Positions 1-64,000 of a stretch of DNA of 64,000 nucleotides are shown piece by piece. This stretch comes from Pelagibacteraceae bacterium AG-422-N09 (GTDB lineage: Bacteria > Pseudomonadota > Alphaproteobacteria > Pelagibacterales > AG-422-B15). A program made the translations under genes and the position numbers. The stretch covers positions 1 through 64,000 of the forward strand of contig QCMV01000003.1 of assembly GCA_003213515.1 (NCBI GenBank), read 5' to 3'. Under the pieces are notes generated by a model. It worked only from the letters and a program-made list of their open reading frames with translations. It was not told the DNA's origin and did no database searches. The number at the start of each line of letters is the position of its first letter. The stretch's first letter is position 1.

Positions 1-57
1 TGAATCCCGCAATTTAATAAATGATGCCGGTATCAAAATAAAATAGGGAGAAAATAC

Positions 58-1326
58 ATGTTTAAAAAAGTTATACTTTATACAGTATTATTTTCATCAC
101 TATTATCCGCTAATGCTTTTGCAGCTGTCGATGACGAAACGGCATATGCTTTAAATACACTTTTGTTTTTAATTAGTGGTTTCCTAGTGATGTGGATGGC
201 TGCTGGATTCTGTATGTTAGAGTCCGGTTTAGTTACATCGAAAAGTGTATCTACGATAGCCGCAAAAAACATTGGCCTTTATTCAATTGCTGGAATTATG
301 TTCTGGCTAGTAGGATATAATTTGGCCTATGGAATACCTGAAGGTGGATACATTGGATCATTTACAGCTTGGAGTGACGGCTCTGCTATTGCTACAGGTT
401 ATTCTGATGGATCTGACTGGTTCTTTCAGATGGTTTTCTGTGCAACAACAGCTTCAATTGTTTCAGGAACATTAGCTGAAAGAATAAAAATTTGGCCATT
501 CTTTTTATTCGTAGCAATTTTAACTGGCGTAATTTATCCAATCGAGATGGGTTGGCAATGGGGTGGTGGATGGTTATCTGCTGCTGGCTTCTCAGACTTT
601 GCTGGTTCAACTCTTGTGCACGCAGCAGGTGGTGCTGCAGCACTAGCTGGTGCAATTGTTCTTGGTCCAAGACTTGGAAGATTTGATAACGGTAAATTAG
701 TACCGTTTGCAAACTCATCTATACCTCTTGCAACTCTAGGTGTATTTATTCTATGGCTAGGTTGGTTTGGATTTAATGGCGGTTCACAGTTAGCATTAGG
801 ATCTTTTGATGATGCTACAGCCGTCGCTACAATTTACATTAATACAAACCTTGCTGCTTGTGCTGGTGTACTAGTATGTGCTGCTATCACAAGATTAGTC
901 AGAGGTAAAACTGATGTAGTAATGATGTTAAATGGTGCGCTTGGTGGTTTAGTTGCAATAACTGCAGAACCATTAATGCCAACACCTTTAATGGCAATCA
1001 TTATTGGTGGTATTGGTGGTGCACTAGTATTTGCTGGTACTGAATTACTCACAGCCATGAAAATTGACGATGTTGTAGGAGCGATTCCAGTTCACCTTAT
1101 CGCAGGTGTATGGGGTACTCTTGCTGTACCAATTACTAATCCGGATACTAGCTTTGGAACCCAATTCCTAGGCACAGCATCAATTTGTGTGTTCGTATTC
1201 GTAGTGTCCATAATTATATGGTCAATTATGAAAGCCACAATCGGTATAAGGATTAGCGAAGAAGCTGAAAAAGAAGGAACAGACGTAGCTGAGACAGGTG
1301 TTATCGCCTACTCAATTAGAGACTAA
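58..1326 (+). CDS. amtB: Ammonium transporter (Amt family) with N-terminal signal peptide
   Basis: 422-aa ORF; signal peptide MFKKVILYTVLFSSLLSANAFA; Amt motifs (AGFCMLESGLV, GSTLVHAAGGAAALAGAIVLGPRLGRF, GWFGFNGGS). Confidence 0.95.
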   Translation: MFKKVILYTVLFSSLLSANAFAAVDDETAYALNTLLFLISGFLVMWMAAGFCMLESGLVTSKSVSTIAAKNIGLYSIAGIMFWLVGYNLAYGIPEGGYIGSFTAWSDGSAIATGYSDGSDWFFQMVFCATTASIVSGTLAERIKIWPFFLFVAILTGVIYPIEMGWQWGGGWLSAAGFSDFAGSTLVHAAGGAAALAGAIVLGPRLGRFDNGKLVPFANSSIPLATLGVFILWLGWFGFNGGSQLALGSFDDATAVATIYINTNLAACAGVLVCAAITRLVRGKTDVVMMLNGALGGLVAITAEPLMPTPLMAIIIGGIGGALVFAGTELLTAMKIDDVVGAIPVHLIAGVWGTLAVPITNPDTSFGTQFLGTASICVFVFVVSIIIWSIMKATIGIRISEEAEKEGTDVAETGVIAYSIRD

Positions 1327-1346
1327 GTTCACTCTTTTAAACTAAT

Positions 1347-1396
1347 AAAAAGGGTCCACTTTTTTCCCCAATGATTATTCAAGTGGACCCTTTTTT
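1347..1396 (+). terminator. Rho-independent terminator after amtB
   Basis: AAAAAGGGTCCACTT / AAGTGGACCCTTTTT inverted repeat (1347-1361 / 1381-1395) followed by a T-run. Confidence 0.85.
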
Positions 1397-1438
1397 ACAT
1401 TTGTATTCGTATTCTATTTCCTTTAATCTCTCCCCGTT

Positions 1439-2383
1439 ATGTCCGACAAAATAAATCCATTTGAAAAGAAAAAAAAAGGTGTCTTCTTTTTTAAGTCATC
1501 TAATCCATATGAGTTTTATGATCTTCTAAATGGTAAGAACATGGATGATAAACAAGATGTTTGGGGAACACTAATTTTTCCTGAAAATGCAAAGAAGCCA
1601 TGTCCTCTAATAATACCAATTCATGGTAGCGCAGGGTTAAGAGAAGGTCATCACACTCACATGGTCAATTTATTAGATGCTGGGTTTGCTATTTTTAGGA
1701 TTCATCATTTTGAATCTAGAGGAGTTATTTCAATCGTTGAAAACCAAACAGAAGTAACCCTTGCTTCGATGATTACTGATGCCTTTCGTGCATTAACATT
1801 AGTTTCTAAACATCCTGATGTTGATAGTGATAAAATAGGTATCATGGGGTGGAGTCTTGGTGGTAGCACAGCTTTTTATGCAGCCTGGCAACCTATTATT
1901 GATACTCTCACTCAGAATGGCGAAAAGTTTGCTGCGCATTTACCTATTTATCCTGGGACATTACTTAAGCCCGAGGATAATCGTTGGTCAGATGCTCCAA
2001 TGCATGTTTTATTTGGAGAAGATGATGACTACACTCCTTTAAGTCTTTGTAAGAAAATGATTGATTATATGAAGCCAGTTCGTAGTGTAGAGCTTACAAC
2101 TTATCCAAACGCTCACCATTCTTTTGACTCTATTGACCCTGTTGAATTTATTCCTTATGCCATTAGGCTGAAAGACATGTTTATTGATTTAAAGATGGAT
2201 GGACGACAAATTTTTACTGATGAAAACAATAATACTTTTCATCTAGACTCACTTGAAGAAAGAATGCGTTTGTTAAAAGAAACACCCGATATTCTCGGAG
2301 CTCACGCGGGAGGTAATTGGGCAGCTCGTAAGCAATGTCACAAAGACGCTGTTTCATTTTTTCAAAAACAATTTTTTTCATAA
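1439..2383 (+). CDS. Dienelactone-hydrolase-like alpha/beta hydrolase
   Basis: GWSLGG nucleophile elbow, VLFGEDDDYTP, NAHHSFD catalytic His region. Confidence 0.75.
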   Translation: MSDKINPFEKKKKGVFFFKSSNPYEFYDLLNGKNMDDKQDVWGTLIFPENAKKPCPLIIPIHGSAGLREGHHTHMVNLLDAGFAIFRIHHFESRGVISIVENQTEVTLASMITDAFRALTLVSKHPDVDSDKIGIMGWSLGGSTAFYAAWQPIIDTLTQNGEKFAAHLPIYPGTLLKPEDNRWSDAPMHVLFGEDDDYTPLSLCKKMIDYMKPVRSVELTTYPNAHHSFDSIDPVEFIPYAIRLKDMFIDLKMDGRQIFTDENNNTFHLDSLEERMRLLKETPDILGAHAGGNWAARKQCHKDAVSFFQKQFFS

Positions 2384-2400
2384 AAATTTATTGAGTGGTA

Positions 2401-2429
2401 TTGACTCTTACTTCCACTAGTGCAATAAT
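2401..2429 (+). promoter_or_regulatory. Predicted umuD promoter (-35 TTGACT, 17-nt spacer, -10 AATAAT)
   Basis: TTGACT 2401-2406; AATAAT 2424-2429; immediately upstream of the SOS box. Confidence 0.5.
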
Positions 2430-2431
2430 CA

Positions 2432-2446
2432 GAACAAAACAAGAAC
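2432..2446. promoter_or_regulatory. Predicted alphaproteobacterial LexA/SOS box
   Basis: GAAC-AAAACAA-GAAC (GAAC-N7-GAAC, reverse complement of GTTC-N7-GTTC), located just upstream of umuD. Confidence 0.75.
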
Positions 2447-2463
2447 AAAATAGAATTTATCCA

Positions 2464-2862
2464 ATGTTTTTAACATTTTATAAAGAAGCAGTAGAGTGCG
2501 GTTTTCCCTCTCCAGCAAGAGATTTTACAGAGGGGACAATTGACCTAAATGAGGAACTTATTCCACATCCAAATGCGACTTTCATAGTCCGAGCACGCGG
2601 TGACTCTATGATTGGTTCAGGTATTTATCCAGGAGATCTTCTCATTGTTGATCGGAGCATTAAGCCTCGAAATAACTCTATAATCATAGCAGTTTTAGAT
2701 GGGGAACTGAGTGTTAAAATTTTAAAAATGGAAAATAAACAAGTTTGTTTGTCGTCATCTAACAAGAACTATGTTGATGTTCTAGTCTCTGAAGAAATGG
2801 ATTTTACCATATGGGGAGTGTGCACAAACGTTGTTCATAGTTTAAGTCCAAAGAATAGATAA
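2464..2862 (+). CDS. umuD: UmuD-like S24 peptidase, error-prone polymerase V subunit
   Basis: CGFPSPARDF self-cleavage region, GDSMIGSGIYPGDLLIVD, VLDGELSVKIL. The ORF track start (GTG 2395) lies upstream of the SOS box; ATG 2464 preferred. Confidence 0.9.
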   Translation: MFLTFYKEAVECGFPSPARDFTEGTIDLNEELIPHPNATFIVRARGDSMIGSGIYPGDLLIVDRSIKPRNNSIIIAVLDGELSVKILKMENKQVCLSSSNKNYVDVLVSEEMDFTIWGVCTNVVHSLSPKNR

Positions 2863-2865
2863 TTA

Positions 2866-4128
2866 ATGAGAGATAAAGTTTTTGCACTAATTGATTGTAA
2901 TGCGTTTTATGTTTCATGCGAACGCGTTTTTAATCCAAAACTTAACAACAGACCAGTTGTTGCTTTATCAAATAATGATGGTTGTATAATATCACGTTCC
3001 AAAGAAGCAAAGGCTCTTGGAATAAAAATGGGTGTTCCACTTTTTAAGGTGAAAGATATTGTAGAAAAAGAAAAGGTGGTTGTATTTTCTTCAAACTACA
3101 CATTGTATGCAGACATGTCGCGCCGAGTAATGAATATTATTTCAAGTTCTTCCCCTTATACAGAAATATATTCGATTGATGAAGCATTCGTAGAGTTGAG
3201 CAGTTTATTAATTGACTATGAGTCTTATGCCCATCAACTGAGACAAACTATCTTACAGCATACAGGAATTCCAGTCAGCATAGGCATTGCCTCAACAAAA
3301 ACCCTTGCAAAGGTTGCAAACCATAAGGCTAAAAAAGATGATTCTTTGAACGGTGTATGTTCACTTGTGAATTATAATAATATTGACCAGATACTTGAAC
3401 TAACTGAAGTGGGTGATGTATGGGGAGTAGGAAGGCGTTTATCAAAAAAATTAATTAACCATGGTATACATAATGCAAAACTACTAAAGAATTGCAGTGA
3501 CTCATGGATAAGAAAAATGATGAGCGTGAATGGCTTGAAAACAATTACGGAGTTAAGAGGGATTTCTTGTATTCCTCTTGAAGAATACTCAATGACAAGA
3601 AAAAGCTGTTGTACCACAAGATCATTTGGAAAACTTCTGACAAATTTAGACGACATAGAGCAAGCTGTTACAACTTTTGCGCGAAGAGCTGCTGAACGTA
3701 TACGCTCTGAAAGCCTTGCAGCGTCTTGTGTTTCGGTCTTTGTAAGAACTAATCCTTTTGACAAAAAAAGTGCTTATTATTCAAACGGGGCATCAAGAAT
3801 GCTTTCTCATCCAACGCACGATAGCATAACAATTATTGAAACAGCTTTATTGCTTACAAAGAGAATTTTTAAAAATAACTATCAGTATAAAAAAGCAGGT
3901 GTGCTTCTTAGTGGTTTGTGTGATGAGTCAGAAATTCAAGAGACACTATTTGAAAAAAATTATAATCAAAATTCTGATCTTATGTCAGCAGTCGATGCCA
4001 TTAACTACCGTTATGGTCGGGATACACTTCAGATGGCATCAGAATGTAAAGTTGGCAATTGGAGACAAAAAAGGGAAAACTGTACAAGAAACTATACAAC
4101 GCAGATTGATAGATTGCTTTTAGTTTAA
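2866..4128 (+). CDS. umuC: DNA polymerase V catalytic subunit
   Basis: ALIDCNAFYVSCERVFNP, VVALSNNDGCIISRSKEAK, YSIDEAFVEL; directly follows umuD. Confidence 0.95.
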   Translation: MRDKVFALIDCNAFYVSCERVFNPKLNNRPVVALSNNDGCIISRSKEAKALGIKMGVPLFKVKDIVEKEKVVVFSSNYTLYADMSRRVMNIISSSSPYTEIYSIDEAFVELSSLLIDYESYAHQLRQTILQHTGIPVSIGIASTKTLAKVANHKAKKDDSLNGVCSLVNYNNIDQILELTEVGDVWGVGRRLSKKLINHGIHNAKLLKNCSDSWIRKMMSVNGLKTITELRGISCIPLEEYSMTRKSCCTTRSFGKLLTNLDDIEQAVTTFARRAAERIRSESLAASCVSVFVRTNPFDKKSAYYSNGASRMLSHPTHDSITIIETALLLTKRIFKNNYQYKKAGVLLSGLCDESEIQETLFEKNYNQNSDLMSAVDAINYRYGRDTLQMASECKVGNWRQKRENCTRNYTTQIDRLLLV

Positions 4129-5070
4129 ATTTTTATTAAGGAAGTCAGTAAATATATTATTGAGCTCATCAACAATAAATCCTCCACCACCGTGACCACC
4201 TGTAAAAACAAAACTTTCAGCCCTTGGAATTAAGTTTAAAACCTGTTGAACAGTTTTTGGATCAATTTCATCATCATCACTTGCATAGGCTATATGAATA
4301 GGAATATCGGATTGTGAGAATTTTTTATAATCAGGAATAAAGTTTGTATTTGCAATATTACGTATTGAAGAAAGTAGTGATTGCTCTGTTCCAGGCAGTG
4401 TAAGTTGAACAATGTATCTGTTAACCAAATCTCTCTGTTCAGGATTATCGGTTACCCATTGTTCAGCTCTATTTTTTGAAAAAGGAATCCCAAAAGTTCT
4501 TAAAACAAAATTTCCTAAGATTGGAGTTTTGAGAATACTGAGTATTTTACTGTTACTGTTTACTAGAGGAACTTGTAAACCAATAGCAGATACTTGATTT
4601 GGATATTTGTTAGCGTAATTGATTGCAATAGGAGCTCCCATTGATGAACCATGTAAAATAGATTTCTTTATTTCTAAATAATCTAATAATTCGTTAAGTT
4701 GATCTAGATAAAATTCCATGTTGTAATCAGAAACAGGTCTGTCAGAGTAACCTCTTCCGTATTGATCATAACAGATTACTCTATAGCCTTTTAGACTTAA
4801 CCCCTCACAGAAACCAACATATCCTTCTGAAGGTAAAGTTGCGCCATGAATAATAATTATTGCAGGATCATTTTTATTTCCATAATCCTTATAGGCTGTT
4901 TTACCTTTGGAAAGATTGACAAAATTATAGTCAGATTTTTCCTGATAGGATTTTAAGTTCCCTTTTTCAAAGCTGCTAAATGCATAAATAACTGTGAGTA
5001 TAACTATAATAAGTAGAAGTATAAAAAATGTGCTTGTAAATACACTTTGGAAAATGGTCATTTTTATCAA
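4120..5070 (-). CDS. Membrane-anchored alpha/beta hydrolase
   Basis: N-terminal hydrophobic segment; GHSMG-type elbow (HGSSMGAP); HGGG near the C-terminus. Confidence 0.75.
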   Translation of the reverse strand: MIKMTIFQSVFTSTFFILLLIIVILTVIYAFSSFEKGNLKSYQEKSDYNFVNLSKGKTAYKDYGNKNDPAIIIIHGATLPSEGYVGFCEGLSLKGYRVICYDQYGRGYSDRPVSDYNMEFYLDQLNELLDYLEIKKSILHGSSMGAPIAINYANKYPNQVSAIGLQVPLVNSNSKILSILKTPILGNFVLRTFGIPFSKNRAEQWVTDNPEQRDLVNRYIVQLTLPGTEQSLLSSIRNIANTNFIPDYKKFSQSDIPIHIAYASDDDEIDPKTVQQVLNLIPRAESFVFTGGHGGGGFIVDELNNIFTDFLNKNLN

Positions 5071-5156
5071 CTATAATAACTTAATTAATAAAATCAAAGT
5101 TGATCCGTATTGGCTGATTTGCTAGCATATAGATCAATTAAAATGGGAGATTATTA

Positions 5157-6371
5157 ATGAAAAAAACGATATTCAGTTTAATCGCAGGGGTGTTGGTCTT
5201 AGGACTGTTCTATGGTTGTGACAGACAGTCAGATCAAGCATCTACTGACGAAATAAAAATCGGAGTAATTCTTGGATTTACAGGTCCAATTGAGTCACTC
5301 ACACCAACAATGGCCAGTTCAGCTGAACTTGCGATGAAAGAGGCAAGTGATTCTGGATTGCTTTTAGGCGGAGCAACAGTAAGTTCTGTTCGTGCTGACT
5401 CAACATGTGTTGATGCTGGTGCGGCAACTTCAGCGGCCGAAAGACTCGTAACATCAGATAATGTTGCAGCAATAATGGGAGCGGATTGCTCAGGAGTTAC
5501 AACTGCAATTGCAAATAATGTAGCAGTGCCTAATGGGGTAACAATGATTTCTCCATCAGCTACTTCGCCGGCATTAACAGACATTGATGATAAAGGTTAC
5601 TTCTTTAGAACTGCACCATCAGATGCAAGACAAGGGCAAGTATTAGCTCAAGTAGTTATGGATAGAGGTATCAACGAAGTTGCTGTTACTTATACTAATA
5701 ATGACTACGGTAAAGGACTGTCCGATAGTTTTGTAAATGCATTTAAAGCGATGGGCGGATCTGTTACGACTGAAGTACCTCATGAAGATGGCAAAGGTGA
5801 TTACTCAGCAGAAGTATCAACACTATCAGCTTCAGGTGCCTCAGAAGTTGCTGTTCTTGGTTACGTAGACCAAGGTGGCCGAGGAATCATTCAGAACTCA
5901 ATGGAGACTGGAGCATTTTCAAGATTTATTCTTGCCGATGGAATGATTGGTGACAGTCTGATTGAAAATGTAGATGGTGATTTGACAGGAACTTTTGGAA
6001 CTTTACCAGGATCTGAATCAGAAGGAGCAAACATGTTTAAATCAATTGCATCTTCAAACGGCATCCCAGGTGATGGACCATTCGAACCAGAGTCCTACGA
6101 TGCAGCTGCTTTAATATTGCTTGCAATACAAGCAGGTAATTCTGCGGACAGATCTTCAATCGCTCAAAATGTAATGGGAGTTGCAAACGCTCCTGGAACA
6201 GAAATTTTTCCAGGTGAATTAGGCAAAGCATTACAAATTTTAAAAGATGGTGGCCAAGTTAACTATCAAGGCGCAACAAATGTTGAGTTCTCTGATGTTG
6301 GTGAAGCTTCTGGTTCTTATAAAGAGCTTGAAATAGGTAACGGTAAATTTAATACAGTTACAGTTCGTTAA
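5157..6371 (+). CDS. livK: Branched-chain amino acid-type ABC transporter substrate-binding lipoprotein (LivJ/LivK family)
   Basis: Lipobox LGLFYGC; IKIGVILGFTGPIESL; periplasmic binding protein family I pattern; next to livGFHM. Confidence 0.9.
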   Translation: MKKTIFSLIAGVLVLGLFYGCDRQSDQASTDEIKIGVILGFTGPIESLTPTMASSAELAMKEASDSGLLLGGATVSSVRADSTCVDAGAATSAAERLVTSDNVAAIMGADCSGVTTAIANNVAVPNGVTMISPSATSPALTDIDDKGYFFRTAPSDARQGQVLAQVVMDRGINEVAVTYTNNDYGKGLSDSFVNAFKAMGGSVTTEVPHEDGKGDYSAEVSTLSASGASEVAVLGYVDQGGRGIIQNSMETGAFSRFILADGMIGDSLIENVDGDLTGTFGTLPGSESEGANMFKSIASSNGIPGDGPFEPESYDAAALILLAIQAGNSADRSSIAQNVMGVANAPGTEIFPGELGKALQILKDGGQVNYQGATNVEFSDVGEASGSYKELEIGNGKFNTVTVR

Positions 6372-6389
6372 GATCTTAACATTTTAATT

Positions 6390-6421
6390 AATAGGGGCCG
6401 ATTTTGGCCCCTATTTTTTTT
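6390..6421. terminator. Likely bidirectional terminator between convergent livK and livM
   Basis: AATAGGGGCC-GATTTT-GGCCCCTATT (6390-6415) followed by a T-run; overlaps the livM stop codon. Confidence 0.85.
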
Positions 6422-7781
6422 GGATTTTCTCAGGTATTACCCCTCTTGGCATAAACCTCAGTGCCAATAAAAGCAATAACCCCATTATAAATAATCTAAG
6501 ATGTGCTGCGCTTCCAAGCAGATGCATTCTAAGAGGATTGTCGTATTCGAGCCCACCAGCCAACATGTTCATGAAACCAATGGACAATGGCTCCGCTTCA
6601 ATCCAAATAAACCAAATAAAGAATCCTCCAAAAATTGATCCTAAGTTATTACCCGATCCACCAATGATAACCATTAGCCAGATAATAAATGTAAATCTTA
6701 ATGGGCGATAAGACCCGGGTGTAAATTGGCCATCTAAGGTAGTGAGCATTGCTCCTGCTATACCAATTATAGCTGAGCCAATAATAAAAATTTGTAAATG
6801 TTGTGCAAAAATATTTTTACCCATTGCGCTAGCTGCTTCTTCGTTATCTCTTATGGCTCTTAACATTCTTCCCCATGGTGAGTTTAAAGCAAGTTGACTT
6901 AGATAGAAGATTAACAAAAGAAAAGAAAAAAATAATCCTGCATAACAGAGTTTTACAAATATTCCTGAACTATCAATAACAAGATCATTCAGCAAATCTT
7001 GTCTTGATGAAAGAGATTGCATAGCTTCTAGTTTTGAAAAGTTTATTCTCTCAACTAGATTAAGGAACCATTCAGATTGCTGAAGTTCAATTTCATATGG
7101 AACAGGTCTATCTAAACCTGAAACGTTTTTAACTCCTCGAGATAACCAATCTTCATGTTTAACTACTGCGATTACAATCTCTGAAATCCCAAGAGTTGCG
7201 ATAGCTAAATAGTCTGACCGTAATCGGAGAGTGATTTTTCCTATTACCCACGCAACAAGTCCAGCAACTACTGCAGCAATCAGCCAAGAGAAAATAATTG
7301 GTAAACCTAAACCTCCAAGAAAACCTGTTTTAGCAGGATTAATCGACTCGATAATATCTATAGAAGGTCCATAAAAATTATTAATTCCAATTAAACCAAA
7401 AACAATTATTAAGATTATAAGGGTGTTTCTTATTTGTTTATTTTCAATATTTCTAAATACAAATAAGAGAGCGGTAACTGTTAATACAAAAATTATTGCA
7501 CTAATTACAATTCCTATACCCGCTTTATCCCATGCTTCGTAAATTGGATCGTGTGAAACCAATACTGCTGTTAAACCTCCAAGCGCAGTAAAACCCATTA
7601 CTCCTGCATTAAACAAACCTCCATATCCCCATTGCAAATTAACACCAATCGCCATTATTGATGAAATAATACAGAGATTAATAACGCTGAGAGACACAGA
7701 CCAGGACTGAGTAAAGCCCACGATTGCTAGCAAAATCGCCATTACAGTGAATGCAACTGGTGCTCTTAATTCTTCGTTCAT
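6411..7781 (-). CDS. livM: Branched-chain amino acid ABC transporter permease LivM
   Basis: Multi-TM; LRSDYLAIATLGISEI, WGRMLRAIRDNEEAASAMGKN. Confidence 0.92.
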   Translation of the reverse strand: MNEELRAPVAFTVMAILLAIVGFTQSWSVSLSVINLCIISSIMAIGVNLQWGYGGLFNAGVMGFTALGGLTAVLVSHDPIYEAWDKAGIGIVISAIIFVLTVTALLFVFRNIENKQIRNTLIILIIVFGLIGINNFYGPSIDIIESINPAKTGFLGGLGLPIIFSWLIAAVVAGLVAWVIGKITLRLRSDYLAIATLGISEIVIAVVKHEDWLSRGVKNVSGLDRPVPYEIELQQSEWFLNLVERINFSKLEAMQSLSSRQDLLNDLVIDSSGIFVKLCYAGLFFSFLLLIFYLSQLALNSPWGRMLRAIRDNEEAASAMGKNIFAQHLQIFIIGSAIIGIAGAMLTTLDGQFTPGSYRPLRFTFIIWLMVIIGGSGNNLGSIFGGFFIWFIWIEAEPLSIGFMNMLAGGLEYDNPLRMHLLGSAAHLRLFIMGLLLLLALRFMPRGVIPEKIQKK

Positions 7782-8797
7782 ATTATTTTACCCCTCACAA
7801 TTCCTGTTGGTCTGACAATCAGTACAATCACTAAAATAATGAAAGAAATAGCAAACTTATAATCTGTTGAGAGAACTTGCATTAATCCTGAAGGCTCTAA
7901 ATTTTCTGGAAGAAGATATACAAAGAATTTCTTGTAAGCATAGGTTAATGTAATTTCAGAGAATGCAATGACATAGCCTCCAATTACTGCACCAATTGGT
8001 GACCCTATTCCACCTACAATTGCAGCCGCAAACATTGGCAACAGCAAATTAAAATATGTAAATGGTTTAAAGCTCTTATCTAGCCCATAGAGTACCCCAG
8101 CAGTAGTAATCAAAATTGAAGATATGATCCAAGTAACAATCACTATCTTTTCAGGATTAATTCCTGATAATAGTGCCAGGTCTTCATTATTTGAGTACGC
8201 TCTCATTGACTTGCCCAGTTTAGTCTTCTGTAAGAAATAGAATAAACTTATCATTGCAACTAAAGCTACAATGACAGTGATTAATTGAGTTGATTTGATT
8301 GTTAATCCTTCTTCTAATCCAAAGTAATTTTTAAAATCTAAAGCATGTACTATATACTTTTCACCATCAAAAAACTTTCTATCATTAGGTCCTATAATAA
8401 ATCTGACTACTGCCTGCAGAATAAACATAACTCCTACGGAAACGATCATGAGTACTATAGGTTGGCTTTTTTGTTTACGATAAAAACTGTAAACTGATCT
8501 ATCAATTAAAAGACAAAACAAAGCTGTTACTATAATAGCAAAAGGTAGAGCAAGTAATGCAGTAGGAAGAATTCCAGCAGTGATCCCTATACTTTGAAAT
8601 AACCAAGTAAATAAAATAGTAGCCATCGTTCCAAATGACATCCAATCAGCTTGAGCAAAGTTTGAAAATCTTAATACGCCATAAATAATTGTTAAACTTA
8701 ATGTAGCTAACGCAAGCTGACTTCCATATGACAAAGCTGGAACAATTACAAAATTTGACAACAGGACTATCGCATTAATAAATTCAAAATTTTCCAA
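7778..8797 (-). CDS. livH: Branched-chain amino acid ABC transporter permease LivH
   Basis: GSQLALATLSLTIIYGVLRFSNFAQADWM, FAAAIVGGIGSPIGAVIGG. Confidence 0.92.
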   Translation of the reverse strand: MENFEFINAIVLLSNFVIVPALSYGSQLALATLSLTIIYGVLRFSNFAQADWMSFGTMATILFTWLFQSIGITAGILPTALLALPFAIIVTALFCLLIDRSVYSFYRKQKSQPIVLMIVSVGVMFILQAVVRFIIGPNDRKFFDGEKYIVHALDFKNYFGLEEGLTIKSTQLITVIVALVAMISLFYFLQKTKLGKSMRAYSNNEDLALLSGINPEKIVIVTWIISSILITTAGVLYGLDKSFKPFTYFNLLLPMFAAAIVGGIGSPIGAVIGGYVIAFSEITLTYAYKKFFVYLLPENLEPSGLMQVLSTDYKFAISFIILVIVLIVRPTGIVRGKII

Positions 8798-8798
8798 C

Positions 8799-9506
8799 TT
8801 ATCCTCCCAAGAAACTTTTTCTTACTTCTTGGTTATTTAAAAGCTCTTGTCCTTCGCCACTAAATTTGTTTTCTCCTCCGACCAAAACATAACCAAAATC
8901 TGCTATATTTAGTGCTTGTTTAGCATTTTGCTCGACAATGACGATTGCAACACCTGAGTTTTTAATAGTTATAATTCTCTCAAAAATTTCCTTCATAACG
9001 ATTGGTGAAACGCCAGCTGTTGGCTCATCGAGCATGAGAACCTTAGGTCTTGTCATTAATGCGCGACTAACTGCAACTTGTTGTCTTTGTCCACCTGATA
9101 ATTCACCTGCAAGCTGATTTCTTTTGTCTTTCATTGCTGGAAATAAATTATAAAGCTCCTCAATTGTTTCTTGAACATTATCTTCCCTAAGAAAGGCTCC
9201 CATTTCTAAATTTTCTTCTACTGTAAGCTCACTGAAGATGTTCATTGTTTGTGGTACAAACGCAATCCCAGCTGCCACCCGATCTTGAGGCGTTAATTTT
9301 GAAATATCTGAACCATCTAACATCAAAATACCTTCCTTAAGAGAAATCATACCAAGCATTGCTTTCATTGCCGTTGATTTACCAGCGCCATTTGGACCCA
9401 CAATTACAACAATTTGATTTTTATCTACTTCAATATCGCATGCATGAATAATATCTTCACCGCCATAACCCCCTGTCATATTAGTGCAACTTAAAAATTT
9501 ACTCAT
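8799..9506 (-). CDS. livF: Branched-chain amino acid ABC transporter ATPase LivF
   Basis: Walker A GPNGAGKST, LSGGQRQ signature, Walker B VLMLDEPTAG. Confidence 0.93.
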   Translation of the reverse strand: MSKFLSCTNMTGGYGGEDIIHACDIEVDKNQIVVIVGPNGAGKSTAMKAMLGMISLKEGILMLDGSDISKLTPQDRVAAGIAFVPQTMNIFSELTVEENLEMGAFLREDNVQETIEELYNLFPAMKDKRNQLAGELSGGQRQQVAVSRALMTRPKVLMLDEPTAGVSPIVMKEIFERIITIKNSGVAIVIVEQNAKQALNIADFGYVLVGGENKFSGEGQELLNNQEVRKSFLGG

Positions 9507-10267
9507 TTGATATCGTCTCTTCCCAAGTAGGCTTCTATTACTTTTTCATTTTTTTTGATTTCATCAATATTACCCTCTACGAGAACAGACCCTTCGGTCA
9601 TAACAATTACTTTGTCGCAGAGTTGACTTAAAAAATTCATGTCATGTTCAATCATAAAAAAAGTATAATTTTTTTCAGTATTCAATTTTTTAATCGTATC
9701 CGATATATCATTTAACAAGGTTCTGTTTACACCTGCACCAACTTCATCCAGCAATACTATTTTGGCATCAACCATCATAGTTCGGCCAAGTTCAAGTAAT
9801 TTTTTTTGTCCACCAGACAAATTACCAGCTAACTCAAACATTAAATGTTCTAGCTTAAGGAACTTTACGACTTCAATTGCTTTCTCTTTGATAACAGACT
9901 CTTCTTCTTCAATAACTTTTCTTTTAAACCATGTATTAAGAATTTTCTCTCCTGATTGAGATCCAGGAACCACCATTAAATTTTCAAGTACGGTCATATT
10001 TGAAAACTCATGTGCTAATTGAAAAGTTCTAAGCACTCCTTGATCAAATAGCTCATGCGATTGAAGTCCTGTGATGTTCTTTTCATCAAGAAATACAGTA
10101 CCATTTGTTGGAGCAATATTACCTGCAATGATATTGAAAAGTGTGGTTTTGCCTGCTCCATTTGGGCCAATTAAGCCAGTAATTTTGCCTTTTTCAACAT
10201 CCATAGTTGCATTATCGACCGCTTTAATACCACCAAAATTTACCGATAATTGATTAATGCTTAACAT
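9503..10267 (-). CDS. livG: Branched-chain amino acid ABC transporter ATPase LivG
   Basis: Walker A GPNGAGKTT, LSGGQKK, VLLDEVGAG; 4-nt overlap with livF. Confidence 0.92.
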   Translation of the reverse strand: MLSINQLSVNFGGIKAVDNATMDVEKGKITGLIGPNGAGKTTLFNIIAGNIAPTNGTVFLDEKNITGLQSHELFDQGVLRTFQLAHEFSNMTVLENLMVVPGSQSGEKILNTWFKRKVIEEEESVIKEKAIEVVKFLKLEHLMFELAGNLSGGQKKLLELGRTMMVDAKIVLLDEVGAGVNRTLLNDISDTIKKLNTEKNYTFFMIEHDMNFLSQLCDKVIVMTEGSVLVEGNIDEIKKNEKVIEAYLGRDDIK

Positions 10268-10308
10268 TTAAATAATTAATAAATTTCCTATTTTTAAACC
10301 TCTTGCAC

Positions 10309-11208
10309 TTACTTTGAAGATACATGATTGAGGTAAAGTGCAAATAGTATCATAGCGAGAGAAACTAGTACATTCACTCTGATTATTTCGTTTAGAAATA
10401 AAACTCCTGAAAAATAGGCAATGAGAGGTATCATAAAATTAATTAAAGATAAAAATACTGGTCCTTGAAGCTCAATAATTTTAAAAAATAATAAATTAGC
10501 AATTGCTGTTGCAAATAAGCCCTGAATAACAATTGCTATAGTTGAAGAGCTGGTGAAACTCTCTAGCCAGAATGGCTCATAAAAAAAAGCAAATGGACTG
10601 ATAATTATTGTGCTTGCCATAGTTGTTCCTGTTGCTAAAGAAATAAAATTTATTTTTGGTACTAATTTTGAAACAATAGAATTTACACCATAGCAAATCG
10701 CAGCTAGCAATACAAAAATCTGACTAAAAAATTCAACTCTATTATTTCCACCTAATTTAGATAGATTCTCAAAACCAAAAAGCACAACTAATCCCAATGC
10801 CGCTAAGATAAAACTAAGTACTTTAATTATATTTATGTTTTGATCCTTTAAAATTATGGCTGATAAAGCAAGAGTTATAAGAGGCATAGGGCTCATCAAA
10901 ACTCCAGCAATACCAGCATCAATAATTCTCTCCGCATTTGATATTAAATAAAATGGAATTGCTGAACCCAATGCTCCTATAGCAATATAAAATGTCAGAT
11001 ATGTACGAGTAAGAATAATTTTATTTCCAGTATACTTCATACAAACGTATAAAATAATGGACGCCATAAAAAGACGACAAAATACATTAGTTATGGGACC
11101 AACGTCTATAACAGCAATTTTTATAAATAAAAAATTTACTCCCCATATGATAGCAAGTGAAAAGAGTAGTAGCCAACTAATAATACTTGGTTGATTTATT
11201 TGTTTCAT
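10309..11208 (-). CDS. EamA/DMT-superfamily transporter
   Basis: 10-TM hydrophobic profile; LAIIWGVNFLFIKIAV, FFKIIELQGPVFLSLINFMIPLIAYFSGVLFLNE. Confidence 0.85.
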   Translation of the reverse strand: MKQINQPSIISWLLLFSLAIIWGVNFLFIKIAVIDVGPITNVFCRLFMASIILYVCMKYTGNKIILTRTYLTFYIAIGALGSAIPFYLISNAERIIDAGIAGVLMSPMPLITLALSAIILKDQNINIIKVLSFILAALGLVVLFGFENLSKLGGNNRVEFFSQIFVLLAAICYGVNSIVSKLVPKINFISLATGTTMASTIIISPFAFFYEPFWLESFTSSSTIAIVIQGLFATAIANLLFFKIIELQGPVFLSLINFMIPLIAYFSGVLFLNEIIRVNVLVSLAMILFALYLNHVSSK

Positions 11209-11249
11209 TTAGTGTTTGAGAAAGGTATTATTTTAAACTTTCAAAGTAA

Positions 11250-11864
11250 ATGAATAAAAAAATGAGATTATTTACTCTTTTGTTTTTTAGTTTTTTAATT
11301 TTTTATGGATGCGCCAGTAAACCCCCTTCTCAGCAGGAAAATATCTGTTCTATTTTTGAACAAAAATCTTCATGGTATAGACTAGCCAATAATTCCTCTG
11401 AAAAATGGGGCGCACCAATTCATGTTCAAATGTCAATTTTAAGACAAGAGTCTGCTTTTCAAAATAGGGTTAAACCTGAGAGAACTAAATTGTTAGGTGT
11501 CATTCCTTGGACAAGAAAATCAAGTGCGTTTGGTTATACACAGGCAATAGATGCAACTTGGGATTGGTACCGCGATGAAAACAATAAACCCCTTGCATCA
11601 AGAGTAAATTTTGCCGACGCAATTGATTTTACGGGTTGGTACATAAATAAATCTCATCAAATCAATGGCATTAATAAAAGTGATGCATACAATCAGTATT
11701 TGGCTTATCACGAGGGCCATGGTGGTTTCAAAAAAAAATCATACCAAAGTCAAAGTTGGCTAATTGATGTTGCAAAAAAAGTAAAAATTCGTTCAGATAA
11801 GTATAAAAACCAGTTAGATAATTGTGAGCACAAGTTTCAAAAGAAATTTCTAGGAATATTTTAA
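11250..11864 (+). CDS. Lytic transglycosylase (SLT-domain-like) lipoprotein
   Basis: Lipobox FLIFYGCAS; MSILRQESAFQ; SAFGYTQAIDATW; YLAYHEGHGG. Confidence 0.8.
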   Translation: MNKKMRLFTLLFFSFLIFYGCASKPPSQQENICSIFEQKSSWYRLANNSSEKWGAPIHVQMSILRQESAFQNRVKPERTKLLGVIPWTRKSSAFGYTQAIDATWDWYRDENNKPLASRVNFADAIDFTGWYINKSHQINGINKSDAYNQYLAYHEGHGGFKKKSYQSQSWLIDVAKKVKIRSDKYKNQLDNCEHKFQKKFLGIF

Positions 11865-12862
11865 TGAGTAAGAATTCAAATATTATAGCCGTAACGATGG
11901 GTGATCCGTCTGGCGTTGGTACTGAAATTGCAATCAGAGCAAAAATAAAAAAAATAAAAAAACCAAATTTTTTTATTATACATGATCCAGATTTTGTAAA
12001 AAAAATCATAAAAAAAATGAAATCTAACTTAAAAGTTAGAAAAATATATAGCCCTTCAGAAGTAAAAAAATTACCTAAGAACTATTTAGCTGTTTTGCCA
12101 ATAAAAATTAGTAAAAGCACACAACTAGGAAAAAAAAATTTATCTAATACTAAGTCTATTTTAAAATCAATTGATCTTGCAGTTAAATTAGCAAAAAATG
12201 GAGAGGTTGCAGCAATTGTAACGAACCCAATTAATAAAGATGTAATTGGAAAAAAAGTTAAAAATTTCAGAGGTCATACAGAGTACCTTGCTAAAAAAGA
12301 TAGAACAAACGACCAATTAATGGTGATGATGAATAAAAATATGAAAACTATTCCCCTGACAACCCATATTGCAGTAAACAAAGTTTCTAGCAAAATAAAT
12401 AAAAAAAATATCATCAAAGCTATCATTAATGCCAATATAAGCTTGAGGAATGATTTTAAAATCAAAAAACCTCGTATAGCTGTTACAGCACTTAACCCAC
12501 ATGCGGGTGACGGTGGACTTATTGGTGATGATGAAAAAGTAAAAATTATACCTGCTATTAATTATTGTAAAAAAAGGAAAATATCCGTTGAGGGACCCTT
12601 GCCTGCTGACTCAGCATTTATAAAAAATAATCAAAATAAATATGATATTTTTATTTGCATGTTTCATGATCAAGCTTTGATACCCGTCAAGATGATAAGC
12701 TTTGATGAGACGGTCAACTTTACTGCTGGACTTTCATTTGTAAGAACGAGCCCTGACCATGGAACAGGACTTGATATTGCAAAGAAATTTATTGCATCAC
12801 CTAATAGCTTAATAGCAGCTATGAAATCAGCTTCAAAAATTGCTCAAGCTAGAAGAAAATGA
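11864..12862 (+). CDS. pdxA: 4-hydroxythreonine-4-phosphate dehydrogenase
   Basis: VTMGDPSGVGTEIA, VTNPINKDVI, GHTEYLA, ALNPHAGDGGLIG, FHDQALIPVK, TSPDHGTGLDIA. Confidence 0.95.
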   Translation: MSKNSNIIAVTMGDPSGVGTEIAIRAKIKKIKKPNFFIIHDPDFVKKIIKKMKSNLKVRKIYSPSEVKKLPKNYLAVLPIKISKSTQLGKKNLSNTKSILKSIDLAVKLAKNGEVAAIVTNPINKDVIGKKVKNFRGHTEYLAKKDRTNDQLMVMMNKNMKTIPLTTHIAVNKVSSKINKKNIIKAIINANISLRNDFKIKKPRIAVTALNPHAGDGGLIGDDEKVKIIPAINYCKKRKISVEGPLPADSAFIKNNQNKYDIFICMFHDQALIPVKMISFDETVNFTAGLSFVRTSPDHGTGLDIAKKFIASPNSLIAAMKSASKIAQARRK

Positions 12863-13482
12863 CACTTTCACTTTATTCTGCATTATTCATTTTTGCGACC
12901 ACTATGGTTATAACGCCTGGCCCCGCAAACTTATTACTTATGAGTGCTGGAGCGCAACATGGATTTTATAAGTCAGTACCCTTTGTAATAGGTGTAACTT
13001 GTGGGAAATTATTTTTAACAATTGGTTTAGGGATTGGATTTTTAACTATTTTGAACTCAAATCCGATATTGATTAATATTATTAAAGTAATTGGTACAGC
13101 CTATATATGCTGGCTTTCGTGGAAAATACTTTTTTTAAGTTTGCAATCAACAGAAAGTAATCAAAATGAAAAGGCACCTAATTTCTTAAACGGTTTAATG
13201 GTTCATCCATTAAATCCTAAAGGCTGGGCAATGGTAATCGCCGCTTATACACAATTCACTTCCTTTGGTAATACATACACTTCTTCAAGTTGGGCATTAG
13301 AAGTTATTATTGTTGCAGGAACCTTTTTTTTCATTCAATCAATTTCACATTCTATATGGTGTTGGTCTGGAAGTTTAATATTTAACTTTTTGAGTAATAA
13401 AAATCTAATTAGACAAATTATAGTTACTATTCTTGCGGTTCTTACAATTGGGACGGTAGTGTACAGTAATTTTTTTATCTAA
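12859..13482 (+). CDS. LysE/RhtB-family amino acid exporter
   Basis: TPGPANLLLMSAGAQHGF; NPKGWAM; about 6 TM; 4-nt overlap with pdxA. Confidence 0.88.
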   Translation: MTLSLYSALFIFATTMVITPGPANLLLMSAGAQHGFYKSVPFVIGVTCGKLFLTIGLGIGFLTILNSNPILINIIKVIGTAYICWLSWKILFLSLQSTESNQNEKAPNFLNGLMVHPLNPKGWAMVIAAYTQFTSFGNTYTSSSWALEVIIVAGTFFFIQSISHSIWCWSGSLIFNFLSNKNLIRQIIVTILAVLTIGTVVYSNFFI

Positions 13483-14239
13483 TTTTACTAAGATTGTTTT
13501 CTTCAACTGATTTGCTGAAGCTAGCAAATAATTTTTTTGAAAAATCATCTGTAGTTGCTGAATATTCTGGATGCCATTGAACTCCATAAAAGTATCCGCT
13601 GTAATTTGATAAACTGATAGCTTCAACTGTTTCGTCTTTAGCAACACCTTCAATAACAAGATCATTTGCTATTTTATCTATTCCTTGAGTATGAAGTGAA
13701 TTTACCTCAATCGTTGGCCTGCCGGCCAGCTTTTCAAATTTTCCATTTTCAGTTAAATAAACTTCATGCTGTTTTGAAAACTGTACTTCTGGGTCATCAG
13801 ACTCTGGGCATCTGTGATCCATTCTTCCTGGTACATCATGAATATCCGCATGAAGAGAGCCTCCCATTGCAACGTTAACTTCTTGAAAGCCCCTACAAAT
13901 AGCTAACATAGGAATTTCATTTTTAAATATGAAATCAATCATAGGGAGAACAGTCTTATCTCGATCTATGTCTAATGGCTCAACTATTTTGTCTTTATTA
14001 TAAAATTCAGGATAAACGTTTGAGAGACTGCCCGTCAGCATTACCCCATCAAATTTTCTAAGAGTATTTCTGTAGTCAATTGTTGAACCAAGGGCTGGCA
14101 AAATGACAGGTATACAGCTTGTAGCTTCAGCCACAGCTTTTATGTAGTTCGTTCCTGACGCATGATATGTCCGATGCAATTCTGCTTTTTCAATTACGTC
14201 GGCAAATACAGCAATTAGTGGCTTATTTTGAGTATCCAT
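13475..14239 (-). CDS. Class-I glutamine amidotransferase-like, gamma-glutamyl-GABA hydrolase (PuuD-like)
   Basis: DGVMLTGSLSNV; nucleophile region MLAICRGFQEVNVAMGGSL; GVQWHPE. Confidence 0.85.
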   Translation of the reverse strand: MDTQNKPLIAVFADVIEKAELHRTYHASGTNYIKAVAEATSCIPVILPALGSTIDYRNTLRKFDGVMLTGSLSNVYPEFYNKDKIVEPLDIDRDKTVLPMIDFIFKNEIPMLAICRGFQEVNVAMGGSLHADIHDVPGRMDHRCPESDDPEVQFSKQHEVYLTENGKFEKLAGRPTIEVNSLHTQGIDKIANDLVIEGVAKDETVEAISLSNYSGYFYGVQWHPEYSATTDDFSKKLFASFSKSVEENNLSKIR

Positions 14240-14287
14240 AAAAAAATTAGTTTACTAATATCAGGATAATATCATATAACAACTTTA

Positions 14288-15493
14288 ATGGTTATAAATA
14301 TTCAAGATAAACAATCACAACATAAGGCAATGTCTGCGTGGGATGACATCCTAGTCATCGACGATCAACTTTCAAGTGAAGAGAAAATTTTAAAGTCATC
14401 AGTGAGATCTTATTGTCAGGAAAAACTTTTACCTAGGATCATAGATGACAACAGAAATGAAAATTTTAGTAGAGAGATTTTCAATGAAATGGGTGAGCTT
14501 GGAATTCTAGGCTCTTATTTAAATGGATATGGATGTGCGGGCACGAATTATGTCTCATATGGGCTTATTGCTCGGGAAATTGAAAATATTGACAGTGCAT
14601 ACCGATCTATCATGTCGGTTCAAACAAGCCTAGTCATGTTTCCTATTTATCAATTTGGTACTGAAGCACAAAAAGAAGAATATTTACCAAGACTTGCAAA
14701 GGGTGAAATCATTGGAAGCTTTGGTCTGACAGAGCCTGATGCTGGTAGTGATCCTGGCGCAATGAAAACTAAAGCGATAAAAGTCGAAGGGGGTTATGAA
14801 TTGACTGGTACCAAGACATGGATCAGTAATGCACCCTATGCAGATGTAATTATTGTTTGGGCCAAGGATGAAGATAATGTAATCAGAGGATTTATAGTGG
14901 ACAGAGAGTCCAAAGGTCTATCAACACCCAAAATTGAAGGTAAATTATCTTTACGCGCTTCAGCAACGGGGCAAGTTGTCATGGAAAATGTTTTTTGTTC
15001 AGAAGATAAAGTTTTACCAAAAGCATCAGGTTTGGGCGGACCTTTTCAATGCTTAAATAGTGCAAGATACGGAATTTCATGGGGCGCTCTAGGAGCAGCA
15101 GAGTTTTGTCTCGCAACAGCTAGGCAATATGCATTGGACAGAATGATGTTTGGAAAACCTATTGCTGGTACTCAGCTTGTTCAGTCTAAACTAGTTGATA
15201 TGCAAACAGAAATTGCTTTAGGTCTACAGGCTGCACTTAGAGTTGGGCGTCTGATGGATGAAGATCAGTCAGATAGCAATATGGTAAGCCTCATAAAAAG
15301 AAATAATGTTGGAAAAAGTTTAGATATTTGTAGGAGTGCGAGAGATATTCTTGGTGGCAATGGTATTTCAGATGAGTATCATGTAATGAGACATATGGTA
15401 AATTTGGAAACCGTAAAGACATATGAAGGTACACACGATGTGCATACTTTAATTATGGGAAGAAACTTAACAGGTATACAGGCTTTTAAATAA
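14288..15493 (+). CDS. gcdH: Acyl-CoA dehydrogenase, glutaryl-CoA dehydrogenase-like
   Basis: [83 protein letters not shown]. Confidence 0.85.
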
Positions 15494-15495
15494 TT

Positions 15496-16860
15496 ATGGC
15501 TTATTTAAATCGCACAACAAAGCAATGGCAGGAAATCGATACAGCTCATCATCTGCATCCTTTTACTGATTATAAGTCGCTTGCAAAAGAAGGCAGTATC
15601 ATCGTAACAAAAGCAGATGGTGTTCACCTTACTACATCAGATGATAAACAGTTGCTTGATGCAATGTCTGGCTTGTGGTGTGTAAATGTAGGTTATGGAA
15701 GAAAGAATCTTGCAGACGTTGCTTATAAGCAAATGCAAGAATTACCTTATTATAATTCTTTTTTTAAAACAGCTACACCACCATCAATTGAACTTGCTAA
15801 AGAGTTAGCTGAAATTAGTCCACACGATTTAAATCATGCATTTTTTTCTTCAAGTGGCTCTGAAGCCAACGATACTGTTGTAAGAATGGTAAGGAGATAT
15901 TGGGATTTAAAAGGCAAGCCAAATAAAAAAACATTTATCAGCCGAGAATACGCTTATCACGGAAGTACGATGACTGGGATGAGTTTGGGCGGTATGACAG
16001 CGATGCATTCTCAAGGGGATATGATGCCTGGTTTTGAACATGTGTTGCCTCCTTATTGGTACAAGTATGGAAGTGATATGTCTCATGATGACTTTGGTAT
16101 TCATGCAGCTAATAAAATTGAAGAAAAAATAAATGAAATTGGCCCGGATAATATTGCGGCGTTTATAGGAGAACCAATTCAAGGGGCTGGAGGAGTTATT
16201 ATTCCACCTGATACCTATTGGCCAAGAGTTCAAGATATTTGCAAAAAATATGACATTCTTCTTGTTGTTGATGAAGTCATTTGTGGATTTGGTAGAACTG
16301 GAAACTGGTTTGGATCAGATACTTATAATATTAAACCTGACATTATCACTATGGCCAAAGGGATTACCTCAGGATATATCCCACTTTCTGGAATCATGAT
16401 TTGCGACAGAGTTTGTGAAACTCTAATCAATGAAGGTGGCGAATTTTACCACGGTTATACTTATTCGGGCCACCCAGTAGCTTGTGCCGTAAGCCTTGAA
16501 AATCTTAAAATTATCAAAGAAGAAAATCTTATTGAACAATCACAAAATGTTTCCGTTTATCTGGAGCAGCAAATGCGCGAAATTGAAAAGCACCCTTTAG
16601 TTGGTGAAGTAAGAATGAAGAGCTTTATTGGAGCTGTGGAATTAGTGAAAGATAAAGAAACTAAAGAAATGTTTGAAGACACTGGCACAGTTGGAACGAT
16701 TTGTAGGGACTATTGTATTGAAAACGGTTTAGTAATGCGAGCTGTAAGAGATGGCATGATCTTCTGCCCACCTCTTATATTCAATAATAACCACGTAGAT
16801 GAACTTTGTGAAAAGCTAAAAATCTCGCTGGACCAAACACTAGATCATATTACAAAATAA
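15496..16860 (+). CDS. Class-III PLP aminotransferase (omega-amino acid/diamine:pyruvate type)
   Basis: HHLHPFTDY, SSSGSEANDTVVRM, AYHGST, VDEVICGFGRTG, MAKGITSGYIPLSG (PLP Lys). Confidence 0.88.
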   Translation: MAYLNRTTKQWQEIDTAHHLHPFTDYKSLAKEGSIIVTKADGVHLTTSDDKQLLDAMSGLWCVNVGYGRKNLADVAYKQMQELPYYNSFFKTATPPSIELAKELAEISPHDLNHAFFSSSGSEANDTVVRMVRRYWDLKGKPNKKTFISREYAYHGSTMTGMSLGGMTAMHSQGDMMPGFEHVLPPYWYKYGSDMSHDDFGIHAANKIEEKINEIGPDNIAAFIGEPIQGAGGVIIPPDTYWPRVQDICKKYDILLVVDEVICGFGRTGNWFGSDTYNIKPDIITMAKGITSGYIPLSGIMICDRVCETLINEGGEFYHGYTYSGHPVACAVSLENLKIIKEENLIEQSQNVSVYLEQQMREIEKHPLVGEVRMKSFIGAVELVKDKETKEMFEDTGTVGTICRDYCIENGLVMRAVRDGMIFCPPLIFNNNHVDELCEKLKISLDQTLDHITK

Positions 16861-16863
16861 AAC

Positions 16864-17334
16864 TTACTTAATCTGCAGATAGTAATCGTAGTATTCTGTA
16901 TCTCGTTGATAGTTTAATGATTCATAGAGACTTTGAGCATTTTTGTTTGTTATAGCAGTTGACAACTCAACACTCGTTACACCTTTTTCTTCAGCAAAAC
17001 TTTTTGCAGCATTCATCAGCATACGGCCAATACCTTTGTTTCTGTATTCAGATCTGACATATAAGTCGTAGAGTATTATTTTTCTACTCAACTCCAGTGA
17101 GTCAAAAGTTGTATACAATTGGGTCATGCCCATACATTCTTTTTCATTTTCAATATAAAGTATTTGCGCCTCATTATTACTAAGGCGTTCCTTAATATAG
17201 CTTTTACAGGCTTCTACATTTGACTCTTTTTTATAAAACTGCCGATATAAATCAAAGACCTCACCAATTTTTTCAAAATCATCTGGCTGAGCAATTTTTA
17301 TTTGTAAATCGTCTGACATAAACTTTATCTCCAA
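16864..17334 (-). CDS. GNAT-family N-acetyltransferase
   Basis: LYVRSEYRNKGIGRMLMNAAKSFAEEKG; TNKNAQSLYESLNYQ. Confidence 0.88.
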   Translation of the reverse strand: MEIKFMSDDLQIKIAQPDDFEKIGEVFDLYRQFYKKESNVEACKSYIKERLSNNEAQILYIENEKECMGMTQLYTTFDSLELSRKIILYDLYVRSEYRNKGIGRMLMNAAKSFAEEKGVTSVELSTAITNKNAQSLYESLNYQRDTEYYDYYLQIK

Positions 17335-18482
17335 ATCGTTCGGTATATTGATATCACTAAGAAAATAAAAGTAAAAGATGTAACTGTATAGATAAAGCCC
17401 ATTGGCCCAACCGCATCCATGACTCTTCCTCCAATTAAAGGACCAATAAGCGAGCCAACCTCAAAGACCATCACAAGAATTGCTGTAGCACCTGCAACTT
17501 GAGACGCACTATATCTCTCACCAAGCATTGTGAGTGAAATTGCAAAAAGTCCACTTGCAGCGCCTCCCCAAATAAAACAGCTCGCTGCCATTACATAAAA
17601 ATTATCTAGATAGATAGCGAATAGAATTGGACAAAAGAAAGTAATTAAAACTGCTATATTCAATAGTAGTCTTTTATTAAATTTGTCCAGCAATACGCCA
17701 ATCAAGGGTTGGCACACCACACCGCCAACAAGAGTAATAGTTACATATTGCAATGCAATCTCTTGAGTAAATTGGTTCTTAATCATAAAAATGGGGAAGA
17801 AAGATACAAACATTACATCATCTAAACCGCATAAAATTGCTGCTCCAAAAATTGTTGGAGCTGCAATGATTGCTGCCAATACTGGAAGAGACTTTTTATC
17901 GGGTAATTTCGGGTCTTCAATCTCAAGCATAATAAGCGGCAAAATAGCTATAAAAGAAAGAGAGGAAATAACAATAAAAGGCAACCAGCCTTCAATTCCG
18001 GTTAAGGACAATACCATCGGGCCACTTGCAAAACCGATTACAAATACTGTGTTATAAATTGTTACTATTTTACCGCGATTTGTGTCATCAGCCATCGACA
18101 GCATCCATGTATCAAATGCGTTCCAAGCAAGGGCTCCAGCAAAACCAATTATGAATCTGATAACAAACCAAGATGTCAAACTATCAAAAATTGGAAAAGT
18201 AAAATAGAGAATTATTGTAAATATTTGAGCAATGATAATTGATTTTGCTAAACCTATCTTATGAATAATTATAGGTGTTATTCTTACAAATAATATTACT
18301 GCAAGGGGTTGTGCTACTACATTGAGGCCAATTTCAGTGTTGCTATATCCTCGTGCTTCTAAAATAAGTGCAAGTAGAGGAATTAATGTACCAAGTTTAA
18401 TGCCAATAATTAACGCACAGAGAAATAGGACGATATATGTTTTGTAATTTGAACCTAAAAGATTCTGAACTGTAGTATTCAT
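17325..18482 (-). CDS. MFS transporter
   Basis: 12-TM profile; RFIIGFAGALAWNAFDTWMLSMADDTNRGK; AGATAILVMVFEVGSLIGPLIGG. Confidence 0.85.
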   Translation of the reverse strand: MNTTVQNLLGSNYKTYIVLFLCALIIGIKLGTLIPLLALILEARGYSNTEIGLNVVAQPLAVILFVRITPIIIHKIGLAKSIIIAQIFTIILYFTFPIFDSLTSWFVIRFIIGFAGALAWNAFDTWMLSMADDTNRGKIVTIYNTVFVIGFASGPMVLSLTGIEGWLPFIVISSLSFIAILPLIMLEIEDPKLPDKKSLPVLAAIIAAPTIFGAAILCGLDDVMFVSFFPIFMIKNQFTQEIALQYVTITLVGGVVCQPLIGVLLDKFNKRLLLNIAVLITFFCPILFAIYLDNFYVMAASCFIWGGAASGLFAISLTMLGERYSASQVAGATAILVMVFEVGSLIGPLIGGRVMDAVGPMGFIYTVTSFTFIFLVISIYRTIWR

Positions 18483-19126
18483 GCAAACCTATCTTCATTA
18501 ACATAGATACTTTTAAAATATTTTAGAACTAAATTTTTACAAAATTCATTGGTATATATTTTTGGATCAAACAATATTCGCTGCCACAATCCATCGACCA
18601 TGGAGTGATAGGTTTCACTTACTTCTTTTGGTGTAAATTCTTTTTGACTAGTAATATTATTAATTTCACTTACTAACTTTTCCATTTGTTGAGAGTAAAT
18701 TTCATCTTGTCTTTGACAAATAGTCAAATAAGAAGGTCTAAACTTCACTTCACTATAAAATGCAATCCATACTGAAATTTTATTTCTATTGGCAATCTTT
18801 GAGCTGAAATCATTTTGAACTATACGTATTATTCTATCAATTGGATCTATATTCTTTTCTTCAAATATCTTTTGCCATGATTTTTTATATTCATCAGATA
18901 AATACTGCAGCGAACTTATTAATAAATTATCCTTCGATTTAAATCTAAAATTTGCGTAACCTTGAGAAACTTTGGCTCTTTTTGCTACATGAGCAATCGT
19001 AGTATCCGCCAGACCTCTTTTTGCAATTGTTTCTATCGTAGCGTCAATCAACTTTTGATGATTAACAGAAATCTCAGTTTCACTAGCCTGTTCTGTAGTT
19101 TTTTTATTAACTAAAGCCTTCATCAT
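18479..19126 (-). CDS. TetR-family transcriptional regulator (BetI-like)
   Basis: HTH IDATIETIAKRGLADTTIAHVAKRAKVSQGYANFRFKSKDNLL. The track start is 19144; MMKALVN starts at 19126. Confidence 0.88.
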   Translation of the reverse strand: MMKALVNKKTTEQASETEISVNHQKLIDATIETIAKRGLADTTIAHVAKRAKVSQGYANFRFKSKDNLLISSLQYLSDEYKKSWQKIFEEKNIDPIDRIIRIVQNDFSSKIANRNKISVWIAFYSEVKFRPSYLTICQRQDEIYSQQMEKLVSEINNITSQKEFTPKEVSETYHSMVDGLWQRILFDPKIYTNEFCKNLVLKYFKSIYVNEDRFA

Positions 19127-19171
19127 ATCGAATAAACAATACACAAAGATAACTATTAAAGATAGTTTTGT

Positions 19172-19189
19172 ATTGAATAATCATTCAAT
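19172..19189. promoter_or_regulatory. Predicted TetR/BetI-like operator, site 1
   Basis: Inverted repeat ATTGAAT-AATC-ATTCAAT in the divergent tetR / FAD oxidoreductase intergenic region. Confidence 0.65.
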
Positions 19190-19224
19190 TTTTATTATCA
19201 TGATTCCTAAATATTCTTTATTTT

Positions 19225-20853
19225 ATGGCAAAAAATACACACGATGTAATCGTAATTGGTGCGGGTCATAATGGTTTGACCGCTGCTAGTTATATGGCGA
19301 AAGCAGGACTAGATGTTGTTGTCCTCGAAAAAAACGAGTGGATTGGAGGCGCTGCTGTTAGTCGCGAGCTCTATCCAGGATGGAAATATTCTAACTGTTC
19401 ATATGTTTGCAGCTTACTTAGACCTGAGATCATGCGTGATCTTGAATTGTACAAATATGGTTTACAAATTATTCCTTACGAAGGTAGCGTAACAATGATG
19501 AGAAATGGGGACTACTATGCTCACTATCATGATCATGATATGACGATCAATTCTATCAGAAGACATTCCCACAAAGATGCAGAGGCTTATGAAAGGTACA
19601 GTCGCGATGTTTTAAGACAATGTAAAATTATTAAACCACTCTTAAAAATGACACCACCTGATTTAACTTCTTTTAAACCAAAAGATTTATTTGGAGCTCT
19701 GGAGTTCGCAAAACATTTTGCAGCTAAAGACGAGCTAGGAGGTCTTGGTGAAAAAGAAATTTATGACACTATTCGATTTTACACGATGAGCATCAGAGAC
19801 TATTTAGATGAATATTTTGAAAGTGATATTACAAAAGCTCACTTAGCTGGAAGTGCAATTATCGGAACTGCTCTTGGTCCTTGCTCACCTGGCTCTGCTT
19901 ACGTATTACTCCACCATTATATGGGAGAAGTAGATGGTTCTGTTGGAGCATGGGGGTACTCAAGAGGAGGTATGGGCTCTATCACAAAAGCAATGACAGG
20001 TTGTCTCAATGCTCACGGCGGTGAAGTAAAACCAGATAATGAAGTCGTTAATGTCATTACTAAAAATGGTCGTGCGATTGGAGTTGCCACCAAAAAAGGT
20101 GATGAATATTACGCAAAAAAAATTGTATCTAACTTAGATGTTAAAAGAACGTTTTTAAAAATTACTGAAGAAAGCTCTTTACCTGGTGAATTTGTTGAAA
20201 GAGTTAAAAACTTTAAAATTAGAGGTTCATCGGGAAAACTAAATATTGCCTTAGATGGCCTTCCTGAATTTCCATGTATTCCAGAAGGTGATCCAGGCGG
20301 TGGAGGTGATATGCACTTCACAGAAACTATTGAAGAAATGGAAGGAGCTTACGACGATTGGAAAAGAGGTGAATGGTCAAGAAATCCTTACGTAGATATG
20401 TGTATTCCTTCTAAAAGCGATCCAACAATGGCAGCTCCCGGAAAGCATTATATGTCTGTCTTTATTCAATATGTTCCATTCAATCTTGCAAATGGCGGGT
20501 GGAATGAAGAAAGAAAACAGGAATTTGGAAGACATATTGTTAATTGTATTGCTGAGTTTTCTCCAAATTTTAGAGATTTAATTAATCACTACGAAGTTCG
20601 TACACCATTAGAATTAGACAATGAAGTAGGATTGACAGAAGGAAACATCTTTCAAGGCGAATTAACAATGGACCAACTCATGTTTAATCGACCTGTGCCT
20701 GGATATGCGCAGTACAGAACACCACTTAAAAATATGTATATGTGCAGTTCATCAACCCATCCAGGGGGCGGAGTTATGGGTGCACCAGGAGCGAATGCTG
20801 CAAGGGAGGTTCTAATTGATATGAATATCGCTCAGACTGGTAATTATTATTAA
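19225..20853 (+). CDS. CrtI/PYROXD2-like FAD-dependent NAD(P)/FAD oxidoreductase (paralog A)
   Basis: DVIVIGAGHNGLTAASYMAKAGLDVVVLEKNEWIGGAA; C-terminal MYMCSSSTHPGGGVMGAPGANAAREVL. Confidence 0.85.
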   Translation: MAKNTHDVIVIGAGHNGLTAASYMAKAGLDVVVLEKNEWIGGAAVSRELYPGWKYSNCSYVCSLLRPEIMRDLELYKYGLQIIPYEGSVTMMRNGDYYAHYHDHDMTINSIRRHSHKDAEAYERYSRDVLRQCKIIKPLLKMTPPDLTSFKPKDLFGALEFAKHFAAKDELGGLGEKEIYDTIRFYTMSIRDYLDEYFESDITKAHLAGSAIIGTALGPCSPGSAYVLLHHYMGEVDGSVGAWGYSRGGMGSITKAMTGCLNAHGGEVKPDNEVVNVITKNGRAIGVATKKGDEYYAKKIVSNLDVKRTFLKITEESSLPGEFVERVKNFKIRGSSGKLNIALDGLPEFPCIPEGDPGGGGDMHFTETIEEMEGAYDDWKRGEWSRNPYVDMCIPSKSDPTMAAPGKHYMSVFIQYVPFNLANGGWNEERKQEFGRHIVNCIAEFSPNFRDLINHYEVRTPLELDNEVGLTEGNIFQGELTMDQLMFNRPVPGYAQYRTPLKNMYMCSSSTHPGGGVMGAPGANAAREVLIDMNIAQTGNYY

Positions 20854-22364
20854 TGTCAGACAATTATGACGTAATCGTTATTGGCGCAGGCCATAATGGT
20901 CTTGTATGTGCTAATATTCTTGCAAAAAAAAACCGTAAGGTTCTAATTTGTGAGGCACGTGAGAATTGTGGAGGACTCCTTGAAGAGAGTATAACCAATT
21001 TCGTTCCTCAGATACCACTGAGTGTGTCAAGCTCTCTTGGCGGACTGCCAGTAAAGTATAAAGCAAAGTCTAGTATTGCACTGTCTGAGTCTGGTCAACA
21101 TATTCGCCTAGTTGGAAACCAACATATTGACCATAAAGTTATTTCAGGTTTCTCTTCGAAGGATGCAGACAGATATGTAAAATTTCATGATAAAATGTCC
21201 TCCTTTTCAAAGGCTTTAGGTTCTTTCATGATGGCTTCACCACCAAGGATCATGAACAATACTTTCTCTGACTACTTTAAATTATTCAAATTAGGCATGA
21301 ATGTTCGAATGCTTGGAAAGAAAAAATTTAATGAGTTTGCAAGAATGATAGGGCTAAATATTGCAGACGAATTAGAAGACAATTTTGAAAATACTCTTTT
21401 GCAAGGCCTAATCGCCCATGATGCGGTGCTTGGTTCTAACTTGGGCCCGAGGTCACCAGGTTCATTGATTAACCTACTTTTTCGCATGGCCACACATGAC
21501 AACTCAATTTTTGGGGGAATATACGAAATTGATGGTGGCAGTAAAGCTTTTGTCGATACTTTACTTGATATCAGCAATAAAAATAAAGTTGAAATCAAAA
21601 CTTCTTCATCGGTTAAAAGATGCATTGCTGAAAATGATAAAGCAGTTGGAGTTGAACTTCACAATGGTGAAAAAATTTACGCAAAAAAAATTATTTCTAA
21701 TGCAGATCCAAGATCTACTTATTTTTCCCTTTTAGGAACTGAGAATTTAGATACTGATGTGAAAAGAAGAATCAAACATCACCGATCAAAAGGGAAAGTT
21801 GCAAAATTATCATTAAGTCTCAATAAACAACCTGAATTTATTAACTGCGATAAAGATGATTTAGAGAGCAGAATGGTGATCGCGCCGTCAATTGATTATA
21901 TAGAAGAAGCATTCAATCCAAGTAAATTTGATAAACTTTCTATGGAACCTATTTTAGAAATGAAACTAAAAAATTCAGACCAGAGTAATCCTGTATTAGA
22001 TATTCAAGTTCAATATGCTTCCTACGGTGCGCAAGAGGGTTGGGATAATATTAAAGATAACTATGTAGACGCAGTTATAAAATTAATAGTGAAATATGCA
22101 CCTGATATTCAAAGCTGTATAGAGACTAAAGCAATCGTTACTCCTGACGATATAGAGAAAAATTTTCATGTCACAGGCGGACATTGGCATCATGGAGAAG
22201 TTCAAATTGATCAACTTTTTATGCTCAGACCAATTCCTGGGGCATCACAATATAGAACCCACCTTGATGGACTATATATGTGTGGTGCAGGTACCCATCC
22301 GGGTGGAGGCTTAACTGGAATTCCAGGAAGAAATGCAGCTCAAGCTATTTTGGAGGATGCTTGA
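20853..22364 (+). CDS. CrtI/PYROXD2-like FAD-dependent NAD(P)/FAD oxidoreductase (paralog B)
   Basis: DVIVIGAGHNGLVCANILAKKNRKVLICEARENCGG; GLYMCGAGTHPGGGLTGIPGRNAAQAIL; 1-nt start/stop overlap (TAATG) with paralog A. Confidence 0.85.
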   Translation: MSDNYDVIVIGAGHNGLVCANILAKKNRKVLICEARENCGGLLEESITNFVPQIPLSVSSSLGGLPVKYKAKSSIALSESGQHIRLVGNQHIDHKVISGFSSKDADRYVKFHDKMSSFSKALGSFMMASPPRIMNNTFSDYFKLFKLGMNVRMLGKKKFNEFARMIGLNIADELEDNFENTLLQGLIAHDAVLGSNLGPRSPGSLINLLFRMATHDNSIFGGIYEIDGGSKAFVDTLLDISNKNKVEIKTSSSVKRCIAENDKAVGVELHNGEKIYAKKIISNADPRSTYFSLLGTENLDTDVKRRIKHHRSKGKVAKLSLSLNKQPEFINCDKDDLESRMVIAPSIDYIEEAFNPSKFDKLSMEPILEMKLKNSDQSNPVLDIQVQYASYGAQEGWDNIKDNYVDAVIKLIVKYAPDIQSCIETKAIVTPDDIEKNFHVTGGHWHHGEVQIDQLFMLRPIPGASQYRTHLDGLYMCGAGTHPGGGLTGIPGRNAAQAILEDA

Positions 22365-22366
22365 AT

Positions 22367-23566
22367 ATGAATAGAGATTTAAGATTTACGGCACTTAAAA
22401 AAACTCCTTTTCACTCTAGAACAAGCTTAGCTTCAAGAACAAATAAATATTATAACTGGAACGGTTTTACCGTACCCACAGAATACTCAACAACTGAGTT
22501 GGAATATACTGCCGCTAGAAATGGCACTTCAGTTATGGATCTCACGCCTATGTGCAAATACATGATCAATGGCAGCGATGCTAACAGATTTGTTGATTAT
22601 CTTGTAACAAGAGATTTATCACAGATGGAAGACAATACAGTTGCATACATAATTTGGTGTAATGAAGATGGTAAAGTGATGGACGATGGTACCATATTTA
22701 AATTTTCGAATACAAAATTCATGCTTTGCTGTGCAGTAAAGATTTATAATTGGTTACATGACTCTGCTGAAGGTTTTGATGTTTCTTGTGAGGATGCAAC
22801 AGACACAACTGCTGCATTAGCAATCCAAGGACCTACTTCTTGTTCAACACTAAAGAACTATGGAGCAGACGACCTTGAATTATTAAAACCATTTGGAATG
22901 AAACAATATAATATTAATGGATATGATGTTTTAATCTCGCGAACAGGCTTCACAGGTGATTTAGGATATGAATTATGGACTGATCCAGCTAATGCAGAAA
23001 ACATGTGGGATAGTATTATGGAAGCTGGAAAAGAATTAAAGATTAGACCTTTTGGTATGCATGCTCTTGAGATGACAAGGATTGAAGCTGGCTTTATTCA
23101 AACCAATACTGATTTTATGGCAGCTGAAGATTCCTTAAGACCAGTGAGAATGCGTTCACCGTATGAAATTGGAATGGGTTGGCTGGTTCATCTTAATAAA
23201 GAAAGTTACTTTGTCGGTAAACGCGCTTTAAAGAAAGAAAAAGAGACAGGTAATTCTGAAAGATGTTTAGTTGGACTTGACATAGATGGTGATAAGCCTG
23301 CAGTAGGCTCTGTGATCTATAATGAAAAAAAAGAAGACATAGGTATTGTTACGGCAGCAATGTGGTCACCTACTATGAAAAGAAACGTTGCACTCGCATC
23401 TCTGAAGCGTCCATATGGAATTAAGATAAAAGAAAATATTTTTGCAGAAATATATCACCCAGAGGAATTGGAATATAAAAAAATATGGGCAAAGTGTAAG
23501 GTTGTAAAAAGACAATTTTTTAGCCCTGAAAGACGTAACAAAGTACCTGCGGACCTATATGAATAG
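22367..23566 (+). CDS. GcvT/DmdA-fold aminomethyltransferase-family protein (folate-dependent demethylase-like)
   Basis: RNGTSVMDLTPMCKYMINGSDA, ISRTGFTGDLGYELW, ALEMTRIEAGFI. Internal ATG 22367 preferred over track start 22280. Confidence 0.82.
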   Translation: MNRDLRFTALKKTPFHSRTSLASRTNKYYNWNGFTVPTEYSTTELEYTAARNGTSVMDLTPMCKYMINGSDANRFVDYLVTRDLSQMEDNTVAYIIWCNEDGKVMDDGTIFKFSNTKFMLCCAVKIYNWLHDSAEGFDVSCEDATDTTAALAIQGPTSCSTLKNYGADDLELLKPFGMKQYNINGYDVLISRTGFTGDLGYELWTDPANAENMWDSIMEAGKELKIRPFGMHALEMTRIEAGFIQTNTDFMAAEDSLRPVRMRSPYEIGMGWLVHLNKESYFVGKRALKKEKETGNSERCLVGLDIDGDKPAVGSVIYNEKKEDIGIVTAAMWSPTMKRNVALASLKRPYGIKIKENIFAEIYHPEELEYKKIWAKCKVVKRQFFSPERRNKVPADLYE

Positions 23567-23598
23567 CCAAAAATAGGGTATTTTTTTAAAATTCAATT

Positions 23599-23616
23599 AT
23601 TGAACAGCTGTTCAAT
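23599..23616. promoter_or_regulatory. Predicted TetR/BetI-like operator, site 2
   Basis: Perfect 18-bp palindrome ATTGAACAGCTGTTCAAT, overlapping a TTGAAC -35. Confidence 0.7.
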
Positions 23617-23628
23617 ATAGGCTATACT
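23601..23628 (+). promoter_or_regulatory. Predicted sigma70-type promoter of the class-III aminotransferase, near-leaderless
   Basis: -35 TTGAAC 23601-23606, 16-nt spacer, -10 TATACT 23623-23628, ATG at 23634. Confidence 0.6.
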
Positions 23629-23633
23629 TCAAT

Positions 23634-25031
23634 ATGCCCAAATCAACTCCGACTCCCGAAAAAAAAGATCTCCTTAATACTCTCGACGATAGAATTCTAT
23701 ACCCATGGCAGTATCTTGAGTATCGCGGTGAAGACAGCAGGACAATCATTGATAAGTCAAAAGGAATTTATCTTTACGATCAAACAGGAAGACAGCTCAT
23801 TGATGGTCCTGGAGGAATGTGGAATGTTAACGTGGGACATGGTGTAAAAGAAATTGCTGATGCTGTTTATAATCAGATTACAAAAATGCCATACGCCAGC
23901 CCATTTACTGAGTCCACTGAGATAGCATATAACTATGCTTCACGACTTGTTAAATATGCGCCCGGTGATCTTAAAAGAGTATTTTTTACTTCTGGAGGAT
24001 CCTCAGCAGTAGACTCTGCATTAAGATTTGTAATGTTTTATAATAATGTTCGTGGGTTAAGAGATAAGAAACAAATTATCTCACGTCATGATGCATATCA
24101 CGGAAGTACATTTTTAGGGGCTTCATGCTCAGGTAAAGAAAGAGATAAAAACAACTTTGATTTTGCAGATAACTTAGTCCATCATTTGTCTGCGCCAAAT
24201 CCATTTAAAAAACCAGATGACTTAAGCGATGACGAATTCTGTGATCTAAAAGTTAAAGAGTTAGAAAATAAAATTTTAGAACTTGGTCAAGATAAGGTCG
24301 CAGCATTTATTGCAGAGCCAATCCTGGCATCAGGTGGGGTAATTGTTCCACCTAAAGGATATCATAAAAAGACAAGAGAAATTTGCACTAAGTACGATAT
24401 TATTTATATTTCTGATGAGATAGTAACTGGCTTTGGAAGATTAGGTCATATATTCGCTTCAGAAAATTATTTTGATTTAGAACCTGATATCATACTTTTA
24501 GCAAAAGGGATTACTTCAGGATACGTACCCTGTGGTGCAGTTGTTATTTCTGAAAAGCTTATGTCTCAACTTGATAATAAAGAAAAAGTTATATTCTCAA
24601 ATGGATTTACTGACTCGGGTCACCCAGTAAGTATGGCAGCAGCAACAGCAACACTTGATTATATTGAAAAAAATAACCTCCTTGAACATGTACAAGAAGT
24701 TGGCCCTTATTTTCAATCTAAACTAAGTGAATTAATTGATCTACCGATTGTTGGCGATGTACGTGGCGAGGGATTAATGGCGGCTGTTGAATGTGTAATC
24801 AGTAAAGAAAAAAAAGATCCTCTGAATTTACAATACGAGATTGCTTCTCGCATCAATTCACATTGTCAAAATCTTGGCCTGATTGTAAGGCCTTTATTTA
24901 ACACTTGCGTCATGTCTCCTTCTTTGATCATCACTAAGGAACAAATAGATGAGCTCGTAAGTATACTTAGAAAAGGAATTGAGTTAGCTACAGACGACAT
25001 CAAGAAAGAAGGCCTTTGGTCTGCATCATAA
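23634..25031 (+). CDS. Class-III PLP aminotransferase
   Basis: TSGGSSAVDSALRF, DAYHGSTFLG, SDEIVTGFGRLG, LAKGITSGYVPCGAV. Confidence 0.87.
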   Translation: MPKSTPTPEKKDLLNTLDDRILYPWQYLEYRGEDSRTIIDKSKGIYLYDQTGRQLIDGPGGMWNVNVGHGVKEIADAVYNQITKMPYASPFTESTEIAYNYASRLVKYAPGDLKRVFFTSGGSSAVDSALRFVMFYNNVRGLRDKKQIISRHDAYHGSTFLGASCSGKERDKNNFDFADNLVHHLSAPNPFKKPDDLSDDEFCDLKVKELENKILELGQDKVAAFIAEPILASGGVIVPPKGYHKKTREICTKYDIIYISDEIVTGFGRLGHIFASENYFDLEPDIILLAKGITSGYVPCGAVVISEKLMSQLDNKEKVIFSNGFTDSGHPVSMAAATATLDYIEKNNLLEHVQEVGPYFQSKLSELIDLPIVGDVRGEGLMAAVECVISKEKKDPLNLQYEIASRINSHCQNLGLIVRPLFNTCVMSPSLIITKEQIDELVSILRKGIELATDDIKKEGLWSAS

Positions 25032-25035
25032 ATAA

Positions 25036-26274
25036 ATGCTTGAGTTTAACCATCTGCTAAAAAACTATCAGGAGGGTAAAACTTTACCCCAAGACTTTTA
25101 TACTAATTCGAATATTTTTTCCGAGGAGATGAAGCGAATTTATTTCAAACAGTGGTTAATGGTAGATCACATCAGCCGTATACCTAACCCAGGTGATTAT
25201 TTTGTTTTTGATGCCGAAAAGGAATCCATCATAGTTATTAGAGGAAGAGACAATGAAGTGAGAGCATTTTATAATGTCTGCACTCATCGAGGATCAAGAA
25301 TTTGTTTAGATGAAGAGGGTTCAAAAAAACTTTTAGTGTGTCCCTATCATGCTTGGAGTTTTTCAGCAGAAGGTGAGCTTAAAGCTGCACGTTTTATGCC
25401 TGAGGATTTTAAAAAAGAAGAGTGGGGTCTTAGAGAGTGTCATCTTAAAATTTATGAAGGATTAATATTTATTAATTTATCTTTAGACGAACCGATGAAT
25501 TTTGATGAATTCATTGAGCCCTTAAAAGAAATGATAGAATTTCATCAGACGAGTAAGTCAAAAATTGCGATAAGAAAAAAATACCCAACTCACGCAAATT
25601 TTAAATTAGTTCTTGAAAATTTTCAGGAGTGTTATCACTGTCCCACAGCACACCCTGAGCTTTGTGCAGTACAGGACAAAGACTGGGTTGTCGCAATGGG
25701 TGCTGGAATAGGTACAGCGCCTCAAAAAGAGACTGATGAATATTTAAATAAAATTAAACCTTGGGTTGAGGAATGTAAAAAAAATGGAACTCCGTCTGAG
25801 GTTTACCTTGAAACAGAAGAAGGATTAAAAAAAGGCTTAAACAGATATGTTGATAGAACACCAATTGGAAATGGAAACTTGTCACAAACCAAAGATGGAA
25901 AGCCAGCTTCTTCATTAATGGGACAATTTAAGGATTTTGATGGAGGACTAACCCAAGTAAGCTTTAATCCATTTGGCTGTTGTTATTTCACAAATGATTT
26001 TGGCGTCATGTTTATTTTTAAACCCATCTCACTTCTAGAGTCTGAAGTGGAACTCATATGGCTCGTAAACGAGGAAGCTGAGGAGAATAAAGACTTTAAG
26101 TCCGAGGAAGTAAGCTATATTTGGGATGTTACTACCGCGCATGACACAACAATAATTGAAAATAACCAAGAAGGCCTTCTATCTCAGTCTTTTAAACCCG
26201 GAGTTTTATCTGAAAATGAGACAGCGGTAACTTACTTTTATAATTGGTATTTTACCAACATGCAGTTACCATAA
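25036..26274 (+). CDS. Rieske non-heme iron oxygenase alpha subunit (GbcA/CntA-like ring-hydroxylating oxygenase family)
   Basis: Rieske motif CTHRG...CPYHAW; catalytic region ENFQECYHCPTAHPEL; C-terminal AHDTTIIENNQEGL. Confidence 0.88.
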   Translation: MLEFNHLLKNYQEGKTLPQDFYTNSNIFSEEMKRIYFKQWLMVDHISRIPNPGDYFVFDAEKESIIVIRGRDNEVRAFYNVCTHRGSRICLDEEGSKKLLVCPYHAWSFSAEGELKAARFMPEDFKKEEWGLRECHLKIYEGLIFINLSLDEPMNFDEFIEPLKEMIEFHQTSKSKIAIRKKYPTHANFKLVLENFQECYHCPTAHPELCAVQDKDWVVAMGAGIGTAPQKETDEYLNKIKPWVEECKKNGTPSEVYLETEEGLKKGLNRYVDRTPIGNGNLSQTKDGKPASSLMGQFKDFDGGLTQVSFNPFGCCYFTNDFGVMFIFKPISLLESEVELIWLVNEEAEENKDFKSEEVSYIWDVTTAHDTTIIENNQEGLLSQSFKPGVLSENETAVTYFYNWYFTNMQLP

Positions 26275-26291
26275 TCTCTGAGCAAGAGAGT

Positions 26292-27647
26292 ATGAAGCAA
26301 CTTTATAACAAAGATATTTACGACGTTAATAAGCCGGTTAAAAGTTATTGGGAGAAAGTTAGTCAAATAGAACAAGACAAATATCCAAAGCTCACAACTG
26401 ATGAAACCTGCGATGTTTGTGTAATAGGTGGCGGCTTTACTGGAATAAGTACAGCTTATCACATTGCAAAAAATTACAGCGGTGACGTAAGATTACTAGA
26501 GGCTGGACATTTTGGATTTGCAAGCAGTGCAAGGAATGCTGGCTTTTGTTGTTTACCAGCAACAAAACTGTCGGTCAACCAACTGATCGCAAAGTTTGGC
26601 CTGGATGAAACAAAGAAGTTTTTTTCTTCCCAAATTGAGGGTGTTGAACTTCTATCCTCACTCATTTCTGAAAATAATATTGAGTGTGAAAAAACTGGTA
26701 CAGGCAATCTAGATGTTGCTCACCACCCTGACAGCAGCGAGGAACTAATGGAGTGGGGCAAAGATCTTAAAAAATATTTTGGCATTAACACCAAGTGGAT
26801 ACCCAAAGAGGAGTTTGATGAAGTTGGACATCAGTCAACTGAACAATTTGGAGCTGTTTTTACTGAAGCAGGCTTTGCAATGAACCCAATGGCTTTTATG
26901 AATGGTTTTGCATCAGCAACTGTAGATGTGGGAGCGAAACTTCATAGTTTTTCTAGAGTGAAAAAATGGGAAAGAAATGGTTCACATAAATTAATCACTG
27001 ATAGCGGATCGATTACTGCAAATAAGGTTGTTGTTGCAACAAATGGATACACAGATGAGTCTCTTCATTCAAGTTTTGCGAATAGAATGATGCCTGTTTT
27101 ATCTAATATAATTGTCACTAGAGAAATGTCAGAAGATGAGTTTAAACTTCAAAACTATAAAACTTTTAATCCAATCTGCAACTCTAGAGAGATCTTGTAT
27201 TATTATAGAAGAATGCCTTCCAACAGGATGTTATTTGGAACAAGAGGCGACACCTACGGTGATGAAAAGAGTGCTGAGCGAATGCAAGAATTCATGACAA
27301 AAAAATTTCGTGGGGTGTTCCCAAATTGGGACAACGTTGATATTGATCATTATTGGAGAGGCACCGTTGTTATGACACGTGACTTTGTTCCGGCATTTGG
27401 CGCATTAGAAGAGGATAAATCTGTATATTTTTCATACGGTTATCAAGCTAATGGTAACAATACAACTGTATACTGTGGTAAAAAATTAGCTGAAATGATT
27501 TACGAGTCAAATAGTGGGGAGACAAATATTTCAAAAGTTTATCAGGGCCTTTCACCTAAAATCCCACTTGGATTTTTAAGACTTTGGTATCTAAGATTTT
27601 ACTTATGGTATGCTAATCTCATGGATAGAAGCAAAAAAGAAATATAA
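26292..27647 (+). CDS. DAO-family FAD-dependent oxidoreductase (PuuB-like)
   Basis: CDVCVIGGGFTGISTAYHIAKNYSGDVRLLEAGHFGFASSARNAGF; HYWRGTVVMTRDFVPAFG. ATG 26292 preferred over TTG 26244. Confidence 0.85.
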   Translation: MKQLYNKDIYDVNKPVKSYWEKVSQIEQDKYPKLTTDETCDVCVIGGGFTGISTAYHIAKNYSGDVRLLEAGHFGFASSARNAGFCCLPATKLSVNQLIAKFGLDETKKFFSSQIEGVELLSSLISENNIECEKTGTGNLDVAHHPDSSEELMEWGKDLKKYFGINTKWIPKEEFDEVGHQSTEQFGAVFTEAGFAMNPMAFMNGFASATVDVGAKLHSFSRVKKWERNGSHKLITDSGSITANKVVVATNGYTDESLHSSFANRMMPVLSNIIVTREMSEDEFKLQNYKTFNPICNSREILYYYRRMPSNRMLFGTRGDTYGDEKSAERMQEFMTKKFRGVFPNWDNVDIDHYWRGTVVMTRDFVPAFGALEEDKSVYFSYGYQANGNNTTVYCGKKLAEMIYESNSGETNISKVYQGLSPKIPLGFLRLWYLRFYLWYANLMDRSKKEI

Positions 27648-27683
27648 ATTGCATCTATAATTTTAATAAATTAAAATTTTTAT

Positions 27684-28577
27684 ATGTTTCAAGTATGGCA
27701 AAAATTTTATGCAAGCAGTGATAATGCTAAAGCATATATACTTCTGTCACCTGCACTTATATTGGTTATTTTAGGAATGGCCGTACCAGTTTTTGCTATG
27801 TTTGCAATGAGCTTTACAACGCAAGCTGGATTTGAAATTGACTATAGCCCGACTTTTGATCGTTATCGAGAATTTCTTGATACCGGCACACGCACAGGAA
27901 CTATACTTACTACACTTTTATCAAGATCAATCACGATTTCTTTCTTAGTAACCTTTTTTACAATCCTAACAACATATCCAGTAGCTTACTACGTAGCTTT
28001 TTATGTAAAAAAAAATAAAATTCTATGGATCATTTTGATGACGATTCCTTTTTGGACTTCATATTTACTAAGAGTATTTGCTTGGAAATTAATACTTGGA
28101 AACTCTGGAGTAATTAATGCTAGTCTTATCTCAGTTGGATTAACCGATGAGCCATTAAGTTATTTAATGTATTCACAACTTAGTGTTGTGATAACTTTAT
28201 GCCATGCTTGGAGTGCTTTTGCCCTATTGCCGTTATTTGTCAGTTTAGATAAGATTGATCATTCACTAATTGAGGCGTCGCGTGACCTTGGTTGTTCAAA
28301 ATTTGAGACATTTATAAGAGTAACATTCCCATTAAGTTTGCCTGGTGTTATAGGCGCAATACTAATTATTTTTATACCAACCGTAGGTGATTTTGTTACC
28401 CCAGCACTCGTTGGAGGCACCGAGGGACGCATGCTGTCTAATATGATCCAAGCCTATTTTGGTCGTGTTAACAATTTTAGTCTTGGTGCGGCTTCAGCAG
28501 TGATTATGTTATTTAGTGTAATAGTCGTAACAATTATTGTAAATTTCGTGACAAAGAGACTTACTCAGAGATTATAA
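27684..28577 (+). CDS. potB: Spermidine/putrescine-type ABC transporter permease (PotB family)
   Basis: EASRDLGCSKFETFIRVTFPLSLPGVIGA (EAA loop); VTPALVGGTEGRMLSNMIQAYF. Confidence 0.88.
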   Translation: MFQVWQKFYASSDNAKAYILLSPALILVILGMAVPVFAMFAMSFTTQAGFEIDYSPTFDRYREFLDTGTRTGTILTTLLSRSITISFLVTFFTILTTYPVAYYVAFYVKKNKILWIILMTIPFWTSYLLRVFAWKLILGNSGVINASLISVGLTDEPLSYLMYSQLSVVITLCHAWSAFALLPLFVSLDKIDHSLIEASRDLGCSKFETFIRVTFPLSLPGVIGAILIIFIPTVGDFVTPALVGGTEGRMLSNMIQAYFGRVNNFSLGAASAVIMLFSVIVVTIIVNFVTKRLTQRL

Positions 28578-28579
28578 TT

Positions 28580-38161: not shown

Positions 38162-38896
38162 ATGAACATTTGGAAATATTTAATAGCAGCTTCTTTAGGC
38201 AATATGATTGCAGGCCCTTTGGGTGCACTTGCATTTACTGCAGGTGCATACTTTCTTGGAAAGAAAACAAACTTTAGAAATCCTGGGGCTAACTTTAATA
38301 GTAATCAAGGTGTTTATGCTTTGGGGCTTGTTGTGCTCTGTGCAAAGTTGGCAAAAGCAGATGGAAGAGTCACTGACGATGAAATAAGAAAATTCAAAAA
38401 AATATTTAAAATACCTCAAGAAAATATGAAACAGGTTGGAGCAATATGGAAAGAAGCTGCACAAACTAGTGCAGGATTTGAACCTTACGCTCAGCAGTTA
38501 AGAGACACTTTTTATCGAACTCCACAAATGTTAGAGCAAGTCATATTAGGCCTCTTTGAAATTGGATATGCTGATCATGATTTATCGGCTCCAGAACTAA
38601 AATATATAAAAAAAGTTAGCCAGATTTTTGGAATTGATCAAGTAACGTTCAATAGATTAAGAAATTCTCGACCTGAATTTGTTAAAGAAGACCCTTACAA
38701 GGTGCTTGGTGTTTCTAAATCTCAAACGTCTGCAGAAATTAAAAAAGTTTACAGAATTTTAGCTCGCAAAAACCATCCAGATATCGTTCGGGCAAAAGGC
38801 ATTACTGATAAAAGCCTTATTCAAAAAGCAAAAGAGAACTTTCAAAGAATTAATGATGCATACGAACAAATTTTAAAAATTAGAGGTGAAAAGTAG
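38162..38896 (+). CDS. DjlA-like protein: N-terminal membrane segment, TerB-like domain and C-terminal J-domain
   Basis: LAKADGRVTDDEIRKFKKIF; DPYKVLGVSKSQTSAEIKKVYRILARKNHPD (HPD motif). Confidence 0.87.
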   Translation: MNIWKYLIAASLGNMIAGPLGALAFTAGAYFLGKKTNFRNPGANFNSNQGVYALGLVVLCAKLAKADGRVTDDEIRKFKKIFKIPQENMKQVGAIWKEAAQTSAGFEPYAQQLRDTFYRTPQMLEQVILGLFEIGYADHDLSAPELKYIKKVSQIFGIDQVTFNRLRNSRPEFVKEDPYKVLGVSKSQTSAEIKKVYRILARKNHPDIVRAKGITDKSLIQKAKENFQRINDAYEQILKIRGEK

Positions 38897-38943
38897 GCAA
38901 AATTCCTATTCTTTTTTATCATTTTTAAATATGCATTTAGAGC

Positions 38944-38949
38944 TATAAT
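38944..38949 (+). promoter_or_regulatory. Candidate -10 element of a leaderless small-ORF transcript
   Basis: Consensus TATAAT with ATG six nt downstream (38956); -35 is weak. Confidence 0.4.
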
Positions 38950-38955
38950 AACAGT

Positions 38956-39105
38956 ATGGAATTTTTAACATTCATTGCTGTCTGCGTATTAATTTATCTT
39001 GTTTATTTAATTCGACAGGACTTTAAGGATCATTCTGTAAGGATTGAAAGTCAAATGCAGCGTGTTACTGAAGTTGTTATCAAGAATCAAGAAAAGCAAG
39101 AATAA
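38956..39105 (+). CDS. Small membrane protein (49 aa), absent from the ORF track
   Basis: MEFLTFIAVCVLIYLVYLIRQDFKDHSVRIESQMQRVTEVVIKNQEKQE*: one N-terminal TM plus a charged helical tail; TATAAT upstream. Confidence 0.5.
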   Translation: MEFLTFIAVCVLIYLVYLIRQDFKDHSVRIESQMQRVTEVVIKNQEKQE

Positions 39106-39231
39106 TCACTTCTTTTTACTCCAATTATTACGTTTTCTATTTCTAATTAAAGGTGGATACACACCTGTTGATAGATAAATTTTGACGAATCTGAGTTGTA
39201 AAAACCAAATTTTTTTTAACACTTCAATCAT
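39106..39231 (-). CDS. Small basic ORF (41 aa), absent from the ORF track
   Basis: MIEVLKKIWFLQLRFVKIYLSTGVYPPLIRNRKRNNWSKKK*; fills the gap before pdxH and abuts the 49-aa ORF. Confidence 0.3.
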   Translation of the reverse strand: MIEVLKKIWFLQLRFVKIYLSTGVYPPLIRNRKRNNWSKKK

Positions 39232-39303
39232 TATTTTTGATAATGCATCTCATTCGCTGTTATTTCAATTCAATTTTTTTACAATTTGACTATAAGTAAA
39301 CTA

Positions 39304-39909
39304 ATGAGCAATAATATTTCTAATTACAACAACTGGTTAGATGCGTGGAATGATTTTTACGAAAAAGAAAGGGAATTAGTAGAACTCGATCCAAATGCCG
39401 CGCTTGTTTCTTCAGTCGATGCGGAAGGTAATCCAAACGCACGTGTTATACTCATAAAAGATGTATCAAACAAAGGCTTTGTTTTTTACACAAACTATCA
39501 GTCTCAAAAAGGTAAGGAACTTTTTCATAATAATAAGGGACACCTCACATGGTACAGTCGAACGCAAGGTGTTTCTATTCGTATTCAAGGTGAAGTACAA
39601 AAGATTGATGCTTCAATTTCAAACAATTATTTTGCATCTCGAGATCGTAATGCTCAAATTTCAGCAAGTATTTCTAAACAGTCAGAAACAGTTGAAAGCA
39701 GAGAAGTGCTTGATGCAGAATTTAAAAAATTTGCTGATGATTATGAAGGTAAAGAGATACCTAGACCTGATCATTGGGGAGGGGTAATTATACAACCTAA
39801 AAAAGTAGAAGTCTGGAAAAGTAGAGACGATTATAAAACAAGACTTCACGACAGGATTGTCTTTGCATTATCAAATGATCAATGGATTAAATCAAGACTT
39901 TATCCTTAA
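39304..39909 (+). CDS. pdxH: Pyridoxamine 5'-phosphate oxidase
   Basis: NARVILIKDVSNKGFVFYTNYQSQKGKEL, RIQGEVQKI, RPDHWGGVIIQPKKVEVWKSRDDYKTRLHDR. ATG 39304 preferred over TTG 39286. Confidence 0.93.
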   Translation: MSNNISNYNNWLDAWNDFYEKERELVELDPNAALVSSVDAEGNPNARVILIKDVSNKGFVFYTNYQSQKGKELFHNNKGHLTWYSRTQGVSIRIQGEVQKIDASISNNYFASRDRNAQISASISKQSETVESREVLDAEFKKFADDYEGKEIPRPDHWGGVIIQPKKVEVWKSRDDYKTRLHDRIVFALSNDQWIKSRLYP

Positions 39910-40838
39910 TGACTTACGCGAATATTTCTCAAAATGAGTATGGAGAAAAAATAAAAAAATCTTCCTTAATAACTCTTGGAGTTGTTCTTTTTTTAATTTT
40001 TATCAAAGCATTTGCGTATTTTGCTACTGGCTCAATTATAATTTTGTCATTACTTGCAGATAGTTTTTTTGATCTCATTATCACTCTAACTACATTTACT
40101 TTAGTTAGAATCTCATTAAAGAAAAATACTAATGAATACCGATTTGGTTATGGCAAAGCTGAAGCATTATCTGCTTTTATAGAGGGAATTATTATTTTAT
40201 TAATTTCAATATTTATACTTTATATGGCCTACCAAAACTTTATTGATCCTGAAATTACAATTATTAATTCCGAAATAGCACTTATTGTTATCGCAATCTC
40301 AATATTTGCCACTCTTATGTTGGTGAGGTTTCAAACAAGAATAATGAAAGACACGGCTTCATTAAGCGTAGAGTCAGAAAAGCTTCATTATCTTAGCGAT
40401 TTATTAACTAATATTGCAGCCTTTGTTGGAATTATGCTTGTGATGTTTGCTGATTTCTCAAGAGCGGATCCATTAATTGCTGCTTTAATTTCGATTTATA
40501 TGATCTATACAACAATTGCTATTTTTCAAAAATCAATTGCTGTATTAATTGATCGTGAAATTGATGATGATCTCAAGTCTGAGATTTTTGATATTGTAAA
40601 AAGCCATAACAAAGTTCTTGGATTTCATGATGTTCGTACTCGTCAAAGTGGATCGAGTAAAGGTAAGTTTTTTATGCAAATGCACATTGAGGTCTCAGAG
40701 CATGTAAGCTTAGAAGAATCGCACAATATTGCCGATCAAGTAGAAGAAAACATACTTAATAAATTTCCAGATGCTGAAATAATTTTACATGTCGATCCAA
40801 GTAATGTTATTGAGGAAAAAGAGTTTGTTGATGCATAA
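39909..40838 (+). CDS. Cation diffusion facilitator family transporter
   Basis: LLADSFFDLIITLTTFTLVRISLKKNTNEYRFGYGKAEALSAFIEGIIIL; HYLSDLLTN; C-terminal HxHxE-like domain. Confidence 0.9.
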   Translation: MTYANISQNEYGEKIKKSSLITLGVVLFLIFIKAFAYFATGSIIILSLLADSFFDLIITLTTFTLVRISLKKNTNEYRFGYGKAEALSAFIEGIIILLISIFILYMAYQNFIDPEITIINSEIALIVIAISIFATLMLVRFQTRIMKDTASLSVESEKLHYLSDLLTNIAAFVGIMLVMFADFSRADPLIAALISIYMIYTTIAIFQKSIAVLIDREIDDDLKSEIFDIVKSHNKVLGFHDVRTRQSGSSKGKFFMQMHIEVSEHVSLEESHNIADQVEENILNKFPDAEIILHVDPSNVIEEKEFVDA

Positions 40839-41316
40839 AATACTGATACCAATATTTCTTCTACTTTTTTCAATATTATCAACGTCTTCATCTGACCTTC
40901 CTGTTCCTCGATGGGTTTCATTAAAAGGTGATGCCAACTTAAGAAAAGGACCATTTCCTGAAGCGACAATTATTTATCGCTATCAGTTAAAAGGGTATCC
41001 AATGGAGATCATTAGGGATATCGAAGGCTGGAGGCAGGTTCGTGATCCGAGGGACGGAGTCACAGGCTGGATGGCTCATTTTCTTTTTTCAAGTAAAAGA
41101 TATGCATTAACATCAAAAGAACCTTTCAGTTATGGGTATGACAAACCAACCAAAAATAAGATCCTTGCTAAAATAGATCCTTTTGTTCATGCAAGAATTA
41201 ATAAGTGTGACTCAAGTTGGTGTAGGATTACAATCACAGATAATGAGAAAGAAATTAAAGTCTGGATCGAAAAAAATAATTTACTAGGAGTATACCCTCA
41301 CGAAATTATCAATTAA
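40831..41316 (+). CDS. Exported bacterial SH3-domain protein
   Basis: Signal peptide MHKILIPIFLLLFSILSTSSS; RWVSLKGDANLRKGPFPEATIIYRYQLKGYPMEIIRDIEGWRQVRDPRDGVTGWMAHFLFS. Confidence 0.8.
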   Translation: MHKILIPIFLLLFSILSTSSSDLPVPRWVSLKGDANLRKGPFPEATIIYRYQLKGYPMEIIRDIEGWRQVRDPRDGVTGWMAHFLFSSKRYALTSKEPFSYGYDKPTKNKILAKIDPFVHARINKCDSSWCRITITDNEKEIKVWIEKNNLLGVYPHEIIN

Positions 41317-41325
41317 TATTTATTA

Positions 41326-41727
41326 ATGATAAGAATTTTTTCTGTTCTAATTTTATTAATCTCTAATTCATTTGCAGATATACAAATAAGAAAACAAAAT
41401 GACCTATTTTGTTATGATGGTGATACATGCTATGTTATATATGAAGGAAAGAAAGATAAAGTTAGACTACTTGATCTAGATACTCCTGAAATTTCAAATC
41501 CTAAATGTGAAAAAGAGTATATACTTGGGATTGAAGCTCGTGAGTATATTAACCAATTAATTTCAGAAGGGAAAAGAATTGAATTTGAAACCGAATTCAA
41601 TAGAGACTTTTTCGGTAGAATCCTATCTTATATAATTGTAGATGGAGAAAACGTTTCAAAATTGATGGTCTCACACAGTTTAGGAGTTGTGTATGATAAA
41701 AATAATAAGAAAGACTGGTGTGAATGA
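41326..41727 (+). CDS. Exported thermonuclease (SNase-like)
   Basis: Signal peptide; YDGDTCYV..KVRLLDLDTPEI; NRDFFGRILSYI. Confidence 0.83.
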   Translation: MIRIFSVLILLISNSFADIQIRKQNDLFCYDGDTCYVIYEGKKDKVRLLDLDTPEISNPKCEKEYILGIEAREYINQLISEGKRIEFETEFNRDFFGRILSYIIVDGENVSKLMVSHSLGVVYDKNNKKDWCE

Positions 41728-41999
41728 GCAAAAAAAATAATCCTGTGAAAGATATTGATAAATTAAGCCATTTATTTAATCAAATAAATGAACCCATTGT
41801 TTGTGTTAAATGCTCTGATGAATTTACGTCAGGCCAGACAGATTCAAAGTCACTTCAGGACTACTCAAAATTTGATGTTGGATTTACAAATAGAGGATTT
41901 CAAATTTGGTGTAGGAGGCATAATGTAAATGTATGCCATTTTAAATTTGGCGATAAACAGCCTGAAGCTGACTTTCGTTGTCTTGAAAAAAGAAAATAA
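41724..41999 (+). CDS. Conserved hypothetical protein, possible metal-binding (CVKC, WCRRHNVNVCHF)
   Basis: 91-aa ORF overlapping the SNase stop by 4 nt; Cys/His-rich motifs. Confidence 0.6.
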   Translation: MSKKNNPVKDIDKLSHLFNQINEPIVCVKCSDEFTSGQTDSKSLQDYSKFDVGFTNRGFQIWCRRHNVNVCHFKFGDKQPEADFRCLEKRK

Positions 42000-42104
42000 A
42001 ATTTTTACTCTTGTTTTTTTTAAATCAATGATAAGATATGAATCAAAGCATGGGGCAAACCCCCTGATTTCTTGAAATGCAATGTTTTAAGAGGGAGAAA
42101 AAAC

Positions 42105-43532
42105 ATGACTAAAATAGTAATTTACGATTTAGAAACATCTGGTATTGACTCGGCTTTTTCATCAATTTTGCAAGCCGCTGCGGTGTGTGTGGATGAAAAT
42201 TTCAACGAAATAGATCGCTTTAATTTAAGGGGTAGAATGAAAAAAGAGTACCCAATTCCTCATCCAAAAGCGTTATTGGTAAATGATGTTGGTGTTGATC
42301 AACTAAAAAACCACGAAAATTCTAATTTTGCTTTAATAAGTGAAATTCAAAATAAATTTCTTTCTTGGGGAGAGTGTTTATTTATAGGATATAACTCTAT
42401 CGGATTTGATGAGCATCATTTACGCCAAAGCTTTTATCAATCTGCGTTACCACCTTATTTAACCAACACTAATGGTAATAAAAGAGGAGACGCATTAAAA
42501 CTATTACATACTGCCGCTGCATCACACCCAAATGCTTTTGTTAGACCTATCAGTGACGATACAGGAAGACCAACATTTCAATTATCTGAGTTTGCAAGAG
42601 TAAATAACATTTCGCAGGAAAAAGCACATGATGCTTTATATGATGTTGAGGCAACATTAGAAGTTTGTAGGCTCATAAAGGAAAGATGCTCTGATGTTTG
42701 GACTGCCTCTTTACAGACTGCATCAAAGGGAGATGTATATAGTAAGATGGATCAAGATAAAGTTTTTTGCGCAAGTCGCTTTTTTCGGGGGAAAGAATAT
42801 ACTCATGGAATTACATTTTTAACAAAAAACCCTACTTATGAGAATCATATTTACTGCTTTGATTTAAAATTTGATCCAGAATTAGTTTTTGACCTTGATC
42901 GAGTAGAGCTAAAGAAGTTATTTAAAGGAAAAGGAAAATGTTTTCACATTGTTAAAGCCAATGAACAACCCATTCTCTTAGATGAAAAATATCTTTATCA
43001 GACAGATGAATATAAGGATCAAGATCCTGAAATTATAAATAAAAGAATGAAAATGATTAGGTCTAACAAAACATTCATTGAGAAATTTCAAAATCTATTA
43101 ATAGATATGCAAGATGACAGAGATCTAAGTCAGGATCAGAGTGAAAAATTAGTGGAAAAGCAAATTTATGATGGATTTCCTAATGCAAAAGATAATTATC
43201 TAATGCAAGATTTTCATGCTGCTTTGCCTGAAAAGAAATATGAAATATCTGAAAAAATAAGTGATAGAAGATGTAAAGAGTTTGCAAAAAGAGTTATGTA
43301 TAATCAATTTCCTGATTTTTTACCTAAAAATGAATTAAAAAAAAGAGACATAGCCGTTGCCAAGAACCACCTTACTTTAGACGACAAGCCATGGTGTACA
43401 ATACCTCAAGCTCAGAGTGCTATAGATGATCTAAGAGAAACCGAGGAAGATATAGATCTTAAAAGGTTGGATGAGATAGATGAATATGTTCAAAGTCTTT
43501 CAGAAAAATTTGAAACAATTGTAAAAGGGTAA
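42105..43532 (+). CDS. sbcB: Exodeoxyribonuclease I
   Basis: IVIYDLETSGIDSAFSSILQAAAV, FIGYNSIGFDEHHLRQSFY, NNISQEKAHDALYDVEATLEVCRLI (DEDD exonuclease). ATG 42105 preferred over 42072. Confidence 0.9.
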   Translation: MTKIVIYDLETSGIDSAFSSILQAAAVCVDENFNEIDRFNLRGRMKKEYPIPHPKALLVNDVGVDQLKNHENSNFALISEIQNKFLSWGECLFIGYNSIGFDEHHLRQSFYQSALPPYLTNTNGNKRGDALKLLHTAAASHPNAFVRPISDDTGRPTFQLSEFARVNNISQEKAHDALYDVEATLEVCRLIKERCSDVWTASLQTASKGDVYSKMDQDKVFCASRFFRGKEYTHGITFLTKNPTYENHIYCFDLKFDPELVFDLDRVELKKLFKGKGKCFHIVKANEQPILLDEKYLYQTDEYKDQDPEIINKRMKMIRSNKTFIEKFQNLLIDMQDDRDLSQDQSEKLVEKQIYDGFPNAKDNYLMQDFHAALPEKKYEISEKISDRRCKEFAKRVMYNQFPDFLPKNELKKRDIAVAKNHLTLDDKPWCTIPQAQSAIDDLRETEEDIDLKRLDEIDEYVQSLSEKFETIVKG

Positions 43533-43535
43533 GAA

Positions 43536-44462
43536 GTGGAAAATTATTTTATTATTTTATTCTTAATTTTTATCGCTGCTTTAGTAGGATTTTTTTTCGG
43601 TTATAGAAATAAACCACAAAATTCTGAAACAGGACTTGATGAAATATATAAAAAAATTGAGGAAGAGAGTCTCAAATGGGATGAAAGGTATAAGCCAGTA
43701 AAGGATTTATCGACTGCACTTAAAGGCGGTACACGCCGAGGAAAACTAGGTGAAATTGCTCTTGAGGTACTTCTAGAGAATGCACAATTACCAAAAAATA
43801 TAGTATTTGAAAGAAACAAAAGATTTGAAGATGATAATTATAAAGTTAAAGAGCCTGATTTCATAATCAATTTACCGGATGAAAGAAAAATTGTTATCGA
43901 CTGTAAATTCTCATTTGATGATTGGGATAGATATAATCGTTCTATAGAAGATGGAGAGTCTAAAAGTCAAACCGAGACCTATCATAAAGAATATATCAGA
44001 TCGATAAAAAAAATGATCGATGATACAAACGAACGCGAGTATCATAAACTCCCAAAAATTAAGACTATCGATTCAACGATTATATATTTTCCATTAGCAA
44101 ATACCTTTGAGTCTTTTGAAGATCGCTTTCAGGAAATCTTAGAATATGCACACAAAAAAAATGTACTTTTAGCGAATCCAACAATTATTTTATATATAAT
44201 CAATATAGTAAAAAGACTTTGGTCTCAGGAAATAAGAGAAAAAAATAATGATTTAGTAAAGACACATGTTGAAAAAATTTATGATCAAATTGCCAACTTA
44301 GATCTAACAATAGAGAAGAATATTAAAAATTTAGAAAATGTTACAGAGGAAACAAAAAAAATTAGAGGTAAGCTGAGAGGAGATAAAAATAGCATAGTTG
44401 AGTTGGCAAAAAGGATTATTGATCTTGTAATGGGCACGCCAAAAAAGAAGATGGACGATTAA
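43536..44462 (+). CDS. rmuC: DNA recombination protein RmuC family
   Basis: GTRRGKLGEIALEVLLENAQLPKNIVFERN; PDFIINLPDERKIVIDCKFSFDDWDRY. Confidence 0.88.
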   Translation: MENYFIILFLIFIAALVGFFFGYRNKPQNSETGLDEIYKKIEEESLKWDERYKPVKDLSTALKGGTRRGKLGEIALEVLLENAQLPKNIVFERNKRFEDDNYKVKEPDFIINLPDERKIVIDCKFSFDDWDRYNRSIEDGESKSQTETYHKEYIRSIKKMIDDTNEREYHKLPKIKTIDSTIIYFPLANTFESFEDRFQEILEYAHKKNVLLANPTIILYIINIVKRLWSQEIREKNNDLVKTHVEKIYDQIANLDLTIEKNIKNLENVTEETKKIRGKLRGDKNSIVELAKRIIDLVMGTPKKKMDD

Positions 44463-44513
44463 AATAAATGAATAAAATCAATTATTTATATAAAAATAAT
44501 ACATGATTTAGCC

Positions 44514-44542
44514 TTGACTTTAACTGTTCTCATACATAAATT
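44514..44542 (+). promoter_or_regulatory. Predicted trxA promoter
   Basis: -35 TTGACT 44514-44519, 17-nt spacer, -10 TAAATT 44537-44542; AGGGAAGGA SD before ATG 44570. Confidence 0.55.
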
Positions 44543-44569
44543 ACAGACAACTTTAGGGAAGGAATCACT

Positions 44570-44893
44570 ATGGCAACTATTAATGTAACAGACGCATCTT
44601 TTGAAGAAGAAGTTTTGAAATCAGATAAGCCTGTTGTGCTTGATTTTTGGGCACCTTGGTGTGGACCCTGTAAACAAATTGGCCCATCTCTTGAAGAGAT
44701 TTCAGATGAAATGGCTGATAAAATTACCGTCGCTAAAATTAATATTGATGAAAACCCTAATACACCTACACAGTTTGGTGTTAGAGGAATCCCAACTATG
44801 TTAGTTTTTAAGAATGGTGAGGCTGCTGCAACAAAAGTAGGAGCGGTATCTAAAACTGCAATCGTTGAGTGGATTGAAGACTCAATCGCTTAA
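44570..44893 (+). CDS. trxA: Thioredoxin
   Basis: VVLDFWAPWCGPCKQIGP; GVRGIPTMLVFKNGE. Confidence 0.97.
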   Translation: MATINVTDASFEEEVLKSDKPVVLDFWAPWCGPCKQIGPSLEEISDEMADKITVAKINIDENPNTPTQFGVRGIPTMLVFKNGEAAATKVGAVSKTAIVEWIEDSIA

Positions 44894-46176
44894 TTCATTT
44901 CTAAAACTTTTCCAGCTAAATATAAAGATCCACATATTAGGATACGTGCATTCTGGTAATTATTATTTAAATTAGCCAATGCTTCCTGAATTGAGTCGGC
45001 TCTATTTACATTTTCATAATACTTTTTAAGCCCAGCATATAATTCATTTGAATCAATTGCATTTTCTTCATTTGGTATCGTAATAACAGTAATAGCCTCA
45101 ATTTTATCAAACTTGCTTAAATAACTAATTGGATCTTTTGTATTGATCATTCCTAAAATTATACACAACTTTTTATTCGCAAGCTTACTAATTGTTTCAT
45201 TTAGATTACTCGCAGCGTCTTCATTATGAGAACCATCTAAATACAATTCATTTGATGGAGCTATAGTAGATCCCAATTTACCATCAGATATCTTTTCCAT
45301 TCTTCCTGGAAAGTAAGTTTTATTATGAAAATTTTTAGAGACAAAAGGATTGATATCAATATTTGGGAGCTTAGAAGCTGCAGCTAATGCAAGTCCAAGG
45401 TTTTTTTTCTGAAATACATTGTGTGTATTTAGCTTATCAAATTCAATTTTATTTTGGTTATCTTCATATATGAACTTCTCATTATGTTCCGTTAGGTTCC
45501 AGTGAATTCCATGGGCAAATATCGGAGCTTTTTTATACTCCGCCTGATCTATAAGCATTTCTCTTGCTTCTGGGTAAGGCTGATAACCAATAATAGCTGG
45601 GATATCACTTTTAATTATTCCAGACTTTTCAAATGCTATCATCTCAATGCTATCTCCTAAAAAATCCTGATGATCCCTAGAAATTGAGGTAACAACCGAA
45701 ATTGCAGGAGTTATTACATTGCTGCTATCCAGTCTTCCACCTAAACCTACCTCAAGAAGTGTATAATCAGCAGGGTTATTTGAGGCAGCTTCAAAAAAAG
45801 CGGTACTAGTTATTTCAAAGAAAGTAATCGGATCACTATGATTAAAATCTTTCACTTTATTTAAGACGGAATACAGCTCCTCATTTGATATTTCTTTATC
45901 CAGAAGCTGAAACCTCTCATTAAATCTAATTAGGTGAGGCGAGATATAGGCATTAGTCGATTTACTGTTACTTTTTAAGATGTCCTGAATAAATTTCAGT
46001 GTAGAAAATTTTCCATTAGTTCCAGCAATATGAACAATATTATTTATTTTATTTTGAGGGTTATCTAATTTTTCTAATAGGTTACAAACTCTATCAAGTG
46101 ATAAATCTATTCTTTTTGGATGAAGTTCAAGAAGCTCGTTTAAAAGCTTATCAATTTGTTCACTTGATATTTTCAA
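44890..46176 (-). CDS. folC: Folylpolyglutamate synthase/dihydrofolate synthase
   Basis: VHIAGTNGKFSTLKFIQ, AYISPHLIRFNERFQL, EVGLGGRLDSSNVI, YFPGRMEKI, LDGSHNEDA. Confidence 0.93.
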   Translation of the reverse strand: MKISSEQIDKLLNELLELHPKRIDLSLDRVCNLLEKLDNPQNKINNIVHIAGTNGKFSTLKFIQDILKSNSKSTNAYISPHLIRFNERFQLLDKEISNEELYSVLNKVKDFNHSDPITFFEITSTAFFEAASNNPADYTLLEVGLGGRLDSSNVITPAISVVTSISRDHQDFLGDSIEMIAFEKSGIIKSDIPAIIGYQPYPEAREMLIDQAEYKKAPIFAHGIHWNLTEHNEKFIYEDNQNKIEFDKLNTHNVFQKKNLGLALAAASKLPNIDINPFVSKNFHNKTYFPGRMEKISDGKLGSTIAPSNELYLDGSHNEDAASNLNETISKLANKKLCIILGMINTKDPISYLSKFDKIEAITVITIPNEENAIDSNELYAGLKKYYENVNRADSIQEALANLNNNYQNARILICGSLYLAGKVLEMN

Positions 46177-47031
46177 TTAGGCTACTCTTTTAAGTAATAA
46201 TGAAATTATTTGAGATAATTTATCTTTAAGTTCTTTTCTATGAACCACTTGATCTATAAACCCATGTTCTAATAGATATTCTGATCTTTGGAACCCATCA
46301 GGCAGAGTCTCACCTACAGTATTTGAAATTACCCTAGGACCTGCAAAACAAATTAATGCGTTTGGTTCAGCCAATGTAATTGATCCCAACGATCCAAAAG
46401 ACGCTGACACACCTCCACTTGTTGGATTTGTATTTACAACTATATAAGGCAACTTAGCATCTTTAACCATTTGACAAGCTATTGTTGTTTTTGGAAGTGA
46501 TTGAAGAGAATGCTGATTTTCATCCATTCTTGCTCCCCCCGAACAAGTGAATACAATTAATGGAGTATGGTTTGTGACTGAGTGTTCTGCTGCCTTAATC
46601 ATTGCCTCTGCAGCTGAAGCTCCCACAGAACCACCCATGAAATGAAAATTTTGAGCAGCAATAGTTACATTGATATTATTAATTTGCCCGTAACCAATAA
46701 GAAAACAGTCATCCATGTCTGTTTTTTGGCGAGCATCATTAAATCGCTCTTTGTAAGTTTTTAATGCTTTAAAATTTAGTGGATCAGTGAATCCAGAGGG
46801 ATATTTTATTTCTTCAAATACACCACCATCAAATAGATTTTTAAATCTTATACGAGGATGAATTTGTAAGTGTTCATCACAATTAGGGCATACGAAAAGG
46901 GTTTTTTCTAGATCACTCGAATAGAGCATTGTTTGGCATTGGGAGCATTTAATCCACGCATTTTCTGCGATATCTAAACTTTTTTTCTTTCTAGGAAATA
47001 CTTTTGAAATAGTTCTTGTTAACCAATTCAT
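46177..47031 (-). CDS. accD: Acetyl-CoA carboxylase carboxyltransferase subunit beta
   Basis: Zn ribbon CSQCQTMLYSSDLEKTLFVCPNCDEH; FMGGSVGASAAEAMIKAAE; CSGGARMDE. Confidence 0.95.
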   Translation of the reverse strand: MNWLTRTISKVFPRKKKSLDIAENAWIKCSQCQTMLYSSDLEKTLFVCPNCDEHLQIHPRIRFKNLFDGGVFEEIKYPSGFTDPLNFKALKTYKERFNDARQKTDMDDCFLIGYGQINNINVTIAAQNFHFMGGSVGASAAEAMIKAAEHSVTNHTPLIVFTCSGGARMDENQHSLQSLPKTTIACQMVKDAKLPYIVVNTNPTSGGVSASFGSLGSITLAEPNALICFAGPRVISNTVGETLPDGFQRSEYLLEHGFIDQVVHRKELKDKLSQIISLLLKRVA

Positions 47032-47834
47032 GAGCTTAGCTTTTGTTTTAAATCAGTTACCATATTACCTACATTTGTGGCAGGATTAAGTTCCTCATCA
47101 ATTGACCTAGTTATTTCTCTGCACAAAGCCGATCCTACAACACATGCATCAGTATCCTTAAAATCATTTATTGTATCTGCTGTAATTCCAAAGCCAATTA
47201 TACACTTTTTATCAGGTGATATCTTTTTAATTAAATTAAATCTTTTCTTAATTTCATCTGAACTTACTTTCAATTTTTGACCTGTAGTTGAAAGCATTGA
47301 AATATAGTAAACAACCTCATGAGCATCATTTAATATACTTTTTAGTCGGCCTTCATTTGTAGTAGGGCAAAGCAGTTGTATAAATACAATATTATTTTCT
47401 TTGCATTTTTTTGCAAAATCAAGATTAAGTGGCCATGGCCAATCAACACATATTATGCCTGAAACTTTACTACTGATGCATTTCTTTAGGAAATCTTCCT
47501 CCCCGTAAGCCATAATTTTATTCTGGTATGTCATTATGATTACATCTGTCGCATAATCTTTTTTGAAATCTACAATAATTTCAAAAATATCATCTGTTTT
47601 AATCCCACCAGATAGTGCTCTGTAAGTACTGTCTTGAATTGCTCCGCCATCACCAATATTTGCTCCGTGTCCCAGTCCACATTCAATGATATCAGCACCT
47701 GACTCTGCAATTGATTTAAATATATTCAGTGAAGTTTTTTTATCTGGGTCTCCTCCAACTGTATAAGTTAATAGCGCAGCTCTATTATCTTCTTTTGCTC
47801 GTTCAAAAGATTTAATTAAAGTAGACGATGTCAT
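47028..47834 (-). CDS. trpA: Tryptophan synthase alpha chain
   Basis: AALLTYTVGGDPD, ADIIECGLGHGANIGDGGAIQ, VGFGITA-like IIGFGITAD. Confidence 0.92.
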   Translation of the reverse strand: MTSSTLIKSFERAKEDNRAALLTYTVGGDPDKKTSLNIFKSIAESGADIIECGLGHGANIGDGGAIQDSTYRALSGGIKTDDIFEIIVDFKKDYATDVIIMTYQNKIMAYGEEDFLKKCISSKVSGIICVDWPWPLNLDFAKKCKENNIVFIQLLCPTTNEGRLKSILNDAHEVVYYISMLSTTGQKLKVSSDEIKKRFNLIKKISPDKKCIIGFGITADTINDFKDTDACVVGSALCREITRSIDEELNPATNVGNMVTDLKQKLSS

Positions 47835-49060
47835 ATTTTGTAACCAAGTCTCTCAGCAATAATTTTTGAGTCTTTTGCAGAGTCTCCGCAAGAATCTACA
47901 ACAATAATTGTATCTTTACTTAATTTAGGTGCAATTTTGATTGCTTCTGCGAATGCATGTGAAGGTTCAAGTGAAGGACTCACAAAACCTTCATTTTTAC
48001 TGACTAATTGAAAAGCTTCTATGGCCTCCTCGTCACTTGCAGAAGTATATCTTGCTCTTCCAGTTTCTTTTAGAAAACAATGGAGCGGACTTACACCTGG
48101 GTAATCAAGTCCAGCACTTATTGAATCTGTCTCTTCAATTTCTCCCTGATCGTCTTGAATAACGTATTGAGTTGCTCCATGAAGAACACCGATGGGTGAG
48201 TCATTTGTCAAAGGTGCTGCATGTTTTGAGGACCCCTCTGGTCCACCAGCTTCTACCCCTATGAGTTCAATATTATCATAATCAATCCATTCGTTCCAAA
48301 AACCTGCAGCTGACGATCCTCCACCAACGCAATTAATTAATTTCATATCTTTTGGAACTTCACCAAATTCATCCATTACTTGTTTTTTCATTTCTCTTGA
48401 TATTTGAGCGGTAGACCAAGCACATATTTTGACAAAAATTGTAGGGCCAACAGTACTTCCAACACACATATGTGCTTCTTCATTCTCACTTGTCCACCAT
48501 CTCATGCACTCTGACACAGCATCCACTAAAGTTTGTGAGCCAGAGTTTACAGGAACGACTTCAGCACCGTAACTTCGCATAGAAAATACATTTATAGACT
48601 GTCTTTCTACATCCTTCGCACCCATAAATATTTTACATTTTAAATTAAATTTTGCCGCAGCCATACTGAGCATCTTTCCCGCATATCCGGCGCCAGTGTC
48701 ACCCCCTATATAAGTTTTGCCTAATCGCTTACATATTAAGCTGTGAACGACTGCATTATAAGCTTTGTGCGCTCCACCTGTTGCTTTAGAGACTAGTTTA
48801 CAATAAATTTGAGCTCCACCAAGATGCTTCGTAAGGTTATCTAATTTTATAAATGGCGTTGGCGCTCCAACAAAATTTTTAAAATAATAATCTCTCTCAG
48901 CGATAAATGTCTCATCGTTTCTTAATTTTTGAAATTCACGAGTTAATTCTTCAATTGGATAATTGAGACTTTCAGCTATTTGGTTTCCACCAAATTTACC
49001 ACCCCAATATCCATTTTCGTCATGTTGGTCAATGAGAGGGATTCCTTTTTCTAGTTTCAT
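47831..49060 (-). CDS. trpB: Tryptophan synthase beta chain
   Basis: KATGGAHKAYNAV, CVGGGSSAAGFWNEW, SAGLDYPGVSPLH. Confidence 0.95.
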   Translation of the reverse strand: MKLEKGIPLIDQHDENGYWGGKFGGNQIAESLNYPIEELTREFQKLRNDETFIAERDYYFKNFVGAPTPFIKLDNLTKHLGGAQIYCKLVSKATGGAHKAYNAVVHSLICKRLGKTYIGGDTGAGYAGKMLSMAAAKFNLKCKIFMGAKDVERQSINVFSMRSYGAEVVPVNSGSQTLVDAVSECMRWWTSENEEAHMCVGSTVGPTIFVKICAWSTAQISREMKKQVMDEFGEVPKDMKLINCVGGGSSAAGFWNEWIDYDNIELIGVEAGGPEGSSKHAAPLTNDSPIGVLHGATQYVIQDDQGEIEETDSISAGLDYPGVSPLHCFLKETGRARYTSASDEEAIEAFQLVSKNEGFVSPSLEPSHAFAEAIKIAPKLSKDTIIVVDSCGDSAKDSKIIAERLGYKI

Positions 49061-49698
49061 TTTACAGCTTTGTTTGCCTTTGATATGAATTCAGATATTA
49101 ATTTTTCATCTTTTATACCCTCTGAATTCTCAACGCCAGAGCTAACATCAAAATATTCAGTTTTTTTTAAATTTAATGCTTCTGATATATTGTCAGTGTT
49201 GAGGCCCCCTGATAGAAAAAACGACTTATTTGGGGAAAAATTTTTGATAATCTTCCAATCAAATGTCTGGCCAGTCCCTCCAGGCATATCTTTCTTTTTT
49301 TTTGAGTCTAATAGAATATGGTCTATGAAAGGACAATATTCTTTTATTTTATCTAAATCGGACTCTGTCGATATGCTAAATGATTTTATTATTTTAAGAC
49401 TATAAGCTTCATTGATTTTTCTTACTTCATTTAAACTTTCATTTCCGTGCAATTGAACATGCGTAAACTTCATTTTTGAGTAAGTCCTTAAATCACTAGG
49501 AGTTGGGTTTACAGTTACTGCAACAGTGTTCACTTTGCCATTTATTTCATCTAAAATGTCTGCACATTTACTGATTGATATGTTTCTGCTTGAATTTTCA
49601 AAAAAAACAAAGCCCAAAAAAGATGCACCACAACTGATTGCATGTTTAGCAATTTTAATATCTTTTACTCCACAAATTTTAATGTACGCTTTAGTCAC
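49057..49698 (-). CDS. trpF: Phosphoribosylanthranilate isomerase
   Basis: KICGVKDIKIAKHAISCGASFLGFVF; VQLHGNES; FDVSSGVENSEGIKD. Confidence 0.93.
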   Translation of the reverse strand: MTKAYIKICGVKDIKIAKHAISCGASFLGFVFFENSSRNISISKCADILDEINGKVNTVAVTVNPTPSDLRTYSKMKFTHVQLHGNESLNEVRKINEAYSLKIIKSFSISTESDLDKIKEYCPFIDHILLDSKKKKDMPGGTGQTFDWKIIKNFSPNKSFFLSGGLNTDNISEALNLKKTEYFDVSSGVENSEGIKDEKLISEFISKANKAVK

Positions 49699-50387
49699 TT
49701 TATGCTTTGATGAAAAATTTCAGCAGCTTTTCCAGGTGAGTCAGCAGAAGTTATTGGTCTTCCCACGACAATTACATCCGCACCAAACTCAATTGCTTTT
49801 TTAGCTGAAAGAGTTCTCTTTTGATCATTATTATTGTCTGTCTGATTTCTTATTCCAGGCACAATAACTTTTAATTTAGATCCGAATGTTTCTTTAACTT
49901 TTCTTATCTCCATCGGGCTGCAAACAATACCATCCATTCCACAATCAAATGCCAGCGCAGATAGATTATCTACATTCTTATTAACTGTACTGCTCATACC
50001 AATTTCATTGATTGAGTTATCATCAAAACTTGTTAGCATTGTGACGCCAATTAAATTTGTATTACTATTTAATTCTTTTTTTAGATCGACACATTCTTTT
50101 AACATACGGGAACCTCCCAAAACGTGAAGTGTTGTATATGTAGGATTGAAAGAGAGAATATTTTGAAGTGATTTTTTTACTGTATTTGGTATGTCGTATA
50201 GTTTGAAATCTAAAAATAATGGAAGCTCATATTTTGAAATTTTTTCAATACCCTCGACCCCACATGATGTAAAGAATTCGAGACCTAATTTGATTCCGCC
50301 AATATAAGGTGAAATTTCATTAATAATTCTATCTGCATCATCAATACAACTCGTATCAATAGCGCAGTAAATTGGGTTTTTAGTCAA
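49695..50387 (-). CDS. pyrF: Orotidine 5'-phosphate decarboxylase
   Basis: FLDFKLYDIPNTVKK; VPGIRNQ; ADVIVVGRPITSADSPGKAAE. Confidence 0.93.
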   Translation of the reverse strand: MTKNPIYCAIDTSCIDDADRIINEISPYIGGIKLGLEFFTSCGVEGIEKISKYELPLFLDFKLYDIPNTVKKSLQNILSFNPTYTTLHVLGGSRMLKECVDLKKELNSNTNLIGVTMLTSFDDNSINEIGMSSTVNKNVDNLSALAFDCGMDGIVCSPMEIRKVKETFGSKLKVIVPGIRNQTDNNNDQKRTLSAKKAIEFGADVIVVGRPITSADSPGKAAEIFHQSIK

Positions 50388-50410
50388 AATTTTTGTTTTA
50401 TAAAATCTTT

Positions 50411-50719
50411 CTAACTCTCGTTAGAAGAGTTTTCTTGTTTATTTAGTTTTAATCTAAGTTCTTTTCCAGTCTTAAAGCGAGGTATATATTTTTCCTCAAC
50501 ATTAACTGCTTCACCAGTTCTTGGGTTTCTACCAGTACGTTGTTTTCTGTGTTGAACTGAAAATGCTCCAAAGCCTCTTAATTCAACTCTTTTACCGTCA
50601 GCTAAAGATTGAGTTATTTCATTGAAAATTGTATTAACAATTCTCTCAACATCTCTCACAAAAAGATGAGGGTTCGCTTCAGTGATATTTTGAATAAGTT
50701 TTGATTTTATTAAACTCAT
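50411..50719 (-). CDS. ihfB: Integration host factor beta subunit
   Basis: [59 protein letters not shown]. Confidence 0.94.
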
Positions 50720-50774
50720 ATAAATAATTATATGACATTAAATTTTATTGTAAATGATTGATTGTAAAGAATAT

Positions 50775-52472
50775 TTAATCTTCTTTTTTGTCTCTGCCGA
50801 GAGCTTTTCCTAGAATAGCACCTAAGGAAGCACCAGAATCTTTAGACCCATATTTTTCCATAGCTTCTTTTTCAATTTGCTCTTCCATGACTCGTATGGA
50901 CAAATTTATTTTATAATTAGCTATATCAATATTAGTAATTGATGCATCTAACTTATCGTTTTTAGCCCAACGATCTGGTCTTGCGTCAGATTTTCTAAGC
51001 GCAAGGTCAGACTTTTTTATAATTGTTGATGGTCCTTTATCTCCTATTTTAACCTTCACTCCAAAATCTCCAGTTTCAATAACGCTACATGTTACTATAT
51101 CGCCTTTTGCTTTTTCCCTAATTTCATCAAATGGATTTCCATCAACCTCTCTTACAGAAAGGGCTACCTTTTCATTATCATTAGAAACTATTTTTACTTT
51201 AATTTGATCACCAACTTTATATTTTTTCATTTCTTCTTTTGGGTCTGCCTCCCATGAAAGATCTTTACTAAAAACAGCACCATCTATTTCACCATCAAGA
51301 TTACAAAATAATATATTATCTTTAATGCTTGTGATTGATGTATCTAATATCTTTCCGATGGGATTCTTATCATTAAATTTTTGCCATGGATTAGGCATTA
51401 ATTGTTTAATACCTAGACTTAATCTTCTTTTCTCATGATCTATTTCAAGTATCTGACAATCAACTGATTGAGACCTTGCATATAAATTGCCAGGTTTTGA
51501 ATTTTGTTTTGCACTCCAAGTTAGCATATCTTTATGACATAACCCTTCAACACCATTTTCGATTTCAATAAATATTCCATAATCAGCAACATTTGTTACA
51601 ACGCCTGTTACTTTATCATTTACGTTAAATTTATCTTTAACTTTGTTCCATGGATCTTCTTCAAGTTGCTTCATTCCAACTGAAACTCTATTTTTTTCAG
51701 GATCGACCTTAATAATTTTTACCTTTACTTGCTGATCAATTTTTAGGACTTCTGAGGGATGTCCAATTCTTTTATAAGTAATATCACTACTATGAAGTAA
51801 AGAGTCGTAGCCTCCTAAATCCACAAAGCAACCGTAGTCTGTAATAGCCTTAATCTTTCCTTCAACTACATCTCCTAGCTTTAACTGCAAGAACCTTTCT
51901 TCCCTTACTTCTTTGTTCATTTCTTCAAGAACAGCTCGTCTACTGACAACAATATTATTTCTTTTTAAATCCATTTTAAGGATTTTAAATTTCTGCGGTA
52001 CGTCTATAAGGTGACTTACGTCTCTAACGGGCCTAGTATCAATTTGACTTCCAGGTAAAAAAGCAGTCACTCCAATTTCGCAGGATAAACCTCCTTTGAC
52101 CTTTCCAGTGATTACACCTTCAACAAGCTCTCCTGATTCAAAAGATTTCTCAATTTCACCCCAAATCTCTTTTGATTTAGCTTTTGATCTTGAAAGAATA
52201 CAATCCCCATTATGATTCTCTATTTTATCAAGGTACACATCGATAGTATCGCCTATCGATAATTCTTTTTGATCTTTTTGAAATGCAAATTCTCTTTTAG
52301 ATATTCTTCCTTCTACTTTGGCACCAATATCAACTATAATTGAGTCGTCTTCAATTTCAGCGATTGTACCTTTGATAATGGTTCCTTCTTTAAGTTTATT
52401 GTTGTTTATAGATTCAGCTAATAATGAGTCAAACTCAGTTGAGTTGTTTTCATTTAGGGGCACTTGCTTCAT
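50775..52472 (-). CDS. rpsA: 30S ribosomal protein S1
   Basis: Multiple S1 domains (GTIAEIEDDSIIVDIGAKVEGRI, ITDYGCFVDLGGYDSLLHSSDI). ATG 52472 gives MKQVPLNEN; the track start is 52484. Confidence 0.95.
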   Translation of the reverse strand: MKQVPLNENNSTEFDSLLAESINNNKLKEGTIIKGTIAEIEDDSIIVDIGAKVEGRISKREFAFQKDQKELSIGDTIDVYLDKIENHNGDCILSRSKAKSKEIWGEIEKSFESGELVEGVITGKVKGGLSCEIGVTAFLPGSQIDTRPVRDVSHLIDVPQKFKILKMDLKRNNIVVSRRAVLEEMNKEVREERFLQLKLGDVVEGKIKAITDYGCFVDLGGYDSLLHSSDITYKRIGHPSEVLKIDQQVKVKIIKVDPEKNRVSVGMKQLEEDPWNKVKDKFNVNDKVTGVVTNVADYGIFIEIENGVEGLCHKDMLTWSAKQNSKPGNLYARSQSVDCQILEIDHEKRRLSLGIKQLMPNPWQKFNDKNPIGKILDTSITSIKDNILFCNLDGEIDGAVFSKDLSWEADPKEEMKKYKVGDQIKVKIVSNDNEKVALSVREVDGNPFDEIREKAKGDIVTCSVIETGDFGVKVKIGDKGPSTIIKKSDLALRKSDARPDRWAKNDKLDASITNIDIANYKINLSIRVMEEQIEKEAMEKYGSKDSGASLGAILGKALGRDKKED

Positions 52473-52480
52473 ATAATTAA

Positions 52481-53110
52481 TCAACTAAATATTCTTTTAA
52501 CTGCATTAAAAGCCTGTTCTATATCAAGATAACTTGTATCTAGCAATACCGAATTTACAGCAGGTTTTAGTGGTGCTATTTTTCTGTTTAAATCATTCAT
52601 ATCACGAGCAACTATTTCGTCATAAATGCGTTTTAAGCTTGTTTTTTGGCCTTTTTTTTTAATTTGAAGGTATCTTCTTTCAGCACGAATTTTTGCATCT
52701 GCCCACATAAAAATTTTAATTTTTGCTTGTGGAAATATTTCAGTTCCAATATCTCTTCCTTCAATAACAGCAAATTTCTTGCCTTTAGCATATTTTCTTG
52801 GAAATTCTCTCTGGTAGGCCATTAATTGCTTTCTTAGATATTTTTTTGACGAAATTTCAGAAGCGATTTTATCTATTTTGCTAGAAAATAAACTCTCTGA
52901 TTTTATGTTTTCATCTGTCAAAGAATTAGCGCACTGAAGTATCTTATATTTATTATTGATATTAATTTTTTTATTAATTATTTTTAATGCTACTGCACGA
53001 TAAAGTCTTCCACTATTTAACAACGGTACTTCATAATAATTTGATATTTTTTTTGCAAGAGTTGATTTTCCAACTGAAGCAGGACCGTCAATTGCTATTA
53101 TTTCGGCCAT
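52481..53110 (-). CDS. cmk: Cytidylate kinase
   Basis: IAIDGPASVGKSTLAKKIS; VIEGRDIGTEIFPQAKIKIF; DMNDLNRKIAPLKPA. Confidence 0.95.
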   Translation of the reverse strand: MAEIIAIDGPASVGKSTLAKKISNYYEVPLLNSGRLYRAVALKIINKKININNKYKILQCANSLTDENIKSESLFSSKIDKIASEISSKKYLRKQLMAYQREFPRKYAKGKKFAVIEGRDIGTEIFPQAKIKIFMWADAKIRAERRYLQIKKKGQKTSLKRIYDEIVARDMNDLNRKIAPLKPAVNSVLLDTSYLDIEQAFNAVKRIFS

Positions 53111-53118
53111 AATTAATT

Positions 53119-54399
53119 TTATAAAAGATAATTAAGGTGTTTTGTGAAATCAGGATAACTTATATTTATGCATTTCTTATTATCGATTTTAAGTTTATTT
53201 TCGTAAAGTATATTAAGAACAGAAAATGACATAGCTATTCTGTGGTCCCCGAAAGATTTAATTTTTGCATTTTTATTAAGTTTTATTTTTTTACCAAAAA
53301 TATGTAAATTGCTATTTTCTTCGTATGCCTCAATACCAACTTTTTTTAAATTAAAAAGAATACTTTGTATTCTATCGCTTTCTTTATGTCTCAATTCATC
53401 TAAGCCTTTCATTATTGTCTCACCTTTTGCTTGAGAAGCAGCTATCGATAGAATCGGATATTCATCAATTAAATATGCCGACTGATCAGCTGGAATATTA
53501 ATTCCTTTTAATTTACTATATTCAGCTGTTATATTACCAATATCCTCACCACAAATTTGTTTTGTTTTTTTTAGTTTAATTTTTCCTCCCATACTTTTTA
53601 GTACCTTGATAAAAGCAGTTCTTGATGGATTAAGCATAACATCTTTAAGTGTAATCTTTGAGTTAGGCAAAATTAATGCTCCTACAATAAAAAAAGATGC
53701 ACTTGATGGATCTCCTGCAACATCAATATTTTTTGCTTTGAATTCGTAAGGCCCATTTAATTCAATTTGTGAAGACTTTTTATTTACCCTTTTGATTTTA
53801 AATTTAACATTTAAAAATTTCAAAAGTCTTTCAGTGTGATCCCTGGTTGCAATATTTTCAACAATTTTTGTTTTTCCATGTATATTTAAAGCTGCAATAA
53901 TTAATGCTGATTTGATTTGGGCTGAAGCTTTAAGAATAATGTGCTTTATAGGTAATAATTTTTCGTTACCAGATATAATTAAGGGTAAATAGTCCTTTTT
54001 TGTAAGGTGAACAATCGCACCAATTTCTTCTAAATGCTTTGTTACCCTTGACATCGATCTTCTACTCAGTGAATTATCGCCAACAAAAGTGCAGTTGATT
54101 GGATTTGAAGATACTGCTCCTATCATTAATCGAGCGGTCGTTCCGCTGTTACCACAATCTAGAGGTTTTTTAGGTTCAATAAACCCCCCGGTGCCATTGC
54201 CGTAAACAATCCAGTTATTGCCATCTTTAATTATTTTAATCCCTAATTCTTTTAAAATATTCAATGTATTCATTACATCCTCTGACTCTAATAAATTTGT
54301 TATTCTAGCTTTGCCTGTGCTCATGGCTGATAATATCAGAGCCCTATGTGAAATAGATTTATCTCCTGAGATCTTTAATGAACCTTTGAATTTTAGCAC
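53119..54399 (-). CDS. aroA: 3-phosphoshikimate 1-carboxyvinyltransferase
   Basis: GDKSISHRALILSA, DCGNSGTTARLM, DEYPILSIAASQAKGET, LRHKESDRI, SFGDHRIAMSF. Confidence 0.95.
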   Translation of the reverse strand: MLKFKGSLKISGDKSISHRALILSAMSTGKARITNLLESEDVMNTLNILKELGIKIIKDGNNWIVYGNGTGGFIEPKKPLDCGNSGTTARLMIGAVSSNPINCTFVGDNSLSRRSMSRVTKHLEEIGAIVHLTKKDYLPLIISGNEKLLPIKHIILKASAQIKSALIIAALNIHGKTKIVENIATRDHTERLLKFLNVKFKIKRVNKKSSQIELNGPYEFKAKNIDVAGDPSSASFFIVGALILPNSKITLKDVMLNPSRTAFIKVLKSMGGKIKLKKTKQICGEDIGNITAEYSKLKGINIPADQSAYLIDEYPILSIAASQAKGETIMKGLDELRHKESDRIQSILFNLKKVGIEAYEENSNLHIFGKKIKLNKNAKIKSFGDHRIAMSFSVLNILYENKLKIDNKKCINISYPDFTKHLNYLL

Positions 54400-54496
54400 T
54401 TTTATATTGTCAATTTACCTTCTTAGTCTAAAGTTATATATTATTTATTTTTGAGTTGTATCAAAATTTTATACCATAAATATTCGAGGAATAATC

Positions 54497-54865
54497 ATGT
54501 CAAAAGTTGAGTGGGGGAAAAAAGTAGTTTGTTCTAATTGTGAAACTAAGTTTTACGATTTGAACAGAAAACCTGCTGTTTGTCCTAATTGTGGCACTGA
54601 ATATATCGAGCCCGCTTTAGACTCGACCCCAACAAATGCTAAGCAAGTTTTTACAGATGAAGTTGATACAGTTACTGATACTAATTTAGTAGGAAGTGAT
54701 GCATCAGAGTCTATCGCGGAGGTTGAAGATTTAGAGATAGAAGATGCTATTGATGAAGATACAATTAGCCTTGAAGACTCAGAGAGTGATGATCAAGTCA
54801 TATCAGATGAAGTTGATGACTTAGATATAAGTGACAGTGATCGCGAAAATATAGAAGAACAATAA
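54497..54865 (+). CDS. TIGR02300-type (FYDLN acid) protein, Zn-ribbon N-terminus and acidic tail
   Basis: EWGKKVVCSNCETKFYDLNRKPAVCPNCGTEY followed by an Asp/Glu-rich C-terminus. Confidence 0.9.
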   Translation: MSKVEWGKKVVCSNCETKFYDLNRKPAVCPNCGTEYIEPALDSTPTNAKQVFTDEVDTVTDTNLVGSDASESIAEVEDLEIEDAIDEDTISLEDSESDDQVISDEVDDLDISDSDRENIEEQ

Positions 54866-54867
54866 TT

Positions 54868-54943
54868 GGGGCTATAGCTCATCTGGGAGAGCGCGTCGCT
54901 GGCAGTGACGAGGTGGTCGGTTCAAGTCCGACTAGCTCCACCA
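54868..54943 (+). tRNA. tRNA-Ala (anticodon GGC)
   Basis: 76-nt cloverleaf: GGGGCTA/TAGCTCC acceptor, GCTC/GAGC D-stem, anticodon loop CTGGCAG, GTCGG-TTCAAGT-CCGAC T-arm, encoded CCA. Confidence 0.95.
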
Positions 54944-55696
54944 CTAATATTTAAATGAATCTCCTAAGTAAAATTTACGAGCTTCTTTATTGCCAAGTAT
55001 AATGTCACTTTCGCCCTCAGCAATTATTTCTCCTGAATGCATTACATAAGAATAGTCGCAAATATCTAAAACTTCCCTAACGTTGTGGTCGGTAATTAAA
55101 ACTCCAATATTTTTATTCATTAATTGTTTTATGAGAACTTTGATATCATCTATACCTATAGGATCGACACCAGCAGTAGGCTCATCCATAAGTATTATAC
55201 TTGGATTAGAACAAAGACATCTTGCAATTTCTGTTCTTCTTCTTTCTCCACCACTTAGCATGTGAGGCATTGCTCTTCTTAAATGTGTGAGAGAAAACTC
55301 AGTGAGTAATTCTTCAAGCATGTTTTGTTTTTGATCTTTTGGAAGATTCTGAGTTTCTAGTATCGATAGCAAGTTGTCTTCAACTGACATACCTCTGAAA
55401 ATTGAAGGTTGTTGTGGTAAAAACCCTATGCCTAATTTAGCCCTCTTATACATTGGAAGAGATGTAAGATGAATATCGTCTAGTAATATTTCACCTCCAT
55501 CACAATCTATTAAGCCCATGATCATATAGAATGTTGTCGTTTTTCCAGCACCGTTTGGGCCGAGTAATCCGATCGTCTTTCCTCGTTCAAGCTTTAGACT
55601 TACATCTCTCACTATTTGTTTTTGTGAGAGAGTTTTTCTAAGTTTATTAACTATAAGACCATTATTGGATGATACAAGTTTAGGTTTTATTGTCAT
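54944..55696 (-). CDS. lptB: LPS export ABC transporter ATPase
   Basis: GLLGPNGAGKTTTFYMIMGLI, LSGGERRRTEIARCL, ILMDEPTAGVDPIGIDDI. Confidence 0.95.
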   Translation of the reverse strand: MTIKPKLVSSNNGLIVNKLRKTLSQKQIVRDVSLKLERGKTIGLLGPNGAGKTTTFYMIMGLIDCDGGEILLDDIHLTSLPMYKRAKLGIGFLPQQPSIFRGMSVEDNLLSILETQNLPKDQKQNMLEELLTEFSLTHLRRAMPHMLSGGERRRTEIARCLCSNPSIILMDEPTAGVDPIGIDDIKVLIKQLMNKNIGVLITDHNVREVLDICDYSYVMHSGEIIAEGESDIILGNKEARKFYLGDSFKY

Positions 55697-55705
55697 TTTT
55701 AAATA

Positions 55706-56158
55706 TTAATTATTTGTTATGTATGCTTCAACTCTATTCGATGAATTACTTTTCATTATACTGGTAGAGTTTTTTATATCTAGATATAATTCGTCGCATT
55801 TAACATAATTATTGTTTTCATTAACTTCTACATTCCCCAATAAGTTAAGTATTTCTGATTTTGGATAATATAAGCCTATATCACCTGTTGCGGTAATTTC
55901 CTCTTTTATTATTTTAACAGAATTCTCAGCGTTCAATTGCTCTATCTCATTTTCTTTATTATCAAACTTAATAATTAGTTTCTCAGACCATATCTTTATT
56001 TCTTTGTTATATGCATACACATCACCTAAAAAAACTGTAATCTTATTCTCACGATCAACTTCAAGATTCTCCGAAGTAATTTTTAATTCATTTGAATAAC
56101 TATTTATTATTAGTAATAAAAATATAATAATAATATTAAAAGATTTTTTAAACATCAC
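55706..56158 (-). CDS. lptA: LptA-like (OstA family) LPS transport periplasmic protein
   Basis: Signal peptide; KITSENLEVDRENKITVFLGDVYAYNKEIKIWSEKLII; next to lptB. Confidence 0.8.
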   Translation of the reverse strand: MMFKKSFNIIIIFLLLIINSYSNELKITSENLEVDRENKITVFLGDVYAYNKEIKIWSEKLIIKFDNKENEIEQLNAENSVKIIKEEITATGDIGLYYPKSEILNLLGNVEVNENNNYVKCDELYLDIKNSTSIMKSNSSNRVEAYITNN

Positions 56159-56667
56159 TCTGAGGTGTTTATTAATGACTCAACATTTCCAAAATAAGTA
56201 ATTTTATTAAAGTTATTTGTAATAATAGAACTGTCAGACAAAATTAATCCCCTCATGCTCTCGTGACTAACATTTTCTGATAACTCAATAATATCATTTT
56301 GTATATCAAATGTTGCATAATTTGAACTAAGTTTTTCACCATCATCAGTATAAAAAATGATATTTTCTTGTAATTCTATAAAATTATTATCTTGAGAATA
56401 ATTTCCCTTGTCAGCCTCTAAGTAAATCCATTTGCCATCTTTTGCAGTTTTAAATTTACCCTCAATCGCAAATAGTTTTAGTTCGTTATCAGATTTTAGC
56501 CCCTTCTCCGCTTTTATCTCATAGGTTTTATCGCTTAAACCTTTTTCAGAAAATCTTGGGTTATCAATTTCGATAAACACTTCCTCACTATATGAAAGGG
56601 ACGTTGATATAAATAAAATAATAAGAGACAATAATAGATTATCTAGATTCAATAACTTAATTAACAT
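56155..56667 (-). CDS. lptC: LptC-like LPS export protein
   Basis: N-terminal TM; GNYSQDNNFIELQENIIFYTDDGEKLSSNYATFDIQNDIIELSENV; position in the lpt cluster. Confidence 0.72.
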   Translation of the reverse strand: MLIKLLNLDNLLLSLIILFISTSLSYSEEVFIEIDNPRFSEKGLSDKTYEIKAEKGLKSDNELKLFAIEGKFKTAKDGKWIYLEADKGNYSQDNNFIELQENIIFYTDDGEKLSSNYATFDIQNDIIELSENVSHESMRGLILSDSSIITNNFNKITYFGNVESLINTSE

Positions 56668-57622
56668 ATCTTATGCAATCGTGAATATGTACAATACCTA
56701 TAGGAGACTTATTTTTTTCTTTGTCTACTACAAACAAACAAGTAATTTTATTTTTATTCATTATATTCAACGCATCAATTACAAGTGTGTTTTGATTAAC
56801 TAATTTAGGTCTCTGCGTCATTATCATTTTGGCTTTACTTTCAATTAAATGATTATTTATATTTCTTCTCAAATCACCGTCGGTAATTACTCCAATTAAC
56901 TCACTTTTCTTATTTTTTACACCTACATGACCAAATGATTTTTTTGTCATTTCAATAATTACAGATTTTATATTTGCATTCTCTGTTACAATTGGCATTT
57001 TCTTTTTAGTATGCATGATGTCCTTAACTTGAAGCATCTGTATTCCCAACGATCCACCAGGATGTAACTTCTTATAGTCTGAAATTTTGAACTTTTTCAA
57101 TTTCATTAGAGAAACACATAAAGCATCTCCTACAATCAGTGCCATAGTTGTTGAGGTTGTTGGCGCCATTCCTATTGAACATGCCTCAGCTGCACTTGGT
57201 ATAATTAAACTAATATTTGAAGCTTTAATAAGCTCACTTTCAGAATTTGAGGAAATTCCTATAATTAAGATTGAGTATTTTTTGGCAAAATTTAAAAGAT
57301 TTACCAATTCATTACTGTTACCTGAATTAGAAATTATTATAAGTGCATCCTTTTTTGAAATAATGCCTAAGTCTCCGTGACTCATGTCGGTTGGAGAACA
57401 ATATTGCGATGGAGTTCCGGTTGAGCTCATTGTACTAGATATTTTGTTAGCAATATGACCAGATTTTCCGACTCCAGTGATAATAACTCTTCCTTTTACT
57501 TTTGCGAGGGCCCTAACAGCTTTGTCAAAATTCTTATCTATTATCTTATTAAGTTTTTTTATACCTTGTAACTCAGTATTAATAACTTCTTTACCGTCGT
57601 TGATTATTTTATTTTTTGTCAT
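56657..57622 (-). CDS. kdsD: Arabinose-5-phosphate isomerase (KpsF/GutQ family)
   Basis: SIS domain GVGKSGHIANKISSTMSSTGTPS; HGDLGII; two C-terminal CBS domains. Confidence 0.93.
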   Translation of the reverse strand: MTKNKIINDGKEVINTELQGIKKLNKIIDKNFDKAVRALAKVKGRVIITGVGKSGHIANKISSTMSSTGTPSQYCSPTDMSHGDLGIISKKDALIIISNSGNSNELVNLLNFAKKYSILIIGISSNSESELIKASNISLIIPSAAEACSIGMAPTTSTTMALIVGDALCVSLMKLKKFKISDYKKLHPGGSLGIQMLQVKDIMHTKKKMPIVTENANIKSVIIEMTKKSFGHVGVKNKKSELIGVITDGDLRRNINNHLIESKAKMIMTQRPKLVNQNTLVIDALNIMNKNKITCLFVVDKEKNKSPIGIVHIHDCIRYVN

Positions 57623-57625
57623 TTT

Positions 57626-64000: not shown

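Follow-up and report, generated by a model that had tools for sequence, protein, structure and literature searches.

Two matching 18-bp palindromes as predicted operators of a BetI-related TetR repressor in a Pelagibacterales genome

The palindromes ATTGAATAATCATTCAAT (operator 1, 19172–19189, between tetR and fad1) and ATTGAACAGCTGTTCAAT (operator 2, 23599–23616, 5' of an aminotransferase gene) are, on comparative sequence evidence, very probably bound as operators by the BetI-related TetR repressor encoded next to them. Through them this regulator would probably control the operon that encodes it and two neighbouring catabolic operons; as a local regulon, the arrangement is clean but ordinary.

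A preliminary description of the window (the whole analysed stretch of 64,000 nucleotides) had placed both palindromes here, and their positions and letters are read exactly so. It had also described common arms, ATTGAA-N6-TTCAAT, which are indeed present at both sites and occur twice in the window against 0.06 expected. Site 2 is a perfect palindrome (nine of nine pairs complementary), and site 1 an imperfect one (eight of nine, the mismatched pair lying near the centre). The window contains two copies of the exact pattern ATTGAAYNNNNRTTCAAT for 0.02 expected, and none of 100 shuffles reaches two; allowing two mismatches gives 4 matches for 4.75 expected, which is background, so that the evidence lies in the full site alone. 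Across the genome (1.22 Mb, 85% complete) these two loci hold the only exact matches and the reversed-pattern control gives none; the motif is thus not at background frequency. Chance palindromes are ruled out by the shuffles, the genome-wide uniqueness and this control. Within one mismatch of the full pattern no further member of the regulon was found, the genome adding a single site, inside an ORF, and the absence of a comparable site 5' of the other island genes, noted earlier by eye, holds. Upstream of operator 2 lies an extra half-site, TTCAAT (23592–23597, minus strand), kept in all genomes but G020.

At both sites the left half-site is the best -35 hexamer in a consensus scan. The inferred promoter of fad1 (19173–19201, plus strand), which is conserved in the alignment, has its -35 TTGAAT (19173–19178) on the left half-site of operator 1, followed after 17 bp by the -10 TATCAT (19196–19201). 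That of the aminotransferase operon (23600–23628, plus strand; scan and alignment) has its -35 TTGAAC (23600–23605) on the left half-site of operator 2 and, again after 17 bp, the -10 TATACT (23623–23628), which is TATAAT in many relatives, in line with the proposal that site 2 lies over the -35 region. On the minus strand, the right half-site of operator 1 would provide the -35 (TTGAAT, 19188–19183) of a candidate tetR promoter (19159–19188), read from the sequence with an 18-bp spacer and a weak -10, TATCTT (19164–19159); it matches the consensus at 8 of 12 bases, too few to pass the scan threshold. At both sites the palindrome fills much of the gap between -35 and -10, which fits repression by blocking RNA polymerase. 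Besides, only 5 nt separate the end of the aminotransferase -10 from the ATG, and nearly all relatives keep this distance; as the start (23623–23636) also lacks a Shine-Dalgarno sequence, the predicted aminotransferase mRNA is probably leaderless.

The gene tetR (18479–19126, minus strand; 215 aa from the ATG at 19126) is overlapped at its end by 4 bp by an MFS transporter gene (17325–18482, minus strand; Pfam, order conserved). This overlap indicates one operon, in which the MFS gene should share the control of tetR; site 1, rightly described as the tetR/fad1 intergenic site, also heads a tetR-MFS operon. On the plus strand, Pfam and curated families identify fad1 (19225–20853), an FAD-dependent oxidoreductase of the CrtO/CrtI-like family, fad2 (20853–22364), a second FAD-dependent oxidoreductase, and, with conservation in addition, a gcvT-like folate-dependent aminomethyltransferase/demethylase (22280–23566). 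As listed, the gcvT ORF begins with GTG and overlaps fad2 by 85 bp (22280–22364); its conserved part begins at about 22367, so that the true start is probably later. Then come, on the same strand, the class-III aminotransferase (23634–25031; PRK07036, over the cut-off), a Rieske oxygenase (25036–26274) whose nearest curated family is the glycine betaine monooxygenase GbcA, below cut-off, a DAO-type FAD oxidoreductase (26244–27647; Pfam and curated families) and polyamine-type ABC transporter genes, two permeases and an ATPase (27684–30480). The latter, with gaps of 36, 2 and 2 bp and an order conserved in relatives, are probably the end of the second operon. The blocks 19225–23566 and 23634–27647 had been proposed to be governed by the two sites; comparative evidence supports this, except that the second block probably extends to 30480.

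Taken together, the gene families point to amine oxidation and folate-linked demethylation as the predicted function, and orthologues of several of the target genes adjoin relatives of tetR in other families. As to the identity of the island, the homarine operon is at most a lead. The wider neighbours (13475–16860 and 31701–35730) encode a gamma-glutamyl-GABA hydrolase-like protein, an acyl-CoA dehydrogenase, a second aminotransferase, an amidase, a second Rieske-type oxygenase catalytic domain and a glutamine synthetase-like protein, which suggests a wider amine-catabolism island devoid of this operator. In two other assemblies the aminotransferase gene is split or frameshifted (G007, contig C1, 17351–18741; G063, contig C8, 25677–27069), either genuinely or through an assembly error.

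Conservation was followed in 43 genomes of the genus, uncultured Pelagibacterales (SAR11 order) known mostly as single-cell genomes. The exact motif is present in 34 of them, the reversed-pattern control in none, and among the matches listed every one falls on one of the same two positions, about 4.43 kb apart where one contig holds both. All ten genomes at least 90% complete carry at least one site. Nine genomes have no site: tetR is missing from seven of them, and the other two (G028 and G035) have only a cut tetR, the locus being broken by a contig end. Conservation at the orthologous promoters had been put forward as a check of the prediction: both sites are kept in the genus, and site 1 also in sister genera, down to a TetR identity of 56–61%.

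The tetR-fad1 intergenic stretch TGTATTGAATAATCATTCAA, operator 1 included, is identical in 33 of 33 genus sequences, while in these same sequences TetR identity falls to about 70% and the DNA flanking the stretch varies freely. In sister genera (TetR identity 56–80%) the arms of site 1 are kept and the spacer is altered in the more distant ones, to ATTGAACATTCATTCAAT or ATTGAATATTCATTCAAT read in the fad1 direction. Among 26 distinct sequences of site 2 the 12 arm bases never vary, whereas each of the six inner columns does, spacer variants occurring in G020, G031 and G068. In G068 (L119/L167) both seventh positions differ in a symmetric manner (C to T in one half, G to A in the other), turning ATTGAAC..GTTCAAT into ATTGAAT..ATTCAAT. 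All 12 arm columns are invariant at site 2 and 11 of the 12 at site 1, where an alignment gap alone accounts for the remaining one; among the other intergenic columns the counts are 12 of 52 and 15 of 87; the Fisher p values (about 6e-7 and 8e-7) overstate the certainty since the columns are related by descent.

Three sister genomes (G066, G084 and G089) have the two operons fused, the aminotransferase gene directly following gcvT. Site 1 is kept, site 2 is absent, and a GGAGGT-type Shine-Dalgarno sequence stands in place of the aminotransferase promoter; such starts, devoid of operator, are seen at about 8750–8790 of L166, 10172–10190 of L168 and 10021–10035 of L169. At the aminotransferase gene, operator plus promoter and Shine-Dalgarno sequence thus appear mutually exclusive. 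In the fused genomes operator 1 alone can control both blocks, which further supports their co-regulation. Within Pelagibacterales, matches to this tetR are confined to the host's own family: about 350 genomes sampled elsewhere in the order give none at E 1e-30.

That the regulator is "TetR/BetI-like", as first described, stands insofar as it is a relative of BetI, but on sequence criteria it is not BetI itself. Pfam recognizes TetR_N (PF00440; 40.3 bits for a cut-off of 24) and the BetI-type C-terminal domain TetR_C_6, and the top Foldseek matches of the predicted structure are TetR regulators, in a model whose DNA-binding part has a pLDDT below 60. The protein could then be taken for BetI, with the sites as choline-responsive bet boxes: BetI is its best curated-family match, and the ATTGA/TCAAT half-sites are those found 5' of BetI genes. 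Yet the score against the BetI equivalog TIGR03384 is 107.8 bits for a cut-off of 201.3, and in a tree of 53 proteins (bootstrap not fully settled) 23 genuine BetI stand on one side of a 100/100 branch, TetR and 27 relatives on the other; two further rows that group with BetI are BetI themselves. Moreover G605, G694 and G733 each carry a genuine BetI plus a relative of TetR placed in its clade, the recognition helix is NF-x-F-KSK and not of the HYF type of BetI, and the Pfam matches of the neighbours examined (11250–35730) name no choline dehydrogenase nor betaine aldehyde dehydrogenase. No genuine BetI was found in the host genome. We therefore consider it quite unlikely that the regulator is BetI.

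Another factor might bind the palindromes, either the second of the two TetR-family proteins that pass the Pfam cut-off in this genome (on G000 contig C17) or an unseen regulator, all the more as the identity of the binder is deduced from comparison. Nevertheless the sites are found only beside this tetR and are lost where it is lost, tetR genes commonly have their operator in the intergenic region shared with a divergent gene, and distant relatives have like sites beside their own tetR; such a binder is very unlikely. The idea that promoter hexamers only are conserved, the palindromy being incidental, draws on the coincidence of the left halves with the -35 hexamers. But the right halves are equally invariant though they lie in the spacer, where a promoter needs little sequence, so that their conservation points to a bound protein; the symmetric covariation at L119/L167 and the lack of chance occurrences likewise oppose this idea, whose probability we regard as next to negligible. 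Binding of both palindromes by the adjacent TetR thus is the reading we retain.

The TTGAA/TTCAA half-sites mentioned earlier for BetI operators prove right in kind, both from the footprinted betI box ATTGACGCGTCAAT (PMC12442346) and from 31 alphaproteobacterial loci of genuine BetI genes, compared with a reversed control. A 14-bp core of the ATTGA-N4-TCAAT type, usually within ATTGATTGA-N4-TCAAT, is present at 12 of the 31 loci, and an 18-bp site of the ATTGA-N8-TCAAT type without this core at 6 of the 31, the reversed control being zero in both cases; at L228, L234, L236, L237 and L239 the 18-bp form replaces the 14-bp box. Sites 1 and 2, of 18 bp with N8, do not match the 14-bp box. A clean split with 14 bp for BetI and 18 bp for the present subfamily is ruled out by the six BetI loci with 18-bp sites: judged from sequence, the half-sites are BetI-type, and the 18-bp spacing is not peculiar to this regulator but occurs as a minority form across the wider group.

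The SAR11 system resembles BetI and its box, known from E. coli, P. aeruginosa, S. meliloti and Ruegeria pomeroyi (BetI1; PMC12442346), by the TetR family with a BetI-type C-terminal domain, by the ATTGA/TCAAT half-sites, by an operator over the -35 region and by a regulator gene beside its targets. It differs in that its TetR is outside the BetI clade and far under the BetI cut-off, in that its predicted targets are not the choline-to-betaine genes, and in its 18-bp sites, against the commoner 14 bp of BetI. With the betI2-betTA divergon of R. pomeroyi it shares the divergent layout and an operator in the common intergenic region; the BetI2 boxes have in common AAACTTGAAC, which contains TTGAAC, a likeness judged on this shared part. 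However, the same source describes two overlapping boxes for BetI2, against one per promoter in SAR11, and choline as its effector (PMC12442346). Our literature search found nothing direct on this operator or on a SAR11 BetI-like regulon.

More distant alphaproteobacterial relatives (G694, G558, G605, G412 and others) belong to the same subfamily by the tree, and many adjoin fad1, fad2, gcvT, dao, Rieske or ABC genes. The 18-bp site occurs in some of them: G694 carries GTTGAACGCTGGTTCAAA between tetR and a divergent dao, and G558 carries ATTGAATGGACATTCAAT 5' of tetR. On the other hand their protein identity to the SAR11 TetR is only about 25–39% and most lack a recognizable 18-bp site; it is absent in about 20 of 24 upstream regions of distant relatives, so that only part of the subfamily has the motif. 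G412 has instead a 24-bp palindrome, CATTGATTGAACGTTCAATCAATG, and all four species examined in one distant genus have a paired TGAAY-N4-RTTCA, 19 bp apart, 5' of fad1. These paired palindromes (L191–L194), about 30–90 bp upstream of fad1, recall the paired boxes of R. pomeroyi BetI2.

In the mechanism we propose, a TetR dimer would bind each palindrome and block RNA polymerase. At site 1 it would silence the divergent fad1-fad2-gcvT operon on one side and, by autoregulation, tetR-MFS on the other, and at site 2 the operon of the aminotransferase, Rieske, DAO and ABC transporter genes. As inducer we envisage the substrate taken up by the cell, or an early intermediate; it would bind the C-terminal domain and release the repressor, and is most likely a quaternary or methylated amine or else resembles a polyamine. 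We infer a repressor rather than an activator from the position of the sites and from the habit of the family.

On balance we lean, with modest confidence, towards a broader picture, in which an undescribed BetI-related subfamily controls, in several alphaproteobacterial families, a catabolic module of FAD oxidoreductases, GcvT, aminotransferase and Rieske proteins. Some of its members would use the BetI half-site at the 18-bp spacing. In the SAR11 family studied here, the splitting of one operon into two, or the merging of two into one, would have brought the gain or loss of the second operator along with an internal promoter.

The operator being short and strictly conserved, the prediction is testable with one protein and two oligonucleotides. 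SAR11-type genomes have very few regulators, two TetR in this case, so that a complete and sharply defined regulon of two operators is useful: it indicates the genes expected to respond jointly and helps to focus the search for what this uncharacterised marine catabolic island degrades.
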